From: Truepera sp.
Lineage (GTDB): Bacteria; Deinococcota; Deinococci; Deinococcales; Trueperaceae
NCBI GenBank assembly: GCA_032027045.1
Contig: JAVSMU010000001.1
Coordinates: 477,356 to 541,355 of the forward strand
Direction of reading: 5' to 3'
Length of the DNA: 64,000 nt
The stretch's first letter is position 1, and each line of letters begins with the position of its first letter. Shown one piece after another: positions 1-64,000 of this stretch. Position numbers and translations under genes: made by a program. The notes below the pieces were generated by a model that was not told where the DNA came from, searched no databases, and saw only the letters and a program-made list of their open reading frames with translations.

Positions 1-497
1 GGGTCGATGCCGTAGGTGTTCTTGAGGGTGACGTAGGGGAACTGGTAGCCGGAGGCGGAGCCGGGGTCGACGAAGGCGATGGTCTTGCCGCGGAGTTGCT
101 CGAAGGTCGTGATGCCGCTGTCGCAGCGGACGTTGAACTGCGCCCGGTAAGTAGTGGAGCCCCTGCGCACGGAGGCGAGGATGACCTGGGCGCCGTAGTT
201 GTCCACCGCCTGCACTATGGCCGCGGGACCCATGAGGCCGATGTCGACGCGGCCGGTGCCGATGGCCTCGACGAGGCCGACGTAATCGGTGGCTATGAAG
301 GTGTCGACGGGGATGAGCAGGCGCTCGGAAAGCATGTCGGCGATCGGGCCCAAGTTGTCGACTATGACGCCGGCCTCGCGGCTCGGGATGATGCCGAAGA
401 TGAGCTTGCTGGGTACGTCTCCTTGTGCTCGAGCGGCGCCCATGAACAGGGTTGCGCCCAGCACGAGAGCGATGAGGGGGGAGATCGGTCGCTTCAC
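1..497 (-). CDS. phnD: Phosphate/phosphite/phosphonate ABC transporter substrate-binding protein (PhnD-like), C-terminus outside window
   Basis: Periplasmic binding protein of an oxyanion (phosphonate/phosphite-type) ABC importer. I translated it directly: 165 codons are visible and the frame is open at base 1. It starts at a GTG with GGAGGA about 6 nt upstream. A hydrophobic signal peptide ends near an ARA|QG site. Then come a LIFGIIPSREAG strand, a VDIGLMGPAAIV segment and FVDPGSASGYQFP, the ligand-loop signature of the PhnD family. It lies downstream of livF on the same strand after a 59-bp gap. A TAGGCT -10-like box (524-529) suggests its own promoter. The true substrate is unknown; permease and ATPase genes would lie beyond the left edge. 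Confidence 0.85.
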   Translation of the reverse strand, partial: MKRPISPLIALVLGATLFMGAARAQGDVPSKLIFGIIPSREAGVIVDNLGPIADMLSERLLIPVDTFIATDYVGLVEAIGTGRVDIGLMGPAAIVQAVDNYGAQVILASVRRGSTTYRAQFNVRCDSGITTFEQLRGKTIAFVDPGSASGYQFPYVTLKNTYGID

Positions 498-556
498 TTG
501 GTGTCCTCCGGTTTGCGGGCCCCAGCCTAACAGGGCGGCCGGGGCGTCACCGAAGT

Positions 557-1339
557 CTAGTTCCAACGCCGCCTTCGCCTGCGAACGTGTAGCCGAGGCT
601 CGTCACCGCTCGCCCTGACCCCGAGGTAGAACTCCTGCACGTTCTCGTTGGCGCGCAACTCGCCTGCGTCGCCCTCCAGCACGAAGCGGCCGCCTTCGAG
701 GACGTAACCGTAGTCGGCGATGGCCAGCGCCTGGTTGGCGTTCTGCTCGACGAGCAGGATTCCCATGCCCTCCTGGTTGATCTCGCGGATGACCCCGAAG
801 ATCTCCTCGACCAGCATGGGAGCCAGGCCGAGGCTCGGCTCGTCGAGCATGAGGAGCTTGGGTCGGCTCATGAGGGCGCGGGCGATGGCGAGCATCTGCT
901 GTTCGCCGCCCGACAGCGTGCCGGAGTCTTGCTTCAGCCGCTCCGCCAAGCGTGGGAAGTAGCCGAACATGCGCTCCAGGTCTTCGTTCACGGCGGTGCG
1001 GTCGGAGCGGTGGAAGGCGCCCAACCTGAGGCTCTCCGACACCGTCAGGTCCGGGAACATCCCGCGGTCCTCGACCACGTACGCGATGCCGGCCTGCGAG
1101 ATGCGCTCCGTGGCCGCTCGCGTCATGTTCTTGCCCATCACCATGACGGTTCCCTTGCGCGGCTCGTCTTCCACCAGGCCCATGATGGTCTTCAGCATCG
1201 TGCTCTTGCCGGCACCGTTGGAACCAAGCACGGTCACGCACGTGCCGGCCCGTACCGTCAGCGACACGCCCTTCAAGACCCGAAGCTGCTTGACGTAACC
1301 GCTCTCGACGGTCCTCAGCTCGAGCAAGGCCGGGTTCAC
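557..1339 (-). CDS. livF: Branched-chain amino acid ABC transporter ATP-binding protein LivF
   Basis: Second ATPase of the HAAT-family importer, acting at the inner membrane face with LivG. The GTG start overlaps the livG stop by 4 nt (GTGA), the usual coupled arrangement; the same frame is open further upstream but only inside livG. Motifs in order: Walker A GSNGAGKST (about residue 38), LSGGEQQ signature, Walker B LLMLDEPS, and the LivF-typical VEQNANQAL switch region. At about 260 aa it is some 20-25 residues longer than usual LivF. The extra tail is arginine-rich (LHVRRRRRRWN) and is probably read-through past the normal end, not a domain. Confidence 0.93.
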   Translation of the reverse strand: MNPALLELRTVESGYVKQLRVLKGVSLTVRAGTCVTVLGSNGAGKSTMLKTIMGLVEDEPRKGTVMVMGKNMTRAATERISQAGIAYVVEDRGMFPDLTVSESLRLGAFHRSDRTAVNEDLERMFGYFPRLAERLKQDSGTLSGGEQQMLAIARALMSRPKLLMLDEPSLGLAPMLVEEIFGVIREINQEGMGILLVEQNANQALAIADYGYVLEGGRFVLEGDAGELRANENVQEFYLGVRASGDEPRLHVRRRRRRWN

Positions 1340-2160
1340 TTGAGGACCTTTTCGGCCTGGGCCCCGGCATCCGCCCCGGTCGTAGGGCCGGCCAGCTTCG
1401 TGCTTCCAAGGTAAGCGCGCACTACCGCCGGGTCGTCCTGCACTTCGTGTGGCGTGCCATCGGCGATCTTGTTCCCGTGGTCGAGAACGACGACGCGGTC
1501 CGCCAGCCGGCTGACCACCCGAAGGTCGTGCTCGACGACCAGCATGGTGAGGTTCAGGTCGCGGCGCAGCCTTAGCAGCGTGACCATCATGTCGTCCTTC
1601 TCCTCGACGGTCATGCCGGCGGCCGGCTCGTCTAGCAGCAGCAGCCTGGGCTCGGACGCCAGTGCCCGGGCCACCTCGATGAGCTTCTGCACCCCGTAGG
1701 GCAGCGCCCCGACCGGTTGGTCGCGGTAGGCTTGTAGGTCGAGGAGGTCCATCAGCTCCTCGGCCCGGCGGCGCTGCGCGACCTCGTCTCGGACCCACGA
1801 GCGGGTGGCCAACATGGCGGAGAACAGGTTGGACTTCACGTGCAGGTGCCGGCCTAGGAGGAGGTTGTCCAGGCACGTGAGCGACTTGAACAGTTCGATG
1901 TTCTGGAACGACCGCCCGATCCCCGAGCGCGCCACCATGTGTGGCGCCATTCCCGTGATCTCGCGGCCTTGCCACGTGACGGTTCCCGTGTCGGGGCGGT
2001 AGAAGCCGCAGATGATGTTGAACAGGCTCGTCTTGCCGGCGCCGTTCGGGCCGATGACGGCGACGACCTCGCCCTCGCTGACGCCCGCCGACACGCCGGA
2101 CAGCGCGGTCAGGCCACGGAACGAGAGCGTCACCGAGTCGAGTTGCAGCATATAGGTCAC
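1336..2160 (-). CDS. livG: Branched-chain amino acid ABC transporter ATP-binding protein LivG
   Basis: First ATPase of the LivKHMGF importer, about 274 aa. It has Walker A GPNGAGKTS (about residue 37), a LivG-type signature written LPYGVQK in place of LSGGQ, Walker B LLLLDEPAAG, and the H-loop VVEHD. The start is uncertain: GTG at 2160, or ATG three codons inside (2151), which gives the more typical MLQLDSV beginning. Neither has a good Shine-Dalgarno. It follows livK after a perfect 12-bp hairpin and overlaps livF by 4 nt, so it is probably translated as one unit with livF. Confidence 0.93.
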   Translation of the reverse strand: MTYMLQLDSVTLSFRGLTALSGVSAGVSEGEVVAVIGPNGAGKTSLFNIICGFYRPDTGTVTWQGREITGMAPHMVARSGIGRSFQNIELFKSLTCLDNLLLGRHLHVKSNLFSAMLATRSWVRDEVAQRRRAEELMDLLDLQAYRDQPVGALPYGVQKLIEVARALASEPRLLLLDEPAAGMTVEEKDDMMVTLLRLRRDLNLTMLVVEHDLRVVSRLADRVVVLDHGNKIADGTPHEVQDDPAVVRAYLGSTKLAGPTTGADAGAQAEKVLK

Positions 2161-2173
2161 GTTAGATATCCGG

Positions 2174-2201
2174 CGTGGGGCGCCCAGAAGGGCGCCCCAC
2201 G
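2174..2201 (-). terminator. Perfect 12-bp hairpin between livK and livG
   Basis: CGTGGGGCGCCC and GGGCGCCCCACG flank an AGAA tetraloop. On the minus (coding) strand no T-run follows (CCGGATATC), so this is more likely an mRNA-stabilising or partial-attenuation stem-loop after the binding-protein gene than a full intrinsic terminator. Such an element is commonly used to make more binding protein than ATPase. Confidence 0.7.
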
Positions 2202-2215
2202 GCCAAGGTTGCTAC

Positions 2216-3394
2216 TTAGAGCGTGAGCCAGTCGGAGACGGGCCGGAGGCCCTGCGGGGTCACCTGCAGGAGCATGACGGAGTTGTTGCCTTGGTAGCCG
2301 TCGGCGAACGACAGGTCGTGGTAGAGCCCCGTCGTGTAGCCGGTGATGTTGGAGAGGGCCTCCTCGAAGGAGGCGCGGGTCACGTCGCGGCCCGCGGCCT
2401 CGAGGGCAAGCACGAGGGGCTCGGCGAACGCCACGCCGGCGAGGGCCCGGAACGGGTCGGCCGCGACCTGTGGAGCGTAGGCCACAACCACGTCCTTATA
2501 GATCTGATCGGCGATCGGGTCGCCGTTACCCTCGCCCACGATGACGGACGGCAGGCGGAGGAACACGGAGAAGAGCGCGCCCTGCATCCCCGGGTTGGAG
2601 AGCAGGCTCGGGTCGAGGAGCGTTACGGTGGCGAGCATCTGCGGCTTGAAGTCGAGGCGCTGAAGCTCGCCTACGAGCGTTGCGGCGGCGGTGGGGTCGG
2701 AGAAGAGGAGCACGGTGTCGGCGCCCGAACCGCGAAGGCGCAACGCCTGCACGCCCTGGTTGGTGGTGCCGCGTTCGTACGGCACCTTGTCGCCCACGGT
2801 CACGTCGTAGCCGTCGGCCTTGAGGCGCTCGATCTCCGCCTCGAGACCGCGCAGGCCGGCCTGGCCGTAGCCGTCATTCTGGTAGAAGATGGCGATGTTC
2901 TTGCTGCCCAGCGTCTGGACGGCGTAGCGGGTCATGAGGGAGGCCTCCACGACGTAGTCGGTGAAGGTCGTGTAGATCAGGCCGTCCGATTGCTCGGCGA
3001 AGACCTCGGAGCCCGTGGCGGGCCCCACCCACGGCACGCCTGCCCGCTTGAGTAGCGGCATGGCCGCCAGGCCGTTGGCCGTGCCTACCCCGCCCACGAA
3101 CGCGAAGACGTTCTCGCGGTCGATGAGTTCACGTACGGCGGCGACGGTGCGGGCCGGGTCGTAGCCGTCGTCACGGGAGACGAGGACCAGCTTGCGGCCG
3201 TGGATGCCACCCTGGTCGTTGATGTACTGGAAGTAGGCGTCGATGGCCGTGGTGACCGTGCCCCAGGCGGCCGCGGGGCCGGACTGCGGGCCCCAGTTGC
3301 CGATCTTGATCTCGGTATCCGTGATGCCCGGCTCCGCTGCGAAGCTGAAAGCCAGTAGTGCACCGAGAACGACGAACGCGATGATCCGCTTCAT
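2216..3394 (-). CDS. livK: Branched-chain amino acid/amide-type periplasmic binding protein LivK
   Basis: Type I periplasmic binding protein (Peripla_BP_6/HAAT family), about 392 aa, delivering ligand to LivHM. I chose the ATG at 3394 because AAAGGAG lies 6 nt upstream and it begins a classic signal peptide (MKRIIAFVVLGALLAFSFA). The longer open frame to 3505 has no ribosome site. Visible family features: ITDTEIKIGNWGPQSGPAA near the N-terminus, LVSRDDGYDPARTVAAVREL, and the IAIFYQNDGYGQAG hinge segment. The ligand cannot be read from sequence. The linked acyl-CoA ligase raises the possibility of an organic or aromatic acid instead of leucine. Confidence 0.92.
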   Translation of the reverse strand: MKRIIAFVVLGALLAFSFAAEPGITDTEIKIGNWGPQSGPAAAWGTVTTAIDAYFQYINDQGGIHGRKLVLVSRDDGYDPARTVAAVRELIDRENVFAFVGGVGTANGLAAMPLLKRAGVPWVGPATGSEVFAEQSDGLIYTTFTDYVVEASLMTRYAVQTLGSKNIAIFYQNDGYGQAGLRGLEAEIERLKADGYDVTVGDKVPYERGTTNQGVQALRLRGSGADTVLLFSDPTAAATLVGELQRLDFKPQMLATVTLLDPSLLSNPGMQGALFSVFLRLPSVIVGEGNGDPIADQIYKDVVVAYAPQVAADPFRALAGVAFAEPLVLALEAAGRDVTRASFEEALSNITGYTTGLYHDLSFADGYQGNNSVMLLQVTPQGLRPVSDWLTL

Positions 3395-3515
3395 GCTGCT
3401 CCTTTCCCCGCCAGTGGCTGGGGTACGAGTTGGGCTCTTGAGGTTCGAGGCTACCATGCGGCCCAGGCGCGTGGCAAAGCCGGAAGACTCGAGTAGAACA
3501 CTCACTTCTCGCGTC

Positions 3516-4400
3516 TCAGACGCGTTTCACGTCGGGCCTCCCAAGCAATCCGTGAGGCTTCAGCACCAGCACCAGGATCACGACGAGGAACGCGAAAGAG
3601 GCCTTGAACTCGAGGGACACGTAGACGCCCACCAGCAACTCGAGGATGCCCAGCATGTAGCCGCCCAGCACGGCCCCCGGTAGCGAGTTCATGCCCCCGA
3701 TAACTGCGGCGACGAAGCCCTTGCTGAGAGGGTCGAGCATCATGGTCGGGTTGAGGAGGGTGGTGGGCGCGAACAGCAGCGCCGCGGCGGTGGCAAGCAC
3801 GGCGGCCGCGGCCCAGGTGGCCATGAGCACGGTGCGGACGGGCAGGCCCATCGCCTCGGCCACGTCCTCGCGCTGGGCCACGGCGCGCATGGCGACGCCG
3901 AGCTTCGTGTAGGTGAGGAGGGCCCAGAGCGCGACCATGAGCACGACGCCCAAGAGCGCCGTGACTATGGAGACGAGGCTGAGCGACACGCCGCCGAAGC
4001 GCAAGATCCTGTCGGTCACGAGTGTGGGCACGATCTTGTTGTCGTTGCCGAAGAAGAGTGCGTCGAGCCCGCCCAGTGCCAGCGCCAGCCCCAGGGTGAG
4101 GATGAGGAGCCCCAGCTCGCTCTGGTTCTTGGCGGGCCGCACCAGCAGCAAGTAGACGAGCATGCCGATGATCGCGGCGGCAACCAGGGCGAGCAGGAAC
4201 GAGAGGCCGAACGGGATGCGCAGTTGCGTGAGGAGCGTGTAGGCGATGAAGGTGCCCGTCACTCCCAGGTCGCCGTGCGCGAAGTTGAGGATGCGGGTGG
4301 TGCGGTAGAGGAGCACGAGCCCTAGCGCCACGAGGGCGTAGACGCTCCCGAAGCTGGCGCCGCTCACGAAGCTCTGGACGAGGGTGTCCAGACCGCCCAT
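3516..4400 (-). CDS. livH: Branched-chain amino acid ABC transporter permease LivH
   Basis: Inner-membrane permease subunit of about 294 aa with roughly eight hydrophobic segments. The LivH signature ILNFAHGDLGVTG lies near residue 37, and the EAA-like segment AVIGGMNSLPGAVLGGYMLG near residue 228. The start is preceded by GGAGG about 9 nt upstream. It lies 25 bp downstream of livM in the operon. The C-terminus carries KPHGLLGRPDVKRV, typical of this family. It pairs with LivM. Confidence 0.95.
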   Translation of the reverse strand: MGGLDTLVQSFVSGASFGSVYALVALGLVLLYRTTRILNFAHGDLGVTGTFIAYTLLTQLRIPFGLSFLLALVAAAIIGMLVYLLLVRPAKNQSELGLLILTLGLALALGGLDALFFGNDNKIVPTLVTDRILRFGGVSLSLVSIVTALLGVVLMVALWALLTYTKLGVAMRAVAQREDVAEAMGLPVRTVLMATWAAAAVLATAAALLFAPTTLLNPTMMLDPLSKGFVAAVIGGMNSLPGAVLGGYMLGILELLVGVYVSLEFKASFAFLVVILVLVLKPHGLLGRPDVKRV

Positions 4401-4425
4401 CAGCGCAACCTCCTGCCCTGAGCAC

Positions 4426-5403
4426 TCACAGGGGCCACGACTTCCAGAAGCGCCTGATCTTGAGCCAGCGCCCGTAGAGGCCGGCGGGCTCGAGCATCAT
4501 GATGGCGATCACCACGGCGCCGAAGACTAACTGCGACCAGGCGCGGAAGGTGGAGAGGTAGACGTCGAGGCCGGTGATGAACCCCGCCCCCAGCAGGGCC
4601 CCGGGCAGGAAGCCCAGCCCGCCCACCAGGGTCATCAGCAGGAACTTGATGGAGAGCATGAGGTTGAAGCTCTCGGGCGTGATGTAGCCGACCAGCGGGC
4701 CGTAGAGCGCCCCGGCGAGGCCGGCCACCGTCGCCGAGATCACGAACGCGAGGGTCTTGTAGCGGGCCAGCCCGATGCCGCTCATCTGGGCGGCCAGGTC
4801 GGCGTCGCGCGTGGCGCGGAAGGCGCGGCCGATGTGCGACCGCTCGATGTTGAACAGCATCCAGGTGACTACGCCGGCCAACAGCAGCACCAGGTAGTAG
4901 TACGCGCGGTCGCCGTAGAAGTCGATGCCTAGCAGCACCGGCCGGTCGACGATGGTGCCGGTGGAGGCGCCCACGAACGCCCAGTTGTTGAGGATCTGCT
5001 GGATGGCCAAGCCGAAACCGAGCGTGGCGATGGCCAGGTACGGGCCCTCCAGCCGCAGCGACGGCACGCCGATGATGACCCCAAGCACCGCTGACACGGC
5101 CATGGCGGCCAACAGCGCGAGCAGGAACGGCCAGTCGTGCTGCGTGAGTACCGCGTGGACGTAAGCCCCGGCCGCCAGGAAGCCCGCGTGCCCCAGCGAG
5201 ACCTGGCCGGTCAGGCCCACCAACACGGTGAGCGAGAGAGCCACCAACGCGTAGACGAAGAACAGGGTGAAGTTGTAGATGAGGTAGCCCTTAACCAGGA
5301 AGGGCAGTGCCAGTAGCAACGCTCCTGCGAGGCCCGCCACCACCCACGCCTGCGATCCTCGGATCAACCACAGGTCGTTCTCGTAGCGTTCACGGAAGAG
5401 CAT
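4426..5403 (-). CDS. livM: Branched-chain amino acid ABC transporter permease LivM
   Basis: Second permease of the LivKHMGF system, about 325 aa and strongly hydrophobic. The LivM signatures LTGQVSLGHAGFLAAGAYV (about residue 64) and ATLGFGLAIQQI are clear, as is the C-terminal LVGGLGFLPGALLGAGFITG stretch. The ATG is preceded by a CGGAGT ribosome site. It sits 29 bp after the acyl-CoA ligase gene, so the two are probably cotranscribed. Confidence 0.95.
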   Translation of the reverse strand: MLFRERYENDLWLIRGSQAWVVAGLAGALLLALPFLVKGYLIYNFTLFFVYALVALSLTVLVGLTGQVSLGHAGFLAAGAYVHAVLTQHDWPFLLALLAAMAVSAVLGVIIGVPSLRLEGPYLAIATLGFGLAIQQILNNWAFVGASTGTIVDRPVLLGIDFYGDRAYYYLVLLLAGVVTWMLFNIERSHIGRAFRATRDADLAAQMSGIGLARYKTLAFVISATVAGLAGALYGPLVGYITPESFNLMLSIKFLLMTLVGGLGFLPGALLGAGFITGLDVYLSTFRAWSQLVFGAVVIAIMMLEPAGLYGRWLKIRRFWKSWPL

Positions 5404-5432
5404 GGTGACTCCGTTCGCCTCTCGGCGGGCGG

Positions 5433-7184
5433 TCAGGCATACATCTCCTCGATGAGGTGCCCATACTTCTTCGCGATGCTGGAACGCTTGACCTTGAGGG
5501 TGGCCGTTACCTCGCCGTCCTCGTGGTAGAGCCGCTTGGGCAAGATGGCGAACTTCTTGATGGTCTCGACTCGCGCCAGCGTGTCGTTCACGCCCTCCAC
5601 CTCGGCCTCGATCAACTCGCGAACCTCGGGGTTGGCCGCCAGGTCCGTATAGGTCGAGTAAGCCAGCTGCCGTTCGGTGGCCCAGTGGGTCACGTTGTCT
5701 TCGTCGAGGACGAGGAGCGCGGTGAGGTACTTGCGGCGGTCACCTATTACGACGGCGTCGTTGATGTAGGGGCTCGACTTGAGCTTGTTCTCGATCTTCT
5801 GTGGCGCGATGTTCTTCCCCCCCGCGGTGATGAGGATGTCCTTCTTACGATCGGTGATGCGCAGTTGGCCGTCGTCGTCGATCTCGCCGACGTCGCCCGT
5901 GTGCAGCCAGCCGTTCTCGAGGACCTCGGCCGTGGCCGCGGGGTCCTTGTGGTAGCCGAGGAAGTTGCCCGGGCTGTGGCTCAGGATCTCGCCGTCGTCG
6001 GCGATCTTCACCTCCACGCCCTTGAACGGGTACCCGACCGTGCCGAGGCGTCCACCGCCGCGGTGGATGGAGATGATGCCGGTGGACTCAGTGAGTCCGT
6101 AGCCCTCGCGCACGTCGACGCCTATCAGCCTGAAGTACCCCAGCACCTCGGGTGCGATGGGCGCCGCCCCCGAGATCGCCACCCTCACGCGGTCGAGCCC
6201 GAGGCGGTAGCGCAGGAGGCGCAGGACGGCCAGGTGCGCCAGGCCCGTGGCCAGCCGGTTGTGGCCCCGGGCGGCGCCCATGGCGGCCGAGTAGGCGACG
6301 CGCTTGACGACGTTGGCGTCCTTCATGTGCAGCTCCACCATGGAGTAGAGCTTCTCCCAGATGCGTGGCACGGCGAAGAAGACCGTGGGACGGATCTCCT
6401 GGAGGTTCGTCAGGACCGTGTCGAGGTTCTCGGTGAAGGAGACCGTGTAACCGAACCTGAGGGGCGCCGTGACGCTGATGAGGCGCTCGACGATGTGCGA
6501 CAGGGGCAGGAACGAGAGCAGCTCGTCGTCCGCCCGGAGGGGCGTGGCCGCGTTCAGCGAGTCGATGGCCCACAGCAAGTTGGCGTGCGAGAGCATGGCG
6601 CCCTTGGGGTTGCCCGTGGTGCCGGACGTGTAGATGAACAACGCCGTGTCGCTCGGCTCGATTGCGGCGAGGCGCTCCTCGACGGGGGCCGGATCGGCCG
6701 CGTAGCGCTCCGCTCCCGACTGCAGTACCGCTTCCCACTCGAGCGTGCCCTCGACGTCCTCGGGCTCGACCACCACGACCCACCTGACCGTCGGACATTG
6801 GTCGCGGACGGCGAGCCACTTCTCCAACTGCTCGGCGTCCTCGAGGAAGAGGCCCACCGAGTCGGAGTGGTTCACGTGGTAGGCGAGCTGCTCGGGGCTG
6901 CTGGTGGTGTAGACACCCACCGTTGCGCCCCGCGCCGTCTGGATGGCGATATCTGCGATGAGCCACTCCGGCCGGTTCTCGCACAGCACGGCCACCCGCT
7001 CGCCGGCCTCCAGCCCCAGGTGGATCATCTCGCGCGCGAGGGCGTTGACGCGAGCCGCGTACTCGGCCCAGGAGATCTTCTCCCAGAGCCCGAGGCGCTT
7101 GACCCGGAGGGCGACGCCGGTACCTGTTGACCTGTCGCGAAGCAGCGCAGGCACGCTGCCCGCTCGTAAGCCGTTTTCCGTCAT
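5433..7184 (-). CDS. AMP-dependent long-chain acyl-CoA synthetase (FadD15-like)
   Basis: ANL-superfamily ligase (583 aa) that activates a carboxylic acid to acyl-AMP and then to acyl-CoA. Motifs: P-loop-like YTSGTTGNPKGAM (about residue 186), GYGLTEST (A5 region), TGDVGEID, and the hinge DRKKDILITAGGKNIAP with the family lysine near the C-terminus. It is the first gene of the liv operon, 29 bp before livM. A TACAAT -10-like box lies 10 nt before the ATG, implying an almost leaderless transcript. Long-chain fatty acid is the family default, but pairing with a HAAT importer suggests it may activate the imported acid. That is inference. Confidence 0.92.
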   Translation of the reverse strand: MTENGLRAGSVPALLRDRSTGTGVALRVKRLGLWEKISWAEYAARVNALAREMIHLGLEAGERVAVLCENRPEWLIADIAIQTARGATVGVYTTSSPEQLAYHVNHSDSVGLFLEDAEQLEKWLAVRDQCPTVRWVVVVEPEDVEGTLEWEAVLQSGAERYAADPAPVEERLAAIEPSDTALFIYTSGTTGNPKGAMLSHANLLWAIDSLNAATPLRADDELLSFLPLSHIVERLISVTAPLRFGYTVSFTENLDTVLTNLQEIRPTVFFAVPRIWEKLYSMVELHMKDANVVKRVAYSAAMGAARGHNRLATGLAHLAVLRLLRYRLGLDRVRVAISGAAPIAPEVLGYFRLIGVDVREGYGLTESTGIISIHRGGGRLGTVGYPFKGVEVKIADDGEILSHSPGNFLGYHKDPAATAEVLENGWLHTGDVGEIDDDGQLRITDRKKDILITAGGKNIAPQKIENKLKSSPYINDAVVIGDRRKYLTALLVLDEDNVTHWATERQLAYSTYTDLAANPEVRELIEAEVEGVNDTLARVETIKKFAILPKRLYHEDGEVTATLKVKRSSIAKKYGHLIEEMYA

Positions 7185-7237
7185 CGTATGGACGATTGTA
7201 ACCCGGCCCGAAGGGCGGGCAACCCGAGGCCCGGCGC

Positions 7238-7373
7238 GGTCGGTGACCCGTTACGGTCGGCAACGCGTTACGGTCGGCACGCGCCGTGGGCGGTGACGCA
7301 TCGTGGGCGGTGACGCGTCGTGGGCGGTGATGCGTCGCGGTTCGTGACGCGTCGTGGGCGGTGAACCGTTGCG
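7238..7373. repeat. Degenerate 17-bp tandem array, about 8 units
   Basis: Between the acyl-CoA ligase start and the flavodoxin stop. Units such as GTGGGCGGTGACGCGTC recur at 17-bp steps (7286, 7303, 7320, 7337, 7354). They are preceded by related units at 7238 and 7255 (GGTCGGCAACGCGTTAC) and a shortened one at 7272. No open frame or promoter motif explains it. The units carry internal CGGTGACGCG half-sites but no perfect dyad. Confidence 0.85.
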
Positions 7374-7389
7374 AGCTAGGGTTCCCGGT

Positions 7390-7959
7390 TCAGCCGGCCT
7401 TCTCCAGTGCCAACGCGGAGTTCAACTCGCCCGCCAGTTGAGCGCACCAGGCGTCTACGCGCGCGTCGGTCAGGTCGTCGTCGTTGTCCTCGTCTATGGC
7501 CAGGCCCAGGAAGTAGTCGCCGCGCTGCGCCAACGAGCCGGTGAAGACGTAGCCGGCCGTAGGCCACTCGCCGACCAAGGTCGCGCCCGTGGGCTCCAGG
7601 GCCCGCGCGATGGTGTCGAGCGCGTCGAGGTACGTGTCAGGGTAGCCGCGGCGGTCGCCCGTGCCGAAGAGGGCCACGAACTTGCCCCGCAGGTCCAGCG
7701 CGCCCAGCTCGTCGAGCCGCATGTCCCAGTCGCTCGGCAACTGCCCGATGTTCCAGGTAGAAGAGCCGACGACTATCAGGTCGGCGCTCGTGAGCTCCTC
7801 GAAGTCGAGCCAGGCAGCGTCGCGACAGGGGACCTCGACGCCGAACTCCTTGGAGAGCGCTTCCGCCACTCGCTCCGCGACCAGCTCGGTGGCACCGAAC
7901 ATGGTGGCGTACACGACGATGATCTTGAGGGGGCCGTTCTGGGGACCGTTACGCAACAC
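7390..7959 (-). CDS. fldA: Flavodoxin (long-chain type)
   Basis: Small FMN electron carrier of the cytosol, 189 aa, the size of long-chain flavodoxins. An N-terminal strand (LKIIVVYATM) leads into the FMN phosphate loop region FGATELVA. SSTWNIGQLPSDWD is the classic 50s loop with the flavin-stacking tryptophan, and FGTGDRRGYPDTYLDAL is the 90s loop. It starts at GTG (7959); the first 11 codons before LKII are not conserved, so a later start is possible. It stands alone, 145 bp after the exported transglutaminase-like gene. Partner reductase unknown. Confidence 0.9.
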   Translation of the reverse strand: MLRNGPQNGPLKIIVVYATMFGATELVAERVAEALSKEFGVEVPCRDAAWLDFEELTSADLIVVGSSTWNIGQLPSDWDMRLDELGALDLRGKFVALFGTGDRRGYPDTYLDALDTIARALEPTGATLVGEWPTAGYVFTGSLAQRGDYFLGLAIDEDNDDDLTDARVDAWCAQLAGELNSALALEKAG

Positions 7960-8104
7960 GAGTCGATGCTACGCCCAACCGAGCCGAACGGACGTTGACC
8001 GGCGTCATGCGACGAGCGAGCCTTGTGACGGCGGCTCGCCCGCCAAGTCGTGTGGCGGCACCAAGCCTGCCAAGCAGTGTTACGGCACCTCGTCTCCCAA
8101 GTCG

Positions 8105-10498
8105 TCACAAGTCGTCGAGGTTGGAAGGGTCGATGACCTCGCACACGCCCATCTTCGCCCCGAAGTTGGGCACCACGTTGGCCGCGCTCATGCCCGTGAG
8201 CATGGTGCTGCCGGCGACTCCGAAGACGCCCCCTACGGCCGCCCCGAGCGGCATACCGACGATGATGTTGTTGACGTAAACCTCCATCATGCAGCACACC
8301 TTCTCACTCAGCTTGGGCTTCGCCTCGCATGCGTGGAGGTCACGAACCATGAGCGCGATGCCGGCGTAGTCGTTGAAGAAGCTCACGGTCTCGGTCACGA
8401 GGTACTCGGTCAGTTCCTGACCGCGGCCGGCCCCGGCCAGCCCCAGCGCCGCGCCGCTGACGGGGTCGACGCGGAACCATGCGGGTTCGGCCCCGTCGGC
8501 CGCGGGCCCCTCCGCCAGCAGCACCACGTTCCCTGCTTCGAGGTCGCGGCCCGCCGCGGCGCGGCTGGCGGCCGGCCAGGAGCCGGGCAGGTCCGAGGCG
8601 CCACGCACCACCGTAAGCGTGCCGCCCGCCTCTAGCGCGGCGGCCACGCCGTCGAAGGCGCCATGCCGGGTGACCCCATCGCCCGCCAGCGGCAGGCCCT
8701 CGGTGCGGGTCTCCCACACGCCGCGGCGCAGTGACTCGCGGGCGAGCGCACGCACCCCGTCCGGGGCAGTGGTGAGGGTTCGCGTCGGGTTGGCGATCAC
8801 GTCCACCACGTCACGCCCCTCGGGCCAGTGCTGCTCGAAGGCGACCAGCGCCGGAGCGGGTCGGAACGTCACCGCCCCGTCCGGCGTGGGCGCGGCGTCG
8901 AAGAGATCGAACAGCCGCAGGTGCGCCATGGGACGCGCGGCGTCGGCCAGCTCCGAGCTCGGCCGGTAACCCTGGAAGCGGCCCGAGCGGAGTTCCTCGT
9001 CCATGGTGGCGAGTTCGTCTCTCACGGCCTCGGTAGCCGCGAGGGAGCGCTGCAGGCTGTACGCCTCGCTGAACGAGCCCGTCATGGCCATGACCGTGAT
9101 GCTTCCCTGCAGGGCCTCGAGCATGTCGAGGTCGCTCATCTCGTTCGCGAACGCGCTGCTGCCCTTGGCGCGGTTGTCGGCGCCCACGCGGTCGAGCAGG
9201 TTGCGGCGCACGGAGTGTTCAACGCCCCCCGGACCGATGAGCGTGTAGCGCACGTAAACGGAGGCGAGGGCCATGGCGCCGGCACTGTCCGCGGCCTCCT
9301 TGCCGCCAAGTGCTCCCAGTGCGCTCGTTGCCTTGTTCATCGCGTCGGAGACGGTCTGGAACAGCGCGGCGGCCACGTTGCCGGCCGCGTCGGGAGGTAC
9401 TACCCGCCCGCTCAGGTCGAAGACCTGGCCACCCTCGGGCAGCGAACCGTTGAAGCCGGGGGCGAAGAAGTGCGTGGCGTCCAGCACGGCCTGCGCGTCG
9501 CCGGCGGCGTATGCCGCGTCGTCCATCCCGTCGGCGGTGATGTCGAGCGTGAGCGGAACGCCGAAGAGGTTCGCGGTGGGCCGTTCCCAGGGCGTCATGA
9601 GCGCATGCTCGACCAACTTGTCCCCCAGTCGCTGCTCGAGGACGAGTTCGATGCGAAGCCGGTGCTGGTGCTCGGGCGGCACGCTGCCCTCGAGCACCCC
9701 CTCGGGCTCGAGCCCCAAGTCGGGCGTCGGCTCGGCGAAGGCCGGATGAACGTCATCCCACCCACCGTCGGGGCGGCGGACCTGCACCCAAGCGTAGTCC
9801 TCGGCATCCGCGAGCAGGGCGGCGCGCGCCTCGGCGCCGGCGCCGAGCTCGACCCCGGCGTCGTCCAGCGCCGTGAGTAGCTTCTGCGCCATGGCGTCGC
9901 TCTGCTCGGCAAGCGCGGCAAGCTGCTCCTCGGCCTCGGCGACCCAGGTCTCGGCCTGATCGCTACTGAAGCCGACCAGCGCGCCAAGCTCTCCCAGTGG
10001 AACGGCGACGTCCGGCGGGGCGCTGGGCGCGCCCGTCGTCTGTGCCAACAGTCGCGAGGCCGGTTCCTCCGGCAGCCTGCCGAAGGCTATGCGTGCGTCG
10101 AACGCGGCGTCTTGCAGCAGCGTTGCGAGCAGCAGGGCCTGATCCCAGGCGTTGCCGGCGCCGCTGACAACGGTGCCTTCGGCCCCGCGCAGCACCCCCG
10201 CGTACGGCTGGTAAGCGATGTGAGTTCGCACCCACTCGACGATGACGTCGGGTTCCTCCAACGCGAGTTCGAGACTCAGGTCGTCGAGCGACAGCCGGGC
10301 AGCGCCCGAGTCGCCGAGCCCAGCGCGCATGACCGCCACGTAACGGTCGAGGTCGTCCAGCCACGCAGGACGCCCCGAGGCGCCGGCCTGCGCAGCGGCC
10401 GACGCGCCGGCGATCAGCAGCGCGAGGGCCACTAGCAAGCGCGTGCAGCGCGCACTCATGGTGGGACGGACGGCGGGCTCGGGAGTGTGAGGCATCAT
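8105..10498 (-). CDS. Large exported protein with transglutaminase-like domain lacking the usual cysteine
   Basis: 797 aa, starting at ATG-ATG with GGGGG upstream; an alternative ATG at 10459 gives a tighter signal peptide (RLLVALALLIAGASAAAQA). Residues about 75-135 (VEWVRTHIAYQPYAGVL, then GNAWDQALLLATLLQDAAF) match the transglutaminase-like core. However, the position normally held by the catalytic Cys (GDCxDxA) reads GNAWDQA. The remaining roughly 650 residues are not recognised. Apart from one in the signal region, all cysteines are in the last 80 residues (ACEAK, VCCMME, GVCEV), next to a glycine-rich hydrophobic stretch. Probably a periplasmic binding or scaffolding protein; function unknown. 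Confidence 0.7.
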   Translation of the reverse strand: MMPHTPEPAVRPTMSARCTRLLVALALLIAGASAAAQAGASGRPAWLDDLDRYVAVMRAGLGDSGAARLSLDDLSLELALEEPDVIVEWVRTHIAYQPYAGVLRGAEGTVVSGAGNAWDQALLLATLLQDAAFDARIAFGRLPEEPASRLLAQTTGAPSAPPDVAVPLGELGALVGFSSDQAETWVAEAEEQLAALAEQSDAMAQKLLTALDDAGVELGAGAEARAALLADAEDYAWVQVRRPDGGWDDVHPAFAEPTPDLGLEPEGVLEGSVPPEHQHRLRIELVLEQRLGDKLVEHALMTPWERPTANLFGVPLTLDITADGMDDAAYAAGDAQAVLDATHFFAPGFNGSLPEGGQVFDLSGRVVPPDAAGNVAAALFQTVSDAMNKATSALGALGGKEAADSAGAMALASVYVRYTLIGPGGVEHSVRRNLLDRVGADNRAKGSSAFANEMSDLDMLEALQGSITVMAMTGSFSEAYSLQRSLAATEAVRDELATMDEELRSGRFQGYRPSSELADAARPMAHLRLFDLFDAAPTPDGAVTFRPAPALVAFEQHWPEGRDVVDVIANPTRTLTTAPDGVRALARESLRRGVWETRTEGLPLAGDGVTRHGAFDGVAAALEAGGTLTVVRGASDLPGSWPAASRAAAGRDLEAGNVVLLAEGPAADGAEPAWFRVDPVSGAALGLAGAGRGQELTEYLVTETVSFFNDYAGIALMVRDLHACEAKPKLSEKVCCMMEVYVNNIIVGMPLGAAVGGVFGVAGSTMLTGMSAANVVPNFGAKMGVCEVIDPSNLDDL

Positions 10499-10639
10499 CT
10501 GTTTCCCCCAACGCGTGGCGGTTGTTCCACTGCGCCTGGACGGTGAAGGCGCTTGGCACGTGAACGTGCCGCTGAGCAGCTGCCAGGGTGGTGAAGCGCG
10601 TTTTCGGCGCTACGGAATGCGGCGCGGGACCAACGGAGC

Positions 10640-10668
10640 GGGGGCGCGGTGTCTTCGGCCGCGCCCCC
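10640..10668 (-). terminator. Rho-independent-type hairpin after HU gene 1
   Basis: GGGGGCGCGG and CCGCGCCCCC form a perfect 10-bp stem around a 9-nt loop, 23 bp beyond the HU stop codon. The following minus-strand sequence has only short T runs (CCGTTGGT), so termination efficiency is uncertain. Confidence 0.65.
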
Positions 10669-10691
10669 GTAACCGCTGACCTATTGGACCC

Positions 10692-11042
10692 TTACTTCTT
10701 GGCGGCCTTCTTGGCAGCGGGCTTCTTGCCGCTGACGGTGTCCTTGAGGCTCTTGCCCGCCTTGAACGCCGGGTACTGGCTCGCCGGGATCTTGATCTTC
10801 TCGGTCGTGCCGGGCTTGACGCCGGTGCGGGCCTTGCGCTTGCGGACTTCGAAGGTGCCGAAGCCGGTGAGCGTCACCTTGTGCCCCTTGGCGATGCTGG
10901 TGGTCATGGAGGCGAGAAGCGAGTCCATCGTCTCCTTGACGGCCTTCTTGGACTGGTTGGTGGCTTCGGCGACTTCGCTGACGAGGTCTGCCTTGCTGAC
11001 GGTCTTGTCTGCCTTCTTGGGTGCGGCCTTGGCTTTAGCCAT
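10692..11042 (-). CDS. hup: HU-family DNA-binding protein with basic N- and C-terminal tails (copy 1)
   Basis: Nucleoid-associated protein, about 116 aa. The HU core includes GFGTFEVRKRKARTGVKPGT (the DNA-binding arm region) and ends at YPAFKAGKSLKDTV. It is extended N-terminally by MAKAKAAPKKADKT and C-terminally by a histone-H1-like SGKKPAAKKAAKK tail. The ATG at 11042 has AAAGGAG 8 nt upstream; a longer frame to 11090 lacks one. A TATACT box lies 29 nt upstream. A second copy at 46931-47242 has the same arm but no lysine-rich C-tail. Confidence 0.95.
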   Translation of the reverse strand: MAKAKAAPKKADKTVSKADLVSEVAEATNQSKKAVKETMDSLLASMTTSIAKGHKVTLTGFGTFEVRKRKARTGVKPGTTEKIKIPASQYPAFKAGKSLKDTVSGKKPAAKKAAKK

Positions 11043-11071
11043 GAGCGAGCTCCTTTCGTGAACTCGCCGAG

Positions 11072-11100
11072 AGTATAGGGCATGAGGCACGAGAAAATCA
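11072..11100 (-). promoter_or_regulatory. Putative promoter of HU copy 1
   Basis: On the minus strand TGATTT, 17 nt, TATACT. The -10 is near consensus and the -35 weak. It gives a leader of about 23 nt containing the AAAGGAG site. Confidence 0.5.
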
Positions 11101-11248
11101 CTACACCGGGCGATGGGGCAGGGAAAATAAGCCGCTATGTGTAATATCTCACTAACGGTATGGCGCTCGTCACGCCCCGAGCGACCCTCCGTGAACTCGT
11201 GGGACGAACGACCGGGCCGTCCGGGGAGCCGAGGCCGTAACTTGGGGC

Positions 11249-13126
11249 ATGGCCGGATCCAGCCTCGTCGTCTTCTCGATCCTCGCCGCCGCGGTCGTCC
11301 TCTTCGTTTCGGACCGCGTGCGGCTCGACGTGGTGGCGTTGCTCGTCGTGCTGGCGCTCGTGCTGTCGGGCGTCCTGACGCCGCAGCAGGCGCTCGCCGG
11401 GTTCGGCGACCCGCTCGTGATCATGATCGCGGGGTTGTTCGTGGTGTCGTACGCGATCGTCAACACGGGCATCGCGGCGGCCGTGGGCCGCACCCTGGGG
11501 AGGGTGGCCGGCCAGAGCGAGCCGCGCATGATCCTGGCCGTCATGCTGGCGACCGGCGTCCTGTCTGCCTTCATGAGCTCCACGGGCACGGTTGCCGTCA
11601 TGCTGCCCATCGCGGTGGCCATGGCGTGGCGCGCGAAGCTCAGCCCGAGCAAGCTCCTGCTGCCGGTCGCGTACGCGGCGCTCGTGGGCGGGATGCTCAC
11701 GCTCATCAGCACCCCGCCCAACCTGGTCGTGTCGCAGGCCCTCGAGGGCGCCGGCCGGGAGCCGTTCGGCTTCTTCTCCTTCACGCTCCTGGGCGTCGTC
11801 ATGCTCGCGGTTACCACCCTGTTCATGGTCACGCTCGGCCGGCGGGCGCTTCCCGCCACGGCTCCCAACACGCCCGGACCCGCCGGGGGCGCCGAGGACG
11901 AGGCCCTGATCGAGGTCGCCGAGCGTTACGGTCTGCCCACGCGCCTGGGAAGGTTGACGCTCGCGCCGGACTCGCCCCTCGTGGGCGCCTCCCTACGCGG
12001 CCTACGCTGGCCCGAACGCTTGGGCGTGCGAGTCCTGGCGGTGGACACGGAGCCCGAGGTCGTCAAGAGCGGTCGGCGCTCCCGTCGCTACTTGGGCCGC
12101 TCGAAGCGGATCGGCCCCGACACCCTGCTCGTGGAGGGCGACCGCATCTTGCTCCAGGGCAGCCCGGAAGCGCTGGCGGCCGCGGCGCGCAAGGCCGAGG
12201 TGGAACTCGAGGCGGTGGACGCGGCCGCCGACGACCTGGTCCCTGCCAACCTGGGATTCGCGGAGGTGTTGCTGACGCCGCGGTCGTCCTGGATCGGCAA
12301 CAGCCTCGCGACCCTGCGGTTCCGCGAGCGCTACGGGGTGCAGGTAGTGGCGCTCCGGCGCGGGCAGGCGCAGGTGACCGAGGGGAGTGGCGACAAGCGG
12401 CTGGGGGAGACGCGCCTCAAGTTCGGCGACACCCTGCTCGTCCAGGGCTCCATGTCGGCGATCGACAGGCTGCAGGGCGAGCGTCACGATGCCGTGGTCC
12501 TCAGCGAGACCGGAGGGGAGAGGGCTGCTCCCAGGCGCCGCCGAGCGCCCATAGCCGTGGCCGTTTTGCTGCTCATGCTGATCAGCATGTCCGCCGGCTG
12601 GTTGGCGCCGGTGATGGCCGTGCTTCTGGCGGCCCTGGTGCTCGTGCTGAGCGGCTGCCTGTCCATGGAAGAGGCGTACCGCTCCATCCAGTGGCAGTCG
12701 GTGGTGCTGATAGCCGGCATGCTGCCCTTGGCCACCGCGCTGGAGTTGACGGGCGGCGTGAGCGTCGTGGCCGACGCGATGGTCGGCGTGTTCGGCGGTT
12801 CGGGTCCCCTCCTGATCCTGGTGGGTCTTTACGTCGTGACCGCCGGCCTCGGACTGCTCATGTCGAACACCGCTACGGCCGTGCTCATGGCGCCCGTGGC
12901 GCTGAGCGCCGCCGCCAGCCTGGGCGTGGCGCCAGAAGGCATGATGATGATGGTGGCACTGGCCTCGGCCTCCTCGTTCAGCACGCCCATGTCGACGCCG
13001 GTGAACACGCTGGTGGTGGGTCCCGGCCACTACCGCTTCACTGATTTCGTGAAGCTCGGCCTGCCACTGCAACTGCTGATGGCCGTGGTGGGGCTGCTGC
13101 TCATCCCGTGGTTGTTCCCCTACTGA
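11249..13126 (+). CDS. SLC13/DASS-type transporter with two RCK_C (TrkA-C) domains
   Basis: Inner-membrane anion permease of the CitMHS/SLC13 class, 625 aa. The N-terminal hydrophobic half holds LSAFMSSTGTVAVMLPIAVA, the conserved SNT-like motif, and ISTPPNLVV. Two soluble RCK_C domains follow at about residues 220-310 and 320-410 (each ending DTLLVEGDRILLQGS or DTLLVQGSMSAI). The second hydrophobic half holds the inverted-repeat motif MSNTATAVLMAPVA. The split with regulatory domains in the loop is standard for this family; the substrate (sulfate, dicarboxylate or other) is not readable. It is divergent from HU, and its ATG has only a weak GGGG site. Confidence 0.88.
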   Translation: MAGSSLVVFSILAAAVVLFVSDRVRLDVVALLVVLALVLSGVLTPQQALAGFGDPLVIMIAGLFVVSYAIVNTGIAAAVGRTLGRVAGQSEPRMILAVMLATGVLSAFMSSTGTVAVMLPIAVAMAWRAKLSPSKLLLPVAYAALVGGMLTLISTPPNLVVSQALEGAGREPFGFFSFTLLGVVMLAVTTLFMVTLGRRALPATAPNTPGPAGGAEDEALIEVAERYGLPTRLGRLTLAPDSPLVGASLRGLRWPERLGVRVLAVDTEPEVVKSGRRSRRYLGRSKRIGPDTLLVEGDRILLQGSPEALAAAARKAEVELEAVDAAADDLVPANLGFAEVLLTPRSSWIGNSLATLRFRERYGVQVVALRRGQAQVTEGSGDKRLGETRLKFGDTLLVQGSMSAIDRLQGERHDAVVLSETGGERAAPRRRRAPIAVAVLLLMLISMSAGWLAPVMAVLLAALVLVLSGCLSMEEAYRSIQWQSVVLIAGMLPLATALELTGGVSVVADAMVGVFGGSGPLLILVGLYVVTAGLGLLMSNTATAVLMAPVALSAAASLGVAPEGMMMMVALASASSFSTPMSTPVNTLVVGPGHYRFTDFVKLGLPLQLLMAVVGLLLIPWLFPY

Positions 13127-13145
13127 GGCCGGCTAGGCGCCGTAG

Positions 13146-13175
13146 TTGTCAGGCGTGGGCCATTTCGTCTATAAT
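13146..13175 (+). promoter_or_regulatory. Strong promoter for rplU-rpmA
   Basis: TTGTCA (13146-13151), 18-nt spacer, and perfect TATAAT (13170-13175). It is the best sigma-70-type promoter in the window. It predicts a leader of about 100 nt before rplU containing a short GGCGC/GCGCC hairpin (13247-13259), possibly used for ribosomal-protein autoregulation. Confidence 0.8.
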
Positions 13176-13284
13176 CGTCCTTCTGGCGCCCGGCCGTCCA
13201 CGAGACGCGTGGGGCGCGAAGCATGTTGGAAGCAAGGGCCGGTGGCGGCGCTTGGCGCCCAATACCGGACCCCGGAGGTCGAAG

Positions 13285-13590
13285 ATGTTCGCAATCGTTG
13301 AAGCGGGCGGCAAGCAGTACCGCGTGTCCGAAGGTGACGTGCTCAAGGTCGAGAAGCTGACCGCCGAGCCCGGTGCCACCGTGGAACTGCCAGTGCTGCT
13401 GGTAGGCGGGGAGGCCGTCAAGGTGGGTGCCCCCCACGTCGACGGTGCCTCGGTCGTCGCCGAGGTCATCGGCCACGGGCGCGGCGAGAAGCTCCATATC
13501 TACAAGTTCAAGGCCAAGGCCAACTACCGTCGCCACATCGGCCACCGCCAACAGTTCACCAGCGTGCGGATCACGAGCATCCGCGGCTGA
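13285..13590 (+). CDS. rplU: 50S ribosomal protein L21
   Basis: 101 aa, the normal bacterial length. The start is the ATG at 13285, with GGAGG at 13274-13278; open sequence upstream of it is the leader. MFAIVEAGGKQYRVSEGD is the unmistakable L21 N-terminus, and the C-terminal IYKFKAKANYRRHIGHRQ is the 23S-binding segment. First gene of rplU-rpmA, 21 bp before rpmA. Confidence 0.98.
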   Translation: MFAIVEAGGKQYRVSEGDVLKVEKLTAEPGATVELPVLLVGGEAVKVGAPHVDGASVVAEVIGHGRGEKLHIYKFKAKANYRRHIGHRQQFTSVRITSIRG

Positions 13591-13611
13591 GGCGACGAGG
13601 AGAGGGTCCAA

Positions 13612-13884
13612 ATGGCACATAAGAAAGGCGTCGGCAGCACCCGCAACGGGCGCGACTCCAACTCCCAACGGCTGGGCGTCAAGCGCTTCGATGGGCAGAC
13701 CGTTCTCGCGGGCAACATCCTCGTTCGCCAGCGCGGCACGCGCTTCAAGCCGGGCCGCAACGTCGGCCTCGGCTCCGACTTCACGCTCTTCGCACTGCGC
13801 ACCGGGGTCGTTCGCTTCGAGAACAAGGGGAACAAGGGCCGCTTCGTCAACATCGAGACCGCTCCCCAGGTCGCGGCAGACTGA
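13612..13884 (+). CDS. rpmA: 50S ribosomal protein L27
   Basis: 90 aa. The N-terminus [20 protein letters not shown] is the L27 tail that reaches the peptidyl-transferase centre. It starts directly with MAHKKG, without the cleavable extension seen in Firmicutes. GGQTV-like and [18 protein letters not shown] segments complete the family pattern. It is cotranscribed with rplU and followed by a hairpin before obgE. Confidence 0.98.
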
Positions 13885-13946
13885 CCTTGGAGCCCGCGCG
13901 CTGATGGCGCGCTGGGCGGAATAAGGATCCACTGAGCAAGGTAGGG

Positions 13947-13968
13947 CGCGGCTCCTGGAGGAGCCGCG
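13947..13968 (+). terminator. Hairpin between rpmA and obgE
   Basis: CGCGGCTCC-TGGA-GGAGCCGCG, a perfect 9-bp stem with a tetraloop, followed by TTCTCGTT. It is probably a partial terminator that lowers obgE expression relative to the ribosomal genes. Confidence 0.7.
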
Positions 13969-13990
13969 TTCTCGTTAGGGCGAGAAGACT

Positions 13991-15397
13991 ATGGCGTTTC
14001 GAGACGTTCTGGACATCACGTTGCATGGCGGCAAGGGTGGCGACGGCGGCCTTTCCTTCATGCGGCTCAAGTACATCCCCAAGGGCGGGCCCGACGGTGG
14101 CCACGGGGGCCGGGGCGGCTCCGTGTACCTGCGCGCGGTAGAGGACGTGGCGTCGCTCGACAAGCTGGTCGGACGCACCGTTTTCCGGGCTCCCGTCGGC
14201 CAGCAGGGTGAGGGTCGCAACAAGGCGGGCCTCAGCGGCACCGACCTGTTCGTCGACGTGCCCGTCGGCACCATGGCCACCGACCTGGAGACGGGCGAAC
14301 TGCTGGCCGACCTCGTCGAAGTCGGACAAACGGCGGTCGTGGCGGCCGGCGGCGTGGGTGGGAGGGGCAACGCCAGCTTCGCCAGCTCCACCCGCCGCGC
14401 CCCCCGCTTCGCGGAGAAGGGCACTCCCGGCGAGTCGCGCAAGGTGCGCCTGGAGTTGCGCACCATCGCAGATGTCGGCCTGGTCGGCTATCCCAATGCC
14501 GGCAAGTCGAGCCTCCTCGCCGCCTTGTCCAACTCCAGGCCCGCGATAGCGTCATACCCGTTCACCACGCTGAGCCCCAACCTGGGCGTGGTGGAGCACG
14601 ACATGCAGCGGTTCACGATGGCCGACATCCCCGGGATCATCGAGGACGCCCACAAGGGTAAGGGCCTCGGCCTCGAGTTCCTCCGGCACATCTCCCGCAC
14701 CCGGCTGCTGATCTACGTGCTGGACGTCTCCGACGAACCCAAGACGACGCTGGGGGCGCTGCGCTTCGAGCTGAGCGAGTACGACCCCGACCTGCTGGAG
14801 CTTCCCGCCGTCATCGTCCTCAACAAGACCGACCTCCTGGACGAGGGGGAGCTGGCCGAACGAGAAAGCGAGCTGGCCGCGGTGGGCCTGCCGATCATGG
14901 CCATCTCGGCGCTCGAGGGCAGCGGCCTGAGCGACCTGAGGACCGCCCTGTTCGAGCTCCTCCCGCCGCGGCCGAAGCCCGTCGCCGCTTCCGGCCCGCG
15001 CAAGGTGACCGCGTCGCCCGTAGCCGTGAAGCGCGACATGACTGGCAGCGGCTGGGTGGTCACGGGTAGCGAGCTGGAAGAGGTGGTCGCGCGCTTCGAC
15101 GCCGCCAACCCCGAGGCCGTGGCGTACCTGCAGCACCACTTCAAGGTGCACGGCGTCAACCAGCTACTGAAGCGTGCGGGAGTGCGTTCCGGCGAGGAAG
15201 TGCAGATCGGGGCGGCCGTGTTCGACTACTTCGACGACACGGCTCCGGAGACGGACACCACGTCTCAGGAGGACGCCGAGCGCGCCGGTAAACGGTACCT
15301 CGACCACTGGGCGGCCGCCGGGGACGACGCGGCCGTGGCCGCGCACCACCAGGCCGAGGCCGATGACGACCCGGCACCAGTCGAAGACGAACCCTAG
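13991..15397 (+). CDS. obgE: Obg GTPase (ribosome assembly)
   Basis: 468 aa, with three domains: the glycine-rich Obg fold (residues 1-155, [13 protein letters not shown] and [11 protein letters not shown]-type repeats), the G domain (about 158-330; G1 [10 protein letters not shown]3 DIPGIIE, G4 NKTD, G5 ISALEG), and the C-terminal OCT domain (about 345-425, ending [12 protein letters not shown]). The last 40 residues are acidic. It acts on the 50S subunit and in the stress response. It follows rpmA after a hairpin, the conserved rplU-rpmA-obgE order; nadD, often next, is not present here. Confidence 0.97.
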
Positions 15398-15505
15398 ACC
15401 GGCCGGGCGCGTGCTAACTTTTCCTCACGCCGCGCGCCTGCGGCCGGGGGTAGCCGAGATGCCGGGTTGCTCTTCGGTTGCTTCCGCTACCGCGCCACCT
15501 TCACC

Positions 15506-16192
15506 ATGAGCGATGAAACCTCACACCCTCCCGACCACCAGATAGACCGCGTCCACGGCGCCGACCCGCACGACGGCGTGCGCGCCGACGAAGCGGTCGC
15601 CGACGAAGCGGTCGCCGACGCGGCCGTCGCCGACGCGGCCGTCGCCGCCTACTGTCGGCGCGTGCGAGAAGTGGTGAGCCAAGACCGCTTCGAGCACATC
15701 CGCCGCGTGATGGAGACGTCCGTGGACATCGCCAAAGGCAACGGACTTCCCGAGTCCGAGGTGGCGAAGGTCGCCCTGGCCGCGATCTTGCACGACGCCG
15801 CTCGTGACCTACCCGACGCCGAACTCCTGCGGCTCGCGCCGCCAACCTGCGAACTGGAAGCGGCGCACCCGCTGACGCTACATGGGCGGGCCGGACGGCG
15901 CCTGGCAGAGGCTTGGGGCGTAACCGACGCCACGGTGCTTCGGGCCGTGGAGGGTCACGTGTTCGGGGTGCCGCCGGGGCAAGTCGTCGGCATGTGCGTT
16001 TACGTGGCGGACGTGTGCGAGCCGGGCCGTGGGGTGAACGGCGAGCTACGCGACCTCGCCATGCACGACCTGAAGGCGGCCTACAGGCGAGCCGTCGAGG
16101 CGAAGGTCGAGTACTTGAAGGCGACGGGCAAGCCGATCCACCCCGTCACGCTGGGCATCTACCGCAGCCTGCAGGCCGCAGAGAGCGCATGA
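15506..16192 (+). CDS. yqeK: HD-domain hydrolase YqeK (putative symmetrical Ap4A hydrolase)
   Basis: About 228 aa. HD-domain metal-binding residues are visible: RFEHIRRVMETS (H), ILHDAARDLPD (HD), LHGRAGRRLAE (H), VEGHVFG (H) and VADVCEPGR. In the YqeK family this cleaves diadenosine tetraphosphate to ADP. I chose the ATG at 15506; a TTG 13 codons upstream is possible and neither has a clear ribosome site. The first 45 residues are not part of the domain and include four DEAVA/DAAVA repeats encoded by a 15-bp tandem repeat. The stop overlaps the next gene by 4 nt. Confidence 0.88.
   Translation: MSDETSHPPDHQIDRVHGADPHDGVRADEAVADEAVADAAVADAAVAAYCRRVREVVSQDRFEHIRRVMETSVDIAKGNGLPESEVAKVALAAILHDAARDLPDAELLRLAPPTCELEAAHPLTLHGRAGRRLAEAWGVTDATVLRAVEGHVFGVPPGQVVGMCVYVADVCEPGRGVNGELRDLAMHDLKAAYRRAVEAKVEYLKATGKPIHPVTLGIYRSLQAAESA
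15587..15646 (+). repeat. In-frame 15-bp tandem repeat, 4 copies
   Basis: GACGAAGCGGTCGCC twice, then GACGCGGCCGTCGCC twice. It encodes DEAVA-DEAVA-DAAVA-DAAVA in the N-terminal extension of YqeK. Two exact pairs imply recent duplication or slippage. Confidence 0.95.
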
Positions 16193-17481
16193 CGCGCAGA
16201 ACGGCGCGCCTGGTCATGGTCTTGGGCGTCGCCTTGGCGCTCGTGGGCTTGGTGGGCTACTGGCTGACGCGCGACGTAGAGCGCAAGGCGCTCAGCGACG
16301 ACCAGCTGCGCCTTATCGGGCTCAGCGGCAAGGAGTTCCATGCGAGCTTCGTGGTGGCGGGCCGCGACATCGTTTACGGCGAGGGGACGTCGACGCCCGT
16401 GTACGCCCAGGATGGCGAGATCATCGGCTGGAACTTCAGCGGCTACCGCGGGACCGAGGGCACGAACACCGACACGATCCTCTACGTCGACGTCCGCGAC
16501 GACGACATCTCCGTGATCGCGATCCCACGCGACCTGATAGTAGACGAGCGGCGCAAGATCAACAGCGTGTACGCCAGGGAGGGTGCAGAGGGGCTTCTGA
16601 AGCACGTCGAGGCCATCTTGGGAGTGCCCATCGATTACTACGTGATCATCAAGCTCGACATCTTCCAGAACCTCGTCGACTCCCTCGGCGGAGTGGAGGT
16701 AGACGTGCCCTACCCAATGAACTACGACGACAACGCGGGTCGGCTGCACATCCACTTCCCGGCAGGGCCGCGCCACATGGACGGGGAAGACGCCAGCAAG
16801 TTCATCCGTTACAGGCACAGCTTGAGGGGTGACATCGACCGGCTCGACAACGTCAAGCGCCTGGCCTACGCCATGCTGCAGCGGGTCAAGGAGCTCAACT
16901 TGCGAGCGGTCGTCAAGATTCCCGAGCTCGTGGACACCTTCTTCGACGATGTCGAGACCAACCTGAGCCCGACGATCGCCCGCGAGCTGGCGTTGCGTGT
17001 CGGCGGCCTGAACCTCGAAACCACCGCCACGCTACCGAACTTCGACAGCAGCATCCCGGGGGCAGTCGGCTACGACCCCGCCACCGTGAACGCCTTCATG
17101 GCCACCACCTTCGGAGGCACGCCGAGGGAGTTCTCGTCGGCACCCGATCTGACTTTGCTCATCACCGACCACAGCGGCGAGCCCGGGGCGCTCGAGTGGT
17201 ACCGGCAGAACGTCGAAGCGCTGGGGGTGGACGCGAGCAGCGTCATCGTCCGCGCAGGCGACGTCGACACCAGCCCCACCCGACTGCTCGCCACGCTCGA
17301 TTCGTGGCAGGACGCCGACTACTTCGCGAGCATGCTCAACGTGGGCAAGCAGCAGATCGACCGCTTCGAGCCCGTCAAGAGGCGGCCCGTGCAGCTCGAG
17401 CTCGTCCTGGGTGCCGACGCCATGGCTCGCACCGTCATGCGAGGCGACCAGGCCGTCGCTCAGGCGAGCGTGGGCGAATGA
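16189..17481 (+). CDS. LytR-CpsA-Psr (LCP) family cell-wall glycopolymer ligase
   Basis: 430 aa, anchored by one N-terminal membrane helix (LVMVLGVALALVGLVGYWL), with the catalytic domain outside. LCP hallmarks: NTDTILYVDVRDDDISVIAIPRD, INSVYAREG, VDSLGGVEVDVP, and RYRHSLRGDIDRLDNVKR (the arginine-rich pyrophosphate-binding helix). A C-terminal LytR_C-like region (about residues 315-400: LTLLITDHSGEPGALEW) follows. It transfers polyprenyl-linked polymer to the cell wall or another acceptor. The ATG overlaps the yqeK stop (ATGA), and its own stop overlaps a small ORF in the same way. Confidence 0.92.
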   Translation: MTRRTARLVMVLGVALALVGLVGYWLTRDVERKALSDDQLRLIGLSGKEFHASFVVAGRDIVYGEGTSTPVYAQDGEIIGWNFSGYRGTEGTNTDTILYVDVRDDDISVIAIPRDLIVDERRKINSVYAREGAEGLLKHVEAILGVPIDYYVIIKLDIFQNLVDSLGGVEVDVPYPMNYDDNAGRLHIHFPAGPRHMDGEDASKFIRYRHSLRGDIDRLDNVKRLAYAMLQRVKELNLRAVVKIPELVDTFFDDVETNLSPTIARELALRVGGLNLETTATLPNFDSSIPGAVGYDPATVNAFMATTFGGTPREFSSAPDLTLLITDHSGEPGALEWYRQNVEALGVDASSVIVRAGDVDTSPTRLLATLDSWQDADYFASMLNVGKQQIDRFEPVKRRPVQLELVLGADAMARTVMRGDQAVAQASVGE

Positions 17482-17597
17482 CGCCTAGGGCCGCCCGCTA
17501 CGTCTATGACTTCTATGACGCGCGCTGCGCCGCGCCCGGGCGAACGCGGGCGAAGGAACTCTTACGAGCGGGGAACCGCGGGAGGAACCGATCTTGA
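17478..17597 (+). CDS. Candidate 39-aa translationally coupled small ORF
   Basis: ATG at 17478 overlaps the LCP stop (ATGA), and its TGA at 17595-17597 overlaps the TTG start of rsfS (TTGA). It bridges the 112-nt gap exactly. The product begins MTPRAARYVYDFYDARC and is basic at the end; I recognise no domain. The strong GGAGGAACC ribosome site of rsfS lies inside it. It could be a coupling leader peptide, a real microprotein, or coincidence. Confidence 0.45.
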   Translation: MTPRAARYVYDFYDARCAAPGRTRAKELLRAGNRGRNRS

Positions 17598-18004
17598 CCA
17601 GTAACCAGGCCGAAGGCGACAGCCGGCAGCACGACGTGAAGGCCGCCGAGGCGGGAGTAGCCGACCTTCCGGAGGGCGTTCAGAGCATCGTAGACGCGCT
17701 CGACGACAAGCGCGCCGTGGACGTCGCGGTGCTCGACCTGCGAGGCGTGTCCGAGACGCTCGACTGCTTCGTGGTCGCCACCGGCGAGTCCAGCCTGCAG
17801 CTCAAGGCCCTCGAGGAGTCGGTCCATGGCCGCCTCAAGGCCGAGGGCAGGCTTCCCCGCGGTGTAGAAGGCCCGTCCGAGCGGTGGGTCCTGCTGGATT
17901 ACGGGCCCGTGGTGGTCCACCTGATGAGCCCCGAGGCGCGTGACTTCTACGACCTCGACGGCCTCTGGGCCGATGCTCAGCGAGTGGAAGTCACGCCTCG
18001 CTGA
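17594..18004 (+). CDS. rsfS: Ribosome silencing factor RsfS
   Basis: 136 aa. It binds L14 on the 50S subunit and blocks subunit joining under starvation. Family pattern: IVDALDDKRAVDVAVLDLRG, DCFVVATGESSLQLKALEESV, and the C-terminal RWVLLDYGPVVVHLMSPEAR followed by FYDLDGLW. The start is TTG at 17594 with GGAGGA 8 nt upstream. About 25 residues precede the conserved domain. TGATG links the stop to yraN, so the two are probably translated together. Confidence 0.95.
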   Translation: MTSNQAEGDSRQHDVKAAEAGVADLPEGVQSIVDALDDKRAVDVAVLDLRGVSETLDCFVVATGESSLQLKALEESVHGRLKAEGRLPRGVEGPSERWVLLDYGPVVVHLMSPEARDFYDLDGLWADAQRVEVTPR

Positions 18005-18405
18005 TGCCCGAGCGGCGGCCATCGGCACCCGCCTCCCGGTCCGCGGCCCGGGGCACCGAGTACCACTGGGCCGAGTCGGCAGCGCGGTCGCACCTCGAGT
18101 CGCGAGGCTACGCGCACCTCGCCAGTAACTACCGGTTGAGGCGAGCCGAGCTGGACCTCGTGATGTTAGAAGGCGACACCGTCGTGGTGGTCGAGGTCAA
18201 GCAGCGCAAGAACGACCGCTACGGCCACCCGGCCGAGGCGATCGACGCGCGCAAACTCTCTCGGCTGCTTCTCGCTGCGCGGCATTTCGTGGCCTTCGAG
18301 CTGCGCCGGCCCGACGCGCGCCTGCGCCTGGACGCGGTGACGTTGCTCGGGGTCGAGGGCGACTACCGGCTCGAGCACTTACGAGACGTCGGCGGGCTCC
18401 TATGA
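18004..18405 (+). CDS. yraN: UPF0102 family protein YraN (endonuclease-like fold)
   Basis: 133 aa. The restriction-endonuclease-like core is visible: ESAARSHLESRGY, SNYRLRRAELDLVMLEGD (E-LD) and VVVVEVKQRK (E-V-K), then AIDARKLSRLLLAARHF. This is the YraN/UPF0102 pattern; nuclease activity is predicted from the fold and the cellular role is uncertain. It starts within the rsfS stop (TGATG) and ends overlapping trpF by 4 nt. Confidence 0.9.
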   Translation: MPERRPSAPASRSAARGTEYHWAESAARSHLESRGYAHLASNYRLRRAELDLVMLEGDTVVVVEVKQRKNDRYGHPAEAIDARKLSRLLLAARHFVAFELRRPDARLRLDAVTLLGVEGDYRLEHLRDVGGLL

Positions 18406-19064
18406 CCCCGGTCGCGACTCGGGCTGAGCGCACCGAGGCCAAGCGTTACCTGAGAGTCAAGATCTGCGGCATCACCCGACCCGAAGACGCGCTCGCGGCC
18501 GAGGCCGCGGGAGCTGACGCCATCGGCCTGGTCTTCGCGCCCGCTTCGAGAAGGCGCGTAGAGCTGAGCGCGGCCGAGGACATCTGCGCCGCCGCCGGCC
18601 CGTTGATCGCCCGCGTCGGCGTGTTCGTCGATGCCGAGCTGGACGAGGTTCGCGCGCTGGTCAGGCGACTTCGGTTGACCGCGGTGCAACTGCACGGGAA
18701 GGAGTCGGCCGAGTACGCCCGCGAGCTGGCCGGGGAGGTTGGCGTGGTACGCGCCCTGGCGTTCGCGCCCGGGGTCACGCCGGCCGCCCTGGCCGGCTAC
18801 CCGGCCGACGCCTTACTCCTCGATGCGCAGAGGCCCGGATCGGGCACCTCGTTCGCGTGGGAGGAGGCCGCCAAGGAGTGGCTGGCTTACCCCAGGCTCG
18901 TCCTCGCCGGCGGTCTGAACCCCGGCAACGTTGCCCGCGCCGTGAGGGCGCTCAGGCCGTATGCGGTCGACGTGGCGAGCGGCGTGGAGGTCGCGCCTGG
19001 TGTGAAGGACCCCGCGGCCGTGTCCGCCTTCGTGCGGGCCGCCCGAGCCGCCGCGTCTTCGTGA
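18402..19064 (+). CDS. trpF: Phosphoribosylanthranilate isomerase
   Basis: 220 aa TIM barrel catalysing the third step of tryptophan synthesis. RVKICGITRPEDA carries the catalytic Cys, AIGLVFAPASRRRV follows, and VQLHG, LLLDAQ (catalytic Asp), GGLNPGNV and DVASGVE are in place. The first 15 residues before RVKICGI are extra. The ATG overlaps the yraN stop (ATGA). No other trp gene is in the window, so its place at the end of a ribosome/cell-wall operon is unusual. Confidence 0.95.
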   Translation: MTPVATRAERTEAKRYLRVKICGITRPEDALAAEAAGADAIGLVFAPASRRRVELSAAEDICAAAGPLIARVGVFVDAELDEVRALVRRLRLTAVQLHGKESAEYARELAGEVGVVRALAFAPGVTPAALAGYPADALLLDAQRPGSGTSFAWEEAAKEWLAYPRLVLAGGLNPGNVARAVRALRPYAVDVASGVEVAPGVKDPAAVSAFVRAARAAASS

Positions 19065-19443
19065 TTGCTGCTCGCGCCCTAGCCTCGGCGGGCGCCCGAA
19101 TGGTCGGACCGGTGTCGACGGCCCTTGCCCGCACCGCCGTTGCCATCGGGCTTACGAGGTTATCCACAAAGCCCCGACGTTTTCCACAGGCCTGTGGACA
19201 AGTTAGGCTCCTTCGGTTCGGCCTTTCAAGGCGGCCCGATTACAGCGGCCCTTTCTAAGGCCTTGCGTCTAGGACGGCATTACTCTGACTACAGTGCTTG
19301 GCCGATCCTCATACCAAGAGGGGCCGCTCCTTGTCAAGCCATCACGGTTATCCACAGTCCTAGCGCCCTTTTCCACATGCCGCGGCCGTCGCGATGTAAC
19401 CTGACCCGAACGTGCCGGTAAGACCGAGCCTTGGGAGGAGAAC
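19065..19443. other. 379-bp non-coding gap with DnaA-box cluster
   Basis: Five 9-mers match the DnaA box TTATCCACA exactly or with one change: 19160-19168 (exact, plus), 19180-19188 (TTTTCCACA, plus), 19193-19201 (TTGTCCACA on minus), 19348-19356 (exact, plus) and 19369-19377 (TTTTCCACA, plus). The two halves repeat the same order and spacing: exact box, then the TTTT box 20-21 bp on. CCACAGGCCTGTGG (19184-19197) is a perfect palindrome joining the second and third boxes. The gap is locally less GC-rich than its surroundings. I find no gene or convincing promoter in it. It could be an origin or a DnaA-titrating or regulatory locus. Confidence 0.8.
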
Positions 19444-19748
19444 GTGAAAACGGTAACGATTCAGGACGCACGCCGCTTCTCGCTCGAGGGCGTGCAGCGC
19501 CGCCCGCTACTAAGCCAAGACGGCCTGACGGTCGAACTCGTCTGTTTCGAAGCCGGGCAGGCCGAAGACGTTAGAAACCTGGGCGCCGGCGTCGTTTACC
19601 AGGTGCTCGAGGGGGAGGTCCTCGTGCGTGCCGAAGGTGCCACCCACCGCCTGGGCAAGGGCAAGCTCATGGCCTTGGACGCGCACACGGACCACGCGCT
19701 CGAGAACGCCGGCGGCGGCCTGTTGGTGGTGCTCGCGACGCAAGCAGG

Positions 19749-19752
<4 letters not shown>
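19444..19752 (+). CDS. Small cupin-domain protein
   Basis: 102 aa single-domain cupin. GVVYQVLEGEVLVRAEG (motif 1 region) and LMALDAHTDHALENAGG (motif 2 region) are seen, but the motif-1 histidines are mostly replaced, so metal binding is doubtful. The GTG start has GGGAGGAG 3-10 nt upstream. Its stop overlaps the next gene by 4 nt (GTGA), so it is probably made together with the carboxyltransferase. Ligand unknown. Confidence 0.8.
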
Positions 19753-21452
<1,700 letters not shown>

Positions 21453-21513
21453 CGGCCCGGCGGGTGCCCTAGGCACCTGCCCACGGACTGCATTGGCCCG
21501 AGCGGCGCGGGGC

Positions 21514-21519
21514 TAGACT
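21514..21519 (+). promoter_or_regulatory. TAGACT -10 box, leaderless promoter for the BatA-like gene
   Basis: TAGACT lies exactly 7 nt before the ATG at 21527, with no Shine-Dalgarno. This geometry predicts transcription starting at or next to the start codon. Confidence 0.55.
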
Positions 21520-21526
21520 GCCGCAG

Positions 21527-23293
21527 ATGACCCTGCTGGCGCCCCAAGCGCTCTGGCTCTTGGCCCTGCTGCCGGTGGTCGTGGTGCTCCACTTCCTCCG
21601 CGCCCGGCGGCGTGAACGCCCTGTTACGGCGCTGTTCCTGTGGCGCCGGGCACAGGCGAACGTGGCCCGCCGCAAACGCTTCTCGCCTAGTTGGCTGCTG
21701 GCCTTGCAACTCGCGTTCGTCGCGCTGGCGGCGCTGGCCCTCGCGCGCCCCCAACCGGCCACCAGCGCCGACAAGGCGCTCGTCATCGTGATAGACGCGT
21801 CGGCCAGCATGACCGCCCGCTCCGGCGACGGCACCAGGTTCGACCTCGCCAGGGCCGCCGCTCGTGACCTGTTGAGTGGCGCGTCGCGCGTGGCCCTCGT
21901 GCGCGCGGGAGACTCGCCGCGCCTGCTCGCACCGCTGGACGCGCCCAGAGCCGAGCTGTTGGGCGCGCTCGAGGGGCTGCGGGCCGGCGACGCGACTGGG
22001 GACCTCCTCGGGGCCGTAGACCTCGGGAGGAGCCTACTGCCCGGGGCCGACATCGAAGTGATAACGGACCATCGGGTAGAACTCGGCCGGCCCGCAGTGG
22101 TGGTGGTGGGTGAACCGGTCGACAACGTCGGCATCAGCGCGTTCGACGTCGGGATCGGCCAGGCCTTCGTGGCGGTCGTTGCCAGTGGTCGGCTGCCCGC
22201 GGAGGTCACCGTGGGCCTCTTCAGCCAGGGCTCCGAACTGGCGCGTAGCACACTGCTGGTGCCCTCGGGCTCGAGCGGCAGCGTCACCTTCCCGCTGCTG
22301 GACGACCAGAGCGCCCCCGTTGGGATCCTCGAGGCCCGCATCCTTGCGCCGACGCCGGACGCCCTGGCGCTCGACGACGTCGCCTACGCGGGCCGGCGAG
22401 TCCTAACCGTCGTCACCGACGACTTCTACGCCCCACTGCTGCGCGCCCTGCAGGCCGCTCCCGGCGTCACCGTCTTCGGTGCCGCCGACGCCACCAGGCG
22501 CCCCGCCGACCTGCGCGTGGTCACCGCGCCGCAACCCGCCGGATCGGGCGGGGTCGACGCGCTGCCACCGGGTGACTACATCCTCTTCCCGCCGCCCGCG
22601 CGCGAACCCGAGTATCACCTGGTGCGCGACGTGGACCGCGCCGCGCCAGTCATGCGCTTCGTCGACTTGAACGAGGCGCTGGTTGGCATCGACAAGTCCG
22701 CGCCCGGTTGGGCAGACTCGGAGGCGGACGGCTGGCGCGTCCTGGCGCGCGCCGACGACCTCACGCCCCTTTTGCGCATGAGGCGGACGGCCTCCGGGTC
22801 CATCCTGCAGTTCGGGTTCCACCCCAGCCAATCGGACGTCGTGCTGCGCCCGGCGTTCCCGGCGCTCGTGGCCAACTGGGTGGCGGCGCTCGACTCGACG
22901 CCACGCCTGCGGTTAGGAGACACCATCCCGGGCCAGGCGGCGGCCGTGCTCGAGCCCGGCGTGTACTCGGTCAGTACGGGTGAGAGGCTCGACTCGCTCA
23001 GCGGCGCGCAGGTCGGCGCGGCGGGCCGGTCCGAGCCCGTCGCTCTAGTCTCGCTCCTGTCGGCCGAGGAGTCCCGCCTCCCGACCGGTGCGCCCGGGCC
23101 TGCGGCGCGCGAAGGCGAGGCCGCCACGGGGGCCGACCGGGCCGCCGCCGGCGCCGCGAGCAACGGCAGAGCCCCGTCCGCGTACGCGGCACCGTCAGTA
23201 TGGGTCACTCTGCTGCTGGTCGTCGCCCTGATCGCGCTCGCGGCGGAGTGGTGGCTCTATGCGGGTCGGCGCGGCCGCGGGTTGGTAGGCTGA
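21527..23293 (+). CDS. BatA/VWA-domain membrane protein
   Basis: 588 aa. The N-terminus is a BatA-type membrane domain: LLAPQALWLLALLPVVVVLHFL, an RRRERPVTALFLWRR loop, and a second helix near residue 60. A von Willebrand A domain follows with MIDAS motif VIVIDASASM (about residues 86-95). The middle region is extracytoplasmic beta-rich sequence with no recognised domain, and a final helix (WVTLLLVVALIALAAEWWLY) re-enters the membrane. Bat-type proteins work with MoxR ATPases in envelope stress or complex assembly, but no MoxR is in the window. It lies 5 bp before rodA. Confidence 0.82.
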   Translation: MTLLAPQALWLLALLPVVVVLHFLRARRRERPVTALFLWRRAQANVARRKRFSPSWLLALQLAFVALAALALARPQPATSADKALVIVIDASASMTARSGDGTRFDLARAAARDLLSGASRVALVRAGDSPRLLAPLDAPRAELLGALEGLRAGDATGDLLGAVDLGRSLLPGADIEVITDHRVELGRPAVVVVGEPVDNVGISAFDVGIGQAFVAVVASGRLPAEVTVGLFSQGSELARSTLLVPSGSSGSVTFPLLDDQSAPVGILEARILAPTPDALALDDVAYAGRRVLTVVTDDFYAPLLRALQAAPGVTVFGAADATRRPADLRVVTAPQPAGSGGVDALPPGDYILFPPPAREPEYHLVRDVDRAAPVMRFVDLNEALVGIDKSAPGWADSEADGWRVLARADDLTPLLRMRRTASGSILQFGFHPSQSDVVLRPAFPALVANWVAALDSTPRLRLGDTIPGQAAAVLEPGVYSVSTGERLDSLSGAQVGAAGRSEPVALVSLLSAEESRLPTGAPGPAAREGEAATGADRAAAGAASNGRAPSAYAAPSVWVTLLLVVALIALAAEWWLYAGRRGRGLVG

Positions 23294-23298
23294 CGCGC

Positions 23299-24360
23299 GT
23301 GACGAGACTAGACCTCAGCCTGCCGTTCGTCACGCTGCTGATCCTCGGCGTCGGCCTCTTCACCCTCAACAGCGCGGCACCGAGCGACGAGTTCATGCGC
23401 CAGGTGGCGTTCCTGGTCGCGGGCGCGGTGGCGCTCGTGGCGCTGGTCTGGGCGGGGAAGAGCCGCCTGCTGCGCCTGAGCAGTTACATCTACGGGGCCA
23501 GCCTGGCGCTGCTGGTCCTCACCTACTTCCTAGGCACCGAGGTGAACGGGGCCAAGTCATGGCTCTACCTCGGACCACTACCGGGGTTCCAGCCGTCGGA
23601 GCTCGCGAAGCTCGCGCTCATCTTGGTGCTGGCCCAGGCGCTGCACGAACGTCCGATCAGGCGCCTGGTCGACTACCTCAGGGTGGCGGCGTTGGCGCTG
23701 CCCCCCATAGGGCTGGTGCTTATCGAACCCGACCTGGGCAGCGCGCTCGTCCTGGTGGCCATCACCGCAGGGGTGGTGTTGGTACGGGGCGTGCCGTGGC
23801 GGCACCTGGTGCTCATCGTGCTGCTGGTCGGCGCGGCAGTGCCGACCCTGGTCCTGCCCAACCTCAAGCCTCACCAGCTCGAGCGGCTCGTGTCGTTCGT
23901 CGACCCTTACCGCGATCCTCAGGGGACGGGGTACCAGGTCATCCAATCGACCATCGCCGTGGGGTCCGGCGGCCTGCTGGGTAAGGGCTACAAGGCGGGA
24001 ACCCAGTCGCAGCTCGGGTTCATCCCCTACAGGCATACGGACTTCATCTTCCCCGTGCTGGCCGAGGAGGGCGGCTTCCTGGCCTCCGTGGTCCTGCTGC
24101 TGCTATACGGCTTGCTCTTCTGGCGCATGCTTGCGATGGCGGCCGAGTGCCCGTTCGAGCGCGATCAACTGCTCATCACGGGTGTACTCGTCTTGGTGGC
24201 GTTCCAGGTCCTGGTCAACATCGGCGTCACGATCGGGGTGGCGCCCGTCACGGGCATCACCCTGCCGCTGGTGTCTTACGGCGGCACGAGCCTGGTGAGC
24301 ACGCTCGTCGCGCTGGGCTTCGCCTGGGTCGTCTACCGTGACCGGTTCGCGAACTGGTGA
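23299..24360 (+). CDS. rodA: RodA, SEDS-family peptidoglycan glycosyltransferase
   Basis: 353 aa polytopic membrane protein that polymerises lipid II for cell elongation. SEDS motifs: GAKSWLYLGPLPGFQPSELAK (carrying the W-PSELAK signature), EPDLGSALVL (catalytic-region Asp), QLGFIPYRHTDFIF-VLAEEGG, and the C-terminal GITLPLVSYGGTSL. The start is GTG at 23299, giving VTRLDLSLPF; upstream open sequence belongs to the preceding gene. At 353 aa it fits RodA rather than the longer FtsW. No mreB or pbp gene is adjacent. Confidence 0.93.
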   Translation: MTRLDLSLPFVTLLILGVGLFTLNSAAPSDEFMRQVAFLVAGAVALVALVWAGKSRLLRLSSYIYGASLALLVLTYFLGTEVNGAKSWLYLGPLPGFQPSELAKLALILVLAQALHERPIRRLVDYLRVAALALPPIGLVLIEPDLGSALVLVAITAGVVLVRGVPWRHLVLIVLLVGAAVPTLVLPNLKPHQLERLVSFVDPYRDPQGTGYQVIQSTIAVGSGGLLGKGYKAGTQSQLGFIPYRHTDFIFPVLAEEGGFLASVVLLLLYGLLFWRMLAMAAECPFERDQLLITGVLVLVAFQVLVNIGVTIGVAPVTGITLPLVSYGGTSLVSTLVALGFAWVVYRDRFANW

Positions 24361-24428
24361 GCCCCTTCGGGGCCGTAGCGAGTGCCGCGCTACCGCACCC
24401 GGCCTTCCGGTCTGATAACTTCGGCGAC

Positions 24429-24803
24429 ATGGAACCCGAAGAGAACGGCGCGCCCGCTACCGGAGCACCCGCCGCGGCCGGTAGGGCCGAGTCGCTGCGC
24501 GAGCAGGTGCTGGAAGCGCTGAAGGTCGTGCACGACCCCGAGATCCCTGTGAACATCGTCGACCTCGGCCTCGTTTACGAGGTCGACATCGACGACGATG
24601 GCAACGTGGGCATCGCCATGACCCTCACCAGCATGGGTTGCCCGGTCCAGGACCTCATCCAGGCCGACACGGAGCTTGCCGCCATGAAGGTAGATGGCGT
24701 CAACTCGGTGGCCGTCGACTTCGTGTGGTCGCCGCCGTGGAGCCTCGCGAAGATGACCGACGACGGCAAGAAGCAGATGCGCATGTTCGGCTTCAACGTC
24801 TAA
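24429..24803 (+). CDS. DUF59/MIP18-family protein (SufT/PaaD-like)
   Basis: About 124 aa. The domain is the C-terminal 100 residues: LEALKVVHDPEIPVNIVDLGLVYEV, then a strand and TSMGCPVQDLI with the conserved cysteine. This family helps Fe-S cluster maturation; the sufCBD operon lies at 54119-57721. I prefer the ATG at 24429, which begins MEPEENG and has a GATAAC box about 9 nt upstream. A GTG at 24357 overlapping the rodA stop would add 24 unconserved residues. Confidence 0.88.
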   Translation: MEPEENGAPATGAPAAAGRAESLREQVLEALKVVHDPEIPVNIVDLGLVYEVDIDDDGNVGIAMTLTSMGCPVQDLIQADTELAAMKVDGVNSVAVDFVWSPPWSLAKMTDDGKKQMRMFGFNV

Positions 24804-24863
24804 GAGCACCGCGCCATCTAGCGCGCCCGGCCCCTTGGAGCCCCGCGCCATTTAGACTTACGC

Positions 24864-25577
24864 ATGGCTTTCTGGAGCAAGCGCGCCGACCCGCGGGGCC
24901 AGGCCTGGCTCGCGCTGGCGGAAGAGTTCGAACTGACCCCCGCCCCCGAACTGGCCGAGGCGCTCCGTGAGCATTTCGACCTAGGGCCGGGCGAGTTGGG
25001 CCCCATCTACGGGCTCTCGCAGCCCGGGCAGCCGCAGCTACTGGCGTTCGATCAGGTCAACCACCGGAGCGGCCCCTTGGGCCGGGTCGCCAACTTCCGC
25101 ACCGGAGTCGTCGTGCGGGCGCGGGCGCCGCATGCGGCCGTATCGCTTCGGGCCAGCTCGAAGAGACACGCCGTTCTGGAGGGACTCGAGGCCGGCCGGA
25201 GCGGCGCGCAGCGCCTCGACGCCGCCTTCGATGAGGACTTCGACGCCGCCGTCAGCGTGTATGCGAGGGAGGGCGAGGCGGCCGGGCTCATGCTCACGTC
25301 CCCCGTCCGCGCCGTGCTCCTGCGCCTCCTCAAGGCCGCCGACGAGGCGCTGGCGGCGAGCGCTCGCAGGCCCCAGCGGGCTATCCCCCGACACGCATCG
25401 GGGAAGGCGCCCAGCGTGGCCATAGGACCTCGCAACCTCTTCCTGTCGCTGGAGGCCGAGACCCCCATCGCACTCGACGTGCTCGAGAACCTGATCGTCG
25501 ACCTGCTCAGCCTGCACGTGGCCCTGCTGGCCGCCGGCCGCGTGACGCCCCAGCACACCGAACCCCAAGGCTCGTAG
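24864..25577 (+). CDS. Unrecognised 237-aa protein
   Basis: No family recognised. It is soluble-looking, with no signal peptide. The N-terminal half alternates helix (QAWLALAEEFELTPAPELAEAL) and strands (FRTGVVVRARAPHAAVSLRAS). A helical stretch (TSPVRAVLLRLLKAADEAL) and a C-terminal hydrophobic helix (LDVLENLIVDLLSLHVALLAAG) follow. Coding character is strong: third-position GC is high and the frame is uninterrupted. TAGACT lies 5 nt before the ATG, so it is probably leaderless. Convergent with rlmH across an 8-bp tandem array. Confidence 0.75.
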   Translation: MAFWSKRADPRGQAWLALAEEFELTPAPELAEALREHFDLGPGELGPIYGLSQPGQPQLLAFDQVNHRSGPLGRVANFRTGVVVRARAPHAAVSLRASSKRHAVLEGLEAGRSGAQRLDAAFDEDFDAAVSVYAREGEAAGLMLTSPVRAVLLRLLKAADEALAASARRPQRAIPRHASGKAPSVAIGPRNLFLSLEAETPIALDVLENLIVDLLSLHVALLAAGRVTPQHTEPQGS

Positions 25578-25582
25578 GCTCG

Positions 25583-25655
25583 TTGGCCCGTTGGACCGTT
25601 GGCCCGTGGGCCAGTTGGCCCGTTGGGCCGTCGTCATTTCGGCCCTCCTGAAATG
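25583..25655. repeat. 8-bp tandem array plus hairpin in the convergent gap
   Basis: Six consecutive units, consensus TTGGCCCG, from 25583 to 25630. They are followed by CATTTC-9 nt-GAAATG (25635-25655), a hairpin placed to terminate both converging genes. Several units can also pair with each other (TTGGCC/GGCC). Confidence 0.75.
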
Positions 25656-25668
25656 GGCCCCGTTCGTT

Positions 25669-26127
25669 TCAGCCCCTGTGATACGGGTGGCCGGCGCGCA
25701 GGGTCTCCACCCGGTAGAGCTGCTCCAGCAGCACCAGGCGAGCCAGTTCGTGGGGCAACGTCAGGGGGGAGAGGCTCCAGGCCTCGGAGACGGCGGCGCG
25801 CAGCGCGTCGCCATGGCCCTCCGCGCCGCCTACCAGGATGGTCACGCTGCTGGTGCCCCGGTTCTCGAGTTCCGTTAGGTGCCGCGCCAGCGCCCGCGTG
25901 TCGAACGCCGTGCCGCGCTCGTCCAGGGCCACGCCCAGCCCCTGCACCTTGGCGATCAGGGATTCTCCCTCCGCCGTCTTCGCCTGGGCGACGGACTTGA
26001 GCCTGGCCTCGCGCACCTCGATGACTTCACAGCCAGTGAGCTGCCCGAGCCGCCTCGCGTAGTGTTCGCAGGCATCTTGGTAGAAGCGCTCCCTGAGCTT
26101 GCCGACTGCGACCACCCGGTAGCGCAT
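25669..26127 (-). CDS. rlmH: 23S rRNA pseudouridine-1915 N3-methyltransferase
   Basis: 152 aa SPOUT methyltransferase acting on 70S ribosomes. N-terminal MRYRVVAVGKLRERFYQDACEHYARRL, ALDERGTAFDTRALARHL, the SAM-loop ILVGGAEGHGDALRAAV, and the C-terminal signature LARLVLLEQLYR leading to GHPYHRG are all typical. It lies 9 bp after thyX on the same strand, with GAGG just before the ATG, so it is probably cotranscribed with thyX. Confidence 0.96.
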   Translation of the reverse strand: MRYRVVAVGKLRERFYQDACEHYARRLGQLTGCEVIEVREARLKSVAQAKTAEGESLIAKVQGLGVALDERGTAFDTRALARHLTELENRGTSSVTILVGGAEGHGDALRAAVSEAWSLSPLTLPHELARLVLLEQLYRVETLRAGHPYHRG

Positions 26128-26136
26128 CCTCGAAGA

Positions 26137-27027
26137 TCAGTCCTCGGCTTCTGGGGGTACCTGCGCCTGCCGGGCCGCCGGAAGCGGGCCGAGCTTGCGT
26201 AAGAACTCGCTCTTGCGCGTGGCCCTGAGTCCGCTTTCGTCCAGGGCGGCCTCCAGCCGGTCGGGGTCCAGGGCCTCTCGCAGGAGCCCGAGCTCGGTGC
26301 GGGAGAACGCCTGCCCGTAAAGCTCGTGCTCCTCGAAGGCGCCATAGGCCAACGGCGCCACGGCCCTCGCGATCTTCGCCATCGCGTCGCCGTACACGCG
26401 GATCTCGTACTGGGCGTGCCAATCCATCCGCAACCGCAGGAAGTGGAAGAGGTTGCCCAGGTCGATCTGCCAGTACATCTCGGTGTAGAGGCTGAGCGGC
26501 AGGTTGACGCGCGCCAGTTCGCGCGCGATGTCCTTGGCCAGGAGCCCTTCGTACTCGCCGTAGGTGCGCGCCTGTCCGGCCTCGAGCGTGGCGATGACGT
26601 GCGCACGCAACTCGTCCGGCACGTCACGTGAGTCGCCGCCCTGCTTGTTGCGCGTGGCCTGGAAGCGGACCTCGTGTGGTTCCGGCACGTAGAACTCGTC
26701 GCGCATCACCGAGTAGCGGCCGCTGATCTCGTTGAGGCGCGCGGTGCGGTGGCGGATCCACTGCCGCGCCACGAAGATGGGCATCTTCACGTGGAAGGTG
26801 AAGATCACCTGCTCGAACGGGCTGGTGTGACGGTTGCGCAGGAGGTAGTCGATGAGGGCGCCGTCCTCGCGCACCGACTTGGTGCCATCGCCGTAGGAGA
26901 CGCGGGCGGCCTGGACGATGCGGGCGTCGCCGCCCAGGTAATCGACCAGACGGACGAAACCGTGATCCAAGACCTTCAACTCGACGTCGAGGAGTTCCTC
27001 GGCGGCAGGCACTGTGACTCGAGCCAT
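26137..27027 (-). CDS. thyX: FAD-dependent thymidylate synthase ThyX
   Basis: About 296 aa; makes dTMP from dUMP using methylene-THF and FADH2. The ThyX motif RHRTARLNEISGRYS is present (about residue 84), with ARVSYGDGTKSVREDGALID and HTSPFEQVIFTFHVKMPIF before it and FHFLRLRMDWHAQYEIRVY after. I chose the ATG at 27027 (MARVTVPAAEE) over 27048 because TATCCT lies exactly 7 nt upstream, the leaderless arrangement repeated in this window; the upstream ATG would sit before that box. It is longer than average ThyX through an N-terminal addition and a C-terminal helical tail. Confidence 0.95.
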   Translation of the reverse strand: MARVTVPAAEELLDVELKVLDHGFVRLVDYLGGDARIVQAARVSYGDGTKSVREDGALIDYLLRNRHTSPFEQVIFTFHVKMPIFVARQWIRHRTARLNEISGRYSVMRDEFYVPEPHEVRFQATRNKQGGDSRDVPDELRAHVIATLEAGQARTYGEYEGLLAKDIARELARVNLPLSLYTEMYWQIDLGNLFHFLRLRMDWHAQYEIRVYGDAMAKIARAVAPLAYGAFEEHELYGQAFSRTELGLLREALDPDRLEAALDESGLRATRKSEFLRKLGPLPAARQAQVPPEAED

Positions 27028-27034
27028 CGCGGTG

Positions 27035-27040
27035 AGGATA
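27035..27040 (-). promoter_or_regulatory. TATCCT -10 box, leaderless promoter of thyX
   Basis: TATCCT on the minus strand, 7 nt before the ATG at 27027. No ribosome-binding site lies between. Confidence 0.55.
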
Positions 27041-27284
27041 TCAGGCATGCGGCGCCGGGGCGTTTACTCCGTGTGGTCGGCGGTCGGGCCGCACGCTTGC
27101 CCCGTACGGAAGCGGCGCACCCAGTTGGTCGGGCCGCCTGCCGAGCCGCGGCCCACTCCGGCTGCGGTCAGGACCCCTCCGAACGCCCCGGTCTCATTAG
27201 AATCCCATGAGTGAGAGCGTTCACGTTTGCGACATTTGGCGATTCCGATGCGGGAAACCGGCTCTCATGCCGGGTTCATCCGCC

Positions 27285-27314
27285 TTGACAATGAGGCCCG
27301 GAACGTGGTCTAAT
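27285..27314 (+). promoter_or_regulatory. Promoter of the S-layer gene
   Basis: Perfect TTGACA (27285-27290), 18-nt spacer, TCTAAT (27309-27314). It predicts a leader of about 200 nt. A second weaker candidate, TTGACG (27412-27417), 18 nt, TAGGAC (27436-27441), lies inside the leader. The rest of the 27049-27284 gap shows no gene I can support. Confidence 0.7.
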
Positions 27315-27349
27315 CCCCGTGGACCTGTGTCGTCCGCGGCCGCACTGGG

Positions 27350-27415
27350 AGGAGGTGTTACCTTTTGAACCGGCCGAGGAAGCTCAGGAACCCAGTGAGC
27401 AACGCGAAAACTTGA
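27350..27415 (+). other. Orphan Shine-Dalgarno and 16-codon mini-ORF in the S-layer leader
   Basis: AGGAGG (27350-27355) is a consensus ribosome-binding site about 165 nt before the S-layer ATG. Nine nt after it a TTG opens a 16-codon frame (MNRPRKLRNPVSNAKT) closing at 27413-27415. It may be a leader peptide, or a STAB-SD-type element where a bound 30S subunit protects the long mRNA. Confidence 0.4.
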
Positions 27416-27519
27416 CGCAACGCCGGCGAGGAAACTAGGACACTCACGGTTGGGGCGTCGGAAGTTTTGTGAAGCCCACTGTGCAAGCCACACTTCATAA
27501 GTTCAAGGGGTACGATTCC

Positions 27520-30285
27520 ATGAAGAAACTAATCATCACGCTCCTGGCGGCAGTGCTGGCCAGCGGCGCGTTCGCGCAGTCCTCGTTCCCGGACATCCCG
27601 GCGAACCACTGGGCCGGCGACGCCGTTGACCGCATCGCCGACCTGGGCATCGTCATCGGTTTCCCCGACGGCACCTTCCGTGGTAACGAAGCTTTCACTC
27701 GTTACCAGGCCGCCCTCGTGGTCAGCCGCATGCTCGACGTCATCAACGATAACGTCAACTCGGCCCTCGCCCTTACGCAGGCCGACGTCGACTCGCTGCG
27801 CAACGCTGTGCAGGAGCTCGCCTCCGACGTAGCCGCCCAGGGCGTGAGGCTGTCCGCCGCCGAGAGCGCCATCGCAGGCCTCTCCGACGACGTGACCGCC
27901 AACACCTCCCGCCTCGACGATCTGGAAGCCGCCCTGGCCTCTATGCCTAGTGGCATGGATCCGCAGGTACTGCGCGATCTCCAGAACCAGATCGCCTCTC
28001 AGCGTGTCGCTCTCGACACCGCCCAGGCCCAGGCCGACGCCGCCGCCGCGCGCGCCGACGCCGCCTACAGCCTGGCCAACCAGGCCAACACGCTTGGCCG
28101 CCAGAACGCCGACGACATCGCTGCCGTCAACCGCGTCATCCAGCTCCTCCAGGCCGACGTCACGGCGCTCAAGAGCGCGCCCGCCCCGTCCGCCCCGGCC
28201 GCTGCCGCTCCCGTGGATCTCGCGGGCGTGAACTCGGCCATCGAGCGCAACCGCTCCGATATCGCCAACATCCGTGAATTCGTCATCCTCCTGCGCAGCA
28301 GCCAGGTCGCCCTTCGCGACCGCGTCTCCGCGCTCGAGGCCTCCGACGCCGCTCAGAACAACGCCATCGCGGACCTTCAGGACCGCGTGACGGCGCTCGA
28401 AGAGAACCCCCTCGGGATCTCGGGCAGCATCACGGCCAAGTACTACGTCGGCCGTACCATCGGCGAGGAGTTCGACGTCGACCGCGCTTATGGCCTGAAC
28501 GCCATGCGCCATAACATGGGCGCCTCGGTCTTCTCGACCGGTGCCAAGGACCTCGACGGCAACAAGAAGCCGACGTCGCCCGGCGAAGTAGCTCAGGACC
28601 GCCAAGACATCACCCAGCAAACCGGCGATGTCACGGCCACCCTCAGCCTCAGCTTCGCGACCACCTTCGGCTTCGACGGAGAAGGCAGCCCCAACAAGCT
28701 CAACAACTTCAGCGGCGTCCTCGACATCTCCATCGGCAACCAGAGCATGACCTCCTACCCGACCGCTCTGAACTGGTTCACGGTCAACGAGTTCATGACC
28801 ACGTTCGAGCCCATCGGCGCCTACCCGCTCACCTTCACGTTCGGCACGAACGTCGAGACGAGCTTCACGCCGTACGTCGTCGCCACTGACGAGCCTGGCT
28901 TCGTTGCCACCGTCGGCGCGCCCGACTTCATGGCGTTCCTCAACCCGGGCATCACTGCCGTCTACACCACCCCGGACCAGAACGACGACTACCTGCGCGG
29001 CCTGCGCCTCACCGTCAACCCCCTCGAGGGCCTGACGCTCGGCGGCAGCTTCGCCCAGTACGCCGAGAACGCCTACGACAAGGACGACTACCTGGCCAAC
29101 AACGACCAGGTGACCGTCTGGGGCGTCGACGGCAACCTCGCCCTCAGCATCTTCGACCTCGGCTTCGAGTGGGCCAACGGCTCGGGTACGGGCGCTCATA
29201 CCGCCGAATCCGTCCTCTACGCCACCCTCGACGTCGACACCGCCGGCCTGCCGATCCTTTCGAGCCTGGGCGCCAACTACCGCAACATCAGCGACGCCTG
29301 GACCTCGAACGGCTACAACCTCGGCGCAGCCGCCGGCGACTTCCCATTCGCGGAAGACCAGAGCGGCTTCGGCGTCAACGCCGGCCTCGGTCTGTGGGTC
29401 GTGAACCTCGACGCCTACTTCGACTCGTACAGCACGCGCGCTGGTGACAGCGCCATGTCGTTCGGCGTAGACGCCTCGGCCGACCTGTTCGCGGGCTTCA
29501 GCCTCGGTGGCTGGTACCACCAGGCCGCCGTCAACGGCACGACCGTCGACGACCTCGCCACGTACGAGGATGCCAGCGAGACCCAAGTTGTCCTCGCCGG
29601 TCTCGACATCGAGCGCGACAACAACTACAACACCGGCTTCGGCGTCACGCTCAGCCACGACGGCGCCGCGCCCAACGCCCTCATCTCCGGCCTCAACATC
29701 GATGCCGGCTACTCGCAGACCGAAGCGGACTTCAGCAAGACGACCCTCTTCGTTGACGCCGACTACACGCTCAACGTTTCGATCGTCTCGCTCACCCCGT
29801 ACGTCGGTTACAAGATGGTCAACGACGCCGACGCCGGCACGGACGACACCACGACGCTCAAGGTGGGCGCCGGTCTCTCCACCACGCCGCTCGACGTCTA
29901 CACCAAGCCGAGCCTCCTCGGCACCGTCAACTACCGCACGACCAGCCACGCCGACTTGGCCGTCTTCACGGCGAGCGAACTGCAGTGGAGCGTTGGGCTC
30001 GTCCTGAACGAGTTCATCTTCGACCACAGCGTCCTCACCGCCAAGTACGGCAGCTGGACCGGCACCAACGTCAGCAACGTCCAGGACAGCTTTGGGGTCG
30101 GCGACACCGCCACCCAGATCAGCCGTGGCGATGCCGACGGTACCGGCACCCAGTCGGTCAGCGGTTACGAGTTCATCTGGGACTACTACGACCTGCAGTT
30201 CGCCTACGGTGTCTACACCAACGACAACGCTGGCACGCTCTCGTCGGCGCAGGCCTTCCAGATCACGTACAAGGTCACCTTCTAA
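27520..30285 (+). CDS. slpA: SLH-domain outer-membrane/S-layer protein, SlpA type
   Basis: About 921 aa, probably the most abundant envelope protein. I chose the ATG at 27520: AAGGGG is 9 nt upstream and it begins a clear signal peptide (MKKLIITLLAAVLASGAFA|Q). An SLH domain follows (SSFPDIPANHWAGDAVDRI, then GFPDGTFRGNEAFTRYQAA), binding secondary cell-wall polymer. Residues about 75-310 are a long alanine-rich coiled coil (repeated SAAESAIAGL and RVTALEENP). The rest is beta-strand-rich, with aromatic and Gly/Asp turns, and ends in KVTF, the terminal phenylalanine of outer-membrane barrels. This layout is the Deinococcota SlpA plan linking peptidoglycan to the outer membrane. A strong promoter, long leader and terminator flank it. 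Confidence 0.92.
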   Translation: MKKLIITLLAAVLASGAFAQSSFPDIPANHWAGDAVDRIADLGIVIGFPDGTFRGNEAFTRYQAALVVSRMLDVINDNVNSALALTQADVDSLRNAVQELASDVAAQGVRLSAAESAIAGLSDDVTANTSRLDDLEAALASMPSGMDPQVLRDLQNQIASQRVALDTAQAQADAAAARADAAYSLANQANTLGRQNADDIAAVNRVIQLLQADVTALKSAPAPSAPAAAAPVDLAGVNSAIERNRSDIANIREFVILLRSSQVALRDRVSALEASDAAQNNAIADLQDRVTALEENPLGISGSITAKYYVGRTIGEEFDVDRAYGLNAMRHNMGASVFSTGAKDLDGNKKPTSPGEVAQDRQDITQQTGDVTATLSLSFATTFGFDGEGSPNKLNNFSGVLDISIGNQSMTSYPTALNWFTVNEFMTTFEPIGAYPLTFTFGTNVETSFTPYVVATDEPGFVATVGAPDFMAFLNPGITAVYTTPDQNDDYLRGLRLTVNPLEGLTLGGSFAQYAENAYDKDDYLANNDQVTVWGVDGNLALSIFDLGFEWANGSGTGAHTAESVLYATLDVDTAGLPILSSLGANYRNISDAWTSNGYNLGAAAGDFPFAEDQSGFGVNAGLGLWVVNLDAYFDSYSTRAGDSAMSFGVDASADLFAGFSLGGWYHQAAVNGTTVDDLATYEDASETQVVLAGLDIERDNNYNTGFGVTLSHDGAAPNALISGLNIDAGYSQTEADFSKTTLFVDADYTLNVSIVSLTPYVGYKMVNDADAGTDDTTTLKVGAGLSTTPLDVYTKPSLLGTVNYRTTSHADLAVFTASELQWSVGLVLNEFIFDHSVLTAKYGSWTGTNVSNVQDSFGVGDTATQISRGDADGTGTQSVSGYEFIWDYYDLQFAYGVYTNDNAGTLSSAQAFQITYKVTF

Positions 30286-30330
30286 GCCAAGGTACCTGCC
30301 AGCCGGCAACCGCCGGAAACAGCTTGAAAG

Positions 30331-30356
30331 CGAGGCCCCGCAACCGCGGGGCCTCG
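30331..30356 (+). terminator. Strong terminator of the S-layer gene
   Basis: CGAGGCCCCGC-AACC-GCGGGGCCTCG, a perfect 11-bp stem with a tetraloop, 46 bp after the stop and followed by CGCTTTATGTT. Confidence 0.85.
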
Positions 30357-30448
30357 CGCTTTATGTTGAGTGGAAGTCGACGCTTCGGGGTGGAGTCCTT
30401 GTCAGGGGCCTCCACCCGGTGGGTCTAGGTCGCTCCGCCGGGGCTTAC

Positions 30449-30491
30449 CTCACTGGCCGGAGGGCCAACTCCTCACTGGCCGGAGGGCCAA
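30449..30491. repeat. Two 20-bp direct repeats, each a small hairpin
   Basis: CTCACTGGCCGGAGGGCCAA at 30449-30468 and again exactly at 30472-30491. Each copy folds as TGGCC-GGAG-GGCCA. They lie just past the stop of the minus-strand kinase gene, facing the S-layer terminator, and probably help stop transcription from that side. Confidence 0.85.
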
Positions 30492-30505
30492 GGACGGGTT
30501 CAACG

Positions 30506-31399
30506 TCAGGCGATCACGGTCAACGCGCCAGGTAGGAGCTCTACCTCGTACCTGGCGCTCAGCGGTAAGGCCTCGCCGTCGGCGTGGCCCGGCCTCGCGC
30601 TCTCCCAGTCGATGCGCAGGCTACGGCCACGGTGAAGCGCCACCGCAGGATGCCCCACGTGGAGGCCGCGCATGACCAGGGGCAAGAGCCGCATCGTGCC
30701 CACGCGGGTAAGGCGGTCGGCGATCACCACGTCGAGGAGGCCGTCGTTGGTCACCGCTTCCGGTGCGAAGAGGAAGCTTCCTCCAGTGCGTGGTCCGTTC
30801 TGGGCGCCGATCAGCAGGGCGGGCCCGTCGTGAACGAGTTCACCGTCCACGTGCACGCGGGCCGGGGGGCAGTCGAGGATGGCCAGCGTCGTCACCACCG
30901 AGTAGAGGTAGCCTGCCAGGCCGCGCAGGAGCCTCGGCGAGGTCCTGACCCGTTGTGCGACCTCGGCATCGAAGCCCGTGCCCAGCGCGTTGAGGAACGG
31001 CTCGCCGTTCACGAACGCGAGGTCCACGTCGCTCCTCTCACCCGCCACCAGCCGCGCTAGGGCATCCGGGAGGTCGTGGCGGTCCATGCCCATGCTGAAC
31101 GCGAAGTCATCGCCCGAACCCAGTGGCAGCACCCCCAACACGCGACCGCAAGTGCGGTCAACGGCGGTGCCGTCGCGCAGCAGGCCCTTGACGACCTCGT
31201 GAACCGTGCCGTCGCCCCCGAGGGCCACGACGGTGGAGCCGCGTGGGGTGCCGGCGGCCAGCTCGGTCGCGTGGCCGGGACCCTCCGTGAGGTGAAGCTC
31301 ATAGGCAACTCCGCGGGCCTCCAAGAAGGCGGTCACCAGATCCAGCGCCTTGCGGGCGCGGCCCTTGCCGGCGGTGGGGTTGAAGACGAGCTGCAACAC
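30506..31399 (-). CDS. Diacylglycerol/lipid kinase family protein
   Basis: 297 aa of the DagK/YegS/sphingosine-kinase family: NPTAGKGRARKAL near the N-terminus, VALGGDGTVHEVVKGLL (nucleotide-binding GGDGT), and VLPLGSGDDFAFSMG in place of the usual GTxNDFA. The C-terminal domain carries LLIGAQNGPRTGGSFLFAPEA and DGLLDVVIA. It probably phosphorylates a membrane lipid alcohol. It starts at GTG (31399). A TACAAT box 11 nt upstream overlaps the divergent promoter of the next gene. The N-to-D change in the third motif is a mild oddity. Confidence 0.88.
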   Translation of the reverse strand: MLQLVFNPTAGKGRARKALDLVTAFLEARGVAYELHLTEGPGHATELAAGTPRGSTVVALGGDGTVHEVVKGLLRDGTAVDRTCGRVLGVLPLGSGDDFAFSMGMDRHDLPDALARLVAGERSDVDLAFVNGEPFLNALGTGFDAEVAQRVRTSPRLLRGLAGYLYSVVTTLAILDCPPARVHVDGELVHDGPALLIGAQNGPRTGGSFLFAPEAVTNDGLLDVVIADRLTRVGTMRLLPLVMRGLHVGHPAVALHRGRSLRIDWESARPGHADGEALPLSARYEVELLPGALTVIA

Positions 31400-31410
31400 G
31401 CTCGTGCACG

Positions 31411-31436
31411 ATTGTATCCGGACAGGACGTTACACT
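31411..31436. promoter_or_regulatory. Back-to-back -10 boxes of a divergent promoter pair
   Basis: TACAAT on the minus strand (31416-31411) serves the lipid kinase. TACACT on the plus strand (31431-31436) lies 6 nt before the ATG at 31443. Only 43 bp separate the two start codons, so polymerase binding is probably mutually exclusive. Confidence 0.55.
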
Positions 31437-31442
31437 TGCCGT

Positions 31443-32108
31443 ATGTTCTCGCCGTCGAAGCTGTTCAACATGACGCGCGTGCCGACCGAGTTGGCTGCGC
31501 TCCTGGAAGTGGAGCTGCCGTGGGAAACGCTGGCGCTGCTGGACGAGTTCTGCGCCAAGCTCGAAGACTCGAGGCTCGGGTCGGTCCATCCGACGGCCGT
31601 CGTCGAGGGGCCGCTCGTGGTGATGGAGGGGGCATCCGTGGGACCTTATTCTTACCTGATCGGCCCCGTCCTGCTCATGCCGGGCGCCACGGTGGGCCAC
31701 GCCGCGTTCGTCCGGGGCCCGGTCGTTATCGGCTCGGGCGCCCACGTCGGCCACGCGACCGAGGTCAAGCGCTCGTTGCTCCTGGGTGGGGCGAAGGCGC
31801 CCCACTTCAACTACGTGGGCGACAGCGTCCTGGGCCACGACGTCAACCTTGGCGCGGGGGTGAAGCTGGCGAACTTCAAGACCTTCGGCGACGAGATCAG
31901 GGTGGAGGGGCGCGGCACGGGACTCCGGAAGTTCGGCGCCATCCTGGGTGACGGGGTGAGCATCGGCTGCAACGCGGTCACGGCGCCCGGAACGGTCGTG
32001 GGGGCCAGGACCATCATCTACAACGGTGCCAGCGTGCGGGGCGTGGTGTTGCCCGACAGCGTCGTGAAGCTGCGCACCGAGCTGGAGACGGTCGAGCGAC
32101 GCAAGTGA
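31443..32108 (+). CDS. Left-handed beta-helix (hexapeptide) protein, GlmU C-domain-like
   Basis: 221 aa. A short helical N-terminus (TRVPTELAALLEVELPWETL) is followed by many hexapeptide turns: VHPTAVVEGPLVVMEGASVG, LMPGATVGHAAFVRGPVVIG, LGHDVNLGAGVKLANFKTFG, DGVSIGCNAVTAPGTVVGAR. The pattern resembles the acetyltransferase half of GlmU and the UDP-sugar transferases, with no pyrophosphorylase domain. Acyl donor and acceptor unknown. It is leaderless by geometry (TACACT, 6 nt, ATG). Confidence 0.82.
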   Translation: MFSPSKLFNMTRVPTELAALLEVELPWETLALLDEFCAKLEDSRLGSVHPTAVVEGPLVVMEGASVGPYSYLIGPVLLMPGATVGHAAFVRGPVVIGSGAHVGHATEVKRSLLLGGAKAPHFNYVGDSVLGHDVNLGAGVKLANFKTFGDEIRVEGRGTGLRKFGAILGDGVSIGCNAVTAPGTVVGARTIIYNGASVRGVVLPDSVVKLRTELETVERRK

Positions 32109-32145
32109 GCAGCGGTGGGCCGGGCAGGGCAGAGGAGGTCCCGGC

Positions 32146-32862
32146 CTGATCCCGCTTCGCGACCGGAACCCGCGGCTCTCGTGGCCGGTAGTCACTTGGG
32201 GCGTCGTGCTAGTGAACGTGCTCGTCTACTGGCACCAGTTCACGCTCGGCACGGGGCGGGCCGGCCTGATCTTCGTTTTCGAGCACGGCTTCGTGCCCGC
32301 CCGGTTCGCCGTCGAGCCCTTGGCGGCGGCGGGCACGCTGGTGACACACGCCTTCTTGCATGCCAATGCTCTGCACCTACTCGGCAACATGGTGTTCCTG
32401 ATCGTCTTCGGCGACAACATAGAGGACCGGATGGGGCATTGGCGCTTCCTGGGGTTCTACCTGGCGGGGGCGGTAGTGGCCGCCTTGGCGCAGGCTGTGC
32501 TGGGCGGCGACCCGCGCACACCGCTGATCGGCGCGTCCGGCGCGATCAGCGCCGTGTTGGGCGCGTACATGCGCATCTTTCCTAGCCAGCGGGTGCAGGC
32601 GTTCATCCCGGTGCTGCTCGGGCCCTGGCTGGTGATGAGGTTCTTCTCCAGGCAACCCAAGTGGTTCGCGCCCTGGCTGCCGGCGTGGGCGTTCCTCGGG
32701 TACTGGGTGCTGGTCCAGGCCGCCGAGGCGCTCACGGCAGAGGCCGGGAGTGGAGACGGCGTGGCGTGGTGGGCGCACCTAGGGGGTTTCGCGTTCGGGG
32801 CGCTAGTGGCCAATAAGTTGGCCCACCGTGAGCGGCGGGCCAACGAGACCTACTTCGGTTGA
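32146..32862 (+). CDS. Rhomboid family intramembrane serine protease, probable CTG start
   Basis: About 238 aa. Rhomboid features: HLLGNMVFLIVFGDNIEDRMG, GASGAISAVLGAYM with the catalytic Ser in GxSG, and WWAHLGGFAFGAL with the catalytic His. The first in-frame ATG/GTG (32206) would delete the conserved N-terminus. Reading upstream gives IPLRDRNPRLSWPVVTWG, the standard rhomboid beginning (MIPLRD...). The matching start codon is CTG at 32146, with AGGAGG (32133-32138) 7 nt before it. It lies 37 bp after the beta-helix gene and is convergent with hpf, 10 bp apart. Confidence 0.88.
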   Translation: MIPLRDRNPRLSWPVVTWGVVLVNVLVYWHQFTLGTGRAGLIFVFEHGFVPARFAVEPLAAAGTLVTHAFLHANALHLLGNMVFLIVFGDNIEDRMGHWRFLGFYLAGAVVAALAQAVLGGDPRTPLIGASGAISAVLGAYMRIFPSQRVQAFIPVLLGPWLVMRFFSRQPKWFAPWLPAWAFLGYWVLVQAAEALTAEAGSGDGVAWWAHLGGFAFGALVANKLAHRERRANETYFG

Positions 32863-32872
32863 CGGGCGGGTT

Positions 32873-33406
32873 TCAGTTGGCGGGTTCGATGAGGCCGTAG
32901 TCGCCGTCGTCGCGCAAGTAGATCACGCTGACGAGGTCCGTTTCCACGTTGCGGAAGAGGAAGAACTCGTGCCCGAGGGCCTCCATCTGGACCGCGGCAT
33001 CTTCCGGAGCCATCGGCCTCAGGACGTGCCGCTTGACGCGCGCAATGCGGGGCGGGCGGTCTTCCGCGGGCTCCTCCGGGGGAGGTGCGATGGTCTCGGT
33101 GCGCTGGGCGATGAGGCGGCCCTTGAAGCGCTTGAGCTGCCGCTCCAGTTTGTCGACGACCAGGTCGATGGCGGCGTACGTATCGAGGGCGCGCTCTTCG
33201 GCGCGGATCATTCCGCCCGGTAGGTTGACCTGGACCTCGACCTTCGCCGGGCTGGCGGCGTTCTTGTTCGTGTCGTAGCTCATGACGACGCTGGCGTCGA
33301 CTATCTGATCCGAGTAGCGGTCCAGCTTCTTCAGCTTGTCCTCTGCGTACTGCCGCATGGCGTCGGTGACCTCGAGGTTGCGACCGGCTAGCTTGTAGAT
33401 GTTCAT
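32873..33406 (-). CDS. hpf: Long-form ribosome hibernation promoting factor
   Basis: 177 aa. The N-terminal HPF/YfiA domain (MNIYKLAGRNLEVTDAMRQY, DKLKKLDRYSDQIVDASVVM, ALDTYAAIDLVVDKLERQLK) binds the 30S decoding site. A proline-rich linker (about 110-125) joins it to the C-terminal dimerisation domain (EALGHEFFLFRNVETDLVSV followed by YLRDDGDYGLIEP). The long form makes 100S dimers. AGGGAG precedes the ATG, and TAGGCT lies about 25 nt further up. Confidence 0.96.
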   Translation of the reverse strand: MNIYKLAGRNLEVTDAMRQYAEDKLKKLDRYSDQIVDASVVMSYDTNKNAASPAKVEVQVNLPGGMIRAEERALDTYAAIDLVVDKLERQLKRFKGRLIAQRTETIAPPPEEPAEDRPPRIARVKRHVLRPMAPEDAAVQMEALGHEFFLFRNVETDLVSVIYLRDDGDYGLIEPAN

Positions 33407-33590
33407 TTAGCTCCCTTCGGGCGAACGTACAGCCTATGGGCCGCTCTACCCCGTCGGCGCAGGCGGTGAGGACCGCTTCAGCCTCCGGCGCCCGGGAGTT
33501 CATCCTACCATCAGGGCTTCGCACGAGAACCTCCGACGATCGACCGGATACCGTGTAGGCCGCAACAAAGTCTGCATGGCGCGGCGATGC

Positions 33591-33596
33591 TAGACT
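33591..33596 (+). promoter_or_regulatory. TAGACT -10 box, leaderless promoter of the HxlR gene
   Basis: TAGACT lies 7 nt before the GTG at 33604, with no ribosome site between. Confidence 0.55.
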
Positions 33597-33603
33597 CCGG
33601 TCA

Positions 33604-34044
33604 GTGACTGATACTCGAGGCACCAACGGGCTGGGTTCCCAGGCGGTCGATAACGACCTTCGCGGCACGCGCGGCAACGGCGCTCGCCCGCAGAACGCGG
33701 GGTCGGTGCGCCACTGCCCAGCGGGTTCTGCCATCGAGATACTGCAGGAGAAGTGGGTCCTGCACATCGTGCACGCGCTGCTCGACGGCCCCAAGGGTTT
33801 CAACGAACTCGGTCGGGAAGTGGGAGGCTGCAACCCGACCACGTTGGCGCAGCGGCTAGCGCGGCTCGAGAACCTGGGCGTGGTCTCCCGGGAAGTGCTG
33901 CAGGGCGAGGCCAACGGGGCAGGCCTGCCGCGCTGCAGCTACGAACTCTCGGAATCGGGACGGGACCTCGAGGCCGTCATCGAAGCCATCCGTGCTTGGG
34001 CGGCAGCCCACCTCGTCGACTTGGAGCCGGAAGCTCCGAGTTGA
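33604..34044 (+). CDS. HxlR-family winged-helix regulator
   Basis: 146 aa. After a disordered 38-residue start comes the HxlR pattern: HCPAGSAIEILQEKWVLHIV (conserved Cys and KW), ALLDGPKGFNELGREVGGCN, then TLAQRLARLENLGVVSRE (recognition helix and wing), then CSYELSESGRDLEAV and a C-terminal helix. Often redox- or metabolite-responsive. No obvious target beside it. GTG start. Confidence 0.9.
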   Translation: MTDTRGTNGLGSQAVDNDLRGTRGNGARPQNAGSVRHCPAGSAIEILQEKWVLHIVHALLDGPKGFNELGREVGGCNPTTLAQRLARLENLGVVSREVLQGEANGAGLPRCSYELSESGRDLEAVIEAIRAWAAAHLVDLEPEAPS

Positions 34045-34109
34045 CGCTTTTCCTGTCCGGTCCTCGCCCGTCCGCTTCCCGCCGGTTCCTCAAGCCGCAC
34101 AGAACGCGC

Positions 34110-34859
34110 CTAACGCTCGTCGCGCCCAACGTGACGGCCCCTGTTCAGCTTGCGCTTGAGCCGGTCGACGTTCGCTCGCAACTCGTCGTTCTCGCGCCTT
34201 AGGGCCTCGTTCTCGCGCCTCAAAGCCTCGTAATCGGTCGCGGGCGGCACGCTGTCGGGCCCCACCGGCGTGCCGGCCGCGGGGGCCGAAAGATCCTCCG
34301 GTGGAACCATGTTCGCGGGCCGTGCCGTGGCCGGGCTCGAGGCCTCGCCCCTTTGCACCACGGCGCCCCGCGCTCGTGGAGGCTGCCAAGTGGAGAGGCT
34401 CTCGAGCGCCTCGTCCAACGAGGCCGTGTTGCGAAGCTCACGCGCCTCCGCCGCCGTCGGCTCGCTCGCCTTGCGGAGCATGAGTCTGAGCGCGCGCTCC
34501 TTGAGGTTCTTGTCCCCTAATGGGCGTGGAAGAAGCAGGTCGACTTGCGCCGCTTCCGCCTGCTGGCGTTTGCGTTGAGAGATGCCGTGGCCCGCGTCGG
34601 CGTCGGTGGTGACGATCACGGGAACGTGCGCGAGGCGCGCGACGCGCTTGAGGCGCGAACAGATAGCGAAGCCGCCCAGGTCGGGAAGTTCGAAGGAGGC
34701 GATCACGAGGTCGGGGGTGCGGGCGCGAAGGTACTCGAACGCGGCGCGCGCGCTGGAGACGCCGGTCACCTGGATGCTCGCGTCGCTGAGGAGCATGTCG
34801 ACCAGTTGTGTTTGAAGCTCGTCGGCCTCGACCAGCAGGACTTCGAAGCGGTCGCTCAT
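34110..34859 (-). CDS. Degenerate response-regulator receiver protein with coiled-coil tail
   Basis: 249 aa. Residues 4-120 have the receiver fold: FEVLLVEADELQTQLVDMLL, ARTPDLVIASFELPDLGGF, HVPVIVTTDADAG. The phosphoacceptor Asp is replaced (VIASFELP in place of VLLDxxLP) and the lysine after strand 5 reads LPRPLG. It therefore probably cannot be phosphorylated. A helix-rich linker and disordered Pro/Ala region follow, then a C-terminal coiled coil (YEALRRENEALRRENDELRA). No output DNA-binding domain. It lies 47 bp after minE on the same strand, so it may be part of the min operon. Confidence 0.78.
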   Translation of the reverse strand: MSDRFEVLLVEADELQTQLVDMLLSDASIQVTGVSSARAAFEYLRARTPDLVIASFELPDLGGFAICSRLKRVARLAHVPVIVTTDADAGHGISQRKRQQAEAAQVDLLLPRPLGDKNLKERALRLMLRKASEPTAAEARELRNTASLDEALESLSTWQPPRARGAVVQRGEASSPATARPANMVPPEDLSAPAAGTPVGPDSVPPATDYEALRRENEALRRENDELRANVDRLKRKLNRGRHVGRDER

Positions 34860-34906
34860 GGTGCTCGTCCCCTTACTCGCCGACCAGAACCACCCAGGCT
34901 CGCCCC

Positions 34907-35149
34907 TTAACCCCGGCGAACCGGGAGGTTCGCCATCAGGACCACGCGGTCGCCTTGCTGCTCTACCTTCACGTCCAGGTCGCCCTCGTCCGCTGGGAAG
35001 TACTTCTTGATGACGGTGACCAGCTCACGCTTGAAGGCGTCCATGTTGGCCGGGGTGATCTTGGCGCGGTCGTAGGACAGGACGAGCTTGAGGCGCTCCT
35101 TGAGGTTGTCCTTGCTCTTGCGTCTACCGAACAGGCCTCCGAACATCAA
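34907..35149 (-). CDS. minE: Cell division topological specificity factor MinE
   Basis: 80 aa. The N-terminal membrane/MinD-interacting helix region (MMFGGLFGRRKSKDNLKERL) leads to KLVLSYDRAKITPANMDAFK and VIKKYFPADEGDLDVKVEQQ, the dimer beta domain. It stimulates MinD ATPase to set the division site. The ATG overlaps the minD stop by 4 nt. Confidence 0.95.
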   Translation of the reverse strand: MMFGGLFGRRKSKDNLKERLKLVLSYDRAKITPANMDAFKRELVTVIKKYFPADEGDLDVKVEQQGDRVVLMANLPVRRG

Positions 35150-35955
35150 CCCGCTCCGAACAGGCGGCGGAGGCCGGCCAGGAAGCCGGAGGGTTGGTCG
35201 AAGCTCGGATAGGCCACCTCTTCGCCGCGAAGGCGCCTCGCTATGTCGCGGAACGCGGCGCCGGCGGCTATCTTCGGCCCCTCGTCGAGTGAGGCGGGGT
35301 TGCCGACGTTGGTGGACACCAGGATGCGCTCGTCCTCCGGGACGATGCCGATGAGCTTCACGCCCAGGATCTCGAGGACGTCGGTGACCTCGAGCATGTC
35401 ACCGCGCCGCACCATCTCCGGGCGCAGGCGGTTGACTATCAGCCTCACCTCGCCGATCTCCCGCGCCTCCAGCAGGCCGATGATGCGGTCGGCGTCACGC
35501 ACGCTGGAGACCTCGGGGTTGACGACGACCAGGGCACCGGTGGCCGCGCTGGCAGCCGTTTGGAACCCCGACTCTATGCCGGCGGGACTGTCGATGAGAA
35601 CGCGGTCGAAGCCCTCGTCCTCGAGGAGCGACTTGATGGTGTCCTTCATGCGGGACTCGGAGAGCGCCGACTTGTCGCGCGTCTGAGAGGTTGCGAGCAG
35701 GTGGAGCGTGTCGACACGCTTGTCGCGGATCAGGGCCTGCCTCAGCTTGCAGCGGCCCTCGAACACGTCGATCAGGTCGTATACGACCCGGCCCTCGAGG
35801 CCCATCACCACGTCGAGGTTACGCAGGCCCACGTCGGTGTCGATGACGCAGACCTTCTCGCCTAAGCGCGCCAGCGCCGCTCCGACGTTAGCGGTTGTGG
35901 TGGTCTTGCCTACGCCGCCCTTTCCGGACGTCACCACGATGGCTTTGGCGTTCAC
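35146..35955 (-). CDS. minD: Septum-site determining ATPase MinD
   Basis: 269 aa. Deviant Walker A SGKGGVGKTTTTANVGAAL, CVIDTDVGLRNLDVVMGLE, IDSPAGIESGF (Walker B/switch) and the C-terminal amphipathic membrane helix (FLAGLRRLFG) are present. GTG start with AGGAGGAG upstream and a TATGCT -10 box at 35997-35992. No minC is next to it, unlike the usual minCDE order. Confidence 0.96.
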   Translation of the reverse strand: MNAKAIVVTSGKGGVGKTTTTANVGAALARLGEKVCVIDTDVGLRNLDVVMGLEGRVVYDLIDVFEGRCKLRQALIRDKRVDTLHLLATSQTRDKSALSESRMKDTIKSLLEDEGFDRVLIDSPAGIESGFQTAASAATGALVVVNPEVSSVRDADRIIGLLEAREIGEVRLIVNRLRPEMVRRGDMLEVTDVLEILGVKLIGIVPEDERILVSTNVGNPASLDEGPKIAAGAAFRDIARRLRGEEVAYPSFDQPSGFLAGLRRLFGAG

Positions 35956-36062
35956 AGTGTTGCTCCTCCTGGGGTCTTCTAGGCTTCGTGGAGCATACCA
36001 CCAGCCGGCAGTCCCTCCACGGAAGCCCCGACCCCCACGACCGCGGACGACGGCAGCGGGGT

Positions 36063-38318
36063 TCAGGCCGCCGACAGACCCGCGAACTTGATCAGCAGCC
36101 GCTTGGCCCCGGCGCTTTCGAACACCACGGTCACCTCGGCGCGCGCGCCCTCGCCGCTTACGCCGACCACGGTGCCCAAGCCGAACTTCGGGTGCTTCAC
36201 GCGCTCGCCGCCGCGCAGGGTGAGGCCGCCAGGCCCGACTGCGGGCGCCGCGCCACCCGTCCGAGCGCCGGTGGGGGCGGTGGGCGGCGACCAGACGTTG
36301 CGCGAGAACTTGTTGGCAGAGCTATTCGCCTCGAGCTTCTGGCCGAACACGTCCGTCTCTTGCAGCAACTGGGACGGCACGTCTGCCAGGAACCGGCTGG
36401 GCCTGGCGGGCTCGGTGCGGCCGAAGATCAGGCGCGCCTCGCAGTGCACGAGGTAGAGCTCCTCCTGCGCTCGCGTAATGCCGACGTAGAGGAGGCGCCG
36501 CTCCTCCTCGATCTCGGGCAGCGAGCCGGTCGAGCTGCGGTGCGGCATGAGGCCCTCCTCCATGCCGACCAGGAACACGACCGGGAACTCGAGGCCCTTG
36601 GCGTTGTGGAGGGTCATCAGGGTAACGGCGTCGTCGATCTTCTCGCCGTTCACGGCCTCGACCGCCCTGTCGTCGACGCTGCCAAGGAGTGCCGCCTCGT
36701 CCAGGAACTCGGCGATGCTGCCGCCCTCCTCCTCCTGCCACTCGGTGATGGCGGAGAGGAGTTCTTCCAAGTTCTCGATGCGCCCCTGCGCCTCGTGCGT
36801 GTCCTCGGCCTTCAGGGCGTCTAGGTAGCCGGTGGCGTCGTAAACGAACTTGAGGAAGTTGGCGGCGGGCAACTCCTCGGCCGCGGCGGCCAGGTCGTCC
36901 ATCAGGTGCACGAACTCGGCCACGCGTTTGGCGCCGGGAGTGCCGGCCAGGACCTCGTCGGCCGCGCGGCAGGCGCCGGCGAACGGCCGTTGGTTGCGCG
37001 TTGCCCAGGCGACCAGGCGCTGCTCGCTGGTGGCGCCGATGCCACGCCTCGGGCGGCCCAACACCCGGCGCCACGCCACGTCGTCGGCCGGGTTGAGTGC
37101 GGCCCGGGCGTAAGCCAGCACGTCCTTCACCTCGCGCCGGTCGTAGAAGCCCACGCCCCCCACTATCCGCCCCGGGATGTCGGCGCGCCGGAGGGCCTCC
37201 TCCATGACGCGCGATTGCGAGTTCGTCCGGTAGAGCACGGCGAAGGCGTCGTAGGGCAGTTCGCGCTCGGCGCGGATACGTTCCACCGTCCGGGCCACGA
37301 AGTCGGCCTCTGCCCGGTGGTCGGCCGCGTGGTAGACGCGCACGACCTCGCCCTCGCCCTTGACCGGCTTGAGGGTCTTCTCGATCCGGCCCTGGTTGTG
37401 GCCGATGACGGCGTTCGCGACATTCAGGACGCTGCCCACCGAGCGGTAGTTGAGTTCCAGGCGGTAGACGGCCGCCTCCGGGTGGTCCTGGCGGAAGTCC
37501 AGGATGTTGCGAACGTCCGCGCCGCGGAAGGCGTAGATGCTCTGGTCGGGATCGCCGACGACCATCAGGTTGTCGTACGTGCTCGACAGCAGGTTCGTGA
37601 GGCGGTACTGCGCCGGGTTGGTGTCCTGGTACTCGTCGACGTGAATGAAGACCGCGCGCTGCTGCACGCGCTCGAGCACGTCGGGGTGGGCCTCGAAGAG
37701 GTCGACCGTGCGGCCTAAGATGTCGTTGAAGTCGACGGCGTTGGCGGCCGTGAGGCGTGCCTGGTACTGCCGGTACACGTCCTCCACGAGCTCGATGCGC
37801 AGGCCGGAGACCACGGGCCCCCAGACGCGCTGGCCCTCGCTCGCGAAGAGCTCGGGCGTCCAGAGGTGAGACTTCGCGCGGTCCACGATGGCGCGCAGCG
37901 CCCTGGGGCTGGCTTCGCTCAGCCCTTGAACGTTGCGGAGGATGTCCTTGAAGAGGTCGAGTTGGTCGCCGTCGTCGTAGATGGCGAAGCCCGGCTGGAG
38001 CCCGATGCGCTCCCCGTAGGCGCGCAACACGCGCAGGCAGGCGCTATGGAAGGTGCTTACCCACAGGTCGCGCCCGGGCAGTCCGATCAGCTCCTCGACC
38101 CGCTCGCGCAGTTCGCCCGCGGCCTTGTTGGTGAACGTCACGGCGAGAACCTGCTGCGGCAGGACGTCGTGCTGTTCCAGCAGGTAGGCGATGCGGTGCA
38201 CGACCGTGCGGGTCTTGCCCGAGCCGGCGCCCGCCAGCACGAGGGCGGGGCCCTCGAAGTGCGTCACGGCGCGCCGCTGTTCGTCGTTCAGCGGCGCCAG
38301 GAGTTCCATAGCCAACAC
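36063..38318 (-). CDS. pcrA: UvrD/PcrA-type superfamily 1 DNA helicase
   Basis: 751 aa 3'-5' helicase for repair and replication-fork clearance. Motifs: Q-motif LNDEQRRAVTH, Walker A LAGAGSGKTRTVVHRI, VTFTNKAAGELRERV (Ia), VHVDEYQDTNPAQY (II), VVGDPDQSIYAFRGAD (III), LELNYRS (IV), VTLMTLHNAKGLEFPVVF (V), EERRLLYVGITRAQEELYL (VI). The C-terminus has the PcrA-type Tudor-like domain (VKHPKFGLGTVVGV). The start is GTG 38318 or ATG 38309; TATGCT lies 8 nt before the GTG. It follows HAD-gene divergence, with minD downstream by 107 bp. Confidence 0.95.
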   Translation of the reverse strand: MLAMELLAPLNDEQRRAVTHFEGPALVLAGAGSGKTRTVVHRIAYLLEQHDVLPQQVLAVTFTNKAAGELRERVEELIGLPGRDLWVSTFHSACLRVLRAYGERIGLQPGFAIYDDGDQLDLFKDILRNVQGLSEASPRALRAIVDRAKSHLWTPELFASEGQRVWGPVVSGLRIELVEDVYRQYQARLTAANAVDFNDILGRTVDLFEAHPDVLERVQQRAVFIHVDEYQDTNPAQYRLTNLLSSTYDNLMVVGDPDQSIYAFRGADVRNILDFRQDHPEAAVYRLELNYRSVGSVLNVANAVIGHNQGRIEKTLKPVKGEGEVVRVYHAADHRAEADFVARTVERIRAERELPYDAFAVLYRTNSQSRVMEEALRRADIPGRIVGGVGFYDRREVKDVLAYARAALNPADDVAWRRVLGRPRRGIGATSEQRLVAWATRNQRPFAGACRAADEVLAGTPGAKRVAEFVHLMDDLAAAAEELPAANFLKFVYDATGYLDALKAEDTHEAQGRIENLEELLSAITEWQEEEGGSIAEFLDEAALLGSVDDRAVEAVNGEKIDDAVTLMTLHNAKGLEFPVVFLVGMEEGLMPHRSSTGSLPEIEEERRLLYVGITRAQEELYLVHCEARLIFGRTEPARPSRFLADVPSQLLQETDVFGQKLEANSSANKFSRNVWSPPTAPTGARTGGAAPAVGPGGLTLRGGERVKHPKFGLGTVVGVSGEGARAEVTVVFESAGAKRLLIKFAGLSAA

Positions 38319-38428
38319 GATTGTCGAGCATAACCCGGGTCCGCCGGCGGCCCGGCGGAGGGGGAGACGTTGGCAAGCCCGCGCCGGACGCTTGCCGCCG
38401 CCGCCCTCCCAAGAGGTACCCTACGCTG

Positions 38429-39121
38429 ATGACGAAAGCCGTCTGCTTCGACCTAGACGACACCCTAGGGCACTACGCTGCCGATTTCGGGGCGTTCACG
38501 GCCCTGGTTCGTAACGAGCTCGGCCTCCACCAGTGCGACACCAACGCGTTCGCCAAGCTCGTCTCGAGCGAGCTGCGTAGGGATGGCCCCCTGACGTTCG
38601 AACTGGTCTTGCGGCGCGTGCTGGACGGGCTGGAGCAGCGCCCGCCCGCCGACCTCGCGCAGCTCGCCGCCACCGCCATGGCCTGGTACGCGGCCGACTA
38701 TCGCGCACTGCCCGGAGCCGCCGAGCTGCTGGCCGACCTGGATGCCAGGGGCGTCAAGCTGGTGCTGGTGACGAACGGCCCCGACGACATGCAGCGGGCC
38801 GCCCTGCGTGCCCTGGGATTCGAGCGGCACTTCCGCGCCGTGCTGGTGTCGGGCGACCGCGACGTTGCCGCGCGCAAGCCTGCCCCGCGCATCTTCTCGC
38901 TCGCGCTGACGGCGTTGGAGGTCGTGCCCGAGGAGGCGGTGATGATCGGCGACGACCTGGACGCCGACATCGGCGGCGCGATCGATTACGGGCTCGAGGC
39001 CATCCACGTGGGCACGCCGACCGCCCCGGTCCCCGCCGGCGTGGGCCAGGCGGCCGACCTCGCGGCGGTGCGGCGGCAACTCGCCGAGCTCCTCGGGCTG
39101 GGCGAGCTGCTCGGGGGCTGA
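38429..39121 (+). CDS. HAD-superfamily hydrolase
   Basis: 230 aa. Motif I CFDLDDTLG (nucleophile and acid Asp), motif II VLVTNGPDD, motif III ARKPAP (Lys), motif IV VMIGDDLDADIGGA. A helical cap lies between residues 15 and 95, so it is subclass I (phosphoglycolate or nucleotidase-like). Substrate unknown. The ATG at 38429 has TACCCT 6 nt upstream and no ribosome site. Divergent from pcrA. Confidence 0.9.
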   Translation: MTKAVCFDLDDTLGHYAADFGAFTALVRNELGLHQCDTNAFAKLVSSELRRDGPLTFELVLRRVLDGLEQRPPADLAQLAATAMAWYAADYRALPGAAELLADLDARGVKLVLVTNGPDDMQRAALRALGFERHFRAVLVSGDRDVAARKPAPRIFSLALTALEVVPEEAVMIGDDLDADIGGAIDYGLEAIHVGTPTAPVPAGVGQAADLAAVRRQLAELLGLGELLGG

Positions 39122-39220
39122 GGCTCGGCCACGGACGCGGCGAGTCCGCGAGGAACTCGTCCGTGCAAGCGCATTGCGTGACGGCCAACCCCAGCCGCGG
39201 TACGCCCCCTCGCACGTGGG

Positions 39221-39226
39221 TAGAAT
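39221..39226 (+). promoter_or_regulatory. TAGAAT -10 box, leaderless promoter
   Basis: TAGAAT lies 6 nt before the ATG at 39233, with no Shine-Dalgarno between. Confidence 0.55.
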
Positions 39227-39232
39227 GCGCCT

Positions 39233-39622
39233 ATGACCGAGACCGACATGGCCTTCTACCGGGCCTGGGCCGAGCTGCTCGAGTGGATGCGCGAGTACGC
39301 CGCCCAGCATGATGGCGTCAAGTTCGTGAAGCAGGGAGACTTCACCGACTACATCTACCGCATGGAGCGCCCTTACGACCTACCCACCACCGTCATGTCG
39401 GCAAGCCTGTCCACCCCGGCCGACGAGCCCATCCTCTTTGCCTCCTGCAGCCAGCGGGCAGCGGCGTTCAAGGAGATCTCACTGCGCCCGTTCCAGTCGC
39501 ACATCTACAGGAAGCTGACCCTCGCGGAGGACGGGCGTGGGCTGATGGAGGGCCCCAGGCCCTTCACCAAGGAGCACCTGTTCCGGCTGGCCGATGGCGT
39601 GTTCGAGGTGGCCGCCACCTAG
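39233..39622 (+). CDS. Unrecognised 129-aa protein
   Basis: No family recognised. Mixed alpha/beta and soluble: MAFYRAWAELLEWMREYAAQ, KFVKQGDFTDYIYRMERPYD, FQSHIYRKLTLAEDGRGLME. Codon use matches neighbours and the promoter geometry (TAGAAT, 6 nt, ATG) supports it being real. It lies between the HAD gene and a degenerate tandem array. Confidence 0.75.
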   Translation: MTETDMAFYRAWAELLEWMREYAAQHDGVKFVKQGDFTDYIYRMERPYDLPTTVMSASLSTPADEPILFASCSQRAAAFKEISLRPFQSHIYRKLTLAEDGRGLMEGPRPFTKEHLFRLADGVFEVAAT

Positions 39623-39664
39623 GCAGAATAGGACGCCCAAGCCGGCGGGCTGCCGCGTTCGACC

Positions 39665-39761
39665 GTCAACTCGGCGGCCCGTCGACTCAGCGGCCCGTCG
39701 ACTCGGCAGTCGCTCAACTTGGCGGCTCCTCGATCCCGCAGTTCCCTCAACCCAGCAGTTC
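39665..39761. repeat. Degenerate 16-17-bp tandem array, about 6 units
   Basis: GTCAACTCGGCGGCCC (39665), GTCGACTCAGCGGCCC (39681), GTCGACTCGGCAGTCG (39697), then more diverged CTCAACTTGGCGGCTC-like units. It fills the convergent gap and runs into the last codons of the minus-strand oxidoreductase gene. Confidence 0.7.
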
Positions 39762-40760
39762 CTTACGGAGGCGGCTTGCCATTGCCTCCGCCACCGTTGC
39801 CGCTCGCAAGAACCCCCGACCCCCCAGTGCCCCGAACATGAGGACGCCTCGCGTCAACCGCCGGGCCACGGGCTCGCCCGACGGGCGCTTGGCCCTCGCG
39901 CCGACCCAGCGCGTCAGGGTGGGGGCGGCGGCGACCGCCGGCACGTGCCACGACAACGCGCGGCGCAGGTCGTCGTCGAGGCGGGCGCCTGGCTCGGCGG
40001 GTACTGCCGTGTGGCCGCCGCTCACGTACACCTCGTCCGTGCCGAACGCCGCGACGACGGAGCCCGCCACCGGATAGGGCGCGTCCACCGCGGCGCCGAG
40101 GACCCGCGCCTCGCCCCAGACGGTCTCGAACTCCGGCAGCCGGAAGCCCGGTGGGCGCTGCGCCCCGAGGCAGAGCACCACCTCGCGCGCTCGCAGGGGG
40201 CCGGAGCTGGTGTCGACGGTCACGCCGTGCGCGTTCGCCGTCAGCCCCCCGGCGCGCACGCCCCTTAGAGTGACGCCGCCGCGCGCCGCGGTCGCCGTCT
40301 CGAGGGCTCCCAGGAGCTTGCCGGGGCGCACCCAGCCGCCGCGCCCCACGAGCATCGCCCCGTGCGGGGCATGGTAGGCGGCCGGCACCTCGGACGGCTC
40401 CAGCCAAGTGGTGCCCTCGAGGCGCTGCCAGCCACGCGCCTGACGGGCGTTGTCGGCAACCCGGAGGACGCCGGTCCGCCTCGCCCCCGTCTCGTGGCCG
40501 CCTCCCTCCAGCTCGGACGTGAGGGACCAGAAGCCCGCGAGGCCCGCCAGGTCGGCGGCGGAGGCGCGCCCGCTGCGGCCCCGGTTCGGGTTGAGCAGGG
40601 CGGCCGGGACGCTCGAGGCGCCCCCGGCGCGTGTGCCGCCCTCGTCCACCAGCAGCACCCCAACACCCTCGCGCGCCAGGCAGTAGGCGAGGGTCGCGCC
40701 GGCGATGCCGCCGCCCACCACCAGCACGTCCACGGCGCCGCTCGGCAGCTGCACGCTCAT
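39747..40760 (-). CDS. FAD-dependent oxidoreductase, MnmC C-domain-like (DAO family)
   Basis: 337 aa. Rossmann GGGIAGATLAYCLAREGVGV near residue 15, GGASSVPAALLNPNRGRSGR (typical of MnmC and its relatives) and a C-terminal RWVGARAKRPSGEP-GALGGRGF segment. In E. coli MnmC this half removes the carboxymethyl group from cmnm5U34 of tRNA. Here it is a separate gene whose ATG overlaps the mnmD stop by 4 nt, so the two act together in all likelihood. The longer open frame upstream lies inside mnmD. Confidence 0.85.
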   Translation of the reverse strand: MSVQLPSGAVDVLVVGGGIAGATLAYCLAREGVGVLLVDEGGTRAGGASSVPAALLNPNRGRSGRASAADLAGLAGFWSLTSELEGGGHETGARRTGVLRVADNARQARGWQRLEGTTWLEPSEVPAAYHAPHGAMLVGRGGWVRPGKLLGALETATAARGGVTLRGVRAGGLTANAHGVTVDTSSGPLRAREVVLCLGAQRPPGFRLPEFETVWGEARVLGAAVDAPYPVAGSVVAAFGTDEVYVSGGHTAVPAEPGARLDDDLRRALSWHVPAVAAAPTLTRWVGARAKRPSGEPVARRLTRGVLMFGALGGRGFLRAATVAEAMASRLRKELLG

Positions 40761-41476
40761 GTGGCCGCGGCCGGCTTCAGCGCCACCAGGACCTCGCGCT
40801 TGCCACCCTCCGGCCCGCCGACCTTGCTCACGCTCAAGCCCTGCGACTCCAGGGCGCGGCGCACGTCGCCGGCCACGGTGAAGCTCACGAGGGCGCCCCC
40901 GGCGGCCAGCCGCCCCGCCAACCGCGCCAGGAACTCGGGTGACCAGAGTTCGGGCTGCTCGGAGGGGCTGAAGGCGTCGTGGTAGATGGCGTCGGCCCGC
41001 CAGTTCGAGCCCACTTCCCACGCCGGCGAGAGGGCGTCGCCGACGAACAGCTCGAGCCGAACGCGCCCGTGCTCGAAGACGTGCCGGCCGCTCGCCACGA
41101 TCTCGCCGAGGCCCGCGCGCCAGGCGACGAGCGCGTCCGTCACCGTCGAGGGCGCGAGCAGCTCCGCATAACGCAACTCCCGTAGGGTGTCGGCCGAGGG
41201 CGGTGCCAGTTCCAGGGCGACGTACTCGAGGGGCGCTGACGCCGCCTGCGCCGCGGCGGCCGTCACCAGGAAGTTGAGCCCGGCCCCGAAGCCGACCTCC
41301 AGCACCCGGCCGGCGCGTCCGTCTGCCAGCCTGGCGGCCATGCCGCTGCCCTCCAGGTAGACGGCGTGCGCCTCGCTCAAGGCGCCGTGTAGCGACTTGT
41401 AGGCCGCGCCGCGGGCGCTCGAGAGGGTGCGCGAACCGTCCTCGGTGACGATGACGGTTGGGGGGTCTTGGCTCAC
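40757..41476 (-). CDS. mnmD: tRNA nm5U34 methyltransferase MnmD (MnmC N-domain homologue)
   Basis: 239 aa. SAM-binding GRVLEVGFGAGLNFLVTA, the MnmD-typical YKSLHGALSEAHAVYLEGSG, and WRADAIYHDAFSPSEQPELW with the D-A-F-S-P motif. It methylates the wobble uridine side chain. The GTG start has TAGCAT 6 nt upstream, so it is probably leaderless. It is followed directly by the FAD partner gene. Confidence 0.92.
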   Translation of the reverse strand: MSQDPPTVIVTEDGSRTLSSARGAAYKSLHGALSEAHAVYLEGSGMAARLADGRAGRVLEVGFGAGLNFLVTAAAAQAASAPLEYVALELAPPSADTLRELRYAELLAPSTVTDALVAWRAGLGEIVASGRHVFEHGRVRLELFVGDALSPAWEVGSNWRADAIYHDAFSPSEQPELWSPEFLARLAGRLAAGGALVSFTVAGDVRRALESQGLSVSKVGGPEGGKREVLVALKPAAAT

Positions 41477-41482
41477 GGGCAG

Positions 41483-41488
41483 ATGCTA
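41483..41488 (-). promoter_or_regulatory. TAGCAT -10 box, leaderless promoter of mnmD
   Basis: TAGCAT, CTGCCC, GTG on the minus strand. ispF shows nearly the same string (TACCAT, CTGCCC, ATG). Confidence 0.5.
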
Positions 41489-41573
41489 CCCCCAAGGTGC
41501 CCGCCTTCCAGCGTTCTCACGATGTTCGCCGTTAGACTCCGAGGCCCGGCTGGTGCGGGCAGAATGTAGGAGG

Positions 41574-42557
41574 ATGGTGCGCTTCTTGGAACTTGCCGGT
41601 AACGCCGTCGCGCAGACGTACCGCGCGGCCAGAGACTGGCTCCTGGGCCTGCTGGCGGGCTTGGAGGGCGGGCCGCTCGACCCCCGCGGCTGGCAGCTGC
41701 TCACGTGGCTCGTGGTCCTGGGGCTGCTCGCCGTGGTGGTGGCGCTGCTGGCACGGGCGCGCGGCAGGAAACGCATGCGGCTGCCCGAGATGATGATCTC
41801 GCATGGCGAGGTGCTGCTCGTCGGCGAGCCGGGCACGGATTACGTGGCGCCCGGCGATGGGGGGCTCGGGGCGGGCCTCGAGGCCCCGCCGCGGGCGCAG
41901 CACCTGCTGAAGCTGGCGCTCAGCAACCTGAACCCCTACCCCGTGCAGCTCATCGAGCTGGCCGTGCGCACGCGCGGCAGCAGGCTCCCGGTCGTGGCCG
42001 AGGCGGGCGCCGTGGTGCCCCCGAACGCTGCCGTCGACGTGTCGGCGGACCTCTTCGACCTGCCGGGTGACGAGGGCGTGGTGGAGCTCTACCTCTTCAG
42101 TGGCCGTGTGAAGGGCCGGCTCTTCCGCCTGGTGGCGCCGCTCGAGTGGGAACCGTGGGACCAGCGCTACCGCGTGAAGGCCCTGGAGGGCCGCACCGTG
42201 CCGGCCCGGCGGTTGGCGTCGCAGGAGCGCCGGCGGCGAGAGCGGAGGGCGTTCGAGTCGTCGCGGAGGCGGGAACGGCGTAAGGCCAGGGCGCGCCGCG
42301 CCATGGAGCGGGCCGAGAGCCTGAAACGGCAGGTCGAGGAGTACCGGGTAGCGCGTGCCGAGCGCAGCCGCGTTGCGGGCGAGGCGGCCGAGGCCGCTGC
42401 CGCGGCAACGCGCGTAGCGCCGGAGCGGCCCGCGCGCCGGACGCTGGTGGACGTGCCGGGCGACGCGTCGGTGAAGGGCCCGCCCCTGCGCCAACCGAAT
42501 CCTCCCGAGGAGCAAGGCGAGCGCCACGGCGGGTTACGTTTCCCGGACGAGTTCTGA
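41574..42557 (+). CDS. Single-span membrane protein of unknown function with basic coiled-coil tail
   Basis: About 327 aa, not recognised. One membrane helix (LLTWLVVLGLLAVVVALLARA, about residues 43-63), then a beta-rich domain of about 120 residues (HLLKLALSNLNPYPVQLIEL, VELYLFSGRVKGRLFRLVAP). A very Arg-rich helical region follows (about 220-285: RRLASQERRRRERRAFESSR), then a disordered Pro-rich end. AGGAGG abuts the ATG at 41574 with no spacing. A CAGAAT box 8 nt before the ATG suggests a leaderless start; GTG 41577 is another option. Divergent from mnmD. Confidence 0.72.
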   Translation: MVRFLELAGNAVAQTYRAARDWLLGLLAGLEGGPLDPRGWQLLTWLVVLGLLAVVVALLARARGRKRMRLPEMMISHGEVLLVGEPGTDYVAPGDGGLGAGLEAPPRAQHLLKLALSNLNPYPVQLIELAVRTRGSRLPVVAEAGAVVPPNAAVDVSADLFDLPGDEGVVELYLFSGRVKGRLFRLVAPLEWEPWDQRYRVKALEGRTVPARRLASQERRRRERRAFESSRRRERRKARARRAMERAESLKRQVEEYRVARAERSRVAGEAAEAAAAATRVAPERPARRTLVDVPGDASVKGPPLRQPNPPEEQGERHGGLRFPDEF

Positions 42558-42631
42558 AGCGACCGAACTGCGCGGGGTAGGTGCCGGCCCCGCAGCGCGC
42601 GCGGCTTATGCTGGGCGGCCGGAGGCTCTCG

Positions 42632-43744
42632 ATGAAGATCGAACGTGTGGAACTACGCGAACTGGCGGTGAACCTGCGGTTCCGCTTCGAGACCAGCTTC
42701 GGTCTGGAACGGGACTTGCACAAGGTGCTTCTCGTGGTGCATGCCGGAGGCCTCGAGGGTTACGGGGAAGTGACCGCCAACCGCGAACCCGGGTACAGCT
42801 ACGAGACGGCGGCCGTGGCGTGGACGGCCCTGGAGCAGTACGTGCTGCCGCGCGTGGTCGGCAAGGAGTTCCACACCCCCGCCCAACTGCTCGGGGCGCT
42901 GGGCGCCATCCGTGGGCACAACATGGCCGTGGCCGCGCTGGAGACTGCGTTCTGGGACCTCCAGGCGAAGGCGGCCGGCGTGCCCCTATGGCACCTCCTG
43001 GGCGGGGTGAGGGAGAGCGTCGCGGTCGGAGCCTCGCTCGGCATCCAGGCGTCGGTAGAGGCGACGGTGGACGAAGCGCGGCGGCACGCGGACGAGGGCT
43101 ACCGGCGGCTGAAGTTCAAGATCAAGCCGGGCTGGGACGTAGCGCCGCTGCGTGCCGTGCGCGAGGCGCTGCCTGACATGGCGCTCACGGTGGACGCCAA
43201 CAGCGCCTACCGCCTGACCGACGCGCGCGTGTTCCGCCAGCTGGACGAGCTGGGCCTCGACTACATCGAACAGCCCCTCGCCCACGACGACATCGTCGAC
43301 CACGCCAAGCTGCAGGCGCTGCTCCTCACGCCCATCTGCCTCGACGAGTCCGTCCACTCGGCCGCCGACGCCCGCAAGGGCCTCGAGATCGACGCGGGGC
43401 GCGTGATCAACGTCAAGCTCGGCCGCGTTCGCGGGCACCTGGAGGGCCGGCGCGTACACGACGTGGCGCTCGCCTTCGGGGCGCCGGTGTGGTGCGGCGG
43501 CATGCTCGAACTCGGCGTGGGGCGCGCGCACAACCTGCACATGAGCACGCTTGAGAACTACACGCTGCCCGGCGACACGGCGAGCGCCGGCCGCTACTGG
43601 GGCGACGAGGACATAATCGACCAGCGGCTCGACGCCGTTGACGGCATTCAGCGCATTCCGAACGACGGTCCCGGACTTGGCGTCACCCTACGTAGGGACC
43701 TCATCGAACGTCTCACCGTGCGGAGCAGCGCCGTCTCGGCCTGA
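42632..43744 (+). CDS. N-acylamino acid racemase / o-succinylbenzoate synthase (enolase superfamily)
   Basis: 370 aa, strikingly like Deinococcus NAAAR: FRFETSFGLERDLHKVL, then SLGIQASVEATVDEARRH, FKIKPGWD (K-x-K catalytic pair), DANSAY, YIEQPLAHDD, CLDESVHSAADARKGLE (metal ligands), NVKLGRVRGHLEGRRVHD, and WCGGMLELGVGRAHN. It catalyses OSB synthesis for menaquinone and/or racemises N-acyl amino acids; sequence does not separate the two. ATG 42632 with GGAGG 6 nt upstream; TATGCT at 42607-42612 may be the -10. Its 3' end overlaps the convergent NADH dehydrogenase by 57 bp. Confidence 0.92.
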   Translation: MKIERVELRELAVNLRFRFETSFGLERDLHKVLLVVHAGGLEGYGEVTANREPGYSYETAAVAWTALEQYVLPRVVGKEFHTPAQLLGALGAIRGHNMAVAALETAFWDLQAKAAGVPLWHLLGGVRESVAVGASLGIQASVEATVDEARRHADEGYRRLKFKIKPGWDVAPLRAVREALPDMALTVDANSAYRLTDARVFRQLDELGLDYIEQPLAHDDIVDHAKLQALLLTPICLDESVHSAADARKGLEIDAGRVINVKLGRVRGHLEGRRVHDVALAFGAPVWCGGMLELGVGRAHNLHMSTLENYTLPGDTASAGRYWGDEDIIDQRLDAVDGIQRIPNDGPGLGVTLRRDLIERLTVRSSAVSA

Positions 43745-45094
43745 GTCGGGAGGGGTGATGGGGCCCGGATTCGGGGCCGACAACGACCCGGCCTTGGCGT
43801 CCGCGGCGAGGCCCCACGTGTCTGCGCGCGGCGTGAGGATGAGACGCGCGTGCCGGTCGAAGGTCAGGTACTCGTAGGCCCAGTTGAACAGGGCGGAGAA
43901 GCGGTTGCGGAAGCCGGGCAGGTAGATGAGGTGGAGGAACAACCACCCGAGCCAGCCGACGAAGCCGCGCAACTCGAATGAAAGCAGGGCGGGCGAGAGC
44001 TCTGCCACCCCGGCGTTACGGCCGATGATGGCCATGCTGCCCAGGTCGCGGTAGTGGAAGGGTTGCCCGCTGCGCCCCTGCAGGCGCCGCTCGATGGTCC
44101 TCGCCACGTGCTTGCCGCCCTGAATGGCAACCTGTGCCAGCTGGGGGAGCAGCTTGCCGCTCTTGTCCATGGGGCCCGCCACGTCGCCGATCGCGAAGAT
44201 CTCGGGATGGCCCGGCAGGCTGAGGTCGGGTTCGACCTTCAGCCGCCAGCCTCGCTCCAGGCCCTCTCCCAGGTCGGCCGCTAGCGCCTCGCCCACCGGG
44301 TGGGCGCGCACGCCGGCCGCCCACACGGTCGTCCGGGTGGGTATGGTCTCGCCCGAGCGGAGCACCACGGCGTCGGCGCGGACCTCCGAGACCGTCGCCC
44401 CCAGGCGCACGTCCACCCCGCGGCGGCGCAGCACCTTCTCGGCGTAGCGCTGCGAGCGCTTCTTGAACGGCGCCAGCACCGCCGACCCGGCCTCGACGAC
44501 GACGACGCGCGCGAGTCGCATGTCGAGCTCGGGATAGTCGCGGCCCAGCACACGGTTGAAGAGCTCGACGAGCGCCCCGGCCATCTCGACGCCCGTGGGC
44601 CCGGCGCCGACTATCACCACCGTGAGGGCGCCCTTCTCCACCAGGCTAGGGTCGGCGGCCGCCGCCTCGAAGGACCTCAGGATGTGCGAGCGCAGCACGC
44701 CCGCGCGTTCGAGGCTCTTCAAGACGAACGCGTTCTCCCTCACTCCCGGCGTATCGAAGTCGTGGTACACGGCGCCGGCGGCTATCACCAGGTAGTCGTA
44801 GCCGACCCTGTCGCCGCCCTTGAGCAGGACCTGCCGTTCTTCGTGATCGAAGCCCACCACCTCGGCCTGGCGGAAGCGGAAGTTGGCCTGGTGCTGGAAG
44901 ATGCCCCTGATCTGGTAGGCGATGTCGCTGTTGTCCAGGGCGGCCGTCGCGACCTGGTAGAGGAGCGGTTGGAAGGTGTGGAAGTTGTTGCGGTCGATCA
45001 TGAGGACGTCGACCGGCGCCTTGGCGAGCTTCTTGGCCGCAGTCAGGCCCCCGAAGCCGGCCCCGATGATCACTACTCTCGGACGGGAGGACAT
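43688..45094 (-). CDS. ndh: Type II NADH dehydrogenase (NDH-2)
   Basis: 468 aa. Two dinucleotide folds: VVIIGAGFGGLTAAKKLAK (FAD) and VVIVGAGPTGVEMAGALVEL (NADH). The quinone-site loop DRNNFHTFQPLLYQVATAAL, the second FAD motif EIFAIGDVAGP, and a C-terminal amphipathic/hydrophobic membrane anchor (WLGWLFLHLIYLPGF) complete it. It passes electrons from NADH to menaquinone without proton pumping. I chose the ATG at 45094 (GGGGGC upstream); the longer frame to 45193 covers the leader, which holds a TACAAT box. The last roughly 50 residues are disordered. Confidence 0.93.
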   Translation of the reverse strand: MSSRPRVVIIGAGFGGLTAAKKLAKAPVDVLMIDRNNFHTFQPLLYQVATAALDNSDIAYQIRGIFQHQANFRFRQAEVVGFDHEERQVLLKGGDRVGYDYLVIAAGAVYHDFDTPGVRENAFVLKSLERAGVLRSHILRSFEAAAADPSLVEKGALTVVIVGAGPTGVEMAGALVELFNRVLGRDYPELDMRLARVVVVEAGSAVLAPFKKRSQRYAEKVLRRRGVDVRLGATVSEVRADAVVLRSGETIPTRTTVWAAGVRAHPVGEALAADLGEGLERGWRLKVEPDLSLPGHPEIFAIGDVAGPMDKSGKLLPQLAQVAIQGGKHVARTIERRLQGRSGQPFHYRDLGSMAIIGRNAGVAELSPALLSFELRGFVGWLGWLFLHLIYLPGFRNRFSALFNWAYEYLTFDRHARLILTPRADTWGLAADAKAGSLSAPNPGPITPPDSGRDGAAPHGETFDEVPT

Positions 45095-45184
45095 GAAGCT
45101 GCCCCCTTTCGCGGAACCCTCGTTGAGCGTTGGATGTCCGGCGAGGCGCCAGGAGCACCGCAGGACGAAAGTCCCTAGTGCAAT

Positions 45185-45190
45185 ATTGTA
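45185..45190 (-). promoter_or_regulatory. TACAAT -10 box upstream of ndh
   Basis: TACAAT on the minus strand about 90 nt before the ATG, in an AT-rich patch (CAATATTGTACAAG). No good -35 seen. Confidence 0.4.
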
Positions 45191-45247
45191 CAAGCGTCGT
45201 GGGGCATTTCGGTGAGCTGGCGCACCTAGCGCTTCAGCGCGCCAGCT

Positions 45248-46090
45248 TCAACGCGCCATCTTGAGCGCGATGCGGCGGCCAGTGGGCGTGTCGGCCAGGC
45301 CGCCCTCTCCCGTCTCGCGCAGCTCCGGGGGCAGCATGCGCCCGACCGCGGCCATGGCGTAGACGACCTCGTCGGGGGGTATGACCGACTCGACGCCGGC
45401 CAGCGCCAGCTGCGCCGCGGCCACCGCATGCACGGCGTAGAAGGCGTTGCGCGAGACGCAGGGCACCTCGACGTAGCCGCCCACGGGATCGCACACCAGC
45501 CCGATGGTGTTCATGAGCGCCTGGGCGGCCGCGTGCACGCAGGCGTGGGCGCTGCCCCCGAGCAGCTCCGTCACCGCGGCGGCGGCCATGGCCGCGCTGG
45601 AGCCGATCTCCGCCTGGCAGCCTCCCGTTGAGCCCGCGATGAACATGCTCTTGCTGATCACTTGCCCGATGCCGGCGGCGAGCACGAGCGGCATGACGAG
45701 CTCGGCATCGTCCCTGCCCAGGTGATCGGCCACGCCGATGAGCGCGCCCGGCACCGTGCCTGCGCTGCCGGCGGTGGGTGCCGCCACTATGCGGCCCATG
45801 CGCGCGTTCTCCTCGTTGACGGCCATGGCGTACTCCTGCACGCGCTTGAGTAGCGGTGCGCCGAGGGCGTCGGGGGCGTCGTTCAGGGTCTTGGCGTTCC
45901 ACCCGACCATCCCCGTCCGGCTGGGCGCCTTGGTGGCGAGCCCACGGCGGATGGAGTCGCGCATCTCGGCGATGCGGTCCAGCATCGTGCTCAGCAGGTG
46001 TTCGCGGGCCTCGGCGTCGTCGCCCACCTCGTCTTGCAGCACGAACTCGGAGGCGCTGCCGGCCTGGACCATGATGTCCGCGAGGGTCAT
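45248..46090 (-). CDS. sdaAA: L-serine dehydratase, alpha (catalytic, Fe-S) subunit
   Basis: 280 aa. SdaA alpha-chain motifs: [38 protein letters not shown] (cluster Cys), [19 protein letters not shown] (further Cys ligands). It deaminates L-serine to pyruvate with a 4Fe-4S cluster. The ATG overlaps the beta-subunit stop by 4 nt; both chains are needed. Confidence 0.95.
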
Positions 46091-46788
46091 GAGGCGCCTT
46101 CCGCCGCGCTGGCGAAGTCGGGGGTCATGACGGCCGGAAGCGTGCGCAGCCAGTGGATGTAGGGCAGTTGCGAGAGGTAGGACACGGCGTACGGGGCAAG
46201 CGGCCGGTCTATCTCGACCGACATCATGGCGTGGCCACCGCGGCGTTGCCGTGCCGAGAAAGCCGTGGCGATGTTGCCGTCGTCGTCCGCCACCACGCTG
46301 GCCACCCGTGCTATCACGCCGGGTCGGTCGGTATGGAGCGCCAGGATCGTGTGGTATGCGCCGCTCACCTGCACGTCGAACCCGTTCACCTGGGAGATCT
46401 TCACGAAGCCGGCCCCCAGGCTCGAGCCCAGCACCGACACGCTCTCGCCGCCGTCGCCGGCACTCAATTCCATGAGCACGCTGTTCGGATGGATGTCGCC
46501 CAGGTCGGCCGTCGTGAACTCGTACTCCAGCCCCTGCGCGGCGGCGCGCGCGAACGAGTCACGGATGCGCTCGTCGTCGGGGTAGTAGTCGAGGAGGCCG
46601 GCCACCAGCGCGAGGTCGGTGCCGTGGCCCTGCGCGGTCTTGGCGAACGACCCGTGCAGCACGAAACGCGCCCGCCGCGGCGGGGAGCCGAGCACGTGGC
46701 GCGCCAGCAGGGCGATGCGGCAGGCGCCCGCCGTGTGGGAACTCGAGGGGCCGACCATCACCGGGCCGATCTGATCGAGAAGGGACAT
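46087..46788 (-). CDS. sdaAB: L-serine dehydratase, beta subunit with ACT domain
   Basis: 233 aa. N-terminal [20 protein letters not shown] (the SDH beta signature), [23 protein letters not shown], then an ACT domain (about 145-215: [20 protein letters not shown]) for effector binding. TAGACT lies 9 nt before the ATG. Forms an operon with sdaAA; a terminator lies between it and HU copy 2. Confidence 0.94.
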
Positions 46789-46849
46789 CAGGGTCCAAGT
46801 CTACCCGCCCGGCAGCGGCGCGGGCTCCTCGAGCGAACCATCGGCTGGG

Positions 46850-46897
46850 CCAAGAAAGGCCGCGGCTGGACTCCCGGCGTGGGATTCAGCCGCGGCC
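46850..46897 (-). terminator. Intrinsic terminator of HU copy 2
   Basis: On the minus strand an 11-bp perfect stem (46897-46887 with 46868-46858; GGCCGCGGCTG/CAGCCGCGGCC) with an 18-nt loop, followed by TTTCTTGG. It lies 34 bp past the HU stop. Confidence 0.75.
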
Positions 46898-46930
46898 CTT
46901 CTCGAGGCAAACAGGGTCCCCGGAGGCCCC

Positions 46931-47242
46931 TTACTTCTTGACGCGGTCCTTGAGGCCCTTGCCTGGCTTGAACGCGGGGTACTTGCTGGCCGGGATCTTG
47001 ATCTTCTCGGTCGTGCCGGGCTTTACGCCCGTGCGCGCCTTGCGGTGGCGGACCTCGAAGGTGCCGAAGCCGGTGAGCTGGACCTTCCTGCCCTTGTCCA
47101 AGTGCCCGCTGATCCGCTCCAGCAGGTGATCGAGCACCGCCTTGACGTCGGTCTTGGACCTGTCGGCTCCCTCAGCCACCCCCTTGACCAGATCGGCCTT
47201 GGACACTGACTTGGACTTCGGCGCTGCCTTGGCTTTCGCCAT
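46931..47242 (-). CDS. hup: HU-family DNA-binding protein (copy 2)
   Basis: 103 aa. N-terminal basic tail MAKAKAAPKSKSVSKADLV, then the HU core with GFGTFEVRHRKARTGVKPGT and YPAFKPGKGLKDRVKK. Compared with copy 1 (10692-11042) it lacks the C-terminal KKPAAKKAAKK tail and differs in the dimer helices (DRSKTDVKAVLDHLLERI against NQSKKAVKETMDSLLASM). GGAGGAGG before the ATG and a strong promoter suggest high expression. Confidence 0.95.
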   Translation of the reverse strand: MAKAKAAPKSKSVSKADLVKGVAEGADRSKTDVKAVLDHLLERISGHLDKGRKVQLTGFGTFEVRHRKARTGVKPGTTEKIKIPASKYPAFKPGKGLKDRVKK

Positions 47243-47278
47243 GCTGACCTCCTCCGTGCAACTTTCTGACTTGGTCGC

Positions 47279-47307
47279 ACTGTAGCAGACGAAACCGCGA
47301 GTGACAA
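47279..47307 (-). promoter_or_regulatory. Promoter of HU copy 2
   Basis: TTGTCA, 17-nt spacer, TACAGT on the minus strand, about 36 nt before the ATG. Confidence 0.75.
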
Positions 47308-47403
47308 GAGAAAACTGGCTCTGTAACGGGGTTTGTAGGATTCCGCACGGGTCGCGGGGCGCGGGGGCGGGGTTCGGCTCGCCGCGGCTGCCAGATCTGA
47401 GCC

Positions 47404-48012
47404 TCAGCCCGGGATCAGCGCAAGGATCTCCCGCATGATCGAGGCGGTCAACAGGGTGGCGTCCGCGCGTGTCTTGCCCGGCGCCTCCAGCGGCTTACCG
47501 AAGGCCACCCGGAAGTTGCGCCCCTCACTCCAGATGGCGGCGGGTAGCACGGGCACGCCGGCGCGCTGCGCTAGGTAGGCCGCGCCGTCGAGCGCGGAGG
47601 CGTCGCCGGCGTTCCGCGTTCCCTGCACGAAGATCCCGATGACCCGGCCCGCCTGCAGCCGCCGCAGGGCCTCCTTGAGGGCACCGATGTCGGGCGCCTC
47701 GCGGTTGATCGGGAAGACCCGCAGGCCGCGCAAGACGGCGCGCGGGAAGGGCTTCTCGAAGAGCTCCTTCTTGGCCATGAACTCTAGCTCGCGGTTGAAC
47801 GACACGCCGACGATGGGCGGGTCCCAACTGCTCTCGTGGTTGCATGCCACGACCAGGCCCCCGGTCTTGGGCACGTGCTCCAGGCCGGTCACGCGCAGGC
47901 CGCGGAACAGCCTGGCGTAGAGCCTCACGGCCCAGGTGGCGAAGGGCATGAACCACACGGGAGAGAACAGGCGCTCCAACGGCGTCGGTTGGTCGGTGGG
48001 GCGGATGCTCAA
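47404..48012 (-). CDS. plsC: 1-acyl-sn-glycerol-3-phosphate acyltransferase (PlsC family)
   Basis: 202 aa. Block I VVACNHESSWDPPIVGVSF (the NHxxxxD catalytic pair), block II KKELFEKPFPRAVLRGLRV, then DIGALKEALRRLQAGRVIG, block III IFVQGTRNAGD where the family usually has FPEGTR, and block IV VPVLPAAIW. It makes phosphatidic acid at the inner membrane. The E-to-Q change in block III is unusual and may affect substrate choice. Stop of the upstream membrane-protein gene lies 11 bp away. Confidence 0.88.
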   Translation of the reverse strand: MSIRPTDQPTPLERLFSPVWFMPFATWAVRLYARLFRGLRVTGLEHVPKTGGLVVACNHESSWDPPIVGVSFNRELEFMAKKELFEKPFPRAVLRGLRVFPINREAPDIGALKEALRRLQAGRVIGIFVQGTRNAGDASALDGAAYLAQRAGVPVLPAAIWSEGRNFRVAFGKPLEAPGKTRADATLLTASIMREILALIPG

Positions 48013-48023
48013 GGCTCGGGACC

Positions 48024-48572
48024 TCAGCGGAGCCGAGCGGCGCGGGCGGAGGCGGCGGTCGGCGCCTCGGCGGGCCGGCCGGCGGCAGCGTGAAGGCGGC
48101 GGCGCCTGTCAAGGTAGACGGCGAGGAGCACTCCGAGCAGCGCTACCAGGAAGTGAAGGGCCACCCAGGTCGCCTCGCCCGCTTGCCAGGGCAGGGTGAC
48201 CTCGAAGAGTGGCTTGCGCGAGAGCTGCCAGGCCACGAAGGCGGGCGTCACCAGGAGAGCGGGCGACACCAGGATCGCCGGGAGGCGCCAGGCGAACTCC
48301 AACCCGAGCATGGCGAGCAGGTTGCCGCTCAAGACGATGGGCAGAATCACGAGCCAGTCGGAGTCGCCGCCGATGAGCCCGATGGGGGGTGCCACCAGGG
48401 CGCAGAGGTAGGCCACGGGCATGCCGGCCGAAGCGAACGCGAGGTACGAGGCCAGCACGATCCCCAGGCTGCGGAACAGGACCGGCATGGGTGCCACTGC
48501 GCACACCAAAGCCACCAGGAAGAAGAACAACCCGGCGAAGAGGCGTTGGGGCATGGGGCTCGTGCGGATCAT
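48024..48572 (-). CDS. Polytopic membrane protein, unknown function
   Basis: 182 aa, not recognised. About five hydrophobic segments (LFAGLFFFLVALVCAVA, LGIVLASYLAFASAG, AYLCALVAPPIGLIGG, LVILPIVLSGNLLAMLG, VALHFLVALLGVLLAVYL) and a basic C-terminal tail. The small-membrane-protein layout resembles uncharacterised ECF-type or ECT-like components, but I cannot assign it. ATG at 48572 with CGGAGC upstream; a longer Arg-rich frame to 48638 is less likely. Probably cotranscribed with plsC. Confidence 0.7.
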   Translation of the reverse strand: MIRTSPMPQRLFAGLFFFLVALVCAVAPMPVLFRSLGIVLASYLAFASAGMPVAYLCALVAPPIGLIGGDSDWLVILPIVLSGNLLAMLGLEFAWRLPAILVSPALLVTPAFVAWQLSRKPLFEVTLPWQAGEATWVALHFLVALLGVLLAVYLDRRRRLHAAAGRPAEAPTAASARAARLR

Positions 48573-48716
48573 CCGGTGCTCCGTTCGGCGTCGGCGGCGG
48601 GCAGCCGGACGGGGGCCGGTCGCGTTAGCGGCTCGCAAGGCATGGTCTGGTAGGACATGGTCTCGTAGGGCATAGTAGCGTGCCCCAGCCGGCCGGGGAG
48701 CGTCGGGGGCCGGTGC

Positions 48717-51584
48717 TCAGGCAACGTCGGCGACCTCGCGCAACCTGGCGAGCACTTCCGGCACGTGCCGCAGGTAGTGGCCGGTCGAGCTCGTCGTGAT
48801 CGCCGCCACGTCCTCGGGCGTGCCCGTTGCGACCACGTCGCCGCCGCGTTCGCCGCCGTCCGGTCCGAGGTCGATTATCCAGTCGGCGGTCTTGACGACA
48901 TCCAGGTTGTGCTCGATGACGACCAGGGTGTTGCCCTGATCCACGAGCCGGTGGAGCACGTCGAGGAGCTTGCGGGTGTCGTCGAAGTGCAGGCCGGTGG
49001 TGGGTTCGTCGAGGATGTAAAGCGTTTGCCCCGTCCCCCGCCGCCCGAGTTCGCTGGCGAGCTTCACGCGTTGGGCCTCGCCGCCCGACAGGGTGGGGGA
49101 GGGCTGGCCGATCTTGAGGTAACCGAGGCCCACGTCTTGCATCAACTTCAGCTTGCGCGCGATGGTCGGGATGTTCTCGAAGAACTCGAGGCCCTCGTCG
49201 GTCGTCATGGCGAGCACGTCGGCGATCGACTTGCCGCGGATCTTCACCTCGAGCGTCTCCCGGTTGTAGCGCGCGCCCTTGCAGACCTCGCAGGGCACGT
49301 AGACGTCGGGCAGGAAGTACATCTCGACCTTGACGGTGCCGTCGCCCTTGCACGCCTCGCAGCGGCCGCCCTTGACGTTGAAGGAGAAGCGCCCCGGCTT
49401 GTAGCCGCGCTTACGCGCCTCGGGGGCGCGGGTGTAGAGGTCGCGGATGTCGGTGAAGATGCCCGTGTAGGTGGCCGGGTTTGAGCGCGGCGTGCGGCCG
49501 ATGGGCGACTGGTCTATCTCGATGACCTTGTCTATGTGCTCGGCGCCGCGGATGCGGGTGTGGGCCCCCGGCTGGGCCTTGGCGCGGTACAGCTGCTTGG
49601 CGAGGGCCGCGTGCAAGATGCCGTGCACCAGGGTCGACTTGCCGGAGCCGGACGCGCCCGTAACGCATGTGAGGGTGCCGAGCGGGATGTCGACGTCGAT
49701 GTTGCGCAGGTTGTGCTCGCGCGCGCCCACGATGGTGAGCAGCTTGCCGTTGCCGGGGCGGCGCTTCTTCGGCACCTCGATCTTGAGTTCACCCCGCAAG
49801 TACTTGGCCGTCAACGAGTCGGGGTCCTTGGCGAGGATCTCCGGCGGAGCGGCCGCCACGACGCGCCCGCCATGGATACCGGCGCCGGGTCCTAGGTCCA
49901 CGATGTAGTCGGCGGCGCGCATGGTCTCCTCGTCGTGCTCGACGACGATGAGCGTGTTGCCCAGGTCGCGGAGGTTGAGGAGCGTGCGGAGCAGCCGCGC
50001 GTTGTCCCTGGGGTGGAGGCCGATGGAGGGCTCGTCCAGGACGTAGAGCACGCCCGTCAGGCCGCTGCCGACCTGCGTGGCCAGCCGGATGCGTTGCGCC
50101 TCGCCGCCCGAGAGGGTGTTGGCGCTGCGGTCGAGGCTGAGGTAGTCGAGGCCCACGTCCTCGAGGAAACCGAGCCGCGCGTTCACCTCGCGCAGGATGG
50201 GCCGGGCCACCTTCTGATGAGCCCCGTCCAACTCGAAGTCGGTGAAGAGTTGGCGTCCGTCTCTCACGGTCATGCTGCTGACCTCGGCGATGTTCTTGCC
50301 GCCAACCGTCACGGCCAGGACCTCGGGCTTGTAACGCGTGCCCCCGCACGCCTGACACGGCACCAAGGACATGTACTCCTCGAGGCGCTCGCGCATGGTG
50401 TCGGTGGCCGCCTCCTTGAGGCGCCGGCGCAGGTTCGGGATCACGCCCTCGAACTCCGCCTTGAAACGCATGGTCTCCCGGCCGCCGCGCTCGTAAACGA
50501 CCTCGATGGGTTCGTCACTGCCGTAGAGCACGAGCCGCCGGGCCTTCTCGGGGAGCTCGCGCCAGGGCGCGGAGATGTCGAAGCCGGCGTACTCGGCGAG
50601 GGCCTTCAGGCGGTCCCAGTAGTAGACCTTGCCACCGTCGCCGCGGCCTCCCGTCCAGGGCTGGATGGCGCCCTGGGCGACCGACAAGGAGTCGTCCGGC
50701 ACCACGAGCTCGGGGTCGAATTGTTGCAAGTAGCCGAGCCCGCTGCAGTGCGGGCAAGCGCCGTAGGGCGCGTTGAACGAGAACGTGCGGGGCTCGAGTT
50801 CCTCCAGGAAGGTCCCGTGCTCGGGGCACGCGAACTTCTCGCTGAAGAGTTCGTCCACGCCGTCGTCCGGGAGGAAGGCCCGCAACAGGCCGTCGCCCTT
50901 CGTGAGCGCAAGTTCGGTCGACTCGGCAATGCGCGAGCGGTCGGCTTCGTCGAGCACGACGCGGTCGACGACCACGTCGATGTCGTGCTTCTCGTGACGC
51001 TCCAAGTCGGCCTCGAGCGCTTGCTCGATGCTCTGGACCACGCCGTCCACGCGTACCCGCGCGAAGCCCTCCTTCTTGAGGTCGAGGAACAGCTTGCGGT
51101 ACTCGCCTTTGCGCCCGCGCACGGCCGGCGCCAGGAGCATCGCCCGCTTGCCCGCGAAGCGCTCGAGCAGGCGGTCCACGATCTCCGACGCCGACTGGCG
51201 CTCGATGACCCGGCCGCAGATGGGGCAGTGAGGCGTCCCGACGCGGGCGAACAAGAGGCGCAGGTAGTCGTGGATCTCGGTGACGGTGCCTACCGTGGAC
51301 CGTGGGTTGTGGCTCGTCGACTTCTGGTCGATGCTGATGGCCGGGCTGAGGCCGTCGATGGAGTCCACGTCGGGCTTGTCCATGATCCCCAGGAACTGCC
51401 TGGCGTAAGCGGAGAGGCTCTCCACGTAACGCCGTTGCCCCTCGGCATAGATGGTGTCGAAAGCGAGCGTCGACTTACCCGAACCGGACACGCCGGTGAA
51501 CACGATGAACTTGTTGCGGGGTAGTTCGAGGTCGATGTTCTTCAGGTTGTGCGCGCGTGCCCCGCGGATGACCAGGTCCTGCAA
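48717..51584 (-). CDS. uvrA: Excinuclease ABC subunit A
   Basis: 955 aa damage sensor of nucleotide excision repair. Two ABC modules: Walker [16 protein letters not shown] (about residue 31) and [15 protein letters not shown] (about 645); signatures [12 protein letters not shown] and [12 protein letters not shown]. Zinc modules: [15 protein letters not shown] and [17 protein letters not shown]. The start is TTG (51584) with GGGAGG upstream; TACACT at 51645-51640 is a possible -10. Central to the radiation and UV resistance expected of Deinococcota. Confidence 0.98.
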
Positions 51585-51737
51585 GGTGCCTCCCTTACGT
51601 GCCAGCGGCGCGGCGCCCTAGGCCGGCGCTAAACGTGACAGTGTACCAGAGGCGGACAGGAAGCCTGTAGGCCGGTCACGAGCCGAGCGCAGCGCCCACG
51701 GTGACTGCTAAGCTAAGGGCTACCGAAGGAGGCACTT

Positions 51738-52091
51738 GTGGCAAGCGTCAGCATCAAGAGGGCAGAGGACGTGGACAACGAGCGGCTGTTCAGCGTATAC
51801 GGCATGATCTTCGGGTACTTGGGCACGTTCTTGTTCGCCATCTTCTGGGCCATGGCGGCAGTTCTCAAGGCGACGGGCAACGGCGGCACCATCGTGCAGC
51901 TGCACCTCACCGGGCTCTGGAACACCCTGTTCTGGGCGTTCCCGGTAGTGAGCCTGGCGTCGGTCGTCCTGGGGCTCGGGCTGTTCGCGTTGAAGCGCTA
52001 CAAGGAGGCCGCCGGCATCGCCGCCCTGCCCACCATCGGCGTCGTGGTCTACTACCTGGCCCTGGTTCAGTTCCACGTGGGGGCGCGCTGA
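51738..52091 (+). CDS. Small membrane protein of unknown function
   Basis: 117 aa with three or four membrane helices (YGMIFGYLGTFLFAIFWAMA, LFWAFPVVSLASVVLGLGLF, IAALPTIGVVVYYLALVQF) and a short basic/acidic start (SIKRAEDVDNERL). GTG start with GAAGGAGG 5 nt upstream, a very strong ribosome site. Not recognised. It precedes the UPF0173 hydrolase by 58 bp. Confidence 0.75.
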   Translation: MASVSIKRAEDVDNERLFSVYGMIFGYLGTFLFAIFWAMAAVLKATGNGGTIVQLHLTGLWNTLFWAFPVVSLASVVLGLGLFALKRYKEAAGIAALPTIGVVVYYLALVQFHVGAR

Positions 52092-52149
52092 CCGGAGCAT
52101 CGTCTGAGCAGCCGCCCGCCCTATGTCGGATCGGAAGGAGGCGGACACA

Positions 52150-52824
52150 TTGAAGGTACGCTTTCTCGGTCACGCCGGGGTGCAGTTGGTGGCCGGTGGC
52201 CACGAGTTCGTCTTCGACCCGTTCGTCAGCAACAACCCGAGCGCGGGTGTCGAGTTGGCCGAGCTGAACCCGGACGTGGTCTTCGTCACGCACGCACACG
52301 GCGATCATTGGGGCGACACGCCCGAGCTGGCGCAGCGCACGGGCGCCCTGGTGGTGGGTACCGCGGAGATCGCCGATTACGCGGCGAACCTCGGGCTCGA
52401 GAGCCACGGCATGAACATCGGCGGCAGCCATGAGTTCGCATTCGGCCGCGTAAGCCTGACCCAGGCGTGGCACTCCAGCTCGTTCCCCGACGGGACGTAC
52501 GGGGGCATGCCTACAGGCGTGGTGCTGGAGGTGGCCGACAAGCGCGTCTACCACGCGGGTGACACGAGCCTCTTCTCCGACATGAGCCTCCTGGCCGCGC
52601 GCCAACTCGACCTGGCCTTCCTGCCCATCGGCGACAACTACACCATGGGGCCCACCGCGGCGCTCGAGGCCGTCAAGCTCGTCAAGCCGCGCCTGGTCAT
52701 CCCCATCCACTACGATACTTTTCCCCTGCTGAAGCAGGACGCGCAGGCGTTCAAGCTCGCGGTGGAGGAGTCGACCAGCACCAGCTGCCTCGTATTGGCC
52801 CCCGGTGAGGAAGTCACGCTCTGA
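52150..52824 (+). CDS. UPF0173 metal-dependent hydrolase (metallo-beta-lactamase fold)
   Basis: 224 aa. The TTG at 52150 is favoured: AAGGAGG ends 8 nt upstream and it gives MKVRFLGHAGVQL, the normal family start; the ATG at 52123 adds nine residues and lacks a site. Metal motif VFVTHAHGDHWGDT (HxHxDH), then WHSSSFP, YHAGDTSLFSD and VIPIHYDTFP supply the remaining ligands. Substrate unknown. The kinase gene follows after 14 bp. Confidence 0.9.
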   Translation: MKVRFLGHAGVQLVAGGHEFVFDPFVSNNPSAGVELAELNPDVVFVTHAHGDHWGDTPELAQRTGALVVGTAEIADYAANLGLESHGMNIGGSHEFAFGRVSLTQAWHSSSFPDGTYGGMPTGVVLEVADKRVYHAGDTSLFSDMSLLAARQLDLAFLPIGDNYTMGPTAALEAVKLVKPRLVIPIHYDTFPLLKQDAQAFKLAVEESTSTSCLVLAPGEEVTL

Positions 52825-52838
52825 GCGACGCTAACGCC

Positions 52839-53870
52839 GTGCCCAAGTTCGTGCCGGAGGGCTACGAGGTCCTCAGCCGCCTGGGTTCTGGCCAGACGGC
52901 GTTGGTCTACCTGGCGCGGCACTCCGTGTTCGGCGAGGTGGCGCTCAAGCTGCCGAGGGCCGAGCTGGCCCAACGGCCGGTGCTCAAGAAGATGTTCGAG
53001 AACGAGGTGGCCATCACCACCAAGCTCGCCTCGCCCAACGTGGTCACCGCCTTCGAGGGGTTCCCCACGGGAGCGGGCGCGTTCCTGGCGCTGGAGTACT
53101 GCTCGGGTGGAACGCTCGACCAGCACCTGCTCGAGAAGGGTCGCATGCCGCTCGAGCGTTGCTACCGCTTCGTGCTCGACGTTGCCGCCGGCCTGGCCCA
53201 CACTCACGAACGCCAGATCCTTCACCGTGACGTGAAGCCCGCCAACGTGTTCCTCACGGCCTCGGGCGACGCGAAGCTCGGCGACTTCGGGACCGGCGTG
53301 TTCATGGGCGACGACGGTGAAGAGCGCGTCGGGACCGCCTTCTACATGGCGCCCGAGGTGTTCGAGGGCAACTCCGCTGGGGTGCGGTCAGACATCTACT
53401 CCCTAGGCGTGCTCGCCTACGAGGTCATCGCGGGTGAGAGGCCGTTCGTCGGCGCCTCCTACGACGCCCTGATGGTCGCGCACCGCACGTCGGCACCCAA
53501 GGACCTGCGGGCCCTCCGGCCGGGCCTCGCCATAGAGGTGGTGCGCGTCGTGTCGCACGCCATGATGCGAGACCCCGCCAGGCGTTACGAGAGCGCCCGC
53601 GACTTCGCGACCGCGCTCGCCAAGGCGACGGGCAGCGACGCGAGCGCGTTCAGCACCGGCGAGCAGGCCGTCGAGCAGGCGCCCGAGCCGACGACGGGGC
53701 GCTCGAGCCGCAAGACGGGCGAGACCGACCCCCCGACCAGCGGGCGGCGAAGAGACGGCTCGCGGGCCGGCGCGTCCGACAAGCCGTTCGAGGAGGACCG
53801 GAAACCTGCCCAGGACAAGAGGCCGGCTAAACGCGGCATCTTCGGCTGGTTCAGGCGCTCCCGGGACTGA
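52839..53870 (+). CDS. Soluble Hanks-type serine/threonine protein kinase
   Basis: 343 aa. Kinase domain residues 5-265: glycine loop LGSGQTALVYLA, VALKLPRAE (ATP Lys), HRDVKPANVFL (catalytic loop), GDFGTGVF (DFG), GTAFYMAPEVFEG (APE) and SDIYSLGVLAYEVIAGERP. The tail (about 265-343) is disordered, rich in Arg, Pro and acidic residues, and ends GIFGWFRRSRD. There is no transmembrane helix or PASTA domain, so it is not the usual cell-wall sensor kinase. GTG start. Targets unknown. Confidence 0.92.
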   Translation: MPKFVPEGYEVLSRLGSGQTALVYLARHSVFGEVALKLPRAELAQRPVLKKMFENEVAITTKLASPNVVTAFEGFPTGAGAFLALEYCSGGTLDQHLLEKGRMPLERCYRFVLDVAAGLAHTHERQILHRDVKPANVFLTASGDAKLGDFGTGVFMGDDGEERVGTAFYMAPEVFEGNSAGVRSDIYSLGVLAYEVIAGERPFVGASYDALMVAHRTSAPKDLRALRPGLAIEVVRVVSHAMMRDPARRYESARDFATALAKATGSDASAFSTGEQAVEQAPEPTTGRSSRKTGETDPPTSGRRRDGSRAGASDKPFEEDRKPAQDKRPAKRGIFGWFRRSRD

Positions 53871-54118
53871 CGCGACCCGCTGGGTGTGGCGCGACTTAAG
53901 GCCAGAACGACGCCCGAGCGTAGGGTCCGTCAGAACCCGGCACGCCCTCGTCACCTGCTACGCTAGAACACATAGCGCGGCGGTCAAGTATGAGCACCCC
54001 CGCTGCGGTGCGAAGAGTTAGAATCGGAACGAGTCCAAGTTGAGCGCTACGCCCTAGCGTGGCTGTGGCGCCGGCAGGAACCCCTGACCGACGCCGAACT
54101 CGCACGAGAGGTGTGAAG
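53871..54118 (+). other. Leader/promoter region of the suf operon
   Basis: 248 bp without a gene. TACGCT (53959-53964) and TAGAAT (54019-54024) are -10-like; no convincing -35. A small inverted repeat (CGCTA...TAGCG) lies just before sufC. No IscR- or SufR-type operator that I can recognise. Confidence 0.35.
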
Positions 54119-54880
54119 ATGAGTGACAAGAAGCTCGAGATCCAAGGCCTACACGCCCGGATAGTCGGTGGCGAGGAGATCCTGAGGGGCGTAGACCTGG
54201 AAGTCCCGCGTGGCGAGGTTCACGCGCTCATGGGTCCCAACGGCTCCGGGAAGTCGACGCTCGCCAAGATCATCGCCGGCGACCCGCAGTACGAGATCAC
54301 GGCGGGTGACATCCTCCTCGAGGGCAAGTCGATCCTCGAGATGGAGCCCGACGAGCGCGCCCGCGAGGGCCTTTACCTCGCCTTCCAGTACCCGGTCGAG
54401 GTACCCGGCGTCTCGATAGCGAACTTCTTGCGCCTCGCGCTGAACGCGCGCCGCGAGGAGGGCGACGAGATCGGCGTCATGGAGTTCTACAAGAAGCTCC
54501 AGCGCGCCGTCAAGGAACTCAACTGGGACGAGTCGATCATCGAGCGCAACCTGCACGAGGGCTTCTCGGGCGGCGAGAAGAAGCGCTCCGAGATACTGCA
54601 GCTCCTCGTGCTCGAGCCGCGCTACGCCATCCTCGACGAGACGGACTCCGGCCTCGACATCGACGCCCTCAAGGTCGTCTCGCAGGGCGTGAACGCCGCG
54701 CGCGGCCCCGAGTTCGGCGCGCTGGTGATCACCCACTACCAGCGCCTGCTCAACTACATCGTGCCCGACCAGGTCCACGTGATGGTCCACGGGCGCATCG
54801 TCAGGAGCGGCCCCAAGGAGCTTGCCATGGAGCTCGACAAGAAGGGCTACGAGTGGATCCGCGAAACCGTGGGCGCCTGA
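54119..54880 (+). CDS. sufC: Fe-S cluster assembly ATPase SufC
   Basis: 253 aa. Walker [29 protein letters not shown] (Q-loop with SufC-specific residues), [17 protein letters not shown] (signature), [16 protein letters not shown] (Walker B) and [15 protein letters not shown]. The ATG at 54119 follows GAGAGG by 7 nt; the 20-codon upstream extension is Arg-rich and unconserved. First gene of sufC-sufB-sufD-Rieske. Confidence 0.97.
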
Positions 54881-54947
54881 CGACACACGCGCTGCCCGCG
54901 CGTAACGAGCGGGCGTTCAAGCAACCAGAAGGGCGGAGGAACGCCAA

Positions 54948-56396
54948 GTGACCGACCTGACCAACCAGCCAGTGCAGGATGTCCACCCCGACGCCGCCAA
55001 GCTCGAGGGGATGGAGCACACCAAGCAGTACGATTTCAAGCTCACCGAGGACTACTTCTTCAAGTCCGATCGCGGCCTCAGCAAGCGGGTCGTGGAGCAG
55101 ATCAGCTACTTCAAGAACGAGCCGGAGTGGATGCTCAAGTTCCGCTTGCGGGCGCTGGAGATAGCCGAGAAGAAGGGCCGCCCGAAGTGGGGCCCCGACC
55201 TTACCGACCTGAACTTCGACGAGATCTTCTTCTACGTGCGGCCCAACGAGAAGCAGGGGACGGCCGGCTCATGGGACGATATCCCGGAAGAGGTGCGCGA
55301 GACCTACCGGCGCCTCGGCGTTCCGGAGGCAGAGCAGCGCGCCCTCGCGGGTGTGGGCGCTCAGTACGAGTCGGAGATGGTCTATCACAAGCTCAAGGAG
55401 GAGTGGGAGAAGCTCGGCGTCATCTTCCTCGATACCGATACCGGCCTCAAGGAGCACCCCGAGATCTTCAAGGAGTACTTCGCCACCGTCATCCCGCCCG
55501 AGGACAACTACTTCGCCGCCGTCAACTCGGCCGTCTGGTCGGGCGGCTCCTTCGTGTACGTCCCCGAGGGCGTCCACGTCGACGTGCCGCTGCAGGCCTA
55601 CTTCCTCCTTAACGCCCAGAACATCGGCCAGTTCGAACGCACCCTCATCATCGGCGCCCCCGGGTCGAAGTTCCATTACATCGAGGGTTGCACCGCGCCG
55701 GCCTACACGAGCAACTCCTTCCACTCGGGCGTCATCGAGATCATCTGCCAGGAAGACAGCCACGTGCGCTACTCGACCATCCAGAACTGGTCGCACAACG
55801 TCTACAACCTCGTCACCCAGCGCGCCATGGTCCACGAGAACGCGAGCATGGGCTGGCTCGACGGCAACCTCGGCTCCAAGACCACCATGAAGTACCCCAG
55901 CACCTACCTCGTGGGCGAGGGGGCGCACGGGGAGGTCCTCTCCATCGCCTTCGCCACCGACGGCCAGCATCAGGACGCCGGCGCCAAGGTCATCCACGTG
56001 GCGCCGAACACGACCAGCAGCGTGGTCAGCAAGTCGATCTCCAAGGGCACCGGCCGCTCCAGCTACCGCGGCCTGGTCCAGATCCACCAGGGCGCCACCA
56101 ACGCCCGCTCGAACGTGGAATGCGACGCCCTGCTGCTGGACGAGAACGCGCGCACCGACACCTTCCCCTACATCGAGATCGGCGAGAAGACCGCCCACGT
56201 CGGCCACGAGGCCACCGTCAGCAAGCTCGACGACGAGCAGATCTTCTACCTCATGACGCGCGGGCTGGCCGAGGACGAGGCCATGGCGCTCATCGTGCGC
56301 GGTTTCCTCGACCCCGTCGCCAAGGAACTCCCGCTAGAGTACGCGGTCGAACTGAACCGCCTCATCGAGCTCGAGATGGAAGGGAGCGTAGGCTGA
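54948..56396 (+). CDS. sufB: Fe-S cluster assembly scaffold SufB
   Basis: 482 aa. GTG start with GGCGGAGGAAC upstream. Typical SufB segments: DYFFKSDRGLSKRVVEQIS, VWSGGSFVYVPEGVHVDVPL, HYIEGCTAPAYTSNSFHSGV (with the scaffold Cys), RYSTIQNWSHNVYNLVTQRA, SISKGTGRSSYRGLVQIHQG, HVGHEATVSKLDDEQIFYLM. Works with SufC and SufD to build 4Fe-4S clusters. Confidence 0.98.
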   Translation: MTDLTNQPVQDVHPDAAKLEGMEHTKQYDFKLTEDYFFKSDRGLSKRVVEQISYFKNEPEWMLKFRLRALEIAEKKGRPKWGPDLTDLNFDEIFFYVRPNEKQGTAGSWDDIPEEVRETYRRLGVPEAEQRALAGVGAQYESEMVYHKLKEEWEKLGVIFLDTDTGLKEHPEIFKEYFATVIPPEDNYFAAVNSAVWSGGSFVYVPEGVHVDVPLQAYFLLNAQNIGQFERTLIIGAPGSKFHYIEGCTAPAYTSNSFHSGVIEIICQEDSHVRYSTIQNWSHNVYNLVTQRAMVHENASMGWLDGNLGSKTTMKYPSTYLVGEGAHGEVLSIAFATDGQHQDAGAKVIHVAPNTTSSVVSKSISKGTGRSSYRGLVQIHQGATNARSNVECDALLLDENARTDTFPYIEIGEKTAHVGHEATVSKLDDEQIFYLMTRGLAEDEAMALIVRGFLDPVAKELPLEYAVELNRLIELEMEGSVG

Positions 56397-56398
56397 GG

Positions 56399-57721
56399 AT
56401 GCCCACACTGGTAGACAACCCCGCCATCGACGCTGCCGCAGTCGAGCGCATAATCACCGCCTACGACGAGCCGGCCTGGTTGGCGGAGGAGCGGCGCGCC
56501 GCGATGCGCTCCTACGACGCTCAGCCGTTCCCCACCGAGCGCACCGAGGAGTGGCGCTACACGCAACTGAAGCGCTTCGCCCTGAGCGGTCTGGCGCTGG
56601 CCAAGAGCCCGCGCGACGAGTCCGTCTCCGAGCGCATCCAGATGCGCATAGCAGACTCCGACGCCGAGGGCGTGATGGTCCACAAGGGCAACAAGGTGGT
56701 GCACAACGAGGCCAGCATCACGGAGGCGGGCGTCGTCTTCACCGACCTGCGAACCGCCGTCCGCGAGCATGAGGCGCTGCTGAAGGAGCACCTCTACAGC
56801 GTCGTCAACGCCACCCAGACGAAGTACACGGCCCTCAACTCGGCCCTGTGGGAGAACGGCACCTTCGTGTACGTGCCCAGGAACGTGGAGGTCGAGTTGC
56901 CGCTCGGCGCCTTCACCACGGCCGACTCGGGCGGCATCGGCCTGGGCCGCACCCTTATCGTGCTGGACGTCAACTCGCGCCTCACCTTCATCGACGAGTA
57001 CACGAGCGAGCCCTTCGGCGAGCGCCTGTTCTTCGACGCCGCCACGGAGATCGTCCTCAAGGACGGCGCCAAGCTCCGCTACGTCAGCCTCCAGAACTGG
57101 AGCCGCGACGTGGCGCACATGAACAAGCTCCGCGCCCACCTGGGCAGGGACGCGCGCCTCGAGTCGGTCACCGTCAGCTTGGGGGCCGACGCCGCGCGCG
57201 CCGAGGTCGAAAGCCGCCTCGAGGGTCCCGGGTCCGAGAGCGAGATGCTCGGGCTCTACTTCGCCGACGAGGGCCAGCACTTCAACCAGTTCACCCTGCA
57301 GCACCACTCGACCGAGCGTGGCTTCTCGGACGTGCTCTTCAAGGGCGCGGTGCGCGACGCCAGCCAGGCCGTCTACTCGGGCCTGATCGTCGTCGACCCT
57401 CACGCGCAGAAGACCGACGCCTACCAGACGAACCGCAACCTGCTGCTGGACGAGGACGCCGAGGTCGTCTCCATCCCGCAGCTCGAGATCGCGGCCAACG
57501 ACGTCAAGTGCTCCCACGGCTCCACCACCGGACCCGTCCCCGAGGACCAGCGCTTCTACCTCATGAGCCGCGGGCTGCGGCCGGAGGTGGCCGAGCACGT
57601 GCTGGTCACTGGATTCCTCTACGAGGTCATGAGCCGCGTGACGCTGCCCAAGGTGGCGCAGTACGTCGAACGGGTGGTGCAAGCCAAGCTCGGCGTTCCC
57701 GGCGTCAGGGAGAAGCTGTGA
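56399..57721 (+). CDS. sufD: Fe-S cluster assembly protein SufD
   Basis: 440 aa. ATG at 56399, two bases after the sufB stop. N-terminal helical part (PAWLAEERRAAMRSYDAQPF then TERTEEWRYTQL), then the beta-helix core (ALWENGTFVYVPRNVEVELP, LRYVSLQNWSRDVAHMN, VYSGLIVVDPHAQKTDAYQT) ending CSHGSTTGPVPEDQRFYLMS with the family Cys/His. Forms the SufBC2D complex. Confidence 0.96.
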   Translation: MPTLVDNPAIDAAAVERIITAYDEPAWLAEERRAAMRSYDAQPFPTERTEEWRYTQLKRFALSGLALAKSPRDESVSERIQMRIADSDAEGVMVHKGNKVVHNEASITEAGVVFTDLRTAVREHEALLKEHLYSVVNATQTKYTALNSALWENGTFVYVPRNVEVELPLGAFTTADSGGIGLGRTLIVLDVNSRLTFIDEYTSEPFGERLFFDAATEIVLKDGAKLRYVSLQNWSRDVAHMNKLRAHLGRDARLESVTVSLGADAARAEVESRLEGPGSESEMLGLYFADEGQHFNQFTLQHHSTERGFSDVLFKGAVRDASQAVYSGLIVVDPHAQKTDAYQTNRNLLLDEDAEVVSIPQLEIAANDVKCSHGSTTGPVPEDQRFYLMSRGLRPEVAEHVLVTGFLYEVMSRVTLPKVAQYVERVVQAKLGVPGVREKL

Positions 57722-58053
57722 GCGCGGCCGACGCCGCCGGTTCGCAGACTTTCGACGTCGGCTCGGTAACGGAGTTCCCCGAAGACTCGATCACCGAGCG
57801 CACCGTGGGGGGCATCGAGATCGTAGTGATCAACCAGGGGGGCGCGTTCTACGCGCTCCCCGATCGCTGCACCCACCAGCACTACCCGCTGCACGACGGC
57901 GAACTGCTGGAAGGGAAGGTCAAGTGCATCCACCACGGCGCCACCTTCGACCTGAGCACCGGTCGCGCCACCCTGCCGGCCGTGAAGAAGATCCAACTCT
58001 TCCAGGCCACGCGTGAGGGCGATCGCGTGATGGTGACGCTGCAGGAGGTGTGA
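57718..58053 (+). CDS. Rieske-type [2Fe-2S] ferredoxin
   Basis: 111 aa soluble Rieske protein. LPDRCTHQHYPLHDGEL and VKCIHHGATFDLSTGRA give the CxH...CxxH ligand set. GTG start overlapping the sufD stop by 4 nt, so it is part of the suf operon. It resembles the Rieske ferredoxins of dioxygenase and nitrite-reductase type, not a cytochrome bc1 subunit (no membrane helix). Likely an electron donor for cluster building or a client. Confidence 0.92.
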   Translation: MSAADAAGSQTFDVGSVTEFPEDSITERTVGGIEIVVINQGGAFYALPDRCTHQHYPLHDGELLEGKVKCIHHGATFDLSTGRATLPAVKKIQLFQATREGDRVMVTLQEV

Positions 58054-58088
58054 CGCGGCGCGGCTACCTCGCTGGCCAGCGTCTTCCT

Positions 58089-58460
58089 CTAGCGCAGGAT
58101 CTTCTCGAGCTTCTTCCCCCTCGCCAGCTCGTCTATCAGCTTGTCCAGGTAACGGATCTCCCGCATGGTGGGTTCTTCGACGTCCTCCACCCGGACGCCG
58201 CAGACCACGCCCGTGATCAGCGACCGCGCGGGGTTCGGGCGAGGGGCCTGCGCGAAGAACGTCTCGAAGTCCGCCGTGTCGGCCAGGATGGCCTCCAGGG
58301 CGTCCTGGTCGTAGCCCGTCAACCAGCGGATGATCTCGTCGACCTCCGACTTGGTGCGGCCCTTCTTCTCCGCCTTCGCCACGTAATGAGGGTAGACGCT
58401 GGCGAAGCTGGTCGTGTAGATGCGATGTTTCTTGACGGTGCCCGCTGCTGTCATCGCCAC
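58089..58460 (-). CDS. DUF2200 family protein
   Basis: 123 aa. The whole length follows the DUF2200 pattern: [88 protein letters not shown]. Function unknown. Convergent with the Rieske gene (35 bp) and 26 bp after ispF on the same strand. Confidence 0.9.
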
Positions 58461-58486
58461 CTCGCTTCCTCGTCCCGGCAGTCAGC

Positions 58487-58963
58487 TTAGCGCGACAGCA
58501 ACAGCGTGACGCTCACCTGCACGTGATCGGGCGCCATGCCTTCGCTCGTCTTGAAGGTGAGGCCGACCGCGTCGGGGGTAATTCCGAGCAGGCCGGCCAC
58601 GCTGGCCGCGATCTCCTCGCGCCGCGCGCCCAGCTTGGGGGCGTCGAGCGTTACCACGGCGGCCACGTTCTCGATCCTCACGGCCCCGGCGTGGCGGTGC
58701 AGGTCGTCGAGCACCCGGGCGACTATCTCGCGGCTGTCAAGCCCCGCGTGGCTCGGGTCTGTCGGGGGGAAGAGCCGCCCGATGTCGCCGAGCGCGTACG
58801 CCGACAGCAGCGCGTCGGCGAGCGCGTGGAGCAGAACGTCGCCGTCCGAGTGCGCCAGGGCGCCGCGTGGACTCTCCACCCTCACCCCGCCGACGAGAAG
58901 TGGGCCGGCCCCCGCCAGCCGGTGGGCGTCTTGACCGTGGCCGACCCGGAACTCCCGTTGCAT
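58487..58963 (-). CDS. ispF: 2-C-methyl-D-erythritol 2,4-cyclodiphosphate synthase
   Basis: 158 aa, MEP isoprenoid pathway. VGHGQDAHRL (metal Asp/His), LAHSDGDVLLHALADALLSA (metal His), LGDIGRLFPPTDP, and FKTSEGMAPDHVQVSV near the end. The ATG at 58963 is preceded by TACCAT 6 nt upstream (leaderless geometry); the open frame to 59257 is not coding. ispD is not adjacent. Confidence 0.96.
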   Translation of the reverse strand: MQREFRVGHGQDAHRLAGAGPLLVGGVRVESPRGALAHSDGDVLLHALADALLSAYALGDIGRLFPPTDPSHAGLDSREIVARVLDDLHRHAGAVRIENVAAVVTLDAPKLGARREEIAASVAGLLGITPDAVGLTFKTSEGMAPDHVQVSVTLLLSR

Positions 58964-58969
58964 GGGCAG

Positions 58970-58975
58970 ATGGTA
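58970..58975 (-). promoter_or_regulatory. TACCAT -10 box, leaderless promoter of ispF
   Basis: TACCAT, CTGCCC, ATG on the minus strand; no Shine-Dalgarno between. Confidence 0.55.
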
Positions 58976-59021
58976 ACAACTATGCCCCGCGGGAGCCCTG
59001 CGGCTCAGCCCCCGACGCCGT

Positions 59022-59921
59022 GTGAGAATGAGGCTCGTGTCACCGGTCGTCGGCGTCCTGTCCCTCGTGATCGTCACCCTCATCTGGGGCAGCACGTTCG
59101 TGGTCGTCAAGGAGGCGCTGGACACGATTCCCGTGTCGCTACTGCTCGCCGTGAGGTTCACCCTGGCGACTCTGATGCTCTCGTGGGCCAGATGGGACAG
59201 GCGCGCCGTCGTGCCCGCGCTGGTGCTCGGGTTGCTCTCGTTCGCCGGCTTCGCCACTCAGACGGCCGGCCTGGCCATCACCAGCGCCTCCAACGCCGCC
59301 TTCATCACGGGCCTGTCGGTCATCCTCACGCCCATCGTGGCGAAGGTCTGGTTGAAGCACTACTTGCCGGCGCGCGTGTTCCTGGCGGGCCTCGTGGCGC
59401 TGGCGGGACTGGCGCTCATCACCCTGCGCAGCGGCCTTGCGGCCATCAATGGCGGCGACATCCTAGTGCTGAGCACGGCGTTGGCCTACGCCTTCTACAT
59501 CGTCTACCTGGGCGAGGTTGCCGGCAAGGTGAGGGGCACTTCGCTGGCCCTGATGCAGCACCTGCCCATGACGGCGCTGGCCTGGCTATGGGCCGCGCCG
59601 CAGGTCGGCAAGCTTGCCACGGTGCCGCCGCTCACCTACCTCGCCATCCTCTACCTCGCCGTCGTCGCCACGGCGCTCGTGGCGGTCGTGCAGATCTACG
59701 CGCAACGCGTGGTGCCCGCACACCTGGCCGCGCTCATCTTCGTCCTCGAACCCGCGTTCGCCGCCGCCTTCGCCGCCGTGCTCCTGGGCGAGAGGTTGGG
59801 CCCCCTCGGCTGGCTGGGTGGGGCGCTGATGCTCTTCGCCATGCTGATAGCCGAGCTGCGCTGGCCCGTCAGCCCGCGGCCCGGGCACGAGGGCGAGGTG
59901 CGGCTCAAGCGGACGCGCTGA
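59022..59921 (+). CDS. EamA/DMT-family metabolite exporter
   Basis: 299 aa, about ten membrane helices in two EamA repeats: LVIVTLIWGSTFVVVKEAL and YAFYIVYLGEVAGK begin each half; LEPAFAAAFAAVLLGERLGP closes the second. Substrate unknown (amino acid or metabolite). Start is GTG 59022 or ATG 59028; no clear ribosome site. Divergent from ispF by 58 bp. Confidence 0.88.
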   Translation: MRMRLVSPVVGVLSLVIVTLIWGSTFVVVKEALDTIPVSLLLAVRFTLATLMLSWARWDRRAVVPALVLGLLSFAGFATQTAGLAITSASNAAFITGLSVILTPIVAKVWLKHYLPARVFLAGLVALAGLALITLRSGLAAINGGDILVLSTALAYAFYIVYLGEVAGKVRGTSLALMQHLPMTALAWLWAAPQVGKLATVPPLTYLAILYLAVVATALVAVVQIYAQRVVPAHLAALIFVLEPAFAAAFAAVLLGERLGPLGWLGGALMLFAMLIAELRWPVSPRPGHEGEVRLKRTR

Positions 59922-59940
59922 GTCGTAGGGCAGCCGGGCG

Positions 59941-60750
59941 TCAGCGCGCCTTCGACTTATCCACCAGGCGCTTCCAACGCGCCATCATCGTCAGCAGGTT
60001 GCCCTGCCGCGCCAGCTCGAACACGCCGAAGTCGCCACCGAAGTAGTGCGCCTCGCGGTACTCCGGAGCGTAGCGTTCCCGGTAGACGCCCCCCGTTGCC
60101 TTGGTGCCGGAGAACCCGCGGGCCTCCATGGCGCCCAGGCGTGCCAGCGTCTGCGCCTCGGAGCGGTAAGGGTAATGCTTCAGGATCGGCATCTTGAGGT
60201 AGGGCAGCCAACCGACGCCGTGGGGGAACACGCGGCCGTGCTCGCCCGCCTTGTAGCGGGCGCGCGGCGAATCACGGAACTGCCTCACCTCGACCCAGAA
60301 CGGCGAGTACCACCGCACGTTCTCCTGAACGCTGCCGCCCAGGGCGGGCCGGTCGTCCGGGTGCAAGAAGAACTGCATGGCGGCCCAGTTCACGCGGCCC
60401 GCGCCCATCGCCCCGGCTGCCCGGGCCACCGCGCGCGGGTCGTCGTGGAAGAACTCGTCGCCATGCATGATGGTGTGTTAGTGCCCGCCGCCGTACTCGG
60501 CCCGCGCCGCATCGAGCAGGGCCTGGCGATGGTGGTCCCTGACGTGGCCACCCGGGGCCACGTCCGCGTCTCGCAGCACGAGGCGAACCTTCGGGTGCGC
60601 CAGGAGCACCTCGGTCGTCGCGTCGGTGGAACCGTCCAGCGCGAAGATGGCGTCCACGCCGCCCGCGTTGTGCTCGAGCATCTCCGCAACGACGTCCTGC
60701 TCGTTATAGGTCAGCAGCAGGCCGATGTTGAGGGTGCGCCTAGGGGCCAT
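59941..60750 (-). pseudogene. Family 2-like glycosyltransferase interrupted by one in-frame TAA
   Basis: 270 codons in one frame from ATG 60750, with a TAA at 60480-60478. Part 1 (90 aa): LNIGLLLTYNEQDVVAEMLEHN, FALDGSTDAT (nucleotide-sugar Asp), HPKVRLVLRD. Part 2: MHGDEFFHDDPRAVARAAGA (the metal/acceptor motif HGDEF), then WYSPFWVEVRQF and a cationic end. The stop falls just before HGDEF, where the family usually has a W or similar (GGHW...HGDE). Part 2 cannot work without part 1. Either a recent nonsense mutation, a base error, or recoding. Confidence 0.8.
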
Positions 60751-60769
60751 GCCGCGCCCGGTGGGCCGT

Positions 60770-60876
60770 AGCCGCCGCCGCCAGTCCCGCGGTTGCCGCC
60801 GTTGCCGCTACTGCCCCGACCGCCGCCACTCGCGCCACCGCCGCCGTTGCCGCCACTCGCGCGGCCGCCACTGCCG
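60770..60876. repeat. Low-complexity GCCGCC-rich repeat tract between the glycosyltransferase and acs
   Basis: Repeated CCGCCGTTGCCGC-like and CGCCACTCGCG-like units. On the minus strand one frame reads as a Gly/Ser/Asn-rich string (SGSGG, ASGGNGGGG, GSSGNGGN) but has no start codon and does not join either neighbour. No regulatory motif seen. Confidence 0.65.
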
Positions 60877-62820
<1,944 letters not shown>

Positions 62821-63011
62821 GGGTCCTCCAGGGGTGGACGGCCGGGAGTGTGGCCGTGACGGGTTTCGATACGCCTTTTCGAGTAAGAGCATAGCTTAGG
62901 ACGTAGTCGAGGGCGGGGCGCCTGACGAGCAGAGGCGGGTTCGGGCGGACCCGCGTGTCGTGCGCGGAACGTCGAAGCGCGCAGGGTAGGGTGCCGCGAA
63001 CCGTTCAACCC

Positions 63012-64000
63012 TCATGCGCGTCGTCGCGACCGCGGCAACCGCCACCAGCCCGGAACGAAGACGACGAACACGGTCACGACCTCGAGCCGGCCGGCGTACA
63101 TGGCGAACATCAGGATGACCTTGCCCAGGGGCGGGAGGTAGTCGAGCTGCCCTATCGGCGCGAGCGGCGCCAGCCCGGGCCCGGTGTTCCCCAGTGAAGC
63201 GATCGAGGCGCTGAAGGCGCTGGTGAAGTCGGCGCCCAGCAGCACCAGGGACAGAGTGACGAAGGCGAAAAGTCCGATGTAGAGACTCAGGAAGGCCGCC
63301 ACGGAGCGCACTGCCTCCTCCGGGACGACCCGGGTACCGAGGCGCACGGGTAACACGGCACGAGGGTGCAGCGCCCGGCGCACCTCGCGGGCAGTGTTCT
63401 TGAAGACGATCATCCAGCGGACGACCTTGATGCCGCCGCTGGCCGAGCCGGCGCAGCCGCCGACGAACATCAACGCCAGCAGCACGGCCTGTGCCGACAT
63501 GCCCCACTCCCGGTATTCGGTGGACGCGAAGCCGGTCGTCGTGACCATGCTCACGGCCTGGAAGAGCCCGTGCCGGATGGCCCCCGCGGGGCCGTAATCG
63601 TCCATCAGTAGCAGGCTCAAGATGGCGCCGGAGACCAGGAGGATGCCGAGGTAGACGCGGAACTCCGGGTCGCGCAGGAGCGTTTGGGGCCGGCCCGACA
63701 CGGCCCGATAGATGAGGAAGAAGCCGGCCCCTGACAGGGTCATGTAGAAGATCGCGATCCACGCCACGGCCGGCTGTTCGTACTCGACGAAGCTCTGCGC
63801 GTTGGGGCTGAAGCCGCCCGCGGCCAGCGTGCCGAAGGCGTGCGACACCGACTCGAACAGCGGCATGCCCGCCATGGCGTAGGCGACGGCGCAGGTAAAC
63901 GTGAGCGTGGCGTAGAGGGCCACGACCGGCACTGCGGTCTGCCGCAGGCGCGGCGTCAGGCGCTCCTCCTCGGGCCCGGGCATCTCGGCGTGGAACATCT
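63012..64000 (-). CDS. trkH: Trk-type K+ uptake protein, TrkH family (N-terminus outside window)
   Basis: C-terminal 329 codons of a TrkH/KtrB potassium channel-like subunit; the frame is open at the right edge, so the true start lies beyond 64000. Selectivity-loop glycines appear in HAFGTLAAGGFSP, MVTTTGFAST, GGCAGSASGGIKVV and SLGNTGPGLAP, corresponding to the later P-loops. Several long helices lie between. The C-terminal tail is short and basic (RLPRSRRRA). It needs a TrkA/KtrA partner, which is not in the window. Confidence 0.92.
   Translation of the reverse strand, partial: MFHAEMPGPEEERLTPRLRQTAVPVVALYATLTFTCAVAYAMAGMPLFESVSHAFGTLAAGGFSPNAQSFVEYEQPAVAWIAIFYMTLSGAGFFLIYRAVSGRPQTLLRDPEFRVYLGILLVSGAILSLLLMDDYGPAGAIRHGLFQAVSMVTTTGFASTEYREWGMSAQAVLLALMFVGGCAGSASGGIKVVRWMIVFKNTAREVRRALHPRAVLPVRLGTRVVPEEAVRSVAAFLSLYIGLFAFVTLSLVLLGADFTSAFSASIASLGNTGPGLAPLAPIGQLDYLPPLGKVILMFAMYAGRLEVVTVFVVFVPGWWRLPRSRRRA

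Follow-up and report, generated by a model that had tools for sequence, protein, structure and literature searches.

The window (the whole 64,000-nucleotide stretch of Truepera sp. DNA that was analysed) contains a 379-bp gap between trpF, the constant upstream neighbour at the Trueperaceae loci examined, and a small cupin-domain gene. Within 218 bp of that gap lie five matches to TTNTCCACA, the 9-mer that DnaA reads in nearly all bacteria, together with a palindromic motif and a promoter-like pair (Table 1); the window has no other such 9-mer. A sequence-only reading had put five boxes between positions 19160 and 19377, in a gap flanked by trpF and a cupin gene, and each box, as well as the identity of both flanking genes, was verified, though the description of the DNA as GC-rich is only mildly apt (62% GC for the gap, 56% for the cluster itself). 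The boxes form two halves, the first closed by the convergent slot-0 box, which with the box preceding it makes the palindrome CCACAGGCCTGTGG.

Table 1. Features of the trpF-cupin gap and its flanking genes, in window positions; slot filling refers to 37 aligned elements
Feature	Position	Strand	Basis and remarks
trpF, phosphoribosylanthranilate isomerase	18402..19064	+	NCBIfam best match PRK01222, E 2.4e-57, under the curated cut-off
DnaA box TTATCCACA, slot -33, half 1	19160-19168	+	filled in 30/37
DnaA box TTTTCCACA, slot -13, half 1	19180-19188	+	filled in 26/37
Convergent DnaA box TTGTCCACA, slot 0	19193-19201	-	37/37, partly a selection criterion
Palindromic motif CGTCTAGGACG (family form CGTCCNGGACG; GTCYNGGAC)	19266..19276		conserved in alignment
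P_L, putative leftward promoter	19308..19337	-	promoter-like: TTGACA 19337-19332, 18 bp, extended -10 TGG-TATGAG 19316-19308
DnaA box d TTATCCACA, half 2	19348-19356	+	37/37, partly a selection criterion; ~10 bp upstream of P_L -35
DnaA box e TTTTCCACA, half 2	19369-19377	+	20-22 bp from d; filled in 21/37
Small cupin-domain gene	19444..19752	+	Pfam Cupin_2, E 1.9e-06; lost in some relatives keeping the element

Such density is far above chance. Matches to the box with one mismatch number seven in the window, against a mean of 1.92 in shuffles of it, none of which gave seven. A sample of 10-kb pieces of the genome had 6 boxes in 580 kb, a rate at which the probability of five or more boxes per 218 bp is ~5e-16. 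The 2,919,400-bp single-contig genome has eight occurrences of TTWTCCACA, four at the trpF locus and two beside dnaA, and when one mismatch is allowed the only dense clusters in the whole genome are the trpF locus and dnaA-dnaN.

The arrangement is conserved. A cupin search over relatives yielded 30 loci, the window's own counted, all from Trueperaceae and all, except the most degenerate (L019), with boxes in the same slots. In a gapped-pattern search, nearly every Trueperaceae genome proved to have this architecture, as did two f2 genomes from beyond the family, one of these two matches (G041) being that genome's own origin array beside dnaA. For the 37 elements aligned, slot 0 and box d served for aligning, which is partly why both are always filled. 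Head-to-tail boxes in exact 10-bp register are followed by the convergent box and then, 130-156 bp on (mostly 142-145), by box d. Some relatives use slot -23 (filled in 12/37), on the same helical face, in place of -13, and the between-slots -43 and -3 are filled in none of the 37, so the boxes shift by whole 10-bp steps and stay on the same side of the helix. Across genomes, the 100 bp to the left of box d is near random (median ungapped identity 0.32). Alignment of the gap across relatives, a check that the sequence-only reading had proposed, thus finds the array conserved downstream of trpF, and its argument that a duplicated spaced pair is not chance holds, pair spacing and convergent box both being conserved across Trueperaceae. 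With several boxes clustered outside oriC and kept in relatives, the locus has the sequence features of an extra-origin DnaA-box cluster (DBC), a kind of site that binds DnaA and represses untimely initiation, and may well be one. The element is still behind trpF where the cupin gene is gone (G017, presumably Truepera radiovictrix, and G025, whose contig stops just beyond the element and for which the loss rests on a whole-genome cupin search) and where cupin and carboxylase genes are both gone (G008).

Between the halves, the palindrome CGTCCNGGACG stands ~81 bp left of box d, its strict form in 22 of the 37 elements against a shuffle mean of 0.47, and it also occurs in families f5 and f2. 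It is the likely operator of a dimeric protein. It would fall just inside the predicted P_L transcript, and a conserved RNA hairpin was considered there and rejected, as folds of the single sequences disagree and the dyad is extended in few genomes only; given the inconsistent folds, a DNA operator is preferred. An Rfam search of the window found nothing. The G008 element (L090) has the palindrome enlarged to a near-perfect dyad, GAGAAAACCTGTC-TCT-GACAGGTTTTCTC. Of the 37 elements, 33 have TTGACA on the minus strand 15-18 bp to the left of box d (0.04 in shuffles), and 30 have TTGACA-17/18-TGNTA, or the like, which is read here as a putative leftward extended -10 promoter; a generic promoter scan did not call P_L, because its -10 is poor. 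No intrinsic terminator was found, for the leftward RNA or otherwise.

A survey of the phylum that started from trpF found box clusters directly behind this gene in f2, in f3, in one f5 genome (G052) and in the f4 genera g29 and g30 (G067, G069 and G070; missing in G068), with different genes downstream in these other families. The f5 genome has the whole module, i.e. convergent triple, GTCTAGGAC, TTGTCAA and far box, and an f2 genome (G037) has the convergent triple with GTCTGGGAC and TACCAG. Convergent triples occur in f2 and f5, f3 and f4 have parallel boxes only, and the orientation of the second half varies between families; no cluster follows trpF in g20 and g25 (probably Thermus and Meiothermus), in several further genera or in most Thermaceae, so that part of the phylum can do without the element. 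Downstream of the boxes behind trpF, G037 has convergent parB-parA-rsmG, usual oriC neighbours (L305 976-3180). The distance from dnaA to trpF is ~30 kb in G017, 45 in G042, 58 in G046, 88 in G052, 101 in G041, 119 in G038, 625 in G000, 665 in G069, 1,220 in G067 and 1,875 in G021. Proximity to oriC, as in B. subtilis, is a feature of six relatives (30-119 kb) and not of the present locus (~625 kb); a place near oriC is the commoner, and perhaps the ancestral, one, and the element is retained after relocation.

The trpF cluster is not oriC. A chromosome origin detached from dnaA had been suggested for it, with the proposal that the GC-skew minimum be sought there, but dnaA-dnaN is an origin in its own right in this genome, with boxes, DnaA-trios and the skew switch. 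There dnaA lies at ~2.79 Mb on the minus strand, the order being mnmG-like gene, dnaA, box array, dnaN-like gene (genes named by eye), and the array has two TTATCCACA and several approximate matches, with a run of TAGTAGTAG trios adjoining a G-rich stretch. GC skew over a sample of 60 10-kb stretches, of which one was masked, gives a best origin at 2.78-2.88 Mb; the arm difference there is 0.034, above the 99th shuffle percentile of 0.027. The trpF cluster, at 496.5 kb (0.4965 Mb), is mid-arm, without skew change and, if the contig is circular, ~625 kb from dnaA. DnaA-trios, present at the dnaA-dnaN oriC, are found in 0 of the 37 trpF elements. Moreover, oriC boxes in the phylum diverge, those on the minus strand preceding those on the plus strand, and 14 of 15 dnaA loci lack a close convergent pair, whereas the trpF element is built on one. 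With neither skew switch nor unwinding element or DnaA-trios, the locus was rejected as chromosome origin. The sequence-only reading had said that its proposal would fall if oriC were elsewhere and the boxes not conserved: oriC is elsewhere, and the boxes are conserved. That the locus is a second or alternative origin, for which its dense high-affinity boxes, the sole such cluster besides dnaA-dnaN, might be cited, is exceedingly improbable given the place of the skew switch, the missing trios, the convergence of the boxes and a distance from dnaA of at least 30 kb wherever both were mapped. Nearly all relatives examined retain the pattern next to trpF, so it probably marks a site of control and not another place where chromosome copying begins. 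Elsewhere in the genome, a ~37-bp unit, GCGTCACTCAGGCGGCGTTGGCCCTGCTCCTGGGC, occurs in several tandem copies between the mnmG-like gene and dnaA (L003 2767-2990; C1 ~2.7918-2.7920 Mb), and three box-like 9-mers recur at identical spacing at C1 878410-878859 and 1075368-1075817 (L005, L006), which points to a duplicated segment (perhaps an rRNA operon).

A different possibility, to be taken seriously though on balance doubtful, is that the role of DnaA here is confined to transcription, boxes d and e with half 1 switching P_L (the source of a small RNA) and perhaps also a rightward cupin-carboxylase promoter. The fixed distance of P_L from box d in the 33 elements and a TANNNT resembling a -10, seen by eye to the right of box e in many relatives, are in keeping with it, as is the regulation of several promoters in this manner by B. 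subtilis DnaA (PMC4447404); at the DnaA-regulated sda and ywlC promoters of that organism, too, a box is directly upstream of a promoter-like -35. The trpF element, however, differs in persisting without the promoter-like pair (L015, L034, L053, L090) and while downstream genes change or vanish, and no terminator turned up for the supposed leftward RNA. A promoter of the cupin operon alone was rejected, the element outliving cupin loss. It is very unlikely that a protein other than DnaA reads TTNTCCACA here: the boxes often have C or G in third position (TTCTCCACA, TTGTCCACA), unlike strict TTATCCACA, but TTGTCCACA and looser variants are present in this genome's dnaA-dnaN origin as well, and the 9-mer is an established DnaA target nearly throughout bacteria. 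DnaA of D. radiodurans binds both TTATCCACA and TTTTCCACA in vitro (PMC7988490). Hardly more credible is a relic of an ancestral origin-proximal cluster with its function gone; the element is origin-proximal in several families and distant here, but the slots are exact across genera amid near-random DNA, even far from dnaA (G000, G021).

The reading preferred here, and a fairly probable one, is that of a selected, non-origin DnaA-binding control locus anchored at the trpF 3' end. DnaA-box clusters, datA and DARS sites act on the free or ATP-bound DnaA pool. DnaA would fill the convergent group, in which one inverted box faces two parallel ones, as well as the second pair ~143 bp away, probably with looping, so lowering or resetting that pool, and P_L between the halves might be controlled by the DnaA complex or, as a regulatory input, transcribe through half 1 and strip it of DnaA. 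For such a control locus speak a cluster far above chance and unique outside oriC, exact slots kept while the flanking DNA is near random, persistence after loss of downstream genes, the clusters behind trpF in other families, the closeness to dnaA in six relatives, the contrast with the divergent oriC boxes, the in vitro binding by D. radiodurans DnaA, and an orientation order shared with the E. coli DARS1/2 cores; against it are a distance from oriC that varies from 30 kb to 1.9 Mb, unlike datA and DARS2 and unlike the position-dependent titration of B. subtilis (PMC5010248), a convergent spacing of 13 or 23 bp versus 14 bp in E. coli, and the differences in orientation and the absences among other families and genera. 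The titration or reactivation that the sequence-only reading had suggested is the leading, plausible reading, and titration alone, as demonstrated for the B. subtilis cluster (PMC5010248), would be equally compatible. As transcription through datA or DARS is reported to harm their function (PMC5010248) and DnaA is able to block transcription (PMC10950094), an internal promoter would be a sensible control input.

Comparison with known sites gives partial likenesses. In the DARS1 and DARS2 cores, recomputed from MG1655, box I (+) is followed by II (-) 14 bp on and III (-) 12 bp further, an arrangement also given in the literature (PMC5742627, PMC8682772). Reversed, the trpF element has slot 0 as box I, slot -13 or -23 as II and the next box as III, and like those cores, with their one inverted box facing two parallel ones, it is non-coding, intergenic and outside oriC. 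DARS geometry brings ADP-DnaA head-to-head, with loss of ADP. The three-box core with inverted box I is thus present, but the spacing, 14 and 12 bp in DARS, is 13+20 in this genome and 23+10 or similar among relatives, and because of this difference the element is not filed as DARS. E. coli datA likewise has two box groups ~140-160 bp apart outside oriC, but its essential boxes point one way and accompany an IHF site (PMC5742627), whereas the trpF element has one inverted box and the IHF consensus, WATCAANNNNTTR, is absent from the window. The B. subtilis and Streptomyces clusters (Okumura 2012; Smulczyk-Krawczyszyn 2006, as relayed in PMC4585315, PMC5010248 and PMC5742627) are similarly high-affinity, intergenic and outside oriC, with origin-proximal counterparts in several Deinococcota; the present locus is set apart by its fixed two-part geometry, embedded promoter-like pair and palindrome, and its ~625 kb from oriC. 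The genome encodes only one Bac_DnaA-domain protein, so no Hda was found. More tentatively, and with well under even likelihood, the locus may represent a DARS-like reactivating (or inactivating) site beyond Proteobacteria, ancestral to Deinococcota, working without Hda or IHF consensus and tying DnaA activity to another signal through its embedded promoter and operator.

How DnaA is limited beyond E. coli and B. subtilis is poorly known, and in the literature searched, which was covered in part, no report of extra-origin DnaA clusters in Deinococcota was found. A locus that sequence can find in many genomes, the cultured Truepera radiovictrix among them, opens DnaA regulation in this phylum to direct testing, and differences in spacing, orientation, position and loss of the element offer a natural series for comparison. 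A scan of the genome collection for TTGTCAAG-N-TTATCCACAG returned Trueperaceae and also unrelated matches: TTGTCAAG followed by TTATCCACAG 7-11 bp on recurs in many Psychrobacter and Lactiplantibacillus/Liquorilactobacillus genomes (L163-L232), often with more boxes around and with no dnaA match in the stretch, and these pairs are possibly other extra-origin DnaA loci.
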